A stretch of DNA of 64,000 nucleotides from Lytechinus variegatus (lineage: Eukaryota > Echinodermata > Echinoidea > Temnopleuroida > Toxopneustidae): assembly GCF_018143015.1 (NCBI RefSeq), contig NC_054740.1:9194140-9258139 (forward strand), written 5' to 3'. The first letter of the stretch is position 1; each line of letters begins with the position of its first letter. Under the pieces are notes generated by a model, which did not search any database, had not been told where the DNA came from, and saw only the letters and a program-made list of their open reading frames with translations. Position numbers and translations under genes: made by a program. Positions 1 through 64,000 of the stretch are shown piece after piece.

Positions 1-670
1 ATTGACCACATCATAGTGATGTTTGGCAAGGAATAATCTTCCATTTACTCCAAGTATAGATGGCTAAAATGTTATTTTTTCAGGAGTTATACTTCAAATT
101 ATATTTTTCTTTCAAAAAGACAAAACAATATGCCACCTGGGTTATATTTTGATTACTGCCCAAGGGGAATAGGTATTTAGGAGCAAACCACAAAATCTTG
201 ATAAGTACATGATCTATGGGGAAGTCGTCTTTGCCCCTTGTCATAATTTACTTACATGTATGTAGTTGCCAATTTGAAATTTACCTAGTCTTAGGGATCT
301 CAATTTTAAAGCAGCCAGAACTTTCTTATTGCTTGCCCGATTTCTTTCAAACTGTCACATTCTCTTTTCCAACACAACATTTTTTTTTTACCAAGATTGG
401 ATTCCCTTTTAAATTGGATATTTACTAGGTTCAAACGGAAGCCAATGCCTTCTTGGATGACATTCACGTTCTTTTTTTACAATTACATAAACATTTTTTT
501 AAACCAGTGACATAGGTAACAAAGGCTCAGTGAAGTTGACCCCGCCTCATAGTGTGTGCTAGAAACTTAGTAATTTTAGTCATTTCAAGAACTAGTTAAA
601 GTTGCAATATGATTCCCAAATAAATTGCCCTAATTTACCATAAACATGGTAATGCAATTTTCAAGAAATT
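1..670. other. Non-coding, nothing recognised
   Basis: AT-rich sequence with short homopolymer runs. The only open frames are short, lack coding character and have no convincing splice context. I see no gene, repeat unit or RNA here. Confidence 0.6.
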
Positions 671-1270
671 AAAGGTCAAGTCCACCCCAGAAAAATGTTG
701 ATTTGAATCAATGGAGAAAAATCAGACAAGCACAATGCTGAAAATTTCATCAAAATCGAATGTAAAATAAGAAAGGTATGACATTTCAAAGTTTCTCTTA
801 TTTTCAACAAAATAGTTATATGAACAAGCCAGTTACATCCAAATGAGAGTCGATGATGTCACTCACTATTTCTTTTGTTTTTTATTGTTTGAATTATACT
901 ATATTTCATTTTTTACAAATTTGACGATCAGGACCTCCTTGCCTGAAGCACAAAATGTTAAAATAATGGAATTCCACGTGTTCAGGGAGGAATGAAACTT
1001 CATTTTACATGACAATGACGAGAAAATAAAAATATTTCATATTTCATATAATAAATTACAAAAGAAATAGTGAGTGATGTCATCAACTCTCTCATTTGGA
1101 TGTATCTGGCTCATTCATATAAATATTTTGTTGAAAATAAACAAATCTTTAAAATGCAATAACTTTCTTATTTTACATCCGATTTTGATGAAATTTTCAG
1201 TGTTATGCTTGGTGAATTTTTCTCTTTTTATTCAAATCAAGTTTTTGTTGGGGTGGACTTGTCCTTTAAA
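671..1270. mobile_element. 600-bp foldback MITE, family A copy 1
   Basis: The left end (AAGGTCAAGTCCACCCC from about 672) is matched in inverted orientation at the right end (GGGGTGGACTTGTCCTTT, about 1251-1268). Homology between the arms continues inward for well over 100 bp: the left arm reads AATTTCATCAAAATCGAATG and the right arm carries its complement. No open frame is encoded, so it is a non-autonomous terminal-inverted-repeat element. Further copies are at 31501-32100 and 34230-34742, with a divergent relative at 53562-54112. Superfamily unknown. Confidence 0.75.
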
Positions 1271-3239
1271 CAACCTCTGCCTAATATAATAAACCTTCAT
1301 CATTACACTAATGAGCAAAATAGAGCATGCATAGGGTGGGGGGGGGGTGTCACAAACAGTGCAGCAAACGGGGAAATGATTTGATAAAAATTTGTATAAA
1401 TGATTGCATAGATTTTGTATCCAATAATTTGACACATAAGACATCTATATACCTGCACACTCATAATGTATGTTCACAATTCTAAAGATGATATTATAAA
1501 AGAAAAGAATAGATGGGTGGGTATAGGGTGAAAACAAATTATACATGTATACTGTCCCTTGTCTCATGAACTGGCAATAACTGCAAGAAAAAAAATCAGA
1601 TTTCTTTTTAATTTTTACTTTTGACATTTTTTTTTATATCTTTAGCTTACATCTTTTATCTAAGTAACCATGGAAATGCTTGTTATTCTGGCAATATATG
1701 AAATGAAAATGCCTGAAAAATGTGAGTTTGTTTTTTTCAAGGGGTAGATTTGTGCAGTATCCCGTCTTACCTGTGGAGTAAATCTGCAATATAATTTAAC
1801 ATGAATGCTTGTCCTTAATTTTATTTACATGTATTGGGGGATGTGACAAGTTTTGGCCTAGTGTTTGCCATGTCTATCAATATCTGCGCCTAGACAGTTC
1901 CTTCCATTTTGAGAATATTTTTTCCAGCATGCGATGTGATACCCAATTTCAAGGAATTGACATTCATTCTAGAATTGTTCACTTTAAATAATCAGAATAT
2001 CAAATATCTAGTCTTTCCTCATAACATGGAAAAATTCTTTACATGCAAAAAAAATACATGTGAAATTATACTATTAACATTCAGAACCAATCCTCTTACA
2101 ATTACATTTCTTTATGCAGTACATTACAATTACCAGTTCTTGAACCAAGGGATGATAATTGAACATCATCATGTCTGCCTCAGAAATGACAAACACATTT
2201 CATAGTACCTCACAAGTATAAAGTTTGAAAGAAAATTCCTCTCAGAAATATATGTGTTAAGTATAATATATGTACTCGACACATTGGTATTAAATGCTTG
2301 GTAGTAGCAACGTATAATGTTTAGGCCATGCAATATAGAATTTCAGTAGAGGATCATTGTAAATAAACTTTGGATAGATGTAGGCACATACAGTTCATAA
2401 ATAATTTTCTTTGAAATATATCTCTTCAAATCTTATGCATTCTACTAACAAATATTACTATTCACTTTGCTAATGGTCCATACACAGTGGCATGATTTGA
2501 ATCATACCATAATAGAGGGGAGGAACCCCTCCCCCCCCAAAAAAAAGTGTCTCACTCATTGAGATACATTGAGATAGCACACCAAGCAAGTGATCTGATG
2601 TTTTATTTTTTAACAATAAAACAAATGATTCTATCACATATTTGGCCTATAAATGAGTTCACGCAAATAATCAAGCGATAAACAAACTCAGCTAAAATGT
2701 TGCATTTCTTATGTCTATAATAATTCTTTTTAAAGCTTCCCGTTTTTGTTTTTTTTTCAGAGTATCTTTCCAATCAAGTCTGTCCAATTTTCAAATAAAA
2801 TCATTGTCATCTCTTGCCACTTTATGGTATGTTTGACAAGCTTGCAATGTATGTGAAGTTGTGAACACAAAGAATTTGAGTCGATATTGTAACTGAACTT
2901 CAGTGGTGTCTGTTATAGAATCACTCTTTGCATGGTATATTCCAATCAATTTGTATCAAAACAGTGATACGACACTAATAACGTGTTTTATGAAACATTC
3001 CCTGGAGGTAGAGACATCGTTCCTTTCATGAATGCCAAGCGTCAGGCAGAGATGAAATAATGTATTATGCCAAGGAAATAGCTTATGAACATTCACAATA
3101 AAATTAGTTGTTGATAGTTGTTGGCAGTGAAAATGTGTAGCTCTCCCATGGCAAATACATATTGCTGGGAGCAAAGTTTCCTTGATCTCAATATTGCTGG
3201 GTTAAGTGTGCTAAGCTTTAATAAGCTTTAAAACATATT
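1271..3239. other. Non-coding, nothing recognised
   Basis: AT-rich sequence 3' of FBXO8 with short T and C runs. The open frames are short and of random composition. I see no exon, RNA gene or clear repeat. Confidence 0.55.
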
Positions 3240-3636
3240 GGCCCAAATTCACAAAGGTGGTTTTGAAAACTCATGGTTGAATCCATGGTTTATGCAGATT
3301 TCCTGTATAAATTACACTTAATTTAGCATGTATTGGGCATGCGTATAAAAATTCCAATGCTGATGCGCGTTGTTGTCAGTGCGCCAAATTGACTCCTGTT
3401 ACCATGGTTAGATATGCTATTTTGTTCATGAGTCCAATGTTTGAAGAGTAGACTCATGGATAAAATGGCGTGGATAGCCACGGCAACAGGCGTCAATTTT
3501 GCGCACTGAGACAAAAGTGCACATCAGCATGGAAATTTTTAACATACGCAGTAAAATAAGCGTAATTTATAAGTAAATCTGCATAAACCATGGACTCAAC
3601 CGTGGGTTTTCAAAACCACCTTTGTGAATTTGGGCC
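3240..3636. mobile_element. Palindromic GGCCC-ended foldback element
   Basis: Near-identical inverted ends: GGCCCAAATTCACAAAGGTG at the left and its complement at the right. The arms continue with TGGTTTTGAAAAC and ACCATGG-rich sequence, giving an almost complete 400-bp hairpin. It belongs to the palindromic group described in the findings. Confidence 0.75.
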
Positions 3637-3719
3637 TCTGAGTCTTGCCATATACATGTACAAGCAAAGAGTTGTGATCTTTTGAAATCAATTTTAACAC
3701 AAACTGATCTTATCTTTGA

Positions 3720-3876
3720 GGCCCAGTTGCACAAAGGTTTGCAATCAATTTCTAATGGCAAATGACCAATCAAAATCACTGTTGCAAGTAAATGTTGTTC
3801 ACCATGCCTGCTATGAACCAATCAGAACCTTTATTCAAAATTAGCAATTGATCACAAATCTTCATGTAATGGGGCC
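3720..3876. mobile_element. Palindromic GGCCC-ended foldback element
   Basis: It begins GGCCCAGTTGCACAAAGG and ends with a diverged inverted copy (ATGGGGCC). The arms hold TTGCAATCAATTTC and a matching inverted TAGCAATTGATC. Two CCAATC words lie between them. Same structural class as the neighbouring element. Confidence 0.6.
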
Positions 3877-4059
3877 TCCCTATCTTAATAAGTAGAATGT
3901 TGAGATTGGTATGAGGTAATTCTAAATTCTTAACCTGAGTCCTGCTTTATATATCAACTTTGCAATATTATTAAACACTGTGGAAACAGGGCTCATCAGA
4001 ATCAAGGCTTCCATGGTAGTTGCAATAAAGACAATGTTACCATAATTGTGAGGGTAAAT

Positions 4060-4415
4060 TGCTGATTCGTCTCTTGCCAACTTGTCCACTCATCACATGG
4101 TCTAACTTCATTTAGTTGAATGCCTTTCCGTTCATCAACATTTTGTCTAACAACCATTTGGTCCAATCATCACTTCATTTAATCACCAGTTCGTCTATGA
4201 CCATTTCGTCTCATAACCATTTAATTTTCTTTCATTTTGTCCAATGAACACTTATTCCAATTAGACCAAATGGTTTGTGGACTAAATGGCTTCTGGACCA
4301 ACTGCTTATTAAACGAAACAGTGAGTGGACGAAATGGCAATTAGACCAAATGGATAGTGAAAGAATTGATGGTAGACCAAATTGATAGTAGACAAGTTGG
4401 TAATTGGACAAACCT
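4060..4415. repeat. Foldback of iterated ATTTGGTCTAA-type motifs
   Basis: The left half repeats variants of CCATTTGGTCTAA on the plus strand. The right half repeats the complement (TTAGACCAAATGG). The ends also match in inverted orientation (GCCAACTTGTCCAC near 4077, GACAAGTTGG near 4393). The whole region is therefore a long imperfect hairpin built from a 13-20-bp motif. It lies 3' of FBXO8. Confidence 0.65.
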
Positions 4416-4725
4416 GATAATTAGTAATGAAATTAGGTAGTTTTCTCCTCTAAAATCATTCAACTTCAGGGAGTTTTCCTGAAAAAATGTGTGGCATGGC
4501 TGCTCACTTACTCACCAAACCATAATGTGATTTCAAAGTCACCGAAACAGCAAATAAGCTGAAGAAACAAATACTTACAAATCACAGGACTGCGCCACAA
4601 GCAGTGCTCCCATCTATTGCAATGATACGTCACCACACACATATAGAAATATGATCAATCTAATTTACAAAGTATAAAACGGGATTGAAAAAAAAAAGTC
4701 AGTGCAAGGCTTTTTTGAGGAGTGC

Positions 4726-6559
4726 CTACTCGACCCACTTCTGTGGCGCAATGTGACCCACAAGGTAGATGTTGTCATAGAGATGGCCCGCAAGCTCATC
4801 GCCCGGCTCCGTCGTTGCTTGCCGAACGTTCCTGATGAACTCCCGTTTGGACATCTTATTTTTGACGTGCGGACTTGTTAGGTCAACGGAGAGGATGATG
4901 AGTGAGTAGGAGAGAATACAGATGGCATCTATATCGAGAGAAAAATAAACAATATCTTAGCAACAATTTAAAATGATTGACTGAAAGTCTCAATTCTCAT
5001 TACTCGTATGTTTATATTTCGCACTTTAGTTGATGATAGAGGTAGCTAATGAATGCTCAGAGTATAAAAGAGAAATAAAATAAATAAAAAATGCATAATT
5101 CACCGGATTTAATTCAATTGAATGAAATGAAAAATTTCAATGGGATTTAATTATGCAAACAATGGACATTAATAGCATAATGAGTGATTTGCATTCCGAT
5201 CTTCATTGTCATTGCCAGACTGAAAATTGTAATGTAAATGTAAACCCCAAGTATCTATCGAGTATAGAAAAACATTAAGTCAGCTCTTTGTGAAACACCT
5301 AAAAATCAAATCACAGAACTCATACATGTAGGCCTGTATTTTGAAGTCAGGTTTAAAGTTGTGGTTTAAGTATGGACAGCTAATTGCTACATATCACTAA
5401 CAGAACTCATACATGTAGGCCTGTATTTTGAAGTCAGGTTTAAAGTTGTGGTTTAAGTATGGACAGCTAATTGCTACATATCACTAACAATAGATATATC
5501 ATACTTCAGTTCATTCGGCTCTCAAATAATTCATAATTGTGTAGGAAGTATAAATAGATGATTGTCTTCACCATCGATGAATCAGGAAAGAGCACAGTAA
5601 ACATAAGAAACATACAAGTTAATAAAATTTTTGATACTTTTGGCTTCCCATACTTAAACCACAACTTTAAACCTGATTTTAAGTTAAACCCGACTTCAGA
5701 ATACGGGCCTTAATGTTTTATTCTCGTAGGAATGATTTAGTTAACCCAAGGATAACTCAACCCACATTTATCATTCACGGTATACTACTTTTTCATAAAT
5801 ATTGAGGAAGGTGAAACCTGGTATTCCACAGTAGTGGACTAAACTTCTTGTTGGGTTTGGAGTTAAAACAGGGTTCAGTTTAGTATGAGAATAGCACTAC
5901 GGTGACACGACATTTGCTCCTGTTGCAATTGCTTTGGGCTTTATTTCGTCTAGATATAGGGTTAGAGTTAAGGTTGCAATAGGGTTTATATGTTAGGTTT
6001 AGGGGTTAGGGCTGGGTTTTTAGGATAGGGTATAGTGCTCGATCCAGGGTGGAAGTTAGTCATTCGATTAGTGTCACAAGTTTATAGCAGAGCAAACTGT
6101 ATCCAGAGCAAATGTCATGGAGCCAGCACCCAATCAATACCTTTTGTCATGCCACAGTCTGGGTTGCAGTTGATGAACCTCTCAGCAAACTTTTGAAGGA
6201 GTCCATGGAGATCTCTACCACTTACACTGGGTGAATCAACATTAGAGAAGAATGTCCTGAGAGCGTTGGGAAGGAATTTATTGGCGTAGTCATCAAGCTT
6301 GATGATTGCTTCTAAGATGTCTTGCCTGTCAGGATTAAATATATGTATAAAGTTGTAAGAATAATATGATTACATGTATGTAAATAGGCACATCACCATC
6401 ATCATCATCATCATCATCACTACCATCATCACCATCATCATCATCACCAGCATCATCATCAACATCATCATCATCATCATCACCATCATCATCTTCATCA
6501 TCATCATCATCATCACCATCACCACCATCATCATCACCATCATTATCATCACCAACATC

Positions 6560-6605
<46 letters not shown>

Positions 6606-9600
6606 CCATCACCATAATCATCATCGCCATCATCAAAATCATCATTATCAACATCATCCTCCTCATCTTCATCACCCTTATCCTCCTCCTCATCATCATC
6701 ACCGTCATCATCATCATCATCATCATCATCATAATCATCACCACCATCATCATCATCATCATCCTCTTTATCAGTTTGGTCACTAATATCATCAACACCA
6801 AATAATAAAGACTATCAATTGACCATGATCGTCATCATCTTTATCAACCATTACGTTCCCTATCATCATTTCAGCATCATCATAATAACCATATGGGATG
6901 AGTCCAACCAGAAGTAAGAGATAGTGGGTGTTGACCAATCAGCAATCTACATGTACCACTAGCACAGGCTTAGGTGCTGAAGTATCATAATGCTCTGACT
7001 ACATTCCAATGCACCTTTACGGGTACCTCCGGTGATGGTCAGTGTACGCGAGAGTACACGAACCATCACCTGAGGTAGGAATATTCATGAATATTCATGA
7101 AGCTTGACCCACGACCCCCACAATTTGCGATTGCAATGTTTTGGAATCGGCAGTGCATTATACATGGAAGAAATAGATACTGGCTTTAAGTCACCGATTT
7201 TGGGACTGATAGATACATGTACAATGAGTGAAATGCTAGATTACATGTCTTAAATTCTTGGTAAGGTCAATTTTTTGATCATTTATTGTGTTACACAAAG
7301 CACAAAAAATCACCACTTTTGTGAATCAAAGTGTCAGCCCTAATGGTTCGTGTAGTGGGGGGTACACGAGCCATCGCCCATTGTACTTCAGGGGATAATT
7401 TTGCTTACCAAATTTGATTAGAATCTCAGTCATTAGAAATAAGCTCTCAACCTTGTTCTGTAGAGTCTTACAAAATCTGTTTTACAAAATCTGTCTTACA
7501 AAAATCTGTCTTACAAAATCTGTCTTACAAAATCTGTCTGACTAAAATCTGTCTTACTAAATCTGTCTTACAAAAATCTGTCTTACAAAATCTGTCTTAC
7601 AAAATCTGTTTTACAAAAGATATTCTGTGTAACAGTCTTTAAAAATATGGATCGAATTGCGATACGATACCAGGAAAATCATTCTAATTATTTACTGATG
7701 ATCATCTATTTCTGCATTCAGGCTTCATTGGGCACAATGCAAGCCAATGATTGAGAGATCCGAGTGTAACTACAAATAAACCTACCTCCTTGAAAGAAGG
7801 TCCCGAACACGTTTCCGATGAAGTCTGTTGGTGGTGTGAATAAACTTGGCTATTTCTTGAACATCATTATTGATCAGCTGATGGTTAAATAAGTACTCAA
7901 GCCCCTGTATGAATAAACAATTAAGAAATAAAATTGGTAGACTAGATTCCAATTAGTCTCACCCACAAGTCATAGGCTCATCACAAATGATAAGATTCAA
8001 TATTTGATTTGATTTGATTTTATTTATATATATATATATGCATCATTTTAAACATTACATAATATTCATGAGTATAATCATTCATGTAATATGTATAGGG
8101 GAAGGCGGGGTAAGTTGTGACAGTTTTTGCTTTTTGCATGTTAGAATTGATATGTTTAATAATCTTGTCGAAATAAATACCTTGCCTTGAAATTTAATTC
8201 TTCTGAAATATTTTCCACCTATATATAACTTTCTATCCCCACACTGAAAGTCACCGTGACCTTTGAAAAAAACGATGTCAAATGGCTCAACTTGCCCCAT
8301 ATATGGGGTAAGTTTGAGCCACCTTCTGGGGTAAGTTGAGCCACAAAAACTAAGTACAAAATGTATGAGGGGAGAACCAGCATGTCAATTTTTTGTTTAA
8401 TGTTTTTTCACTTGCTAATTCTATATAAATACTAACATCCTTTAAAAGGAAAAGAGCAGTCATGTAAATTTGCTCCTTTCAGCAAGGATTTCAATCAATT
8501 TTTATGGTTTGTTTGTTTTTTAAGATACATTACCATAGGAATTACCATGGCTCAACTTGCCCCATGCTGTTTGGCTCAACTTACCCCAGTCCGAACTTAG
8601 TGCGATAATTTTGTATCCACACATTTATTATGCATCCATCATATAAAAGACTATGACAAGAATGAAGATCCATACCTGGACTAATAATGTTGTTATCATG
8701 TCTTTATTATATTTAAAGACGTGTATTTATAAAGCACTTATCTATTTCACACTCTTTTTTACTTTTTTGGATGAAATTCACATTTTTCCCTCTAAAAAAC
8801 TACTTTTTGTTTCAAAGTTGAAAACAATGTGGTGGGGTTAGGGGTTATGCTATGGGTCATCAATACATGACACCACCACAATGTCTGACTCATTGATTAT
8901 TGGCCTGGGGCTGGTGGCTCAACTTGCCCCTATGCTCAACTTACCCCGCCTTCCCCTATCAATCAATCAATCAAAATCAAATACAACAGCAGTGCTGACT
9001 TTGAAAACAACTAAGATGAATAATTATTCACAAAAACACCATTCATATGGGAAAAAAAGTTCATTGACCCTTATGTACAAGTTCAATGCAATATATCCAT
9101 ATACTTTCAAAACAAAATGATTAAAAATACCCATGGTCAGTTCATTGACTCTAAATGAAGTTTGCCTTTAATCATGTAACCAAAACTTGTGCGAGACAAT
9201 CAATGATCTTTGATTACCCTTATTATGTCAAAGTTTCATGAACTAGATCCATATACTTTTATAAGTTATGACATTTCAGATAATTAAACCTTGGTTTAGA
9301 TAACAATGTTGACAACGCTACCATCAGAAAAACAGCACCTGTTGTCTTGCTCTGCTATGCAGGCGAGACAAAAATCAATTGAAATATTGGTAGCTAATTC
9401 TCCAAAAACATTTTTTTTACAATTTTATTTTTAAAATCAAATTGTCTATATTCTTTGAATTTCTTACCATATCTGCACTAGAATTGAATGTTAGTGTGGC
9501 TTCATCTAAGGTCATGTAGAGTGCTTTCCAAGAAAAGTTCTCACTGTTTCCTCCTTCATACGCAGTGACGCATCCCCACGTAGCCCTGCATAAACTAAGG

Positions 9601-10821
9601 TAAAAAATGAAAGATTGAGAAAATAAATTCTACCTCCATGATTTTATTAAAGATATTGCTTTTGTGTAGCACCATTGTGTAGCACTATCACCAAAAATAA
9701 AAAAAAAAATAAGTGCACACCAAGTTACCAATAATGCATAGCATTTCCATTTATTTGAAAGCAGGATAAAAGAGCATTGTACATTAAATGCCTTGCTCAC
9801 GGGCATAGGTGCCGCGGCTGGGGATCGAACCTCAGTCTTTCTATGTATAGCCAGGCACCTTAGACCACTCGGCCATGGCACCTCCTTGTATTAATTCTTG
9901 ATCTTTTTTTCCTTGGATCTGCCACACATGCAATAACTCTGTTGTAGAATAAAAACAGAGTAAAATAAGCGATTTTGTCAATGGGGTTACACAGTCATAG
10001 ATAAATAGCGAAATTTCAGTGATATGTGTTCGATAAGCGTAATCTGACACCCTCACGGTAGGTCCGATCCCCATAAATTTAGTATCAAAATGTGCGGGAA
10101 GGATCAGAGAAAGAAGTCATGAAATTTTGTTTCAAAATATTAAGGCGTTAGGAAGTACTGACAAAAATTTGACAGGGGAGTCCCATAATGCTCCCTCCCC
10201 CGGAAGTATTACATGCAGGGTTATTTGAGAATCCCATTCATGAATCAAAATTTAAGGTTGAGTGTGGATAAGTCCTCCTAGAAGTGATACTCTTCATGAA
10301 ATGTACTATTAAAGTTGCATTCAAAACACATCTGAAACGTCATGAAAGAGCTATGATTTGAATCATGCTCATGCATCATTGCCACTCTGATCAATATTTC
10401 TCTTTGTATTAGTACAGATCATTGATGATCATCATTGCTTTGGAAATCAATATTTGTCAAGAAGACAGTATGCAGCATTGCAGACAGTGTTTAAAACCTA
10501 ACAATATGTTACATGTAATTATTTCATGTGAATTTGCAAGTTTCATCTTCAACTTGGAATAGGAACCTACCCTTGCCACAGCATTTCATCACTGGCAAGT
10601 TCCCTCCAGAAGTCGTTGACTGTCATCGCGAGGCAGAGGTCAGTGGCATTCAGGTTTGACAGCACCATCAGGGCAATCTCCGGAGGAAGGCTGACGATGT
10701 CCGGGAACTTCTGATGGGGGTCCAAGAAGCTGGGAAACCTTCTCAAGCCACTCCTTCCCCTGACCATGTTCCATGATGTCAGACTCGACTCCCGACGAAT
10801 CCTCCTCACTGCTTGCCCCAT
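4726..10821 (-). CDS. FBXO8: F-box only protein 8 (F-box plus Sec7-like domain)
   Basis: Five coding exons on the minus strand: 10571-10821, 9468-9594, 7786-7904, 6141-6325 and 4726-4928. All junctions are GT-AG and the phases join without a stop, giving 294 residues; human FBXO8 has about 319. The start MGQ matches the vertebrate N-terminus and leaves a possible myristoylation glycine. Residues about 43-83 are the F-box (LPPEIALMVLSNLNATDLCL, DEMLWQGLC). From about residue 127 onward lies the Sec7-like domain, with FLPNALRTFF at 183-192 and LTSPHVKNKMSKREFIRN near the C-terminus. The Sec7 loop lacks the glutamate finger of active ARF exchange factors, as in vertebrate FBXO8. Family knowledge: an SCF substrate adaptor linked to ARF6 ubiquitination. 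It lies head-to-head with CEP44. A (GAT)n array lies 65 bp upstream of exon 4. Introns carry several mobile elements. Confidence 0.95.
5314..5710. mobile_element. Palindromic element with a duplicated left arm
   Basis: Bases 5314-5400 and 5401-5487 are identical 87-bp direct copies. Each contains the left arm (GGCCTGTATTTTGAAGTC, then GGTTTAAAGTTGTGGTTTAA). The inverted right arm (CCACAACTTTAAACC, then CTTCAGAATACGGGCC) ends at 5710. A related element is at 41862-42137. It lies in FBXO8 intron 4. Confidence 0.75.
6391..6765. repeat. (ATC)n microsatellite, GAT in FBXO8 sense
   Basis: About 375 bp of CAT/ATC triplets with scattered interruptions (CACCATC, CATCCTC). It lies in FBXO8 intron 3, ending 65 bp before the acceptor of exon 4. 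All long frames over it are low-complexity Ile/Thr or Met runs and are not genes. Confidence 0.95.
7010..7390. mobile_element. Probable inverted-repeat element
   Basis: GTACACGAACCATCACC near 7053 is mirrored by TGGTTCGTGTA near 7342, and a second nearby GTACACGAGCCATCGCC repeats the motif directly. Ends are not sharply defined. Located in FBXO8 intron 3. Confidence 0.4.
7466..7619. repeat. Minisatellite, 14-15-bp unit, about 11 copies
   Basis: Near-perfect tandem copies of TCTTACAAAATCTG, with one-base length variants and one CTGACTAAA variant. Intronic in FBXO8. Units are contiguous with no spacers, so it is not a CRISPR array. Confidence 0.9.
8098..8956. mobile_element. TIR transposon remnant flanked by TA, 859 bp
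   Basis: The terminal repeat GGGGAAGGCGGGGTAAGTTG at 8098-8117 is matched exactly in inverted orientation at 8937-8956. Both ends are flanked by TA, compatible with a TA target duplication. Internal copies of GGGTAAGTTGAGCCAC and its complement lie near 8305-8343 and 8548-8590, so the terminal motif is reused inside. No transposase frame is present. Located in FBXO8 intron 2. Confidence 0.85.
9022..9390. repeat. Dispersed repeat, family shared with 30170-30730
   Basis: Contains TTTCATGAACTAGATCCATA and a CTTGCTCTGCTATGCAGGCG terminus. The same sequence occurs in inverted orientation at 30.2-30.7 kb. No coding potential. Confidence 0.5.
9690..9885 (-). mobile_element. tRNA-derived SINE
   Basis: On the minus strand a 75-nt tRNA-like head runs from 9882 to 9808. 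It has a perfect polymerase III A box (TGGCCGAGTGG), a perfect B box (GGTTCGATCCC) and matching acceptor ends GGTGCC/GGCACC. The anticodon arm does not form a normal loop, so it is not a functional tRNA. A tail with GAGCAAGGCATTTAATGTAC follows, as in SINE bodies. The 3' end is uncertain. It lies in the FBXO8 intron between exons 1 and 2. Confidence 0.7.
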
Positions 10822-13452
10822 GCTTTTCTACACTTTGTCTTTAGACACCTCTTGTGCTTTGCTGTACTCCTCAAGGAGCTGTTAAGGAACGGATACACCA
10901 TTTAAGTCTCCTGTGGCCTTGTACAAGTACTAGTCCAAAAATGCTTATTCTAGTCAATTCAAGTCAACTTATTCAAGTCCATAAAGGAAATTTGTTTTGG
11001 GATTTTCATATACGACAACATCTAAAAATATCCGAGTGAAAGATATGCAAAAGTATAAACGGCAAAATAGTGCACAATTACAACTTATATATACAAACAT
11101 AATTTCTACAAGGAAAACTTCTACGAGGCACCATCTCTTCCCCCCACGCTTGTGTGTCTGTGTGAAGAGAGAAAGAGAGACAAGAAGTGCAGAGAAAGGA
11201 GAGAGAACACAAAGGGGAGATTACCCTGGAGAAAGTAAGGCAGCGGCAGGGGGGCAAGACATAGAACTACCTATATTGCTCACTGCATTGAGATGATTAG
11301 ATATTGCATTCATTTCAAGTACATGTACCTTACACGAGTGACTTCCAAGCATTGAACCCAAGATGCAATACAAAGCATGAATAAGCTAAAATAAAATAAT
11401 GTACGCAGGTCTGTCTTTTTTCTGTAGACTTACAGTTCCTGAATCTACACATATTTCATATGGAGATTACAGGATGTACTGACACAAGTGTCTTTTGCAA
11501 CAAGGACAATGAGGAACATTTGCATACATGTACATGTATATATCCAAATGGAATTAAGAAAATTGTATGAAAATTAGGGTTGATCAGCACTTGGTCAAAT
11601 TTAAACAAAAACACTGACAGGTTTAACTAGGGTCTATATAATATCTGTGTGGTTGTGTAGCTCTAGAATTTTCTTCCTTTTAAGTATGATCTTTTTTTAT
11701 GCAAGAAAAATCATGCATAGCTGAAACATATTGAGATGAAATGTATTCTGAAAATTCTCTTATCTTTTTTTGTGTTTAATTTATCTGGAAAATACCATAA
11801 AATTTACAAGAGGTAGGGGGATATATAACTTCATATTGCATGTGATATTTATTTGTCAACAATATTTCTTGCTGGATCCTGCAAGAATGTCTGGTTTTTA
11901 GAAAAGGAGACATTCAGAAGACATTACAAAGATGGATTGGCAGACTTTTTTGCAATTTAAAGGTTTCATTCGAGGCGATCTCTTCAAAGAAAATGTGACT
12001 GGGAGAACAGCCACATGGAGTTTTAGCACAGTAGCGCACAAGATTTTACTTGTAGTATTTCCTTTCTCCAGGTTTCGGAAATCGGCAGCAAGCCGTAGAG
12101 CTTTGAATAATTCAGGAACTCACTAGAAGTCTAGATGGTGCATAAGCATCAGGGGTGCAAGGGTAATTAAGTCTGTCTCATGTCAATAATCAGACTAAAA
12201 GCTTTAGTCTCTTTATGGCAGTGAGTCTTAACTTTGTGTGTGTCCATACTTTGCAGACGGTCATTATCTAAAACTGTTCAAAATCTGAAATCATCAAGAT
12301 GAAAAGCGACCTAAAATTACCCTTTAACGTATTCTGATTCAGATTTGTCACTGTTAGTGCCCCTTTTCAAAAAATCTGAACTTCTCAACAAGCATCACGA
12401 TATCATCACTTTGCAAGCAGATATAATGAAAAATGTCAGTAAAACGTGGTACTGACCGATTCTATAGCATGTTGCTGCCAATCCGATGTTTAAATCTCCA
12501 CAAAACTTTGGTCTGCGAAATTAGATCACATTTTTTCAGAATGGATCTCCGGCACAGCGCAAATTCGTTGATCGGAATAGAATTTTGAGATCCGATACCG
12601 GTCAATCCCCTTGACCTACTTCACATTTTTCGTCAATAATTGTATAGTTTACGATCTTGCCATCGATTTGGTAGCTATATTTGAATTGTTTATGTATAAA
12701 ATGTGAATATTTTGTAAATGAAATTTAGCCTGATGAGTATTTTTTATATTATTGGACACCCACATCATACATTTGCTGTTCCGCAGACCTACGATGTCAG
12801 TAGAATGTCAGAAATTGTTGAATAAGTCTCCAGAAACAATGGTTATTCCTGTCGAGTCAATAGGCTAATGCTAAGCTTTATGGCAAGTTCCCCGAGTCAG
12901 CTTAGTCCCCCTCGTCTGCGTCTACGCGCATCTGCACAATTCTAGTAAAAGATACAATATAGTATAGATCAAAAGCTTCAGTCTCTGTATTTTGGTTGTT
13001 CTGCTGAACTGCGTTGGATGGTAAAATGTCAGAAATTGTTGAATAAATCCCCAGAAACGACCGTTATTCCTGTCTAGTCATTGTGTTTTGGTACTTGACC
13101 TGACATCCTGGCTATCAAACTCAAAGCCAAACTAAGTTAAATTAAGCCAGGTAAGGCCCTAAAACTAAAAAGAGCATTGATTCTAATTTTAATGGGCATC
13201 ACCAGAGAGATAACTAATAAGAGAATATTCAAGAATACCGTACTGATTTGAGATTGATTCTAATTTATCTTGCTGAGTTACTTACATAATACAAGAAACA
13301 GATTTTTCAATTTTAATTAAATAAAGATTGCAATTCCAGACATCAATTCAAAAATTTCAATTCATTAAATCGATCCACGACTTGAAAAAAAAATGTCATA
13401 TTTCAGCCTGTAAAAATTGAACATAGTACCGGTATTACCGTACGGTGCTTAC
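10822..13452. other. Probable FBXO8 5' intron, no gene seen
   Basis: An AG-rich stretch at 11165-11235 and AT-rich filler. A duplicated ~75-bp segment (12784-12866 and 13010-13083, sharing TGTCAGAAATTGTTGAATAA) is the only structure noticed. If the 13453 donor is real, this is the first intron of FBXO8. Confidence 0.45.
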
Positions 13453-13790
13453 CGTCGAACTCAAGTAAACGTTGATTTTCTTAGAGCCTATCTTTTTCGG
13501 AATCTCAAAAACATCCGCTGAGTCTGAGATGAGAAGAGTGCACAGAGCAGAAACGTCCCCCGAGCTGCAGTTCGGGTGCCAGAGCACGTCGATCGGACAA
13601 GCCGCGGGGTTTGAGACGGCAGGAGCAGTGCTGCCAATCCGGAGGCCCAGGTCAGATGGAGCAAACGTTATTATGGTCTCGATGGTGAACGCTGTCCAGT
13701 GTCTGCAGTTGCCTCCCTCGCACAGCAGGTCCAGCTTCGTTCGAATTCTACACGAGTTACATGTATCGTAGTCGGGATTGGAACAATCAT
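13453..13790 (-). other. Open exon-like segment, possible FBXO8 5' exon
   Basis: On the minus strand a frame without stops runs about 110 codons to a good donor (CGACG, then GTAAGC) at 13453/13452. Codons often end in C or G, and a cysteine-rich stretch is encoded (CNSC, LLCEGGNC). There is no methionine in the frame. Joined to a possible acceptor just before the FBXO8 start, it would read straight into the FBXO8 ATG. It is either a GC-rich 5' untranslated exon of FBXO8 or a coding exon of an unrecognised gene. The plus strand is also open here, which weakens the coding case. Confidence 0.4.
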
Positions 13791-13799
13791 GAAATCAAT

Positions 13800-14160
13800 G
13801 TTAACTTCAACCAGTATATTAAAATGACATTTTAGCCTTCGGATGGCCTACTCAGCGTTACAATTAGCTGGCGATGACAACTCATAATTGACGTGGAGGC
13901 TGTCACACAGATCGGTAGTCGTCAGCAAGAGTCTCGTCAAGGTAAACATGAAGTGCAAACATATGAATATTCATATAATTATTTTCCTCGCATGTACGAG
14001 AAATATAATTGGGCGCTAGATAAACAGAAGGTAGAATTGCACCAATGGGAGTTGTCCTTTCTCTTGTATTTGAAGCTTCGGGGGATCTCCCTAACCGGCT
14101 TGAGGCGATGGTAGCGCGCGCGCGCTATTTAAACTTCCGTAATTTTATTAAAGCTGGAAG
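13800..14160. promoter_or_regulatory. Candidate bidirectional FBXO8/CEP44 promoter
   Basis: CpG-containing interval between two divergent 5' ends. It contains CCAAT at 14042, a (GC)n run followed by TATTTAAA near 14127, and an ETS-like ACTTCCG directly after it. The spacing suits divergent transcription. Transcription start sites cannot be fixed from sequence alone. Confidence 0.45.
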
Positions 14161-14320
14161 ATAGACCGGGCCGGCGGATCGGAACGAATGAACCAAGCAC
14201 ACCATATTCCATACTAGGGCTAGGCCCATATATTAACTTTATTTAAACTTGACCTTATTTTCTTGCCTTGGTTTTGGAGATCCTGTTTTACCTTTACCCC
14301 AGTGCTTTGGTTGATCTGAG
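14160..14320 (+). other. CEP44: Candidate CEP44 5' untranslated exon
   Basis: Ends at a consensus donor, CTGAG then GTAAGT at 14321. It starts just downstream of the TATA-like and ETS-like motifs. The next acceptor on this strand with a CEP44 start codon is at 19874. The 5' end is a guess. Confidence 0.4.
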
Positions 14321-14478
14321 GTAAGTCTTTCAAAGTTAACTTGTTACGAATACGATGTTAGATCTTCTTCTTCCTATATGGTACCACCTGTGGTGTATTG
14401 TCGTACTGTATTGTGGATTTGAATGCTGAGTGCTGAGAATCCACCGTTGAAGTTTTGGTAAAAAAAAGCAAACATATA

Positions 14479-15079
14479 CCGTAAGGGCACTAGTATTCAA
14501 CCCGTTTGGAGAGTTTCCTCAATATATAGAAACATAGAATTTACCTGAATTTCAGACCCGTCTTATTTCTAAGAGCAAATGCTGGTTATTTTTCCGTTAT
14601 TTTTTTCTTCAACCAGTCAACTGTGTGTGCGGGCGATCGAATTGTACAGCGATGGTTTTTTGCACTAGTATTCAACCCGTCTGCACTAGTATTCAACCTA
14701 GCGATGAAAGATGGTCCTGTCTCTCAATCTGCCCTTGTCCCATCCGACTATGGACTAGACCATTTGAGATGAGACCAAACAGGGAATTAATCAAAGCCAG
14801 ATACTTACATAGATCTAAATCTAATTTATAAACCCTTTTGAGATTTGCTATCTATCCTCACTAGGTTGAATACTAGTGCAATTCAGTGCAAAAGGCCATC
14901 GGCGCATAATTCGATCCTACGCGCATACAGTCGACATATTGATAAAGAAAATACCGACAACAGATTACCCTGGAAATAACAAAGGTATGAAATTAAGATA
15001 GTTTCCATATTTCTAAATATTTTTGGAAATATGTCAAAATCTTTGAATTATGCCGGGTTGAATACTAGTGCCCTTACGG
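14479..15079. mobile_element. 601-bp MITE with 26-bp TIRs, inserted in a LINE
   Basis: Left TIR 14479-14504 (CCGTAAGGGCACTAGTATTC...) and right TIR 15054-15079 are exact inverted copies. TATA flanks both ends, as a 4-bp or TA target duplication. The core ACTAGTATTCAACC recurs twice near 14663-14700 and inverted near 14864-14880. It has truncated the 3' end of the LINE reading frame at 15080. No transposase. Confidence 0.9.
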
Positions 15080-16517
15080 TATATAATATTTACATACAAA
15101 TGCAGACTAACATAGTCTGACATGTTGCACCTCTTGAATATATTTGCTGAGGTGCTGTCTACGACGTGAGGTAGGGAATTCCATAACCTGGCACTTTTGG
15201 CAGTGGATGGAAAGAAGGAATTTTTGTAACATTCCGTATTTGCAAATGGAATCATGAGTTTTTGAGAATGACCTCGAGATTTGAATGATGAGTGTTTCAG
15301 TTGTTGCTGGAGCTGGACGTCTACAAGATTATTAATGATGCGATACATTAGTAGAGTCTTGGCTTGGGCCCTACGCTCTTGAAGGGTTTGCCACTGTAGT
15401 TGTCGAAGCATAGCAGAAATCCTGCTTGTAGTTCGATAGTCGTGACAAACGTAGCGAGCGTACCTGTGTTGAATCATTTCAAGATTTCTGATTTTTGACT
15501 GTGTGAATGGGTCCCAGATCTCAGATGCATACTCCATTATTGGCCTCAGGAGCATCTTGTAACAAATGACCTTATTGTTTCTTGGACAGCTTGTGAGATT
15601 TCTTTGCAGAAAACATTTGGTATTATTTGCTTTCTTAAAATTCTTGGTAATTGAGTCTACATGGGCGTTCCAACTGAGATTGTTACTAAAGGTTATGCCG
15701 AGGTATTTGGCATTACCTTTTTCTTCCAGAGCTTGGCCGTGGATGAAGTACATGTTGTGTGGAAAGATTTTCTTCCTTGTAATGTGTAAAACCTGGCACT
15801 TTCCGGGATGGAATGTCATACCCCAGTCCCTCTCCCATTGCTGCAGGGCATCAAGATCACGCTGCAGATCTTCGGCGTCTTCTCGCGAACTGATGGGATG
15901 GTATAGGGCACAGTCGTCAGCAAAAAGACGAACTGAAGAGCCATTGGTCACATACTCTGGCAAGTCATTTATGTACAGAAGAAAGAGCAAAGGACCGACG
16001 ACACTCCCCTGCGGTACTGCTGAGAGGACAGGTGCTGGTTCTGATGTTGCTCCATCACCATAACAACTCGTTGACTACGTTGAGACAAAAAGTCAGCAAG
16101 CCAAAGATGTACCTCATTCCTATACCATAGTATCCAACCTTGTACAACAGTACCTTGTACAACGCCACAACTGGGCGTTGTGGCGCGCGCCTGTAATCCA
16201 AGCTGTGGGGAAGTTACAAATTGATGCAGAGGTTCGAGGTTCGAGCCCTGGTCACGTCTTTCCGATGGTGACGTTAAAGGTCGGTCCCAGACGTAAATAA
16301 TCATATCTGATTGATACACGTCTGACAAAACTCAAATACACACAGACAGTCTTTGATGTGGGACTTTGTCAAACGCCTTGGAAAAATCTAACAAGACTGC
16401 ATCAGTTTGCCCTTTCCTGCCGATTGTTGAAGCTATATCATCAACTACTTTAACTATCTGTGTTACACAGGATCTCCTTTTCCGGAAGCCATGTTGGGCA
16501 TCAGATAATATATGATG
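15080..16517 (-). pseudogene. Broken non-LTR retrotransposon (CR1/Jockey-like RT)
   Basis: Minus-strand reverse transcriptase in pieces. 16332-16517 encodes SDAQHGFRKRRSC and the motif-A block LLDFSKAFDKVPH. 15080-16060 encodes AVPQGSVVGPLLFLLYINDL, the catalytic FADD motif and the thumb/C-terminal region (PIMEYASEIWDP, FPSTAKSARLWNSLP). The element is dead: 5'-truncated, interrupted by a SINE-like insert at 16150-16335, shifted by single-base indels near 16060 and 16125, and cut at its 3' end by the MITE. No endonuclease domain remains. It lies in the first intron of CEP44. The clade call rests on motif appearance only. Confidence 0.85.
16150..16335 (+). mobile_element. SINE-like insert resembling the 7SL RNA Alu domain
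   Basis: A foreign segment splits the RT between motif A and the next block. Its 5' part reads GGGCGTTG then TGGCGCGCGCCTGTAATCC, close to the 5' domain of 7SL RNA as I remember it. A B-box-like GGTTCGAGCCC follows about 60 bp on, then a non-7SL tail (GTGACGTTAAAGGTCGGTCC). A target duplication was not defined with certainty. Confidence 0.5.
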
Positions 16518-16520
16518 CAA

Positions 16521-17559
16521 GTCTAGATAGATCTAGATATAAATTTAAAACCTAGAATAGATCTAGGCCTAGGCTAAAGTAAAATAAAAATATCTGCTGC
16601 ACTGTGCTTACCTAACGTTAGGCCTGTATAGCCATAGCCTAAGTCTAGAAACGCTACAGTTATAGTTAGAGAATCTGGTTGGTTTAGATCCTATGTAGAT
16701 CTGTCATCTAGTCTCTATCAATCATGGCTGCATGTTATATCATAACCTTGTTCATTGAATGAGTGGCTGCATGTTGTGTTTATCATAAAGATTAATGTCA
16801 TCACCCTGATCATGATCAGTAATCACCATACTCTTGGTGTGTTTGGTCCACATTAAGATAATAATTTCAGAGTGTTAATAAAAATAATAGATAGTGATAT
16901 CGACCCTAATAAATAGGAGATCTACTAGCTTTTTTTTTAAATGGTCAATAAATAATGAATGTGAATGAACATGTGCATGTAAATATAATGATGGGGGGCC
17001 TAAATAGGCTAAAGCTACGCACTTTATTTTCAAACGTTAAAAACTATGCCAATTTTGATATTTGAACAAATTATCTTTCACTAATTTGTAATGAATATTC
17101 TAAAGATCCTTAAGTTAACCAAGAAGAAAATATCACAAACCGTAGTGATACAAAAATCCAGCTATTTTTTCAGATCACCTCTTGATTTCGCTGCCTCATG
17201 TAGAAGAGGACATAGATTTTAGAATCTATGTGCACTTGATTTATCATGCAAAGAAATAGTATTACATGTAAGTATTTCCTGTGTCTCAATTTCTAAATTA
17301 AATAGAAAAATATGAAATTAAAGTAAAATTCCAAACAGTTGCTGGATTTCTCTGCATTTAGTGATTTAGCGCAGCCTCTTTGGAAAAAAAATTGAATAGG
17401 AATCGTTCGGCACTCTGCAGTTCCACACACAGAGTACGCATTTGTCATTGAAACTGCATGCGCGATGAGTGGTGCGTAGCAGGACTCTGTAGATTAAGGA
17501 TTTCCTACCATACAGTAATCCATGTTATGATGTCTAACAATCCAACTAAAATGTAGCTA
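16521..17559. other. CEP44 intron, nothing recognised
   Basis: AT-rich intronic sequence with short simple runs. No open frame of coding character and no clear repeat. Confidence 0.5.
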
Positions 17560-17766
17560 AAGGCCTGGTCACACCGCCTGAGCGTTGGAGCGGTCATGGA
17601 GTGGAAGGGAAAGAGGGTCGAATTTCGCTCTCAAAATTGGGGAAAAATGGAAAACAAAAAAAGAACGATCGAAATCGAAAATGGTAAACGGTAGCGAGCG
17701 GTGATGATTTTTTTCTCTCCGCTCAACGACCGCTCCAACAACGCTCAGGCGGTGTGACCATGCCTT
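17560..17766. mobile_element. 207-bp palindromic MITE
   Basis: The left arm AAGGCCTGGTCACACCGCC plus TGAGCGTTGGAGCGGTC is mirrored by GACCGCTCCAACAACGCTCA plus GGCGGTGTGACCATGCCTT at the right. There is no coding capacity. Confidence 0.85.
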
Positions 17767-18193
17767 AAGCTAATTCATTAAAAATGACCAATGAGGTGAA
17801 TGAGCATGCGGGGGGGGGGGGGGGGAACTTGCAATGACAAGTGGATACCATGCGTGACCAATAGGCCTACTTGTTAAGGGGTGCATTTTCACAATATGGA
17901 AAATACTTGTTTAGGGTGCTAGAATGAGGGGATTGGTAAAGGATGTGTGATAATGTATGAAGAATGTCCAATAAAAGATGCGAGGTTGGAATAAATGAGC
18001 AAGTCCGAATAGGAAAGGAATGAAGATTACCATTAGAAATTTAGAATCAGGGAAGTGATTGATTGATTGAATAACAATATAATTGAGAACTAAACTGAAG
18101 AATGTACCAAAGTCCTGATCTGAACTGAATAGTACCTTGTCCTACACATTTATATCAACTGAATAACAGATGAAACCAGCAATGTATGATAAA

Positions 18194-18632
18194 CTTCCGG
18201 GGGGGGAGTCAAATATATTGCTGTACACATGTGTGACCGAGGAATTTCCAAACAACCCCTAAATGAGTTTACCCCCTAAAAAGTTTTTCACTGGCTTTTA
18301 TTTACACATTTTTGCCCTCAAACAAGTTGTCGCCAAAATATGACCTCAGAGAAAAAGCTTGGGAAAAAAAATACCCTAAACACGTTTTGCTAGTCTTAAA
18401 AAAAAGCTTTGAGGAAAAAACATACCCTTTACGTTTGACCCTGCGATTGACCATTGACCAGTCTTTCAAAACCGCCCTTTTTCTTGAAAATTGGTGTTTT
18501 TGATAACCCAGGGTTAATGAGTCCACGCGCAGACCGCGTCCAATACTGAAAAAACACCCTTTTAAATGCGTTTTTCGTCATGTGTGTGTACAGCAATATA
18601 TTTGACTGCCCCCCCCCCCCCCCCCGGAAAAC
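18194..18632. mobile_element. TIR element with poly-G/poly-C ends
   Basis: Left end: TTCC plus a G run plus AGTCAAATATATTGCTGTAC. The right end is the inverted copy, finishing in a 17-18-base C run followed by GGAAA. The frames inside are short and mirror each other, so they are not genes. Confidence 0.75.
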
Positions 18633-18639
18633 TTCAAGA

Positions 18640-19874
18640 GTAAAAGCTAATAATTATTTTTCTGATTTATTTGTCTGAGTTGCAGAGTGGCACCCCCAAA
18701 TGACCCAAACCTTTGATCCTTTTTGTATTTCATGCTCTATGGACATCCATTGTTGTGTACCTTTTCATGGTTTTCTTACCTTATACTTTGCCTACCATAG
18801 GAATTTCTCTCTCCCTGCCTCCCTTTCTCTCTCTTTTTGTCTTTTCATTTGCTATTCAGCTTCAAGTCCTTCTCTTTAATGCATTTCATTGGATACCCTA
18901 GGTAGACTACTGATTGGTCAGAATTGGATATCAGACATTTTGGCAGCCATATTTGAAATTGAAGAATACAAATAACAAGCCCATTACAGCCTTCAGTACT
19001 GTGTCATACTTGTTAGTTGACCTGAATCAGTGCAATTGATTGGCAGCTTTTACTATCTGTCAAAAATTATTTTCTGCTGCCAACTTCAGGTAGTATTACT
19101 GTAGTGTAGGCCTACACATTGTCTTTGTTGTACATTTTATGAATTGTATGTTTCTTTTTATAGAGCAGAGGTTAATGTATGGTGTTTTATTGATAAACAT
19201 TTTGATATTTTTAGAGTCAGCAATACTAATACAACTAGAGAGTAGGTTAGACTACATTAGAAGCACTCTGCTACGGTAGTGTATATAGTCTTGCATGGAA
19301 TTTTCTCATTTTTTTTCAAAATGGAAAATATTTTCTGATCTTCAAATTGTAAAATCAAAGGTAAGGTGTACATTTAATAAAAGTTAACAATTTTCATCTG
19401 GAATTCTTTTTAACTGATGTCTGCTTTAATAGAAGAGACTTTTGTTCATGATCCAGTTTTCCATCTCCATTGGTGTGTATGCGACTGTGCATGCATACAT
19501 GTGTATCCACAAGTGGTTCCCCAAAATTTTGATTTTGCCACTTTTGTTGATAATTTGATGTATTGTGTATTGGATGTTGTATGATGATTACTTTCAATGT
19601 AATGAATTCGACTATTGTTATGAGTATGTGCACCTGGAAATGAAATAAAATGAAATAAAGTTTTTCAGATATCATCTGCACACAAAATTTTTATTTTTTT
19701 GCTCAAACGTGACAAAAAATTTTATTGGATGTTTCTTTTACCGGCAATGTATCGTTTGCAAAGCTTCATCACATTTGTTCCCAGACACACACACAAAAAT
19801 CTGCACTCTTGGCGAGTATCCAATTGTGCGTATAGGCTTGACAATTTTTTTACTCATTCATTGTCTACATACAG
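18640..19874. other. CEP44 intron 1, 3' part
   Basis: AT-rich sequence that ends in a pyrimidine-rich acceptor (TTTTTTTACTCATTCATTG, then TACAG). No further feature seen. Confidence 0.5.
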
Positions 19875-19880
19875 GAAACC

Positions 19881-22800
19881 ATGGCAACCGGTGATGTGAA
19901 AGGAAACATTAAGAGCTTACAGACTGAGCTGAAGCGTGCAAAATACCCGAAGGAATTAGACTACATCAGGTGCTGTATTATCTTTTCTATATGAAACTTT
20001 TATTAGTATCAGCCTACTGTATTCAATGAAATGTTGAGTTCTTAATGAGTACTAATGGTATTTGTTGATTTGACTCAGACTTGGATGTTAAGAAGCAATA
20101 ACCAGGATAAGGGGTGAACTTTCACTGTTTGTGTTGTGGACTATAATAGAAGGGGGGGGGCAAAACATGAAACTCATGAAGGGTGGGCTACAGGTGACCA
20201 CCCCCCCCCCCATTCTCCCCTTCTGCTTCTGCTATGCAGAATTAAAACCAAAATATTTTTTTGTTATAGTATTTTTTCATGCATAAGTATTGTTTACAAT
20301 GAAATTGCAATGTCTGTGTTTCCTATTTAATCCCCCAAACATTTTGCCATTGTTCCTTTCCTGCCACGAACCTCAAAATAATAAAAATGATATACATGTA
20401 TTTGTTTTAATGCTGTTTAATTTTTGAGAAAAATCATTCATTTCTTAAATGGATATTGTTATTCATGATCTGAATTCTGAACTTATTTTAGAATTTCAAA
20501 TACAAAGCCATATAATGGATGAAAGAAACAAAAATCCTTTAAGATAATGATCATATGTCTGGCAAAGGAATTTGATTAATTGGAAATTTAGTGCTTATCA
20601 TGTCAGTTTAAGCAGAGAACTGCATAGAAAAAAATGTGGTCATTGATGTTTCCTTTTTGTGTTGTGAATGTATTACAGTTGATATGCTTTGCTATAACAT
20701 TGTCGTTTTTTGTTTTAATAAGCCTGTTTGCCATAAAGTTATTCAGAGTTATGGATGTCTCTTCCTCAGGAACCTAGGAATTGGGTATCCCTTAAACCCG
20801 TTTTAGTTGAGTACACTGCAATATTTGGAATATAGTTTGCAGATATTTCTCTGAAAGTATTGTATTTGCAATATTTGAACGTGTAACAAAGCGGTTTGTC
20901 CATAAAATTCATAAATAAAAATTTTAACACGTATTAATAGAGTGGTTAATACACAATTTCTTGAAGTGCGATTAAGGATTGTGTAATTAACATTTAAGTA
21001 GGAATGGGTGATTTTACAATGTAGAAAAACATACAGTGCAAAATATATGGTATGTATTATTCATTTCTGAATATTTTGCGTTTATTGTTGCAGCCTTGCC
21101 AAAGGATCTCCAAAGGAATTCCTTCCCATCATGCATTTCATGCTCTGCGATTACTCCAGGCCAGTCAGTCAGTTGATTCTGGATAGGAAGATCGACCTTG
21201 CTGCTAAGAATGATCAGAAGTTCATGGAAGCAGTGTACAAGGTACTGTATGCAAACAGGGGAAGGAGGGGGCAGTCACTCTTCATTTTTTTCCCTTTTTA
21301 ATTTTTACAGTGGGAACGTGGTACATGTATGAACCTATACTTGGTACCACTCCTCATGTACATGTAGATACAGGGCTTGAATCAATCCAAGCCCATCAAA
21401 GGTCATGTTGTTAGATACCCCTCTTGATTGGCCTCAATACCTCTCTGACCTTGGAGATCTGTGGTACCCTTTTTTTTTAATTTCCCGCTTTAATTGTGCT
21501 GTATTGCTGTAATATAGAAATGTGCCCGATGGAAAGGAGGCCTAAAACTATTGAAATTTAAGGTCTGGGTTTGGTAGAGTGTCTATTTGGCAGAGGCATA
21601 TGCTATAGCCAGGATAACAACTGTAGAAAACCAATTCAACTATCATCCAATCTGGTTTGTGTTTCAAGCATCATGTAAGTTACAATGTACACACAACTTT
21701 AAGACATAGTTGGGGACTCTTCTTTCTTTGGTGCAAGTCTCAGTCAATTTGATAACATCTGAAATAAGATATTTTTAGATATTTTTTTTTTAAATAAGGA
21801 TTTGGTGCCTGTTCCTGAAATTTGTTATAATAACAAATTTGCAATTAAAATCTAAAACTACTGACATTGATTTGATACCTGGCAGTAAACTCATTATAAA
21901 ATTGTGCATTTGTTAAAACAAGTCAAGTATCTTATGTTTCCATCCTTAATGCTCCCTCCAAGGTTATTATTAACAAAATGAATGATATGAAATATGCTAA
22001 TATTTTGCATGAGTTATGGGATGTAATTAAAGAAAACATCTTTAATTGTAACATTCTTATTTTTTGTTACATTTCTATTTTGTTTGATGCAATAAAACAA
22101 GAATTGATATATAAAGTGCATGATGAAAACTATTGAAAACAGCATTTTATGTTTCATTTACAAAATTCAGTCCAATGAAGTGAAACTATAGTTATAATAA
22201 AAACCATTAATCAATGGTTTAATACACCCTGAATTTTTGTTTATCTTTGAATAGCATCACTGAACATAAGTTTGCTTCAATTTTTTTATGGTTGCATTTT
22301 GAGGTTTGATACTGAAATAGTGGTTTTTCAGTTCTAGGGCCCATTGCATAAAACTTACTATAATAGCAATAGTCATCCTATGGTAACTAACTAACTACCA
22401 TGGTAGCAACTAACAAGGCTCAACAGCCAATCAAAGTCAATGATTACAGGGAAGTTACCATTAAATGGTGAAGTTACCATAATGGTAACCTTTGTGCAAC
22501 TGGCCCAGTTCACCTATTGCATTGACTTTTCAAGTATATCTTGGGGTTAATTACACTTCTTATCAAATACCAGGTTAAAAGGTAATTGATTTGGAGGGCT
22601 GATGTTAAAAGAAAATTAAATTTTACAATTCGAATGTTCCAAATATAGCAGAGCAAAACCTCAACTTTTCTGAGAGCATGCATACCTGCAAGATGGTTAG
22701 AGATCCATTCATTTGGCAGGCAGTATCCATGAATCACCTTTGCATATAACTTGCCAAAATATGGACAATTTGAAATTCTTAAATTGTGTTAAGTATTGCA

Positions 22801-25800
22801 TGTAAATATTTGATTCATTGATAGTGTCAACTAAAGTATGACAAGTGAAGTATCAATGAAAAGCTGAGCATATGTATATATATATATATGCTCTTTCATT
22901 TTCTGTTTTTTAAGTTCCAGTATGCCTATTATTTGATAACCCCTGAATACTATGCAGTGCTCAGCTCTCTAAATACCCCTTTACCTATGTGTGCTTTGTC
23001 TGACAAATATTGACAGGAAATAATAAAGCAATATTGACTGGCCTCGGGGCGATACGACATATATCGCCCAAACTAGATTTATATCGCCCGAGTCGTAGAC
23101 GAGGGTGATATCAATTTAGTCAGGGCGATATGTCCTTTCGCCCACAGGCCAGTCAATATTGCTATTTTTAACCAAATCAGACATCTAGAGCAAAAATTGT
23201 TAAAATTTAGATATTTCAAATTTTTAGAATGAGAATCTTGTTTTTCATGTTGAGCAGACTAGGCCTCTGAACTTTACCATTGTGACGTAATTGAAATGAC
23301 GCGTTCCTGGCCAGGGACGCAGTATCCAGCTTTATCTCAACTTGATTACCATTATGACGTACATGTGTATAGCACTGCGCGGTTAATCGACGTGTACAAA
23401 AACGCGTAGAGTACCCGGATGTTAGCACTCCTTTTATTGCCCGCTACATTTCCACGCATTTTCTCATTGACTCTCCTGTGCGGGCAATAAATTGGGCCCG
23501 TGGATAAACAATTGGAATGTTATTGACCGGCCATTTGATCCCAGTCTTAAGCAGGCAACAATGTTTCAAAGTTGCCCTGCTCAGATGTCTGATACGGTTA
23601 ATAATACTTTTTAGAGTGTCAAGAGAGGGGAGAATGGAAAGAGAGAGACAGAAAAGGGATGGGAAGAGAGAGAGATAAATAGGAATGGGAGAAAGAGGAT
23701 AAACTGGAATTCAAGAATTTGACAAAGTGTGGTAGTATGTTTGCTTTAATGATGAGTGATTGAATCAAATTAATAAAAGCAACAATAAACCAAAAAACAG
23801 GAACAGAGAAACGGTGCTGTTTGGTCAAATGTTTGGCACTGTTATTGTTATGAAATTTATGAAATTATCAATTTTGCTATCACTGGATTTGTTCCAAAAA
23901 CCTTCAAATTGAGTGTCGGTCAAATTCAACCTTTGCAATGGAATGTCAATAATTTCAATAAAACACATCGCAAATGGGCAAGAAGACATGCTTTATAAGA
24001 CATTTTCCATGTTTACGGCAGTAGATTCATAACTTTAAGGAAAACCAAACGTCAAAGAAAATGTGTTACATAGTTTTACCAAATTTTCTAAAGTTATTAG
24101 TAGGTAACAAACAATGATTTTCACGAAAACAATGTTTCTGTATCCTACAAAGGTTTCTGCATTGAAACCAATGTGAATTAAGATTTTTATAATTAATCAA
24201 ATATGATTCATATTCATATCATCAAATGAAATGTTCAAACCTGTTTTTCTTTTATTCAAACACTTTTTTGATTACACCATTACATTCATAAGTCATTGAT
24301 TCGAAACATAGAACAAATAGGTAATGCTGGCTGCTTTATTTGAAGTTGAACAATGATCATACCATAATACTTTTTTTGCTTGCTTGTTTAGCAAATTAGC
24401 AGATTTTTTTTTGCTACCAAGTAATGAAATCATCATTATCATGAATGGTTTTTGCAAGCGACAAATCCCTGGTACAAGTAAAATGGATCATGATCCCTTT
24501 ATAGACACAAGCCATGCTGTCACCAGTCCTAAAACAGTTTCACAAACTAGGCAAATATAAAGATAACTGAAACTCTTTTTCTCTTTATCCCTTGCAAAAA
24601 ATGTTCATCAACTTTATAAATGGCTTCTTAGTCTTTGTATAAGTCTTCGACAAAATACTAATGCTGTTTATCGACAAACATTTTGTCGACAGTGTACACG
24701 TACCAATAGCAAAGTTTTTTTTACTGAATCTCAACTTCTGGACGGATGAACAGATATAGTAAAGTAAAGAAAAAATATTAACCTGCATAACTATACAGCT
24801 TTGATTGAACAAAAAAAAACCTAGCAAGCACCCCAAAAACAACGTGTTCCTTAGGGTGATTTTCTTTACATTATGTACACTGTACAAAATCACTATGGTT
24901 TCTGTATAGCTGCATTTTATATAATACATGTAGGTAATTGATTACCTGTATCACAATGAGATTATCACAACCAGGACCAGGGGTTGGTTTCACAAAGAGT
25001 TAAGTGTGACTCAGAGTCATGATTAAATGCATACTTGCAGATGAATCGTAATTGATTAATACTCCGTAGCACGCGTCACCTGGGCTCAAATTAACTAATT
25101 CTGTGATGACTTTTATACAGGAAGCAATTGGGAATTAAAGTGCGACTCAAAAAGTCTCACTTAAATCTTTGTGACACACCTCCCTGGTGATAATTTTCAC
25201 AAGTTCATATACTATTTTTGTTTTCTGCTTTGGCTAGCATGTAGACCAAAGAGAGATTTATACTCTATACCAAGGCAACAATGAAAATTCCAAACAGGGT
25301 CCTTTTGAGGAAAAACCCTTTAATCTCCTGGTGACCTAATGAACATAGTCTAATTATTGTTGCTTTCAGATGGTTTTTGGCAGTGGCATTAACTTTTAAT
25401 TGATAAAAATTTCAACAAGAACTCAACTAGAGTGAATAAACAAATGTCAATGTCTCTTACATGCAGGAAACTAGTCCATCTTAGATTATGCCATGGTGTA
25501 ATCCTCTTTGTTTCCATGTGGCATTCTTGAGTTGTTTATTCCGGACTGTCTTTCGGATATCCATCAGCTTCTGACTCATGACTTGCTTGACTTTGAAAGG
25601 TGAAGCTGCAGGGAAACGCTTCTGAACAGCGGCTGGAAGAAGAGAAATTATAATAATGCAATTCAGAAAAATAGGACACAATATTGGTGTTAACTGTCAA
25701 GTATTGAAATAGGAGAAGTTGCTTCTGCTAGATTTCCCTTTTGATCTGTCAACTTGATCAAGCCTGATCAAACGTTTTTTGTAGCTTTGTTGGTCTTGGC

Positions 25801-28800
25801 AAGGTTATAGTTTAAGTTCACTCTACCTACATATTTAAGACTGTGACATCCAAAATATTTAACTAGAGAGTCCGATCATTCTTCATCACAAGATCAATGT
25901 ACATGTAGATTGACCCCAAATTACCTTGAGTGATCTCTGGATTGGAAATCTACAAGTACATGTAGCATTCTCTGGGAAGCTTACCGTGTTCTGCCTGTAA
26001 TATCACAATTGAGGTCACTAAAACTCATAAAAACAACATGGAAGGCAAAGCTGTATAATTTACAAGGGTGGCTTGATAATTGTTCCTGTCTACATTTCAG
26101 GGGCCCGTTGCATAAAACTTTTTACCTGAGAAAACTCAGGTTGTTTTTACCGGAGTTTTTGCCCTGTGCTAAAGTCAATGGCGGAAATCAGACTAACCTT
26201 AGTTTTCAGTTTTTACCAGAGTTTTCTCAGGTAAAAAGTTTTATGCAACAGGCTTCAGGTTGTGATGCAGATTTTTGCCTTAGTGAGAATACAAATCATA
26301 ATCATTGGAGCAAATGAAATGAATGCACTCACAAAACCTTTTTAATTGAAGCGCAAGACAATTTGTTCTTAAGTCAAACCTAGTCCACCAGTGACCCAGA
26401 AGAATAAACTTAGAGTAGTTTCAGGTGGCATTAGAGGGAGGGAATAACAATGGGAGATCTGTGCATCAGACCCTATAAACAATGATTTAGCACAGGTTGA
26501 TGCACTGGTTTCTTTGGTTTATACTCCACCTTGTCTGCTTCTGGAAATGCTCTATTCTATATATTATGCACTTGAGACAAATATGTAAAAGGGTCTTCCC
26601 ATGAAGTTGGGGCACATATTGTGACATTTCAGCATAACTCAATACTAATTAAACATTTTTCATTTGTATAGTCTTGACATAAATTTTTGTATTAAGACTG
26701 TAAATTTGGGGCTACATGTGTTTAGCTTAATTCTTCATTAAGTTATTTAGTAAAACAGTGTACGTATAATGTTGTTTAATGGACATGGTTTCCATGTATT
26801 GGGATATTTACATCTGGTCTTAAAAGTCGAATTATTCCAATTAGACTGACCAAAACTTGAATCAATATGTACATTTACTTGTCAGGTAGCTAAATACGTC
26901 AGATTTCTTTATGCATAGTTACAAAAGTAAATTAAAAAATTGTCACAGTGTCCATGTAACATTGGGAAATGTCACATTTGGTGGACACCGAGTACATTTA
27001 GCATAGTGACAATTTTTTAATTTCCTTTTGAAAAATAAATTGAACTACATGTAAAAGGAAGTCTGAAGTATTTACATATAGAGAATGTGCATATTGTAAC
27101 AAGTGTTGGTCAACCAAATTGCCCTTTTTTTTTAGGACCTGGGGGCCCAGTTTCATAAAGAGTTACAGCTGTTGTAATCTGCCATCATGGCAAGTACCAT
27201 GTCAACAGGGCTCAGCAGCCAATCAAAATCAAGGTTACCATGATATTTGCCATAATGGCAAAGTTACAACAGTTGCAACTCTTTATGAAAGGGGCCCCAG
27301 ATGTAAATATCCCAATGCTACATGGACACTGGTCAGTGAAATGTATGCCATTTAATAAAGCCTACAAAAATAAAATATCTTAGTCTTGAGTTATGCTAAA
27401 ATGACCCAATTCATGCCCAAACTTCATGGAAAGACCCCAAAACATTTCCCCCTATTAATCTGTTCGCTGCTGGATTCGAATTTGAATATGTGTATAGTGA
27501 TAGTTCGTTGAGTGTCCCCCTTAGGACAAATGTTGTGTTTCAACAAACTTACTGATTATGGCATGAACTCTCTTGGGGTCCAGGGCCGGACGCTTGATGG
27601 CATTCTCACTGCCTTTGCCTGTTGCCTTGAAGCCAGTAACAGAGCTGGTACTGAGTTCTTTCATGTTGAACAGGAGCATGACTAATTTCCTGGTGTACTG
27701 GCTGAGTCCTTTGGTTCTCTGCGACAGTTTTAGCTGTTTCCTTGGTAACCAGATGCCTGAGCCTGCAACAAGCTCAACCAGCTGAAGATTGAAAATATGA
27801 TGAAAATTAGGAGATGATCTTGATGGTATGGTCATGAATTCACAATATTTTGCTTTAGCCCCAAGATATGGGAAGAGGGAGTTTACAGGGTGGTGGGAGG
27901 GGGGTAGCAGACTTCCAAATCTGTATTATGATTTTTATCTAGGGGTGTGTTTTTAGGATGGGGGATGCTGGAAGGGGAGCACTAGTTCATTGTTGCTTAT
28001 GGTAAGACATCTTGTCTTATTCTGATTCTGAGTTTATAGTTTTAAGTAAGCATTCACCACGAATTTATGGAAGCATAGAAGTGCCATCCAGATGTACAGA
28101 TAATCATCTTGTCATGTGATCATCCAGTAGAAAAGAAATGACCAGATGACAATATCTCTGATCCCATCATGTCTTCATCCTTTAGGAGAGATGATAAGAT
28201 GACAAGATTCCCAATGGTAGTGTCCTGTAAGCTCACATGGTGTAATTTCTGTAAATTTCTTGATTGTTTTGTTATATTCCTTATTTGTTAATTTCATTGT
28301 TTTGTTTTTTTAGATAGTAAAACATCTGTCAATTCAGCTTTTAAACTGCGATCAAATCTTGAATCATGAATCATGGTGTTAGGAGCTTGTAATGTGACCA
28401 TACGAGCTGATTTTTTTAATAAAGCAATTTAATACAAAGCAATCTCTTCTGAAGGATGTAGACATGAAGAGATGATTATTTGTACATCAAGAGGGCACTT
28501 CTAAGCTACATGTTCTTGTCTCTCACCTTATCCCCATCATGATCATCTTGAGCCGCACCCTTCATCGTAATAGGTTTCATGCGTTGTATTGATGGTGCCG
28601 AAATATTTGCTAGAGTACTATTGGTACTCATGGAAGGGCTTTGGCTCACCCCACTCCGTCCAATCCTGAGACGTTCAGTGATACCATCTGAAACATAGCT
28701 AGCCTGCCACTGAGGGGTCTTTATCTGCCTCTGTCTCACATTGTTCTTTCGCTGGTTGATCTGCGCCGAAGGCCTAGTGTACCCTCTGTTTAATTGGTTG

Positions 28801-31800
28801 ATGGAATTTCCCCCTTGTTTCTCACGTGGAGCAGTCCCAGCTGGTCGGATTTCGACAGGGTGTGGCGGTGCTGGTGGAACGGGCGTTGACTCGGCTAGTG
28901 ACTGAACTCTGACGATGTAAGGGTTATCCATTTCTGACTCTGGTGCTCTAGACTGACTTTGGGCAGGAGTAGTAGTGGACGAGGATGTTCTTGTTAACTG
29001 GTGGCTCACAGAGTTTACTATTGGGGCTCGCCTAGGAGGTTGTCTCTGTGTGACCGGTGTAGATAAGGGAAACCCTTGCATTGACGACATGTTGTGATCA
29101 ACCATACTGGAGAGCTGAGGTTGTGAGATCAAGTCCATGTCTTGAGTCATGGGCAGGGTTTCGATGATTGGCTGGGACACGCGGCTGGAGGGAGTCTGTT
29201 CATTGAGAGATGGTTGGACAATTTGTTTTTTCTGGATGTTGAGTATGGTAGTCTCCAAAATGTTCTTCAAGTCACTCACATCTGAAAATACAGGATTCAT
29301 TAAAAACTTATTATGGAATAATAACACTTTTTGAATTTGACTTGCATCTTTAAAGGAAACTATAGCAAAATTGTGAATGATAAATTTGTTAATCTTGTGA
29401 AGGTTTTATACTAAAGGATACAACAAAACTCCTCATGTAATGCTTGGGAAAGTACTTCCGGAGTCCCCACAATTTTTTTGTTTCATCGAATACCGTCTTC
29501 AAATTATTATGATCTATGATCCTCCTCACATTTCTTTTAAAATTTGCATTGCAAAATAAAGTAGGCTCCTGTGATCCCTGGCAAAAAAAAATATTGTTGG
29601 CAAAAATCTTGATGACAATATAAAGTGGATTATATTTCAGTATTCCTAGCAAAGGTAAGTAGTAATACATGCCATCATGAAACATTGAAGACAGGGCTCG
29701 AATTAATCCAAGGCCTTGATGTCCTGTGGTAATCCTGTGCATATCCCATCGAAAAATACATTTACTATTATCATTAATGTCCTTTATGAATGGATTTGAA
29801 AGACTCAAAAGTGAGCACCACCTTGGCTTTGCCCCTTAGAATTCTTAATGCTATTCCTTCTTACCAACTGCTTTGGCAAGCTTTGTTCTCAGTGCTTCGT
29901 TCTCTCTTTTGACTTTATGGTTCTCCTCCAGCAGTGTGAGCATCTCTTTCTCAACCTCCCAAGGTGGAGGCCTAGAGCCAGACTGCTTCCTAAAGGTCAG
30001 CTGATTTGGCTGTTAGGTAGAATTTAGTATATGCTACATTATTATTTTTTCTCCATGTTTTAGATCCCCCAAACTGGGTAATAATATGCAGGGGCCTTAC
30101 GAGCATGGCTGGTGGGCTTTAGCAAAACATAAACATTTACCAGCTGATTAAGATTCTTGGCCCCTGATATGAGAATGGAGTAACACAGATATATGCCCAT
30201 TTTTGTCTTGCGTGCATAGCAGAGCAAGACTATAGATGCCGCTTTTCGGACTGGCGTTGTCAACATTGAAATCTTAACCAAGGTTAAGTTTTTGAAATGT
30301 CATCATAACTTAGAAAGTATATGGACCTAGTTCATGAAACTTAGACATAAGGGTAATCAAGTATTACTGAAGATCCTAAGCAAGTTTCAGGTCACATGAT
30401 CAAGTTCAAAGGTCAGTTAGGGTCAACAAACTTTGATAATGTTGGGGGTATTTGTGGAATTGTCATCATAACTTTCAAAGTTTATGGATCTAGTTCATGA
30501 AACTTGGACATAAGAGTAACCATGTATCCCTGAATATCCTGGGCGCATTTCAGGTCACATGACCAAGATCAAAGGTCATTTAAGGTCAATGCACTTTGGG
30601 GGTATTTGTTGAATTGGCATGTAGATCATAAAACATAGACATAAGTGTAATCAACTATGTTTTGCACATGTCTTAGGTCACATAATAAGGGTCAAAGGTC
30701 CTGTTGGGTCAAAGAACATAGAATTTCATTATCATATCATCGCACGCACCACGAACCGTCCTCTCTGCGCACTTCGATGCGAAAGTTAAGTGCATTGTAT
30801 CTGTTCCACGAACCGTCCTCTCTGTTCCGTTGCCCACTGTGGCGTAAATAATTAACTTCAAGAAAATATAAAGATACGGGGTGAAACTTTGGAACCTGAA
30901 CTTTTTAACGAAGACACTGGTAAATAATTTGCTCTCCTTGTAGGTGCACTTACTGCTTGTTTAAAAAAAAACTTTTCTTTAAATGCGTTTTCTGCAGAAG
31001 TAACTTTCGCATCGAAGTGGGCGGAGAGGACGGTTCGTGGTGCGTGCGACGATATGAGTGTTTTCTTTTGTGAATAAATATTCAATAGCTGTTTTCAAAG
31101 TCAGCACTGCTGCTATATTGAATCGGGTAATGCAGGCAAGACTGCCAGAGGCGTTCCACTTGTTTGAACTTAAATTCGTATTTGATGAAACTTAAAATTC
31201 ATTCCTTGACACAGCTTCTTATGATCTCTCTTATAAAGTTTGCCCTACTGTAGTATTCTCTTTTACTTAAATAAAAATCGAAATAGTTCTTACTTTTCAT
31301 CCCATCTTGTTGACAATTAGTCTGATTAGAAATGTTGGCATAATGTGATTCAAATTACCTTCCCTAATGAGCTTTGATTGGCCCACAAAACAATGTGATT
31401 GTATGGTTCATACAACATATAAGTAATATTTGATTAGTCAGATTGAGATGAATCAGTCATTTTTAATAGCATTTCCAAATGCTTTTCAAAAACATTTTTG
31501 AAGGACAAGTCCACCCCAACAAAATGTTATTTTGAATAAAAAGAGAAAAATCCAACAAACATATCACTTAAAATTTCATCAAAATCAGATGTAAAATATA
31601 TAGAAAGTTATGACATTTTAAAGTTTCGCTTAATTTCACAAAACAGTTCTATGCACATCCTGGTCGGCATGCAAATGAAGAGACTGATGACATCATCCAC
31701 TCACTATTTCTTTTTTATTTTATTACATGAAATATGAAATATTCTAATTTTCTCCTCATTGTCAAGTGAAACATCAATTAATTCCTCCCTGAACATGTGG

Positions 31801-34800
31801 AATTAGCATTGTTTAATAATGTATGATTTAGTCAACTTAGTCCTTATTGTCAAATCTGTAAAAAATGAAATATTGTAGAATTCAAAAAATAAAAAAGTTG
31901 AAAGAAATAGTGAGTGATGGACATCATAGACTGACTCATTTGCATGACACTAATTTGTGCATATCTGAGTCTGACTGTTTAGAAGAAAATAAACTTTAAA
32001 ATGCCATAACTTTCTTATTTTACAACCGATTTTAAGGAAATTTTCAGCATTATGCTAGTTTGATTTTTCTCTATTCAAATCAACATTTTTTAACCCTTTA
32101 AAGAGGCATATATTATAAGAGTATCTTACATAGTTACTTCATGCCCAAGGATCTTGAATTTCTCAGAAGGTCCATTATCCTGTTACAGTATATGTACATG
32201 TATTAAAAGCCTGTGTATAGCTTTGGTAAAGGGTCAATAATGTGATTGATAATGGAATATCATCTAATATGACAGTCTTACTGAAGCGTAGAGACCGTTA
32301 GATATTTTTCCAACTGCACTTCTCTGAGAAAATTTCAAATATTCAAATCTTGGATATATAGCGCCCTCTCTCGGCGATGCTTGTTTTAAATTTTAAAAAT
32401 GGGCATTCAAGCACTTATCTGATAAATTTAGTGATTAGATATCCAAAAGTTACAAAGAACATATCTTGAAAGTTTCAGCCCATTCCATGATTTGGAATAG
32501 GATTTAATTGAAAGACAAAAACACACAGATATTTTAATTTGATCGGGTGACCCGATCAAGTTAAATTTCCATGTAAAATCGCAAAATTTATCCTGTAAAA
32601 CACATTTTCATTTCATATCCTCCACATCATAACTGTTATAGGGCATATCCATTCATATTAGCTAGCAATGAATTGGAATAGTGATAGGTGCATTTTGGTT
32701 GATTTACCAAAACTATACACATGCATTTAAGAATGAACTCCACTCATTCGACCCCATTCTACCCATTATGTTGCCAGATCATGCAGGACTTTGATTATCC
32801 ATTGTTCACTGACTGCATTCAATGAGTTGAATACTTGACCATATATGGCACTAGACTGCATATACTCTGTATCCATGTTACCACAGTGTAGAGCTGTACT
32901 AATGGGTGTGAAATATGAAGAAATAACAGGATCTCACCTTTTCATCTTCTATAGTATAGACTCCAGACCCATCCTCGCCTCCGTTCATAAAGGCCATCAA
33001 GTCGACCTCCAAAAGAGATTTATCCCCTGTCATTTCAATAGATTCATACAGCATACATGTATGTGACCAGGCATGGCAAAACTCACAAAAAAGTTGTTAG
33101 TAATGAATATTCAATTTAATATCCCCACTGAAAGAGGATTCTCTGATTTAAAATGGTATATAATCCACTATTGAATGATCCTAGCACTCATTACAAAGAG
33201 AAAAACATTTTCTATCAAAGTAACTTTTGACTAGCCTATTAAAAGACAAGTGAGTGCTTTCACACTATTGTACAAATAAGACAGAAGGACGAGCATTAGG
33301 CCTCCTTTAATTTTTCTAGGAGCCATCAAATTAGCTAAAAAAATTCACATCAATTAGACAAGTCCTGTTCATAATTACAGAGAATTATTAATGCAAGAGT
33401 TTATCATATAGTTATTTTTATCTTAGTCAAAATATTTGGAATACCTGTACCTATGTACAGTACATGTACCTGTACCTTAGTTTTCAGAAAAAAGGCAATG
33501 ATCACCTTGTAATAAATATAAAAAGACAAAATAGGGTTCAAATTAAAACTGTCAAAACAGCCTTTTGGGTTTGTTTGGTACATCCATTTTTTTTATTGTA
33601 CAAAGCCAGATCTGACTGATGGGGGGGGGGGCTGGCTATCGGCTGTGTGGATTACCTGCGGATCCAAGCACCTTGCACAAGCGATGCATGCTGCCGACGT
33701 TAGAACCACTCCGAAAGCGATACGTTGCCATGGTGATACGTCCAGTCTCCAAGGCATATCGATAGTCATCTTTGATATCTTCTAGTCCAATTATACTGAA
33801 TTCTTTACTGGTTCCTGGTTCTGTACACGGTCCTGGCATCCACTGGACCAGGTAGAATCCAGAGGACATAGTGGAGGAATTGGTCTAGGTCCAATACTAG
33901 CTTCAATTTTTGGAGATCAAAGAAAACAAAGAAGGTATTAGGTCGAGGTGTAGTTGTGAAAACATGGACATTAAAATTTGGTCAATTCTGATGTTTGTGG
34001 AACAGGTATTTACTATTAAGGTAAAGTAATAAGCAAGATATGCAAGTGTATTGGAATGAAATAATAAAAATCAAATTGCATTTTTACATCTGTGTGACTA
34101 ACTTGTGCTATATCAAAATCGCATGTGTGCCCTTTAATTTGTTAGGTACAGTTTATACTTTAATGTGGAATAACCAGTATCCTCAGCCATTAAAACATGA
34201 ACCTTTAAAAGTGTCATGGTTTCGTCTTTAAAGGGAAAGTCCGCTCCAGAAGAATGTTGATTTGAATCAGTAGAGAGAAATCAAGTCAGCATAACACCGA
34301 AAATTTCATCCCAATCGGATCTAAAATAAGAAAGTTATGACATTTTTAAAGTTCTGCTTGTTTTTCAAAACTCGGTGACATGCAATGTCCCTGACCCATT
34401 ATTTCTTCTTTTGTACAGTTTTGACAAATTACTTGAATGAAACAAAATATCAAAACAATGGTAATTCAACACATTTCACATTTGATGTACAATGAGGAGA
34501 AAATGTATTTTATATTTGATATAATAAAATACAAAATAAATAGTGAGGGGATGATGTCATCAGTCTCCTCATTTGCATACCGACAAGGACTGTAACTGTT
34601 TTGTAAAATTAAGTGAAATTTAAAAATGTCATAACTTATTTACCATACAAGTTTGATGAAATTTTCAGTATTAAGCTTGTTGGATTACTCTCTTTTCATA
34701 ATGCAATAAACTTTTGTTGGAGTGCATGGAGTTGTCCTTTAAGTTTCAGCTTTGAATTCAAGCATATGGGGTAATGTATTTGATCAGCAATGAAAGTAGG

Positions 34801-37800
34801 CACAAATCATTCGTTTTAATTTATGAAACAAAACAAATAGAAATTGCCTTTTGATTTCATGTATATCTATTTTCAAAAGGGAAATAAATGAGCAAAATGT
34901 TGATTCGCTTAATTTACATGTGGTAGGCTAATTAATGATCATGGATATCTCAAAGTATAGCACATTTCATAATACTGCAATATAATATACATCTGATGAA
35001 TATAGCAAATACTTAGTAAAGTCATATGTAAATTAAACAAACCGTAAATTGTAAAAGTAAAAGAAAAAAAGGTCAGTTGACATTCCAAGAATGAAGCTGA
35101 AAGTTTAATTAATAATGTGATTTTTCTATTATTGAAGATACATGTATGCGTTGAAGACCATTATATGTTCCATGAAACAACTACTTTAATGCTATAATTT
35201 CTTCCTCACTCGGCTTAACTTAATTCCCCAGATCTGCTAAAAGCAGAGGACGATTTATAGATACAGGTTTAAGTGAAGCACTACAAAATTATACAATGTT
35301 AATTAATACTTCTAAATTCATGGCTTGCTAAACCCAGCAGTCAAGGCTATAGTAGTTTGCATTACAAGAAAGAGACAGAGAAACACCCGGTAGAAACTAA
35401 TTTCAACTAGAAGGATATGAGGGAAATTAAGTAATTATAGGGTACATTTAGGCCTATACTTAGTTGGTTTTATTAACCAATTGCACACATTCCTATCCTA
35501 TTCCAAAATGCAATCAGCTTTCAAACAACCGATGTTCTTTGAAGAATTTACTGTATAAATTATGCTTCTTCCAACAACATATCAGATCATATTAATACTT
35601 GACAAAGTTTTGATTGCAAACTGTATATACACACACCTCACAGTCACACATTTACTGAGTCAGTACATTAGGCTTACATGTACATGTACAACACACACAC
35701 ATGCAGCAACCTTATGCAGGTACGGGCCTGTACCACTGCATGAACCAATGCATGTGCATATATGACACTATCCAGATACTTTACCTGTGGGCAAATTACT
35801 AAAGAAGGGTGACAGTCACATTCGTTTTAAGTTCCTGAGCTGTATGTAGGTTCCCAGATACAATTACTGCATTAATTCACAATGCTTTGTTTCTGTTGTT
35901 GAAGAAAGTGCAGAGAAAGTGAACTGGTTTGGCAGCATCACTGTGTAATAATCCTCAATCTGAGTTCCATTACAAGAGCACCTTAACAATATCTTGGGGT
36001 ACGGGTTGTGTGTTTGCACTGTGTGTGCATGCATGGCTTTGTTGTGTTGTTCTTGTGTGTATAGGACATGGGCTAGCTGAAAGCAATAACAAAGCACAGT
36101 GTTTTGTACTGGCACACTTGTATGGGTACACACAAAATGCACTGGGTATATCCCATTATCATGACATATGCTTTGCATATAATGTAGAATGTGTATAGGC
36201 CTACATTATGCAATGTGCAGGAAGGTTTATTGGTATACTATAACCTCCCCATTGTGGAGTTGAGTAGATGACTTGGTAATCTCGTTGTGCCCTGATATTC
36301 CCATACCTCGATGAGGGTGGGGGGGGGGGGTAGTAAAGTGATTTGTTTATGCAGCTCCATGGAATAATTTTGCTTGACAAATTTGAATATCATTTTAGGT
36401 CATGAGAGAAAAGCTCTTGATCAGCCAAGTAGCTTTAAAAAATTTGAGCAAATTGTGATGCGATTTCAGGAAAATTATTCCCTAAGCTCTTAGCTTGACA
36501 CTTACTGATCAACTGATCATTACCTAGCTAGTGCTTTACCATGGATGCAGGCCGGATGCATAGGCAGCATATGTACATTGCTCTATGGTGGAAATTTTCG
36601 AGCAAGGAAAAATGAAATAAAGCAAACTAGTTTACAGTCACTTACATTGACAAGAATTTATGTATTTAAAAATAGGAATATTTATATCTATTACACCAAT
36701 TCTTGCTCCAGCTTGAAGAGAATATTATGAAGATATGAGATTAAGATTGTCAAAAAAAGATGTTATTCTGAAGGGATACATGTATGTTTGTGTACAGTAT
36801 ACTAATATACATGTACTATTGATTGTATTGTTTGTATTTAGATCCATACATGAATATTCTACAAAAACAAACTGGTTTTGCCTTATTGTTGTATTTGCTG
36901 TATAGTATAAATTATATATTATGTTATGTTATTAATCATAATATGTGCCTATATTGTATACCAAAACTGCTCTTTCTCAATGTTTCCTCCATAATTTTGA
37001 TAGCTATTAAAAATTAGTTTACATGATGATTAGTAATTATTCAACTTAATTTGAATTTTATTACAATTTTGATATGTGTAAAGTGTGTTTTGCTGTTATT
37101 ATGGATATAAATGGAAATGAAAAGAAAAAGAAATATATATATATACTCTTTGAAATATATGACATATATTCTCGTTCCCTAAATTTCGACAGATTAAAAA
37201 TTACAACATGATTTATGATTTTTCAACTACATGTACTTTTACAATATGTCATGATGATTTTGATATATGTTTATACAAAGTGCATTTAGTTGCTTTTGTG
37301 GATATAAATGAAAATGAATTGAAATGTATATATATTCTTATTCCTTTAATTTAACAGGTATTGAGGGATCTGTTCCACTATGTCCCGCGGATCACCGGGC
37401 CTCAATTTTTCAGCCGTGGATTTGCGGAGCACAAGATCCTCTTGACAAGAGAAGTAGTTTCCATGGTGAGAAATAAACACAAGGATCTGACGAGAGGCAA
37501 AACTCCTTTGCGCACCCTTGCTGAACAAGGTCAGATTCATGGTCACTCTATTCATGTTGGACGGAATAAGTGGAAATTTCATTTAAAAAAAATACATTAT
37601 GTACTCTCTATGAACAATTTTCTTAATAGCTAAAAAAGTTAACAAATATTTTTTTAATGATTTTTCTGTCAATATCTTTTTATTTACATGTACTTCAACT
37701 GTTTATTTAATATACCTGCATGTATGTTTTTTTAAATCATGTAATTATGTTATGTTAATGTTGAAATTTACTTTTTATCTAAACATAGTATCAGTCATAA

Positions 37801-40800
37801 AAAAATGTGGGTCAAATGCTATCCGATTATGAGTTATACATGTATGTGACACTTTGAGACTATTATGACTGTGAATAGGCAGTGAAATACAACTTATGTC
37901 AGGGCCCTCTTTCACAAAAAGTTGCTCTGACAGCAGCTCTTGATGGAATGTCAACTTCACTGGATGAACCAACCATACCGTTGCATAAAACTTTTGCCAT
38001 AAAAAAAGTCTGGCAAATTTTTGGCCAGAGTTTTTAGCTCATCTGGCCCAAAGGGCAAGATGAGCTTATGCCGTGGCGTCGGTCGTCTGTCGTCCGTCCA
38101 CAATTTCAAAATGCTACTACTTCGCCATTTTAAGTCGGATTTCAATTCTGTTTGCTTTATATGATAGCACTAGGTGGGGGATTCAAAACTTCTACACAGA
38201 ATTTTGAAATTTATGGAATATGCTAATTTATGCACATTTTTCAAAATTCACAAAATATGCTTCTTTATTTTTGGACTGATTTTGAATTTTTTGCTTCCAT
38301 CTGGTAGAGCTTCATGAGGTTCACCAAACTTCTACACAGAATTTTGAAATTTTGACCAGAACAATTTTTATGCTAATTTATGCAAATTTTGAAAAATTCA
38401 CATAAAATGCTTCTTCTTTATTTGTTGACCGATTTTGATTGTTTTTCTTCCATCTGGTAGAGCTTCATGAGGTTCACCAATCATCTACACAGAATTTTGA
38501 AATTTTGACTAGAACAATTTTTATGCTAATTTATGCGAAATCAATTTATGCATATTTTTAAAAATTCACATAAAATGCTTCATTTTCTTTATTTGTGGAC
38601 AGATTTTGAATTTTTTTCCTTCCACCTGTAGAGCCTCATGAGGTTCACCAAATTTCTAGACAGAATTTTGAAATTTTGAATAGAACAATTTTTATGCTAA
38701 TTTATGCGAAATCAATTTATGCATATTTTTAAAAATTCACATAAAATGCTTCTTTTTCTTTATTTGTGGACAGATTTTGATTTTTTTTCCTTCCACCTGT
38801 AGAGCCTCATGAGGTTCACCAAATTTCTAGACAGAATTTTGAAATTTTGAATAGAACAATTTTTATGCTAATTTATGCGAAATCAATTTATGCATATTTT
38901 TAAAAATTCACATAAAATGCTTCATTTTCTTTATTTGTGGACAGATTTTGAATTTTTTTCCTTCCACCTGTAGAACCTCATGAGGTTCACCAAATTTCTA
39001 GACAGAATTTTGAAATTTTGAATAGAACAATTTTTATGCTAATTTATGCTTATTAAAAATTCACATAAAATGCTTCTCCTCTATTTTTTGACCGATTTTT
39101 GAATTTTTTTGCTTCCATCTGGTAGAGCTTCATTAGGTCCACCAAACTTCTACACAGAATTTTGAAATTTTGACCAGAACAATTTTTATGCTAATTTATA
39201 CATATTTTTAAAAATTCACATTAAAATGCTTCTTTTTCTTTATTCGTGGTTCAATTTTGATTTTTTTTCTTCCACCTGTAGAGCCTCATGAGGTTCACCA
39301 AACTTCTACACAGAATTTTGAAATTTTGAATAGAACAATTCTTATGCTTATTTTATGCGAAATTAATTTTAATGCATATTATTAAAAATTAACATAAAAT
39401 GCTTCTTTATTTTTTGACTGATTTTGAATTTTTTGCTTCCATCTGGTAGAGCTTCATGAGGTTCACCAATCTTCTTCACAGAATTTTGAAATTTTGACTA
39501 GAACAATTTTGATGCTAATTTATGGGAAATTAATTCATTCATATTTTTAAAAATTCACATAAAATGCTTTTTCTTCTTTAATTGTTGACCGATTTTTACT
39601 TTTTTTCTTCTACCATCTTGTAGAACTTTATGAGGTTCACCAAACTTCTACACAGAATTACAAAAAAAAGTTTTTTCTTCTTTATTTGTTGATCAATTTC
39701 AATTTTGTTTGCTTTATATAATAGCTCGAGGTGGTGATACAAAATTTAAACATAGAATTTTGAAACTCATTAAATATGCTAATTTATTCATATATTTTCA
39801 AAACTCAAAAAAATTACTTATTTATTTGTTGATGACTTTGGTTATTTTTGTTCTATCTGAGAGCTACATTAGGTTCACCAAAGTTCTACACAGAGTTAAG
39901 AAGCTTGACTAGATAATTATTAATACCTAATTCATATGAAATTTATTCATAGATCACAAGAAAATTCTTCTATGTCATTTCTTCATCAATTTCAATTCTA
40001 TATCCTCAATTTATGTCACCAATAAAATTCACTACAGTGTCAACTGAAATGAAATTAAAATTGTGTTAGATTTTGTTGCGAGATGCCGGATGAGCTCCAC
40101 ATCATTGATGTGCTAGTACTATTATGTGTAATTTTCAATGGCATAATTTAGTTTGCCAGAGTTTTTTTATGGCAAAAAGTTTTATGTAACGGGTCTCAGG
40201 AAGCAGAATTTTCACTATTGTTATGATAGTTGACACTCCAGCAAGAGTTGCTATCATACCAACTGTTTATTAAATGGGGCTCAGGGTCCTGCTGCATAAA
40301 AGTTATCATTATAGTAACTTTGCCATCAAGTGGTAACTACCATGGTAACTATGCTCAACAGCCAATCAGAATCAAGGATTCCATTAAACATACTCATGGA
40401 TAGCAAAGTTACCATTTTGTGGAATGGGGCCCATGTGAACATGTCTATAGCCAGTCCAGTATGATTTGTGTTTTAAATGAGTAAACCTGAAATTCTTCTT
40501 GGTTTCTAGAAAGAATGATGATGATTTTTTTGTACACAGGTTCATCAGAAAGCATCGGTTCTAGACCTACCAGCAGGAAGGTAAGGGTTCTAGATCCAGA
40601 CGTTATCTTTACTGCCCATCGCGAGGATTTCTTGAACAGCACAGAAATAAGTGAGAGTGCTGAACACAAGCAATCAGTGAGCATCATTGTAGGTATGTTA
40701 CTCTGGTTTCCTTTATGCTTAAGTTTCACCATGTTTTTTTAACAAAATAGAACAAATTTTACATTTAGTTTCGATGAGGAAAAATCATTGTTAGAGGAGA

Positions 40801-43800
40801 TATACCCCAGTTTTGAAGCTGATGTTGATCCTTTAACCCTGGCTCAGGCAAAAAGTTACATAAGAGGGATTAACCGCAGCCTGATGATCCCAGCAAACTC
40901 TTCTCTCTGTCATTTTTATTCTCTTTAATATTTTTTTTTAATTTCTGGGTTGATTTTCTTCCTTCAAAATTGAAAATAAATTAACACGGGATTTCTAAAT
41001 ACAATAAGCCTTTGAAAACTTGATTAAATATCAAATTCACTGTTTTCATTCCAAAGGACCTACTGCATGCAGAGCTGCTATTACATAATATCACAGCTGC
41101 TGTTTATCGTTTAACCCTGGCTTGCGCTCAGGCTTGCCTGCGGAGGTGAAAAGTTAGATAAGAGGGATTAAATTGGTCATGCAGGGTTGAAAATGGTTTG
41201 AAATGAAAGAACTTGGATCCTCTAACAAAGTTTTTGTAGTTGGGGTATAAGACTGCAGTTCAGGGTCTGAGCAGCGGTTGTCTTCCCAACGAGGCTTTGA
41301 CGTAATGACCGGCAATAGAATATGTTTGATCATTCCACATATGCTCGATTACTGCTGTTTTTGCGACAGGCTCCTATTTACACACATTTCATGTTGTTCA
41401 GTGCCATTGAGTCGTCCTTGACTCCCAGTGACCCCACGGACAAACTTTCGCTATGCTGTTCTATTCTTTGAAAGCATGCTCAGTTCTCTCAAAGATCAGT
41501 TTCTTTAGTAATTCCTTCCATCTATTCCTTTCGCTTCCTCTTCTCCATCTGCCTTGTACCTTCCAAAGCATGGTGTCCTCCTACCTTTTTATCTGATGTG
41601 TCCAAAATATCTTAATCTCTGTTTTAAATCATAGCCTCAAGGGAGTAGCTTGGTTTTATCTCTTCAAGCATTGACTAGTTTATTCTCTTGTCAGTCAGTG
41701 AAATCCTCAGCATCCAAGGCCAGCAACATTTTTTTAAATGCATCTTTTTTTCTTCCTCTCTGCTTTCTTTACTCTTGTCCAGCATATATGTAAATATAAG
41801 TTTTAAACAAATGTTGTAATGGACAACGTGAAAGCTTTCCATTGACTTGCCAGACATACTGGCCCGTATTCTGAAAGTCACGTTTAACTTAGACCATGGT
41901 CTAACTCTGTGCTAAAATTATGGGAAGCCTAAAGTGTCAAAATCTTTATTAAGTTGTATGCTTCTTATGTTTACTGTGCTCTTTTCTGATTCATCGATGA
42001 TGCAGATAAAAATCTATTTATACTTCCTAGACATGAATGATTTGAGAGCAAAATGAGCTAAAATATGTAACAATTGGCTATCCATACTTAAACCACAACT
42101 TTAAACCGAGTTTAAGGCAACCCGACTTAAGAATACGGCCACTGTATTTAAACTGTAAATGATTGTAAACCATTCATTTTTAGTTTAAATGAATACTCAT
42201 TTCTAGTTTCGAGGGAAAAAAAAACATGAGCAACATGAATCGCTTAGTTAACATGCCTATTGTTTCAAACGAATATTTATAATTCGAATGGTCCAGTATA
42301 TTTCAGATTATATCCTACATAAATTAAATCCTGTATGCTGATTGGTTTAAATAGCATCATATGACCAAACATATTCTCACTATTTTCCGATGATGTCGAA
42401 AATGAAACGCCCATCGAAGAAATTGTGCTATTCCGTGACGTCAATGATGGAATAGTCTACTAAATCATTGACGTCACAGATCATGATGGCGCAAGCCCTA
42501 ATACGCGTTGCGCGAACTGAGCCCGTAGCTAAGGCTTCATGAGAAGTAGGTCAGTCAGCCCAGCTGGTTTGTTTCAGATTTTAAAAAGGATGATTTAATA
42601 ACTAGTACAAGAACTAGATTATAAAGATTTTTATTCCTCTAACTTAAAAGTAGGATATAAAACAAATATACCAGGCCTTTATTTCGAAAGTACAGAGGGA
42701 ATTATTCATCCTCGTTGAACCGGCATAATCACTATTTTCCGAAAAATAGTAATGCCAGTCCAACCTCGGATGAATAATTCCCGCTATACTTACTCAAAGC
42801 CTGGTATATTTGTATATTATCAGATTTTTTACCAAAACTTCTCTTTTACAGGCAAGACCCCAGTTCCCCTCAGAGGATACAGCACCCAAGAGTATTCGCC
42901 TGACAATGACCTCCTTTTGAATAATGTGAGCTTATTGACATAGATATGATTTTTAATATGTACAATTTTATAACAATTTGGCCACTTAGTTAAAGATTTC
43001 ATTCCGAATATGTAAAAATAGTATGACACATGAAACACCTGAAATCATTGTTGTAACTTAATTACATCAACAAAAGTATAGGTACTAGTATTTGATTTTT
43101 TCACAATCAATAAGCCTGCATGATGAAGAGTAAGCTAGTAACATAAAATTCCTTGTTTGCATGCAGCCTGTGATGAATATCAGGGATGGGGGGGGGTGCA
43201 CCTCATAAAAATTTCACCCCCAACAAAAATTAAAAAAATAAATAAAAGCTTGTCGAATTCTGACAAAAACATCCCCTTAAAAACATATATCCACAGCTTA
43301 TATTCTTGTTTTTACTTTTAACTGTAAAATCTTGAAGATGTCATAACATGATTTATTTTTTAATTTGTTTTGCATGGGAATACATGCCACCATAAATGAG
43401 GGAAAGTGAGCTAGTAATACAGGATCAATCAATTGTACGCAACCTGGACTATTATTGTGCTATTTAATACTATATAAAATACTGTAATATTTTAAAAATC
43501 TCTTTACATTTAATTTTCTTGTTATTGTACGGTTCCATTATATGAAGCTCAACATTACCTACAAATCCTCATAAGTCTTCCAGTCAATAATGCTGAGGCA
43601 TTTATTGATATTACTCATCCTTGCATAAGTCGAATCTGATGGGACTGAAGAAATATATTTCATTTTTTTTAAAATGAACATATGTAAACTCTAGAATATA
43701 AATGATAAGATGACGTGAAAGGCAGTCATTATACTTAGACGATTATTTGACTTTTTAGTATGCTGATTCAACTTGGGCAGGTTGACTGTAATTCACTTAA

Positions 43801-44492
43801 ACCCCTTTCATAAACCCAGTTACTATGAATTAGGCGGCTAATAGCAGCATAATTTGGTTGTAAAATTGGAGGAGGACAAGAGATATTACTCTGATGCTGC
43901 TATTATCCGCATAATAGCGGCATCGGGATAAGATTTTGAGTTTATGAACGCATTTCCAAATAATGCGGATAATTGCCATGGTGCGGTCACAAGGTCACCC
44001 TTTTCCAACACAACCCCATCGGAGGGGGCATGTCCAGTTGTCATGGCGATTATCCGCCTTTTTCAGGACGGGCGCTCGTAAAAATGCGGCTTATTTTCGG
44101 AGTTTATGAACGCAATTTTTATTGAATTATCCGCATTACTCTTAGGCAGCTAATTGGAGGATAGGTTTATGAAAAGGGTATTAAATGTCTGCTGTGTTAT
44201 TCCCATACCAAGGGAAAACTATCACTTCACGAATCTCATTTAATATTGACAGAATGCTCAGACTGATCTTGAGACTAGGGTCCAAAAGTTGGAGGAAAGG
44301 GTACGAAACTTGGAGGAAAGGCTTCTCAGCGAACTGAACGTGGAGGTACAAAACTTGGAGAATGAGCTACCCAGGGAACAAAGTTTGGAGAATGAGCTAC
44401 CCAGGGTACAAAACTTGGAGAATGAGCTACCCAGGGTACAAAACTCTGAGTACACAGTAGAAGACTTTGAGGATATGGTGCAAGTAGACTAG
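19881..44492 (+). CDS. CEP44: Centrosomal protein of 44 kDa homologue
   Basis: Six coding exons: 19881-19969, 21094-21241, 37358-37529, 40540-40692, 42852-42925 and 44253-44492. All are GT-AG and phase-consistent, giving 291 residues; human CEP44 is about 390, so this protein or isoform is shorter. The start MATGDVKGNIKSL, with YPKELDYI, FLPIMHFMLCDYS and DRKIDLAAKNDQKFMEAVYK, matches the conserved CEP44 N-terminal domain (residues about 1-130). FFSRGFAEHKILLTREVVSM follows in exon 3. Exon 6 (residues 213-291) is charged, leucine-heptad coiled coil with an internal ten-residue repeat. Family knowledge: a centriole and centrosome protein needed for centriole-to-centrosome conversion. A conserved 5' exon is likely at 14160-14320. 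Intron 2 (16 kb) contains a complete antisense gene. An alternative longer 3' end cannot be excluded. Confidence 0.93.
21242..22337. other. CEP44 intron 2, 5' end
   Basis: AT-rich intron sequence without recognisable elements apart from short simple runs. Confidence 0.5.
22338..22506. mobile_element. Palindromic GGGCCC-ended element
   Basis: GGGCCCATTGCATAAAACTT at the left is mirrored by GTGCAACTGGCCC at the right. The arms hold CTATGGTAACTAAC and inverted ACCATAATGGTAACC. The centre has CAACAGCCAATCAAAGTCAA, shared with other copies. Confidence 0.75.
23028..23163. mobile_element. 136-bp palindromic element
   Basis: AGCAATATTGACTGGCC at the left and its exact complement at the right. Several GGGCGATAT/ATATCGCCC words inside form a nested hairpin. 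Confidence 0.7.
23168..23600. mobile_element. Inverted-repeat element next to the previous one
   Basis: AACCAAATCAGACATCTAGAGC at the left pairs with GCTCAGATGTCTGATACGGTT at the right. An inner hairpin pairs TTTATTGCCCGC (23433) with GCGGGCAATAAA (23481). Confidence 0.55.
23601..24969. other. CEP44 intron 2, nothing recognised
   Basis: A purine-rich GAGA stretch (23620-23700), then AT-rich sequence. No exon-like segment on either strand. Confidence 0.5.
24970..25188. mobile_element. Palindromic element, TTTCACAAAGAGTTAAG arms
   Basis: GGTTTCACAAAGAGTTAAGT at the left is mirrored by ACTTAAATCTTTGTGACAC at the right, with matching GTGACTCAGAGTC and GCGACTCAAAAAGTC subarms. Same structural class as the other palindromes, with different arms. 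Confidence 0.65.
25481..33869 (-). CDS. BEN domain-containing protein, BEND5-like, nested in CEP44 intron 2
   Basis: Six exons on the minus strand: 33656-33869, 32938-33026, 29865-30009, 28527-29281, 27553-27781 and 25481-25632. All are GT-AG and in phase, giving 527 residues plus stop. Residues 1-71 form an unassigned N-terminal module (GFYLVQWMPGP, YRFRSGSNVGSMHRLCKVLG). Residues about 117-149 are a short coiled coil (VEKEMLTLLEENHKVKREN). About 150-400 is low-complexity Ser/Pro/Gln/Thr-rich sequence, probably disordered. From 402 onward is the BEN domain (ELVAGSGIWLPRKQL, YTRKLVMLLF, SSVTGFKATG, RPALDPKRVHAII) with a basic tail (KLMDIRKTVRNKQ). The coiled coil plus C-terminal BEN layout resembles BEND5, but orthology is not proven. 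BEN domains bind DNA or act in repression, so a nuclear regulator is inferred. The whole gene lies inside CEP44 intron 2 on the opposite strand. Confidence 0.88.
26100..26254. mobile_element. Palindromic GGGGCCC-ended element
   Basis: GGGGCCCGTTGCATAAAACT, then TTTTTACCTGAGAAAACTCA, is mirrored by TTTTCTCAGGTAAAAAGTTT, then TATGCAACAGGC. It is a near-perfect 155-bp hairpin in the last intron of the BEN gene. Confidence 0.8.
27141..27298. mobile_element. Palindromic GGGGCCC-ended element
   Basis: GGGGGCCCAGTTTCATAAAG and its mirror CTTTATGAAAGGGGCCCC bracket arms of GTTACAGCTGTTGTAA type. The centre is CAGCAGCCAATCAAAATCAA. Intronic in the BEN gene and antisense within CEP44. Confidence 0.85.
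30200..31150. mobile_element. Repeat element with ~150-bp internal units, MITE nested inside
   Basis: It starts near GTCTTGCGTGCATAGCAGAG and ends near TGCAGGCAAGACTG, which are inverted to each other. Inside are about three diverged direct units containing TAGTTCATGAAACTTAGACA and TTTCAGGTCACATGA. The family also occurs at 9022-9390. A separate MITE (30733-31056) is inserted in it. Located in the BEN-gene intron between exons 2 and 3. Confidence 0.6.
30733..31056. mobile_element. 324-bp MITE with 56-bp near-identical TIRs
   Basis: The left arm 30733-30788 contains CGCACGCACCACGAACCGTC. The right arm 31001-31056 is its inverted copy. I count three mismatches in 56 bases. A third partial copy of CCACGAACCGTCCTCTCTG begins near 30808. 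CpG-rich arms in an AT-rich intron and low divergence suggest a recent insertion. No coding frame. Confidence 0.85.
31501..32100. mobile_element. 600-bp foldback MITE, family A copy 2
   Basis: It starts AAGGACAAGTCCACCCCAAC and ends with the mirrored arm (TTCAAATCAACATTTTTTAA). Internal ATTTCATCAAAATCAGATGT and an inverted ACCGATTTTAAGGAAATTTT match copy 1 at 671-1270. Confidence 0.75.
33870..37357. other. CEP44 intron 2, 3' part; BEN-gene 5' flank
   Basis: Apart from the 34230-34742 element this is AT-rich sequence with many ACATGTA words. The BEN-gene promoter should lie just above 33869, but no clear core element was seen. The interval ends in the CEP44 exon 3 acceptor. Confidence 0.45.
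34230..34742. mobile_element. Foldback MITE, family A copy 3 (shorter)
   Basis: AAAGGGAAAGTCCGCTCCAG at the left and CTCCATGCACTCCAACAAAA (complement strand) at the right are diverged family-A ends. The interior matches copy 1 in GAAAATTTCATCCCAATCGG and CATACAAGTTTGATGAAATT. It is about 90 bp shorter than copy 1. Confidence 0.7.
37899..40432. mobile_element. Nested palindromes split by a tandem-repeat element
   Basis: A half-palindrome at 37899-37950 (GGGCCCTCTTTCACAAAAAG) pairs with 40228-40282. Inside it, ACCGTTGCATAAAACTTTTG near 37977 pairs with AAAAAGTTTTATGTAACGGG near 40178. A ~2-kb repeat-bearing element (38036-40097) has been inserted into the latter. A further complete palindrome follows at 40284-40432, with a CAACAGCCAATCAGAATCAA centre. 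Confidence 0.65.
38036..40097. repeat. ~171-bp tandem array in a foldback-ended element
   Basis: About ten diverged copies of a 150-178-bp unit (recurring TCATGAGGTTCACCAAAC and ACAGAATTTTGAAATTTTGA). The three best copies, near 38640, 38811 and 38982, are spaced exactly 171 bp. The left end AGCTCATCTGGCCC/GGGCAAGATGAGCT is itself a hairpin. The right end carries GCCGGATGAGCT, inverted to the left end. It lies in CEP44 intron 3. The architecture resembles non-autonomous elements with tandem-repeat cores known from marine invertebrates. Confidence 0.8.
41395..41590 (-). pseudogene. Decayed LINE C-terminal fragment
   Basis: Minus-strand translation over several frames resembles the C-terminal tail of RTE-type reverse transcriptases (an RKRKE, then MEGITKETDL, then ending in a repeated GAGTC/GACTC motif near 41412-41433). 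Stops and shifts interrupt it. Identification is from pattern memory only. Located in CEP44 intron 4. Confidence 0.35.
41862..42137. mobile_element. Palindromic element, same family as 5314-5710
   Basis: GGCCCGTATTCTGAAAGTCA at the left is mirrored by CGACTTAAGAATACGGCC at the right. The right arm holds CCATACTTAAACCACAACTT, as in the 5.3-kb copy. Confidence 0.75.
42435..42481. promoter_or_regulatory. Inverted pair of CRE (TGACGTCA) sites
   Basis: GTGACGTCAATGAT and ATCATTGACGTCAC form perfect 14-bp arms separated by about 15 bp. Each contains a consensus ATF/CREB palindrome. It lies in CEP44 intron 4, inside moderately repetitive sequence. Function is unproven. Confidence 0.5.
42645..42825. 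mobile_element. Palindromic element beside CEP44 exon 5
   Basis: ACAAATATACCAGGC near 42662 is mirrored by GCCTGGTATATTTGT near 42799. The inner arms GAGGGAATTATTCATCC and GGATGAATAATTCCCG pair, around ACTATTTTCCGAAAAATAGT. It ends about 30 bp before the exon 5 acceptor. Confidence 0.75.
43800..44180. mobile_element. 381-bp palindromic MITE before CEP44 exon 6
   Basis: ACCCCTTTCATAAACCCAGT at the left pairs with GGTTTATGAAAAGGGT at the right, and GGCGGCTAATAGCAGC with inverted GGCAGCTAATT. Inner words such as TTATCCGC and GCGGATAAT add further hairpins. The right end is about 70 bp from the exon 6 acceptor. Confidence 0.7.
44330..44445 (+). repeat. CEP44: Coding 30-bp minisatellite in the CEP44 coiled coil
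   Basis: Units of CAAAACTTGGAGAATGAGCT plus ACCCAGGGTA repeat three to four times in frame, encoding VQNLENELPR-type ten-residue repeats. Two units are nearly identical at DNA level. One unit is shortened to an SLENELPR form. Copy number may differ between alleles. Confidence 0.85.
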
Positions 44493-46857
44493 GTGGTTTA
44501 TAGGGCCAACTGGAATACTACAAGATAGAAGTGCAGGTATGTTGTATGGGAGTTTTATTTTTGATATATCAAAAACAGGAGGAAGGGTGTCTTGAAAGAC
44601 AAAGAGGACGGAAAGTATCTGTGTGATCCTTCTTGAAAAGAAAATGCATAGAAGCTGACAGGTTAGCGACTGCTGTTTGGATGCTAGTTCTGGTTGAACG
44701 GTACAGGGGGTGGTTTGATAGGCAGGCAACCAGAAAGAGGCAGTATTTCTTAAGAATAAAATGAAACTCCCACAAGATGTCAGGTTAAGGACTGCTGTAT
44801 TGGTGTCAGTTCTGGATGAATGATATAGCTATAGGGGGAAGTAGGAGGGTAGGCAATTAAAAAAATAGTACTTCTTGAGAATAAATTGAAATTAATTGAA
44901 GCTATCAGGTTATACTATAGGACTGCTGTATTGGTTGTTTGTTTATTCAAATCAACTTTTTGTTGGGGTGGAATTGTTTTTAGAAAATCTTTCTGATTTT
45001 CATTGAGGGTCTGATGGGAATATAGACTGGACACTGTCTCTGAGTTTGAAGGATTAAGTGATAGCATCAAATCACAGATGTATTTGTGCAACTCTTTAGC
45101 CTCTATAAGAAATAAGTATTTTACGTAGGATTCATACCAGTCACTAGATTACTTTTGTAAATTCTCTATTTTGGTCAATAAATTGGCGAACTTAATCCTG
45201 AAGGTATCCATGGCTCAGAATGAAGCAACGTGAACGTACACGTACGTGCGGAAACATCAAGTTTGGACCAATTCATACAGTGAAGCCTCTACATTGCTTT
45301 GGCCATGTATTGTACTTTGAAGTAAAGCCACCCTTAAGGGAGACAACAGGTTAATATTTTGGAGATTAGAAGTAGCAGGTATCACATTTCTATACAGTGT
45401 AATCCTCAGCTAGCTTGCCGAGATGCTTTAAATGTGAAATGTTTATTGCACTTTTTTTTCAATTGCAAAGTGTCATTTTACTTTGAGTTTAGGACTGACT
45501 CGTCTTGTCTGTGCAGAGTTCAAATTTGTGTCCCATCATTGTTCATCATGCAATATTGTAAAAAAAACTTTCTTGAATAGTGAAGATAGTGAGAAGTTTG
45601 ATATCTGAATAAAAAAAATAAACTCAAATGAATCATTTACACTCGGTTCAGTGCTGTCAGAATCAAATTATAGATGGCAATCAATATCTTAAGAGCATCC
45701 AGTAATTAATGGGTGCTTTTACTACGAGACACTTCTATTCATTCTGTTGTTGCATATTAACACAATCAATGGACTTGTAAAAAATGGTAGGCTCATTAAA
45801 TCTGTAACCTTAGTAACACATTGGCAAGCTGTGAGAAAAGCGTACAATCGTTAGACACATTCTCAATATATGTGATGAATGCAAGAAATTTTCATGAATT
45901 ATGGTGTGGAACCAGGGATTCAAAACTACCTTTGCGATTTGGGGTCTGTTGCTTTTACAATATGTAGATGTTATTGTTTGGGTACCAAAATCTCAAACTG
46001 GCTGAAGTGAGTTACGTACTTCTATTAACCTTAAGCTGATCAGAGGACATGCGAGATTATGTATTTATTGTTTGAATATCCTTTATTCTTGAATGCGAAT
46101 CGCGATTCTGTAAATATGTATTTTAGGTATCTTATTCCCCTAAAATAATGTTCTTGTTTTGTAATATGGTAAGATTTTCCTTATGATAGTAAATGTTTAG
46201 TTAAGAATTAATCAAAGATATCTCTGTATTCATGGACTCTGCTGACATGTTTCTATTCTGAAGAATTTTTTTTTATTTGTCTGTATACAATTAAGCTATA
46301 AACCTAGAAATATTATAAAGGGTTTTGATTAATCTACATATATGTGTGTCTAAGTACATTGTTTACTCAAAGTTGCATAAAATGCAAGTAATATACATTT
46401 GTAAAAAGAAAAAAGACATTTTATTTATTGATGACAATTATTTGTTCTCAGGAATGTAAAAAAATATATTTTCATTTATGTTGGAAAAAATATCCTTACA
46501 ATGTGGATTCTGTAATAAAAAGTCAATACATGTATATGATATTTGTAGTCTGATTTTGTATCATCTTCTAGAGAGTGGGGGAGGGGGGGGGGGGCAGAAG
46601 AGAAAGGAGAGAGATAAAGAGATAACAATGGGAGAGAGATTACAACAGGGTATTTGAAAATATCAATTTAAATAAAGAGAATCAGTAACAAAATATTCAT
46701 CTTAATTAATTTATTCACAAATAGCAAAAAAGGTTAAAAATAGGAAATATCTGTTTGCAAATGGTATTACATATATATTTTCAAAATTCCACTGATCATT
46801 GAACTACACTTCTGTCATAGAATTGAGTCTGCATAATCTCCCAAGTTTTTCAGACCA

Positions 46858-47004
46858 GGGGCCTGTTTCATGAAGGAATTGCAACTATTGTAACTTAGCC
46901 ATTATGGCAACTACCATGGAAACCTTTATTCTGATTGGCTGCTGAACCCTGTTGCCATAATGGCAAAGTTACAACAGTTGTAACTCTTTATGAAACGGGC
47001 CCCA
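46858..47004. mobile_element. Palindromic GGGGCC-ended element
   Basis: GGGGCCTGTTTCATGAAGGA pairs with TTTATGAAACGGGCCCC. The arms are AACTATTGTAACTTAG and inverted. The centre is ATTCTGATTGGCTGCTGA, the complement of the shared CCAAT core. Confidence 0.85.
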
Positions 47005-48058
47005 GATTTAAGGAGAAAGAAAGCAGGTCTATGAAAGTTTGAGAACAAATTGGACAAGTAAAAATAATGTCATGAGCATTTGAATGTTGAGATCTTCCTT
47101 TTGGAAATATGACCACGATGTGTGACGTCACCCATGAAGAACTCTTCTTTGGAACCTGAAAAAAAAATTTCCCAAGAACAATTTTTTGATAATTCTAAAA
47201 CACATACAAATAGACATATTGAAACTGACAATGAGAGTGAAATATGTACGTAAATAATTGGGAAGTTGTTCATTTGACACCTAACATCTTTGTCGCATTG
47301 CCAAAGGGTCCTAGGATGTCTATAGAATTAGTGGTCAATTCTCAAATGCTCATAACTTTATTAATGTTTAATCAATTTTTCTCAAACCGTCCTTGATGGT
47401 GTCTTTGATATTCTGTTGTTTACCACTTTGAAAAGTCTAACAGAATTGTGTGGCCCGTACTATTTTGAATTAGGCCTATTCACTTTTACTATGCAACAGA
47501 TCCAGTATATTTCAGGGATGGGCAAAGAAAGAATGGTGATTGATCATTGGACAGAGTTCTACAATTCGGTGGATTCACAATATGGTGCTTCATCTATCAG
47601 TTCCAGCAGACAGGCAGAAATTCGCAATGCCTCATGGGAAAAAATCAAAATCTGTTGTGTGTGCTAGTCCTAAATTGCATAAATGCATGCAGTTATTCAG
47701 CGCTGGCTGACACGGCTCAACCAGTTTGCATAGGCTGTTAAAAGTGTCCAGGAAATGGAGAAAAACATTTGCCTGCATGTTTCTTTGCGAAATTAAAACT
47801 GTTTTAAGTGAATTGCTCCTCTGCTTTTGCCATGGTTTTCATTTTTGAAGCATCATAGTTACAATACAGTACACTAGCACTGTGTGTTGCCTGCACATGC
47901 ATGCGATGTTGACCCCGAAGTTAGAAATTTGGCCTATTTGCTGCAACTTATAGATGGCCCAGTATTTTGTGAATCCACTGAATTGATCACACACAATGGT
48001 CAATGCAATGTATCATTGAAACCAGCCCCTTGATCAATCGTCAAGTGTTATGTTAACA

Positions 48059-48198
48059 GGGCCCCGTTGCATAAAAGTTACCATTATGGTAACTTGCATG
48101 GAATCCTTGATTTTGATTGGCTGTTGATCAGTGTTACCATGGTAGTTATCACAGGAGGGCAAAGTTACAATAATAGTAACTTTTATGCAACAGGACCC
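48059..48198. mobile_element. Palindromic GGGCCC-ended element
   Basis: GGGCCCCGTTGCATAAAAGT pairs with ACTTTTATGCAACAGGACCC. The arms are TACCATTATGGTAACT and inverted. The centre is TTTTGATTGGCTGTTGATCA. Confidence 0.85.
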
Positions 48199-48339
48199 AG
48201 GGCAGTAAAGAGTAGAAAACTTCATCATAGCACAATTAACTGTCTCATCTATCAGGGATATTTTGTTGTCCCATCCAGAGGCATATCAAGCTGGATACAG
48301 GAGGCCATTTCACAAAGATTTAAGTGATTTAGATCTAAG

Positions 48340-49327
48340 ATTCACTGTTCATCAACACTTTTTCCTTGTCAATTTTTTTAGTCCAGTAGAAGGGTTCCAT
48401 CACTGACTAAATCCAAGAAGTTTATCTTCCGCTTAGGCATAAAACCGAGACCCGCCATGCCTCCGAGATTCAATTCTTCTCACAAACATTTTTTTTTAGT
48501 CCAATCGAAGGGTTTCTATCCCCTATTGAACTCTAGATATTTTATCTTCTCCTGGGGAGCATTTCATGAAAGGACTTGTCGGACGTTTTATCCAACAAGT
48601 CCCATTTTATCCGACAGTTACCATAGTAACAGTGCCTCTCAGCCAATCAGAATCAAGGAAAGATGTCCTATCTGACAACTTGTCAGACAAAAATGTTGAT
48701 GAAACAGTCCCCTGGTTTAGCATAGAGACTCAGCTCTTCACGATCAACATTAGACTCTTTTCCTGATCAACTTTCTTAGCCCAATAAAAGAGTTCAAATC
48801 CTAACAGAGTTCATCAAGTTTTCTCTTCTAGTTTGGCATAAAATTGATACCCAGCATGTCTCCAAGATTCAATGTTTATCAACTATTCTCCCCGAGGATT
48901 TTCTTGGTCCAAATGAATTGTTTCCATCACAGACTGAACCCAAGGACTTTAACCTTTTGGTTTTGCATAAAATTGAAACCCTTCACGCCTCCACGATTGA
49001 ATGTTCATCAACTCTTCTCCCAATCAATTTTCTTGATCTAATCGAAGGGTTTCAGCCACTGACTAAATTCAAGGGCTAACATCTTCTGGTTTGGCATAAA
49101 ACTGAGACCTGGCACACCTCAACGGTTCAACAATCATCAATTCTTCTCCCGAACAAGTTTCTTAGTCCAACTGAAGGGTTCCAACCCTAACCAAATTCCT
49201 GGGCTTTATCTTTAACCTTCAGGTTTGGCCTAAAATTGAGACCCGGCTCGCCTCCATGATTCAACTCTTCTCCCCATCAATTTTCCTAGTCCAATGGCAG
49301 GGTTCCTAGGCTTTAACCTGCTGGTCT
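48340..49327. repeat. ~130-bp tandem array derived from the CWF19L2 3' exon
   Basis: About seven diverged copies of a unit whose minus strand reproduces the end of the CWF19L2 reading frame. The unit near 49021-49065 reads, on the minus strand, LEFSQWLKPFD-stop-IKKID, beside the genuine [17 protein letters not shown]. The rest of each unit (TTTGGCATAAAACTGAGACC on the plus strand) is non-coding. The array directly follows the gene's stop codon. One unit is split by the palindromic element at 48550-48712. Confidence 0.8.
48550..48712. mobile_element. Palindromic element inserted in the tandem array
   Basis: GGGGAGCATTTCATGAAAGG pairs roughly with GTTGATGAAACAGTCCCC. The arms hold CTTGTCGGACG and inverted TGTCAGACA. 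The centre is CTCAGCCAATCAGAATCAAG. The array unit resumes on the far side. Confidence 0.75.
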
Positions 49328-52300
49328 TCAACTCTTCTCCCTATCAATTTTCTTAGTCCAATCAAATGGTTTCCACCATTGACTAAGTTCCAGGACTCGT
49401 TTACTCTGGTCCTGAAAGTTCTCCTTGGGCGGGTGTCTCCAGAGACGAGGTTCAACATCAAGAAGGCCTCCAATCACTTCCTACAAGAAAAAAAAAATGA
49501 AAGGATATTCTGGATTATAACACAAAGTAGCACCGATTTCTTGTTTTGTGGTGTATCAAGTATACTGTATTCAGTTGCATGGACATTGAAAGCTGATTGC
49601 AACAAAAATGTATCTGATATATATAGATTTATATATAATATACCTTTCCATCAAGAAAAAATTTCCTTTCAGTCAAACATAAAAGTTCAATATTAAATAA
49701 ACACCATATTCCGTGAGAAAATCAGTAACTGAATTTCAAAAAGTTGCAATTTAACAAGAACAAATCTGACTAAGCTAATCCAAGAAGGAAGTAACAGTAA
49801 GTAGGAAGCTTGCCTAACAAGCAATGCTTGCATTAAGAGGCAAACACCTGTGACTGAAGTTTGACATGAAGAATCTTATGTACAATAATTAACGAAGAGA
49901 CAAAATAAGCAAAGCGATAAAACAGAAAGGACATGAGAAACAGAGAACTAACTTAGAACAGCTTCAACCTTAATTAATGTCTTCTGTAGGTTTTCAGAAA
50001 TAAATATGTTTTTAAAGTCTCTTGTTTTAAGCTAGTTGGTAGCAAGAATATCGCAAGCTGATTACTATGTACATTTAATGCATATACCATTCAAGTACCA
50101 CCACACATGTTATAAAGGGGAATTCCATGTAAATAAAGTTTATTTGAATAATAAGAGAAAATATATATATATTTTTCATCATATGTAAACATTAAAAATA
50201 CATGACATTTTGATTTTTTTTAAAGGAAATATAACTTAGTCTTCTTTCTGGCAATTTGATATTTCAATTTATTGTTCAAACTTTACCATTTCCACAAAGG
50301 CTTCATAACAAGTTCCTTTCCTTGAACCTGCAGCTACCCATTAAATACAGATGATCACGAACAGTCCTTTTCAGGACTATCACATTGTAATATGCTTACC
50401 AAAACCCAATAAAATTTCTTATGTCATATTCAACTACAGAGAAGCACTGTAACTTAAGAGCAACTTAAACCTAATTACAGTTCGGTAGGAGCTCAAAAAT
50501 GATTTCCTCTTACAGTCTCTTGTTTTGAGCCAGTTAGTAGCAGAACAAAGGTAAAACTAAAGATACTGTAAATCTTTTCTCAATATAGATAATTTGAGAC
50601 AAACTAGACTAAATAACACCGATTCTCTTTGGCCAAAATACTCATCCCAGTTGTATAATACTCATATACACCACTACAGTCCCTTCTGCTCAAACAGTGT
50701 ACAAATCACTGTTGGATCGCATGCAACATACGACTGACAGTGTCTACCTGCCCAAGAGTGATAGTTACACATTTTACAGAAGGCTCTCACCTTTCCAAAG
50801 TAATGAGGGAAGACTAGTTCATCTTCAATGACATGGGCAAATCCGCCATCGAGACCAAAATCAACACTGAAGAAGGGAAACCCCCTAGGGACAGATCTAC
50901 GAATGTCTTTCTGTCTGGTGTCGATCAGCTTCTTGTTCTGTGTCCACTCTGACTCAGATTCCTGTATAGCTTTCTGTGAACAAACAATCATTGATATATA
51001 TCAGTACATAAATATCACATACCGCTGCTGAAAAATACATAACACTGAACGATTTGTGTCCAGTCTCATAACATTTCTATCAATAATTTACTAGCCATCA
51101 ACCTTTCCCAATCACTTTAAGATTTTTATCGTGCATAATTCAAACTAATAACCAGGGTTTAGTCACATGAAGCTTATCAATTGATAACGGAACAACTGTT
51201 TTGGATTATGAAATGATTTCTCTTTATCAAAAAAAAACCTCATACCATTCTACTTCATCAACACCATCATCATAATCATCAATATCATCATCACTATCAT
51301 TGTCAAAATCAGCATCATCATAACCCCCATCATCATCATCATCAACACCATCCTCCTCCCAATCCTCATCATCGTTATAATAATAACAATAATCAATATC
51401 ATCATCTTTACCACCATCATCATCATCATCACCACTATCATCACCACCACCATCATTATCATCATCAAAATCGTTACCTCCATAGCCATCCCCATCATCC
51501 CTTTTCTTCACAAAGATTTCCTAACGTACATGTACCTCCATTCTGCTTAATATAGTCTATTAATCATATCCAAAGGTACCTTTGTTGTGGGTCTGTCGTC
51601 ATGCTTTCGAGCATATTTAATTTTAATAGTAATGGGTTTTTTTTCCCAATAGACAATGGTGAATGAACAGATGCCAATCTGCATAAATATATTTGATTTG
51701 ACCACTTAGTGCTGCATGTTTGAAATTTACTTATATTTGTTTCACTCCTATCTATTATCGAGATGTATACTTCTTGCAAAATTATGTTGAATTACTTTGT
51801 GTCATTTATGAATGCAAAAGAAAATAAAACAAACAAGTGTATAAACATGGGTATGGATCTGACACGTTTCCTTGATTTCTGGTGGTTGAGCACTGTTACT
51901 ATGCTATGGTAACTGTCGGATAAAATGTCCTACAAGACCTTTTGTGAAATGCTCCCAAGGGGTCAGTTACACAAAGCTAAGTAATTGATGAAGGAACAAA
52001 TCTTTATGATTGATTACATTGACCACAATGTTTACAATCCATTGTGAAATTCAATGCTACGATCATGCTTACCTTGAAGTAGATAGGTGCCATTTCTCCG
52101 AGCTCTCTAGGGATGGTAAGACATTCAATACACATATGCCTCTGCTTCTTAGGATTCATACAGGTCTCAAGAAACACCACATCCATCTCATGGTCCTCAA
52201 ACATCCTTGTTAAACCCTTCCGGAACACCTGAGAAGGAAGAAAATACAAATAAACTTGCATAAATCAACATTCTATAAGTCTAATTTTTGCCAAAGTCTC

Positions 52301-55300
52301 AGAATATTTTTCAAAGACCTGGGGAAGGTTTTATCAATATTTTTGTCTGACAAGTTGTCATAGCTGTCAACTTTCCCTTCTTTTGACTGGCCGAGAAGCA
52401 CTGTTAACATGGTAACTGTCTGACAAAACCGGTCTTGTTAGATAAAACTTCTAATAAGTCCTTTCACGACATGTTGATCTTGGGGTTGATTTTTATGACT
52501 GATCATACACATTAGTCGATGCAATCAATCATAGAAACCAGTCCCCTGATCAAACACTACTATAACTTTGTAAATTCAATTTTTGATGAAATCTTCAGGG
52601 ATATGCTTGTTTATTTATTTTTTTTTGAAAATCGATTCCAATCAACTGTTCTTCAAGAGGGCTTAACCTTCAATTACTGGCCAGAATAAAAAAATGAGAC
52701 CTACTGACAGTAGACCAATGAGTTTAGCCACCATACTGTTGATATTACCAAGGAGATATCTCCTTGATATTACTGTATAGAGGGAGAGCTGAAAGCAAAA
52801 TTGTTTTTTTATTTTATTTTTGATGCTACTTCACAACCAATTGCCTAAATCTGCAACATTGGGTAGACTTAAACATTGCAGTTAAGAGGGAATTTTGGAG
52901 GCTCTTTTATTACTATCCAGGGCTCTTTGAGCACTTCAAGGATGATATTGACCGATCCTCTGTGTAATTTTATTTTCCAAAAGAGTTGGCACTTTAGATA
53001 TTCAACTGCTTTGTCAGCTAAAATAAAAAATGATGACATACTGATGTTAGATCTTATATTTTAAACGTATGTAACATTCAATTGATCAAAATAGATTCAG
53101 TAACGGTTGTACAGAAAATATATTCTTGTGCGGGAGTATTGTACAAAGAGCCACTAATACGTGTTTGGAACCAATGGGATTTCCTTTCATGCAAATATGT
53201 GTGGGATCCATACTAAAACTATACGCAAGGAACTGCCAACAGTAATCACCAGTGTGGCATATACTGTGAATGTTGATACATTAATTATTTTTCTAAGAAG
53301 TCTCCAGATAATGTGAGTTGAATACCAAATAATGTCTGACATGGGTGTAATTCAATGCACATTTACAGATTTTTAAAAAATCTCTTTTATGCAAATTTGT
53401 CAGATAAGAGTGAAACTAACCTGTATTTCAGCCCAGACATCCTCATCCAATGCTGTACTAGCTACCGTATGTTGCATTGGAACAATATAGCACTGTCCTT
53501 CGGAAATACACCTTGTCTGTGGCACACACAGATACACCTGAAAAGAACAATATTTGATTACAGGGGAATCCAGCCTTGGTCATAAAATGTTGTGTTGGAA
53601 AGGAGAAAAATAAATTTAACAGAATGGCAAAAATTTAAAAGAAATCAGACAAGCAATAAAAAAGTTATGGCTGATTAAAAATTGAAATCCCTAAGACTGT
53701 AGATTTCAAATTGCCAACTGTGTAAGTAAATTATGACAAGGGGCAAGGACAACTATCCCATAGGCCTTGTACTTCGCTAGGGAAGTAATCTAAATATAAC
53801 CCAGGTAGTATATTGTTTTATGTCCTCATGAAAGAAAAATATAATTTGAAGTAAAATTTTTGAAAAAATTACATTTTAGCCATTTCATGTATTAGAGTAC
53901 ATGGAAGAGTAGTCCTTGCCTTACATCACTATGGCATCACATGTGTGGACACTTTGAAGTCTCCATGGGTATAGTGATTAACAATACAACTTTTAACAAT
54001 GCATAACTTTCTTATTGTTTGCCTAATAGTGTTTAAATTTTCACCTATCAACTTGTCTGATTTTCCTTTTTCCGCTTAAGACAAGTTTTTATTTGGGTTG
54101 GATTCCTCTTTCACTTCACCTGCATTCCAACTGTTGCATCACCATGATATTAAATATGCAGTAATTATGTTTCCAAGTAGCTCAACAAGTATCTTCCTGA
54201 TGATCTTTGTAAGTTTGCATGGTGTAGTTTATAATGTGGAGAAGGTTTATGGTTCACCATGTGTAATATGAAGAAGGGAAGAAAATACAGGCAGAAAGAT
54301 TGAAATGGAAAGACGAGAAAGGATGAAAAGGGGAAAGTTGAAGTATTCTTTTCTTGTAAGTGAGTGAAGTCTTGAAAAGGACTATAAACCAGATGAGATG
54401 AGCTGAATATGGCTTGAGTAGCGATGCGTTTCGGGCAGGTTCACTGTCTGTCTTCAGGAGTCGAGTAATCTCTCTTCACTTCATCCTGCTACTACTCAAA
54501 CCATCGCTACTCAAGCCATATTCAACTCATCTCATCTGGTTGACAGTTCAAGTTTCAAAAGGCATATTTTTCAGCCTTTAAATTTCCCTCCGAATAGAAA
54601 CCTGAGAGCTGTTTGCTTCTATGACCGTGAATGTGGGATATTGAACACACCCTTTGATAAATTACCTTTAACCCGAGTGCTACAATCAAATGCTTCTTCA
54701 TCTCTTCACTTTCAAGACAGAAAGGACACTTGGACAGTCTGGACATGGTATGCTGATGGTCAGCGATGGCCTTTGACCTTTCACGTTCCTCCACCTTTGA
54801 CTTGGACTCGGCCTTTGCTGCTGATGAGACAAACATCTCATCCAGGGTGTTAAACTCCGAATCCAGCAGCGCTAGTTTCTGTTTGATAAAAACAATGGTT
54901 ATGGTTGTTTGAGGATGTTAACGCTTTTATTACATGTAATCTTCACAAGGGCTGGTTACGTTTGTAAAAGAGATGGGGGGTGGTTTCACAAAAGTTTAAA
55001 TCTGACTAAATTTTGCACAGTAGCGGGTGGTTTATATTGCATCACCACTTTGGTCATATCACACTCATGCGACATCCCCTGATGCATACTGATCTTTGAG
55101 ATAACTCATCAAATATCATATGCACTCAAGCATGACTTTTAGTTAATCTTGGCACTTTGTAAAAAAAAACACCCCTTATTTGGAATACACATGCTAAGCT
55201 GACTCCCAACCAATGCTTGACAAATTTTATTTTACTATACAGTGCATATGAATTAAAATTTAACACTTTGGAAAGGTACCGGTAATTGTAAAATTTACAA

Positions 55301-58300
55301 TATGGGATAATTTTTCACATAAATTCTTGGGCTTCGGTCTGTAAAACTGTAAAACATATGGGAAATAAATGATCACAAATCCAAGGAAATGCACATATGA
55401 TATAGAAAATCATTGAGAACAGAACAGTGCATACTGTTAACTTTTGTCATTCAATTGTATCTTCTATGAAATCCTTAATTTTTATATGCTGTTGATCACT
55501 GTTGCCATGGTAACTACCACTGGATTTTAATTTACCAAAATAGTAATGTGTATACCATGTGGTCCAGACCAGATATCATAGGAAGAAATATTCTAGATTG
55601 ATTACCTTGCTAGCTACTTTGTTGAGAAGTCTGTTATGATCATCAGAAGATCCCATCTTTTCTCTTCTCACCATTGTCTCCAAGTCAACATCATCATCAT
55701 CTGCAAAGTATCTCTCCCTCTCCCCTCCCTTGTCATGGGTTACAATCTGTGCAAAAGATAAAAAAATGAAAGGCTAGTAAACAGCATTCATAATCATGCT
55801 GCTCCAATTAGAGACAGTATGGCGTCTCTCCCCTCTGTAATACCTTGACACCTCAATAATTCCATAATGACGGGCTAAGGATCAGACATGAAACCGTTGT
55901 ACCTGAATTCTAAAAACCAGTTGACAATAGTTATGTACTTACATGGACGATTCAAAATTCAAAATCTTTGTAAGATAGCAATGTCTCTATACATAATTTC
56001 AAAAGCAATTTTTACATCATTATTCATCGATAACACACACAAAATAACATCTTGCAAAATGACATGTCTGTATTCATGTTTCAGAAAAGATACTTAAACA
56101 AAATAAGAATAAAAAATGGCTTTGCATTATACTTTACAAAATGCTATACAAATTTAACATAATACATAAAGAAGAACCAATACTAGAATGCAAATTTGCT
56201 GCTGTATCATGCTCATTAAAAGACCATGATTATCCTTGTTATATGTTGAACTAACAGTTGACAAACAATCAACAAACTGGGCTATATCTTGAAATTTGAT
56301 ACAAACTTACATTCTTTTTCTTCATCTTCTTTCCACCTGTAGGGGGAGCTGTTTGCTCGGCCAGCGGCCAGCTCTGTCCACTATGGTCAGTTCTGGTCAA
56401 GATGACTTCTTCTCTTTCTTCATGTGACCTCTTACCAGTCTTCTTTGAAGGAGGTTTCTCTTTTTCCTTACTCTCCAATTGTTTTGTCTTATGGGCAACC
56501 CTGGCCTGACGAGCATTCTCAATTTCTGCTTTCAGTTTCTGAGCAAGGGCCTGTTGAAAGCAATGTTTTTATTAATTTCTTTTTAACACTGATTGCAGAT
56601 ATTTATACAGTCATTTTTACAAAATACATTGAAGTATAGTTTCATGCATAACATAATGAATTTAGTAACTGGAATCAAAATAATATAATATATGTTTACA
56701 GATAATGTGAGAATGTTATTTATGTGCAAATCTATTTTTTTAATTCGCTTTTGCCATGGTTTTCCAATACCAGGCAGTAATGGAATATTAGAATAGTGAT
56801 GACAAAACAAAACAATGTAATTTGTTGACATGATTATTAGATTAAGGTACTCTATAATCCTGATCAATGCTTTTGCCATCAACATTGCTATGATGCCCCC
56901 TTTCTTCAGTATCATAATCATATCAATCATCAAGATTATTATCACCATTGTCATCATCATCATCATCCTCATCATCATCACCACCATCATCATTATCATC
57001 ATCATTACCATCACCATTATCATCATCATCCTCATCATCATCATCATCATCATCCAAATCATCATCACAACCACTTTCATCACCATCCCCATCATCATTA
57101 CCGCCACCACCATCATTATCATCGTCATCATCATCACAACCACCATCATCACCACCACCATCATTATCATCATCATCATCACAACCACCACCATCATCAT
57201 ACTTATCATCATTACCATCACCATTATCATCATCTTCATCATCACCATCATCATCATTTTCATCATCATCATCATCACAACCACCACCATCATCATCATT
57301 ATCATCCTTTTCATCATCATCATCATCCTTTTCATCATCATCATCATCACCATCACCGTCATCATCACCATCATCTTTCATCATACCTCATTGCCCATGA
57401 TCTCTGCTTTAACGAGTTTAGCTCCAAGCTGGTTCATCTCAATATCTGATAAAATCTTGACTGGGCTCGGACTCCTCTCTTTATCCTTGTCCCCTCCTCC
57501 AGCATCTCCTTCACTAGAATCAGGAGATGAGGATCCAGATGAACCTACATCATCACTCTTCTCTTCATCACTATCACTTCTTCTCCGAGACCTCTTAGAA
57601 GATGCAGATAATAACGAAGGTAGCTGTGATGCAGCGGATGAGGAGGAGTGGTCTTTGGATGATAAGTGCCTATCATCCTTCTCAGGTCCGTAGCTGCTTG
57701 ACTTCCGCCATCCTCCGGATGAGGAGGGGCTTGATCTAGCACCTTCCCTTTCATCATCAGGTCTCTTAAATCCCTGCTTCCTCCAACCCCCACTGGAGGA
57801 ACTTGATGCTGGTGGAGGTTTCATTCTGGAGGAGGAGGATCTTGAATGAGTTGAAGAATCATCTTCATCCTCTCCTGGTTTCTTAAACCCAGTCTTTCTC
57901 CAACTTGGTAAATCATCATTCCTGCTACGTTCCCTTGACGATGATCCTTTATCATACGATGAACGTGATCCATGCCTATCGTCTCTCCTACCACCTTCAT
58001 CCCCGGGCCTTTGGAATTTTGATCGCAAACTATCACCGTCATCTCCAGGCTTCTTGAAGGCTCTACTGGATATGTCTCTCCTGGAATCAGAGTCATACCT
58101 CTGGAATTTATCCCTAGATTCATATCTGTCCTCTCTATTCCTCCCTCCTCTGTCATCTTTCCTTCGATCCCTCTCATCATCTCTCCTTCCTCCTTCTCTT
58201 CGTCTGCCATCCCCATCATCATCCCTTCTCTTTCTCCATCCTGGTGGTGGTCCTCTAGAATGTCCACCGCTTGCTTCCACTGCCTCGGCAAGGAGTCTCT

Positions 58301-60131
58301 CATATTCTGCAACAGACTGTCAACATAACAAATTAAATACATTGGTAACATTGCTATTCAACTCAACATAATTATGTAATTGTCAATTGTTATCATTGCA
58401 CTTGTCTTGGTTCCTTTTCATCGGCATTTCATTTTCTATATTTGTCACAGCAGCATGATAGATAAAAGGAGAAGACCTTTGAAATCTCAAATATACTCAC
58501 TATCTTTACCATCACATATTTGACAAAAACTAGTATATCAGGAAATGTACATTGCTGTTGAAAACCAAACGTTTAACAGTTTTTTTTTCACAGCGTTTTT
58601 CCTTCAAAGTGATTAAAATCCTCATTTACACACTACAATATTCCCTACATTTATTTTTGATTTTTTAATTATATATTTTTTTTCTTATTCTTCCCTGCAC
58701 TTGAGAATCATCACTCAGTTACATATTCCTTATATACATACATTCTATGATATACACTAATTATTCTTTCTTTTTGTCAATTCTCACTTATGGCATGTGC
58801 TATCACGAATGTCTTAGGAAAAAGGTCGTTGACCCAAGAGCCTCTCACGATAATCAACTAATAGTGGTGCATGCATTACAAAACATTTATTTAATCTAAA
58901 ATAAAAATTGATAAAGAACTTACCCCCCACCTTTCAGCCACCACCTCATCTACTGGTCTACCACTCTCCCTGGCCTGCTCGACTGCCCTCTGGTAAGACT
59001 TCTTAAGCCAGCTGACACCTCCGTCAACCCCGTGTCCCACCTTCCTGGCTGGCTGAGGTGCTTGATGCCGAGAGGTGTCCCGCTCCTCTGGTAAACCTGT
59101 ACCCCCATCCTTCCAGTATGGATTCAGCTCTCTGGCAGACTGCACAATCAAAATATTACAGCAGATATTGTAATCAAGTTAAATCTATATCGATGGAAAA
59201 AATAAATCTATTCCTCTGGACTTACTTGTTTAAAGCGAAAATTGATTTTATTTTCTTAGGCATCTTATTAAAAGTGTAAGCCAATCTTATTTTTTCGTAG
59301 GCACCTTATTTTAAGTGTAAACCAATTCCATTTTCTCAGGCACTATATTCAAAGTGTAAGCCATCTATTTTCTTAGGTATCTTATTAAAAGTGTAAGCCA
59401 ACTCTGTTTTCTGAGGCAATTAATTTCAAGTGTAAGCCAATTTTTTTTTTTTTGGGGGGGCACCTTATTTAAAAGTGTAAGTCAAAATTATTTTCTTAGG
59501 AATCTTATTTAAAGTGTAAACAAATTCTATTTTTCAGGGCATCTTATTCAAAGTGCAAGCTGATTCTATTTTCTTAGGCACCTTATTAAAAGTGAAAGCC
59601 AATTTCTATTTTGTGGCACCTTATTTAAAGTGTAAGCCAACTTTATTTTCATAGGCACCTTGAGCGTAAGCGAAGTCAGCATTTGCCTGAAAATACATTT
59701 ACATTCTTAACCCAAGTCTCTTACAATGAACTTGAAACATCTCAACAATGAACAATTTCCATGATTTAACTTCTAATAATTTGATTTGACTTATTGTTTT
59801 CTTCTGCATTCATAACATTTGTATACAATACAATTTTTATTATGTAACAAACATAATATATCGGTAATCGAATTTGGTATGAATCATAAAGAAAAAAAAA
59901 TGTGTTCTGGGCCAATCAGATGCAGGGATTTCAGTAGCTTATAACAATAGTTACCAATAGTTACCACTTCTTGTTTCATGTAATGCTCCCTTGTATACTC
60001 ACATAATCAGCATCAGCAAGGTTCTGTGCCTTTTCTCTTTCCTTCTCTTTCTCTGCATTTTTCTTCTTGCGGATATCAGCCAAAGACGTTGCAGCAGTCA
60101 GGAACGGACTCTCTAACCAATTTCCTTCCCC
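49328..60131 (-). CDS. CWF19L2: CWF19-like protein 2 (C-terminal 825 codons)
   Basis: Ten minus-strand exons, every junction in phase 0: 60003-60131, 58924-59139, 57387-58316, 56311-56550, 55606-55746, 54666-54878, 53421-53537, 52073-52228, 50791-50973 and 49328-49480 (stop at 49328). Recognition blocks: [16 protein letters not shown]; a 310-codon Arg/Asp/Ser-rich exon that replaces the less charged vertebrate linker and ends [43 protein letters not shown]. The CwfJ C-terminal domain 1 follows, with [19 protein letters not shown] and the HIT-like [11 protein letters not shown]. Domain 2 has [20 protein letters not shown] and [13 protein letters not shown]. Family knowledge: a nuclear spliceosome-associated cofactor of lariat debranching. 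The first coding exons (Lys-rich N-terminus) are not visible and probably lie beyond 64000. The end of the coding sequence has been copied into a downstream tandem array. Confidence 0.94.
51245..51498. repeat. (ATC)n microsatellite, GAT in CWF19L2 sense
   Basis: About 250 bp of ATC/CATCAT triplets with interruptions, about 270 bp upstream of the exon at 50791-50973 in transcript orientation. The frames over it are poly-Asp or poly-Met artefacts. Confidence 0.95.
51890..52465. mobile_element. Fragments of the GTCTGACAAGTTGTC-arm palindromes
   Basis: 51890-51960 (GTTACTATGCTATGGTAACT, GTCGGATAAAATGTCC) and 52325-52465 (TTTGTCTGACAAGTTGTCAT, then a GACTGGCCGAGAAGCACTG centre and mirrored TGTCTGACAAAACC) match the 48.55-kb copy. 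The CWF19L2 exon 52073-52228 lies between them. Confidence 0.5.
53562..54112. mobile_element. Diverged family-A foldback element
   Basis: GGGGAATCCAGCC at the left pairs with GGTTGGATTCCTCTTT at the right. Internal AAATCAGACAAGC and TCAACTTGTCTGATTTTC match the family-A layout. It lies in the CWF19L2 intron upstream of the HIT-like exon. Confidence 0.5.
54389..54539. repeat. 38-bp inverted repeat, 75-bp loop
   Basis: Arms 54389-54426 and 54502-54539 differ at one base (CCAGATGAGATGAG(C/T)TGAA, then TATGGCTTGAGTAGCGATG). Located in a CWF19L2 intron, 127 bp from the exon 54666-54878. It could form a stable stem in the pre-mRNA. Confidence 0.85.
56935..57383. repeat. (ATC)n microsatellite touching a CWF19L2 splice donor
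   Basis: About 450 bp of ATC-type triplets. In transcript orientation GAT-like repeats start about four bases into the intron, right after GAG-GTATGA, the donor of exon 57387-58316. Long frames on either strand here are repeat artefacts. Confidence 0.95.
59255..59665. repeat. Minisatellite, ~35-bp unit, about 12 copies
   Basis: Diverged direct copies of ATTTTCTTAGGCACCTTATT plus AAAAGTGTAAGCCA. It lies in the CWF19L2 intron between the exons at 58924-59139 and 60003-60131, starting 116 bp from the former. Confidence 0.9.
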
Positions 60132-60189
60132 CTGTAGGGAAGAGGGAAAAGAAGATTAATTAATCTTCTTCACATTCACTTTATTATAT

Positions 60190-60345
60190 GTGACTATCGA
60201 TTGATTGATTGCATTTATTCTTTTTCATTCCAAAATTCAACAAAAGTTACAATGCAAGACAAAACACAAAAATATAATATACAGAAAAATGAAAAAAAGG
60301 GAACCCACTGGAAAGCAAAGCTTGTTAGTATGGGTTCCCTGCAAT
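60190..60345 (-). mobile_element. Possible LINE 3' tail
   Basis: On the minus strand the sequence ends GAATAAATGCAATCAATCAA, a 3' terminus with a short tail repeat of the kind left by non-LTR retroposons. GGGAACCCA and TGGGTTCCC flank a short hairpin upstream. No coding part. Confidence 0.3.
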
Positions 60346-60401
60346 TTAAATAGTTAATAATATCCCCCGAACGGAATTGAGGATACAGCGCCGGGTCCGC
60401 C

Positions 60402-61020
60402 GCAGAGATTTCCTTGTGAGTGCTCTACTAGCTGCATTTCTTCTACAATCATCTTCAAATGTAGAAATAAAGGTCCATAATGGTAAGGCAAAGCCGCCTA
60501 TTGATTTTAGTGCGGGCAGAGATATCGTTGCCCTGGTAACAAGTTTTTGTGGAATAGCACAGATGTCCTTGTGAGTGTTCTACTAGATGCATTTCTTTTC
60601 CGATCATCTTCAAATGTGGCATGAAGGTCCATTATGGTAAAGCAAAGCAGCCTATTGAGTTTGTTGTGGGCAGAGACATCGTTGCCATGGTAACAAGAGT
60701 TTATGAAATAATAGCAAAGATACCCTTGTGACACTCTACCAGCTGCATTTCTTTTCCGATCATTTTCAAATGTAGCATGAAGGTCCAAAATCGCTTATTG
60801 ATTTTGATGTGGGCGGAGACATTGTTGCCATGGTAACAAGAGTTTTTTGTGGAAATAGCAGAGATTTCCTTGTGAGTGCTCTACTGGCTGCATTTCTTCT
60901 CCAATTATCTTCAAATTTGTCATGAAGGTCCATTATGGTAAAGCAAAGCCGCCTAATGATTTTGGAGTGGGTGAAGACATGGTTGCCATGGAAACCATAT
61001 CTTTGGTAAAACCTGTAACT
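60402..61020. repeat. ~155-bp tandem repeat, four copies
   Basis: Copies recognised by TCCTTGTGAGTGCTCTACTA and GTTGCCATGGTAACAAG; the GCTGCATTTCTT-type block recurs near 60430, 60587, 60745 and 60890. It lies in the CWF19L2 intron 5' of exon 60003-60131. The open frames across it are repeat artefacts. Confidence 0.85.
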
Positions 61021-62559
61021 TCTACTTTTTTCCAGTTTGTCATAACAGTTGGCACACAGAAGCAATATTAGAACGTGAAGCGAAGATGACTATCATTTTT
61101 GGTGGAGGGTCTTACGGTTAGGTTTGAAAAATATATCCAGATTATTCTATAATTGTATTCCCCAACAGGTGATACTGGACAATACTTTAGGTTCTGCAGA
61201 GTCATGCTGCTACGTCATAATATTAAAAAATGTCATAATATTAAAAAACATTATTATAAAACAAGATGTTATAGTGGAAGGAGACCAATGATATAAAGAT
61301 GAGCTGAGATAATATCTTAAAGAGTTTTCATTACTTAATGACAAAATATTTGTGTAATTCAGATATATATACTAATTTACCCAAATCTCACAGTCCTATT
61401 TATTCAATCAATTCAAAGACTTTATCATTCAACCACTAAATACAATGATCAATAATTAAAGAAATAATTGAATCAATGTACAAATATCAAATAAATGGAA
61501 ATCAGTTAAAACAAAAAACAATCAATACATACAATGAATAAGACACATCCACCAAGTAAATTAAGCCAATTGAATCAACTACAATAAAAAATAATGCATT
61601 AAGATTTTCCCCACTTGATGAATGATGTAAAACAAAAAGACAAAAGAGTTTACAATATGGGTACAAAAGACATTGAAAACACTTGTTTCAAAAAAACAAA
61701 GGGCATTCATGCTGTTGCTAAGGTGATCAATGTATGCCACTGGCATTATTTACTATCCTTGGCAACTGGAGCATAATGTCATATTCAGTAACTTGAAAGC
61801 CAGCACAGTCAATATACACTGAAGAAAAGATAAACTATATAAAGCAGATCTTGGATTTTTCTTCTCTCTCTTTAGTTTCAAGAGTAATCATCAAGAGAAA
61901 TTTTCAATATTACAAAAAAAAATGTCACAATGAAAATGAAATAAACATTTATTGTTTACTTGGAAATATCAGCATTGCCTCGTACATGTATGTTTTATTT
62001 GGGGGGGAGCTGTGGGTTTTACATGTATTTGTTCTAGCCTAATACACTCTAATTTATCAAAAAGCATGTCATTATGAGTAGATGTATTTTTGTTTTGAGA
62101 CCATAGTTAAACACATAATTATATATATATATGCTCTTGTTATAGTCCATTAAAATTCTTAAGAAAATTACCACTTCTCCATAATTGCATTGTAATTCTA
62201 GCTTTCTTGTGTGGGGATCGAGGGAGAAGGTATAGATCTTTTAATTTCAAGCTTTATATTTAAAAAACCCCCACAAATTTCATAAAAATATAATTTCACA
62301 GGTTACTGAGTGTACACATACATGTATTTATGTGACACAATGAAGCAAAACCCTTTTTTATGTCTATATTCCTGTAATTGTATACAAAACAACACAGCAT
62401 ACATGTACAGCAATTGATCCCTTAGTATGCACAGGGATTCTATCACAGAGATGAATTACTAAGGTTTTCCAGGATATGCTTTCAGGTATTAAACATGCAG
62501 TAGTTTTCAAATGCTATATGTATTATGGTAGAAAGGGTGATGCGGTTTGTGCATTTTCT
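61021..62559. other. CWF19L2 5' intron, nothing recognised
   Basis: Very AT-rich. No exon matching the Lys-rich CWF19L2 N-terminus was found on the minus strand. Confidence 0.45.
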
Positions 62560-62900
62560 TAATAAACCACTCCAGCACTGAAGCTTACAAAAGAGACGAC
62601 GACAAAAGGCCCGATCAATAATTCACTCTATAGTCAAAGAGCCACCACAGCCTGGCCGCCCTATTGGCTGCTCAGAATCTGCGCCCAACTTCACCCAAGC
62701 TTCCTGCCTATTATTCTCCAAGCAGCACAAACTAATTTGCATATCAATGGAACTATTGATTTAGTAGTGAAAATCTCCCCCCCCCCTCCTCTGACCTTTC
62801 ATATGATTAAATCCCTTTTCTCTAATCCTGCCCAACCAAGTCAGGAAGTCTTTTGTTAGCTACCAGTGGCCCTCAGCCATTGAGGTCTGATGCTCCTTTC
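62560..62900. promoter_or_regulatory. Candidate cis-regulatory block
   Basis: Higher in GC than its surroundings and apparently non-repetitive. It holds an inverted CCAAT (CTATTGGCTG, 62661), a POU octamer ATTTGCAT (62735-62742), TCAATAATTC and TGACCTTTC. Motif presence alone is weak evidence. Confidence 0.3.
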
Positions 62901-64000
62901 AATTCTCTATTCTCATGAAAATAAAGAAAGGAGAGGAAAAAGAGAATGGGTATTCAGAGATGAAAAATCTGTAGTTAGTCTAACTAATCAGACTATTATT
63001 GTGTGGAAAAACCTATGCACACTTCAGACTACATGTACTTTATAATCATATCATAAAATATTCCAAGCGAGACAGAAAAGAATTACATCAACTCAGTTGC
63101 AATTGAAACAGGGGCTTATTACAGAAAACAACATGGTTAAATTATACTAATAATAAATAACAATAAGACCATTAACAATAAGATAATATGATGATGAAGA
63201 TGACGGAGATGATGATAATATGATCATCAAAATGACAATGTAATAATAATGATGACAATATGATAATGGTGAAAATTAATATGTGAAACATTCCATGAGG
63301 GTTAAAAGACGTACATATTAAGATAAATCATTTACAGTTCCCATAGTAACAAATATTATAGACCAATCAAAACCTTGAAGGTATTTCAAAGTGTCGATGA
63401 ATGAAGGTGAATGTGATAGTCCCTGTTTTCTTCTTGATACATAGTGAGAGAGGTACCGGTATTAAAATCTGATTATGGTCAAACTATATAAAGACACTTG
63501 TAAAAATAAACTTGGCCGAATAAATACAACCAACAGTTAAAATAAATTTGTTGTTCCTCTTCAATATACATAGTATGAATAAATTAACCCCAGTGCAGGT
63601 GATACCTGGGGGTATAATACCTACAATTGTAACCCCCACAATCATGACAATACTACTTTATTTTTCTGGCTCAGCTGTGATAGCAAATCAGAGTCAATAA
63701 GGGTCTGAAAATACAGAATAGTCAGCAGAGCAACCTAAGCTCAGCTCTGTGTGGTGTACTAGAACAATACACCAGTGTGTGCGCGAACACAGGTGCTGTA
63801 CAAATCCATGCTTCAACATGTATGCAGTACGTATACATGATATACATGCACATTTGTGTTGTCTGCTATTTCCATATCCCATGATATATTCTCTTGTTGA
63901 ACATAGCCTGGGCTGCATTAATTAACTGTCATCTTTATTGTTTCTATACAATGGAGGGCCTGGCAACGTAAACCTTTGCCTTGAGCGTAATTGTCTGCAT
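62901..64000. other. Non-coding to window end
   Basis: AT-rich. A degenerate GAT/GAC repeat lies at 63188-63275, in the opposite sense to the other GAT arrays. No exon recognised. Confidence 0.45.

Follow-up and report, generated by a model that had tools for sequence, protein, structure and literature searches.

In variable-number tandem repeats of 3' untranslated regions, such as that of SLC6A3/DAT1, the repeated units follow closely on a coding region, and the array described here likewise stands just 3' of the coding region of the CWF19L2 gene. We know of no VNTR of the SLC6A3/DAT1 type whose units are copies of a coding end. A route by which minisatellites may arise was put forward by Haber and Louis (1998) and is described in PMC6947457, whereby a unique stretch lying between short repeats is duplicated. 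As far as the model is set out in that description, the present locus resembles it in the duplication of a stretch by slippage or unequal crossing-over, followed by the formation of a local array; it differs in that its unit combines a recognisable coding end, a stop and a probable flank, in that the array is old and degenerate, and in that the flanking short repeats of the model are not among the features recognised here. Internal tandem repeats also occur in the transcripts of human segmental-duplication genes, where, as outlined in PMC2812944, a class of units longer than 60 bp (63-228 bp) occurs in coding exons, 13 of 53 exon-located modifications fall under UTRs, and the repeats, half of which lie in coding sequence, vary between paralogues. 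The CWF19L2 array shares with these repeats, as outlined there, the tandem units and the comparable size class above 60 bp, yet it stands 3' of the stop codon and in a decayed state. No published report of this array was found in a search of titles and abstract openings, with most subscription journals outside its range. This kind of repeat birth is real but ordinary, and the locus is unusual mainly for its still recognisable source.

The window, that is, the whole stretch of 64,000 nt analysed (contig C1:9194140-9258139 of an 870-Mb, 33-contig assembly), holds the CWF19L2 gene in its right part, on the minus strand, with the following recognised portions:

54555-54917, minus strand: open stretch with CwfJ_C_1 (Pfam match)
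50674-51000, minus strand: open stretch with CwfJ_C_2 (Pfam match)
49328-49480, minus strand: last CWF19L2 coding exon, comprising the end of CwfJ_C_2 and the stop (Pfam and PDB chain match, alignment)

The last exon extends from its first base at 49480 to the end of the stop at 49328, a length of 153, with the translation EVIGG...[21 protein letters not shown]. Taken together with the end of the preceding exon, it matches CwfJ_C_2 in Pfam (E=4.6e-26) and, in the PDB, 6id0_U, a chain named CWF19-like protein 2 (E=1.1e-36). A C-terminal motif is common to four CWF19-type PDB chains, reading YDFTK in 6id0_U, VDWTK in 8ro1_L2, FDWTR in 9l5r_U and FDWTK in 3jb9_c; the organisms of these homologues we take to be human, a nematode and fungi including S. 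pombe. An 86-aa C-terminal query gave three matches in the assembly at E<=1, all of them at the CWF19L2 locus and one of them in the array (unit 3, E=0.197), and no other CWF19L2 gene was found with this query at that threshold. A 474-bp ATC trinucleotide array (56911-57384) ends at the 3' edge of a long minus-strand open stretch (57381-58319), which had no match in Pfam and is taken, by its position, to be CWF19L2 coding sequence.

Downstream of the CWF19L2 stop, seven tandem units, mostly of ~129 bp, occupy 48352-49326 on the minus strand. Each was recognised by repeat spacing, a unit profile and BLASTN, and two of them by assembly search as well:

49260-49326, minus strand: unit 1, truncated, 67 bp
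49136-49259, minus strand: unit 2, 124 bp
49007-49135, minus strand: unit 3, 129 bp (also by assembly search)
48878-49006, minus strand: unit 4, 129 bp
48750-48877, minus strand: unit 5, 128 bp
48469-48749, minus strand: unit 6, split by an insert
48550-48713, no strand assigned: MITE-like insertion in unit 6, an inverted repeat with approximate boundaries set by eye
48352-48468, minus strand: unit 7, 117 bp, the last full unit (also by assembly search)
48334-48351, minus strand: short remnant that looks like the beginning of another unit (within copy 48334-48365 of repeat family D6)

A repeat search recovered a 45-nt block in eight copies, that of the exon included, whose spacing, moving away from the exon, is 67, 124, 129, 129, 128, 281 and 117 bp. 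The spacing of 281 bp is due to the MITE-like insert which splits unit 6, the 5' piece of which (48711-48744) gives a weak profile match (E=0.0054). TRF reports a period of 129 and 3.4 copies in the best-kept part of the array. With head-to-tail units of tens to somewhat over 100 bp, found at one locus, the array is a minisatellite, or local tandem repeat. An earlier note on this DNA had described about seven units of ~130 bp, and its count of seven stands; the uniform size does not, given the truncation of unit 1 and the splitting of unit 6, and only part of each unit derives from the exon. The term "satellite", also used there, overstates what is one short, decayed array.

The homology between exon and array is clear. 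Their alignment scores 92, a value reached by none of 300 dinucleotide-preserving shuffles (maximum 36); a BLASTN search of the window with the exon as query matches all seven units (E 2.4e-15 to 1.41e-5), and a seven-unit profile built without the exon recovers it (E=1.2e-14). The significant unit-exon alignment on which the earlier note had made its reading depend is thereby in hand, and its central claim, that the coding end of CWF19L2 is tandemly multiplied just after the gene, is borne out. All nine profile matches in the window at E<=10 fall within 48358-49398, and no further copy of the unit was found elsewhere in the window at this threshold. Unit 3 is the best match to the exon (83% over a ~70-nt block), and the reading LEFSQWLKPFD*IKKID, noticed earlier in one unit, is indeed present within 49007-49077. 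The exon-derived part amounts to ~80 of the ~129 bp of each full unit, corresponding to the last ~27 codons and the stop (source 49328 to about 49410), with ~70-80 nt confidently assigned and the breakpoints approximate. The units are therefore products of partial gene duplication, homologous to their parent exon, for that part only. The other ~50 bp are probably old 3' flank; this half has no traceable origin because what now flanks the exon on its 3' side is the array itself, beginning with the truncated unit 1.

Very probably, then, the array is an old local minisatellite which was born by partial tandem duplication of the gene's end and which needs no function. A first partial tandem duplication would have copied the last ~27 codons and the stop of CWF19L2, along with ~50 bp of what was then its 3' flank, and more rounds of slippage or unequal exchange would have raised the number to seven copies downstream of the stop. 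The protein would have remained undisturbed because the copies lie behind the original stop. The copies would then have decayed, gathering indels and stops and later receiving a MITE-like insertion, leaving an array placed downstream of CWF19L2 or within its 3'UTR. Since the source coding end still adjoins the array, it can be said here in which direction a minisatellite arose and decayed, and a conserved exon that has stayed under constraint can be set beside its own degenerate copies. For CWF19L2 itself the array leaves the present view as it was.

The decay is extensive. Units differ from one another by 19-44% and from the exon by 24-37%, and the multiple alignment shows that they carry indels. 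Differences between exon and units are spread over the codon positions as 47/181, 37/184 and 47/183, with no excess at the third position, and stops occur in all three frames in five of the six units counted (the split unit 6 was left out, and the truncated unit 1 has one stop-free frame). Nowhere in the array does a frame stay open for more than 40 codons. By the lack of codon-position bias and the stops in all frames of those five units, the copies show no coding constraint, and the units look non-coding. Reading past the stop of the gene adds only four in-frame residues, RPAG, before another stop, and the read-through peptides suggested in the earlier note were rejected on this ground and on that of the interrupted frames.

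Conservation within the unit is nevertheless uneven, contrary to what strict neutrality would predict. Over the last ~43 nt the sequence has changed less (exon-unit identity 67-86%, unit-unit mean 69.7%) than in the rest of the exon-derived part (49-68%, mean 62.3%) or in the flank-derived part (unit-unit mean 64.9%). In unit 1 the last 34-36 bp are ~94% identical to the exon end by BLASTN, yet among the other 26 columns aligned with the exon the two agree in about 11 only, a count obtained by subtraction from the multiple alignment. Weak constraint, an effect of alignment anchoring, or sequence exchange with the exon at a later time could account for the better-kept ~43 nt and the ~94% end of unit 1. 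Because of the contrast within unit 1, an extended reading may be considered, whereby the array would be transcribed in the CWF19L2 3'UTR and would have undergone gene conversion with the exon end, so that the C-terminus would be partly shaped by decayed copies while other units would keep older exon states. This reading is unlikely.

Neither AATAAA nor ATTAAA occurs on the minus strand between the stop and 47367/47357, and therefore a long CWF19L2 3'UTR running through the array is possible, which is as far as the 3'UTR variants suggested in the earlier note find support. As RNA, the stretch 48340-49330 folds better than all of the 20 shuffles compared with it (z -3.48). These observations, along with the better-kept last ~43 nt, speak for a functional 3'UTR element, which might act by its RNA structure, as repeated binding sites or by a control of CWF19L2 that depends on copy number. 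Yet the units differ by the 19-44% given above and carry indels, the stretch that was folded contains the inverted-repeat insert, and variant poly(A) signals, such as GATAAA at 49205 and others beyond it on the minus strand, could stop the transcript early. A functional element is accordingly judged quite improbable, and the old minisatellite that needs no function is preferred.

A further possibility is that almost all of the last exon was copied into each unit, the units being decayed alternative terminal exons. The unit length of ~129 is near the 153 of the exon, and the start of unit 3 matches an upstream exon stretch at 12 of 13 positions. For the 5' part of the exon, however, 138 of 300 shuffles align with the array as well. 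When the 5' parts of the units were aligned locally with the exon, window controls out of 3000 did as well in 178 cases for unit 3, 388 for unit 6, 515 for unit 5, 955 for unit 7, 1275 for unit 2, 2262 for unit 4 and 2633 for the consensus, the last drawn from five units and poor at its first bases. Against 2000 shuffles the corresponding counts were 86 for unit 5, 103 for unit 3, 197 for unit 6, 850 for unit 7, 960 for unit 2, 1009 for unit 4 and 1628 for the consensus, and semi-global alignment gave counts out of 2000 ranging from 115 (unit 2, the lowest) to 1610 (consensus). A few of these controls are marginal (units 5 and 3, and unit 2 in the semi-global form) and none is convincing, and by these alignments the 5' halves do not appear convincingly exon-like. 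As most of their alignments fail to beat the controls and the best are marginal, and as the stop-free stretches of the array are short, an origin from the whole exon was rejected as very unlikely. The unit is most simply taken as the coding end of the gene plus ~50 bp of what used to be its 3' flank.

The direction of copying, from gene to array, is supported by several lines of evidence. The C-terminal motif is present in four CWF19-type PDB chains and is therefore older than the array, and the earlier claim that the array was copied from the gene segment is upheld by this motif and by the occurrence of the unit at one locus only. The exon has a Leu codon (CTT) where units 2, 3, 4, 6 and 7 have a Phe codon (TTT or TTC) and unit 5 has CTC; unit 1, which reads GTT by pairwise comparison, falls in a gap of the multiple alignment at that codon and was for this reason not counted. 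Phe stands at this column in three of the four homologues, the Phe of 3jb9 lying one column off, next to a gap. Thus the units seem to retain an older state of the exon codon, as far as these alignments indicate. Units nearer to the exon resemble it more (Spearman 0.79; one-sided permutation test, 121 of 5040 orders at least as extreme).

Searches of the assembly (869,567,369 bases, 33 contigs) placed every match at the CWF19L2 locus, namely 2/2 for the array, 2/2 for unit 3, 1/1 for unit 7 and 6/6 for the unit consensus. The searches covered fairly similar copies and skipped very common words; units 6 and 7 escaped the search with the consensus, and the neighbours of unit 3, at about 75%, escaped the search with unit 3. 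Within this sensitivity, which very diverged copies could escape, the unit is not a satellite dispersed over many loci in the 870-Mb assembly, the finding by which the earlier note would have been overturned. By contrast, an unrelated 154-bp tandem array at 60402-60995, upstream of the recognised CWF19L2 stretches, is a dispersed repeat, with at least 66 matches, itself included, on 12 contigs (376 candidates, 40 of them scored). That the array was a pre-existing repeat captured as the gene's end, the gene having copied the array, would suit the non-exon half carried by the units, as by an independent repeat, but it is scarcely credible, being largely refuted by the homology of the exon motif to four CWF19-type proteins and opposed also by the restriction of the unit to the CWF19L2 locus in these searches and by the five units which show the codon state of three of the four homologues.

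The MITE-like insert in unit 6 has a 79% copy at 52318-52473 and is abundant in the assembly. Out of 2502 first-look candidates from the assembly search with it, 40 were scored; among the 42 matches listed, the 41 besides the query are 89-98% identical, 40 of these 41 at 93-98%. The array is apparently older than this insertion, judging from the higher identity among the relatives of the insert, with the best-scored relatives forming a biased sample. Another inverted-repeat element lies nearby at 48059-48198, with 37-nt arms that are 89% complementary; elsewhere in the window it has relatives at 40284-40442, 27143-27261, 46899-47005, 22344-22469 and 55454-55546. The window contains in addition a long tandem array of 171/342 bp (38375-39659), with 95% between-unit matches in the part 38375-39049, a reverse transcriptase fragment at 15034-16074 (RVT_1, 3.6e-16) and an open frame with a BEN domain at 27521-27925 (7.3e-06).
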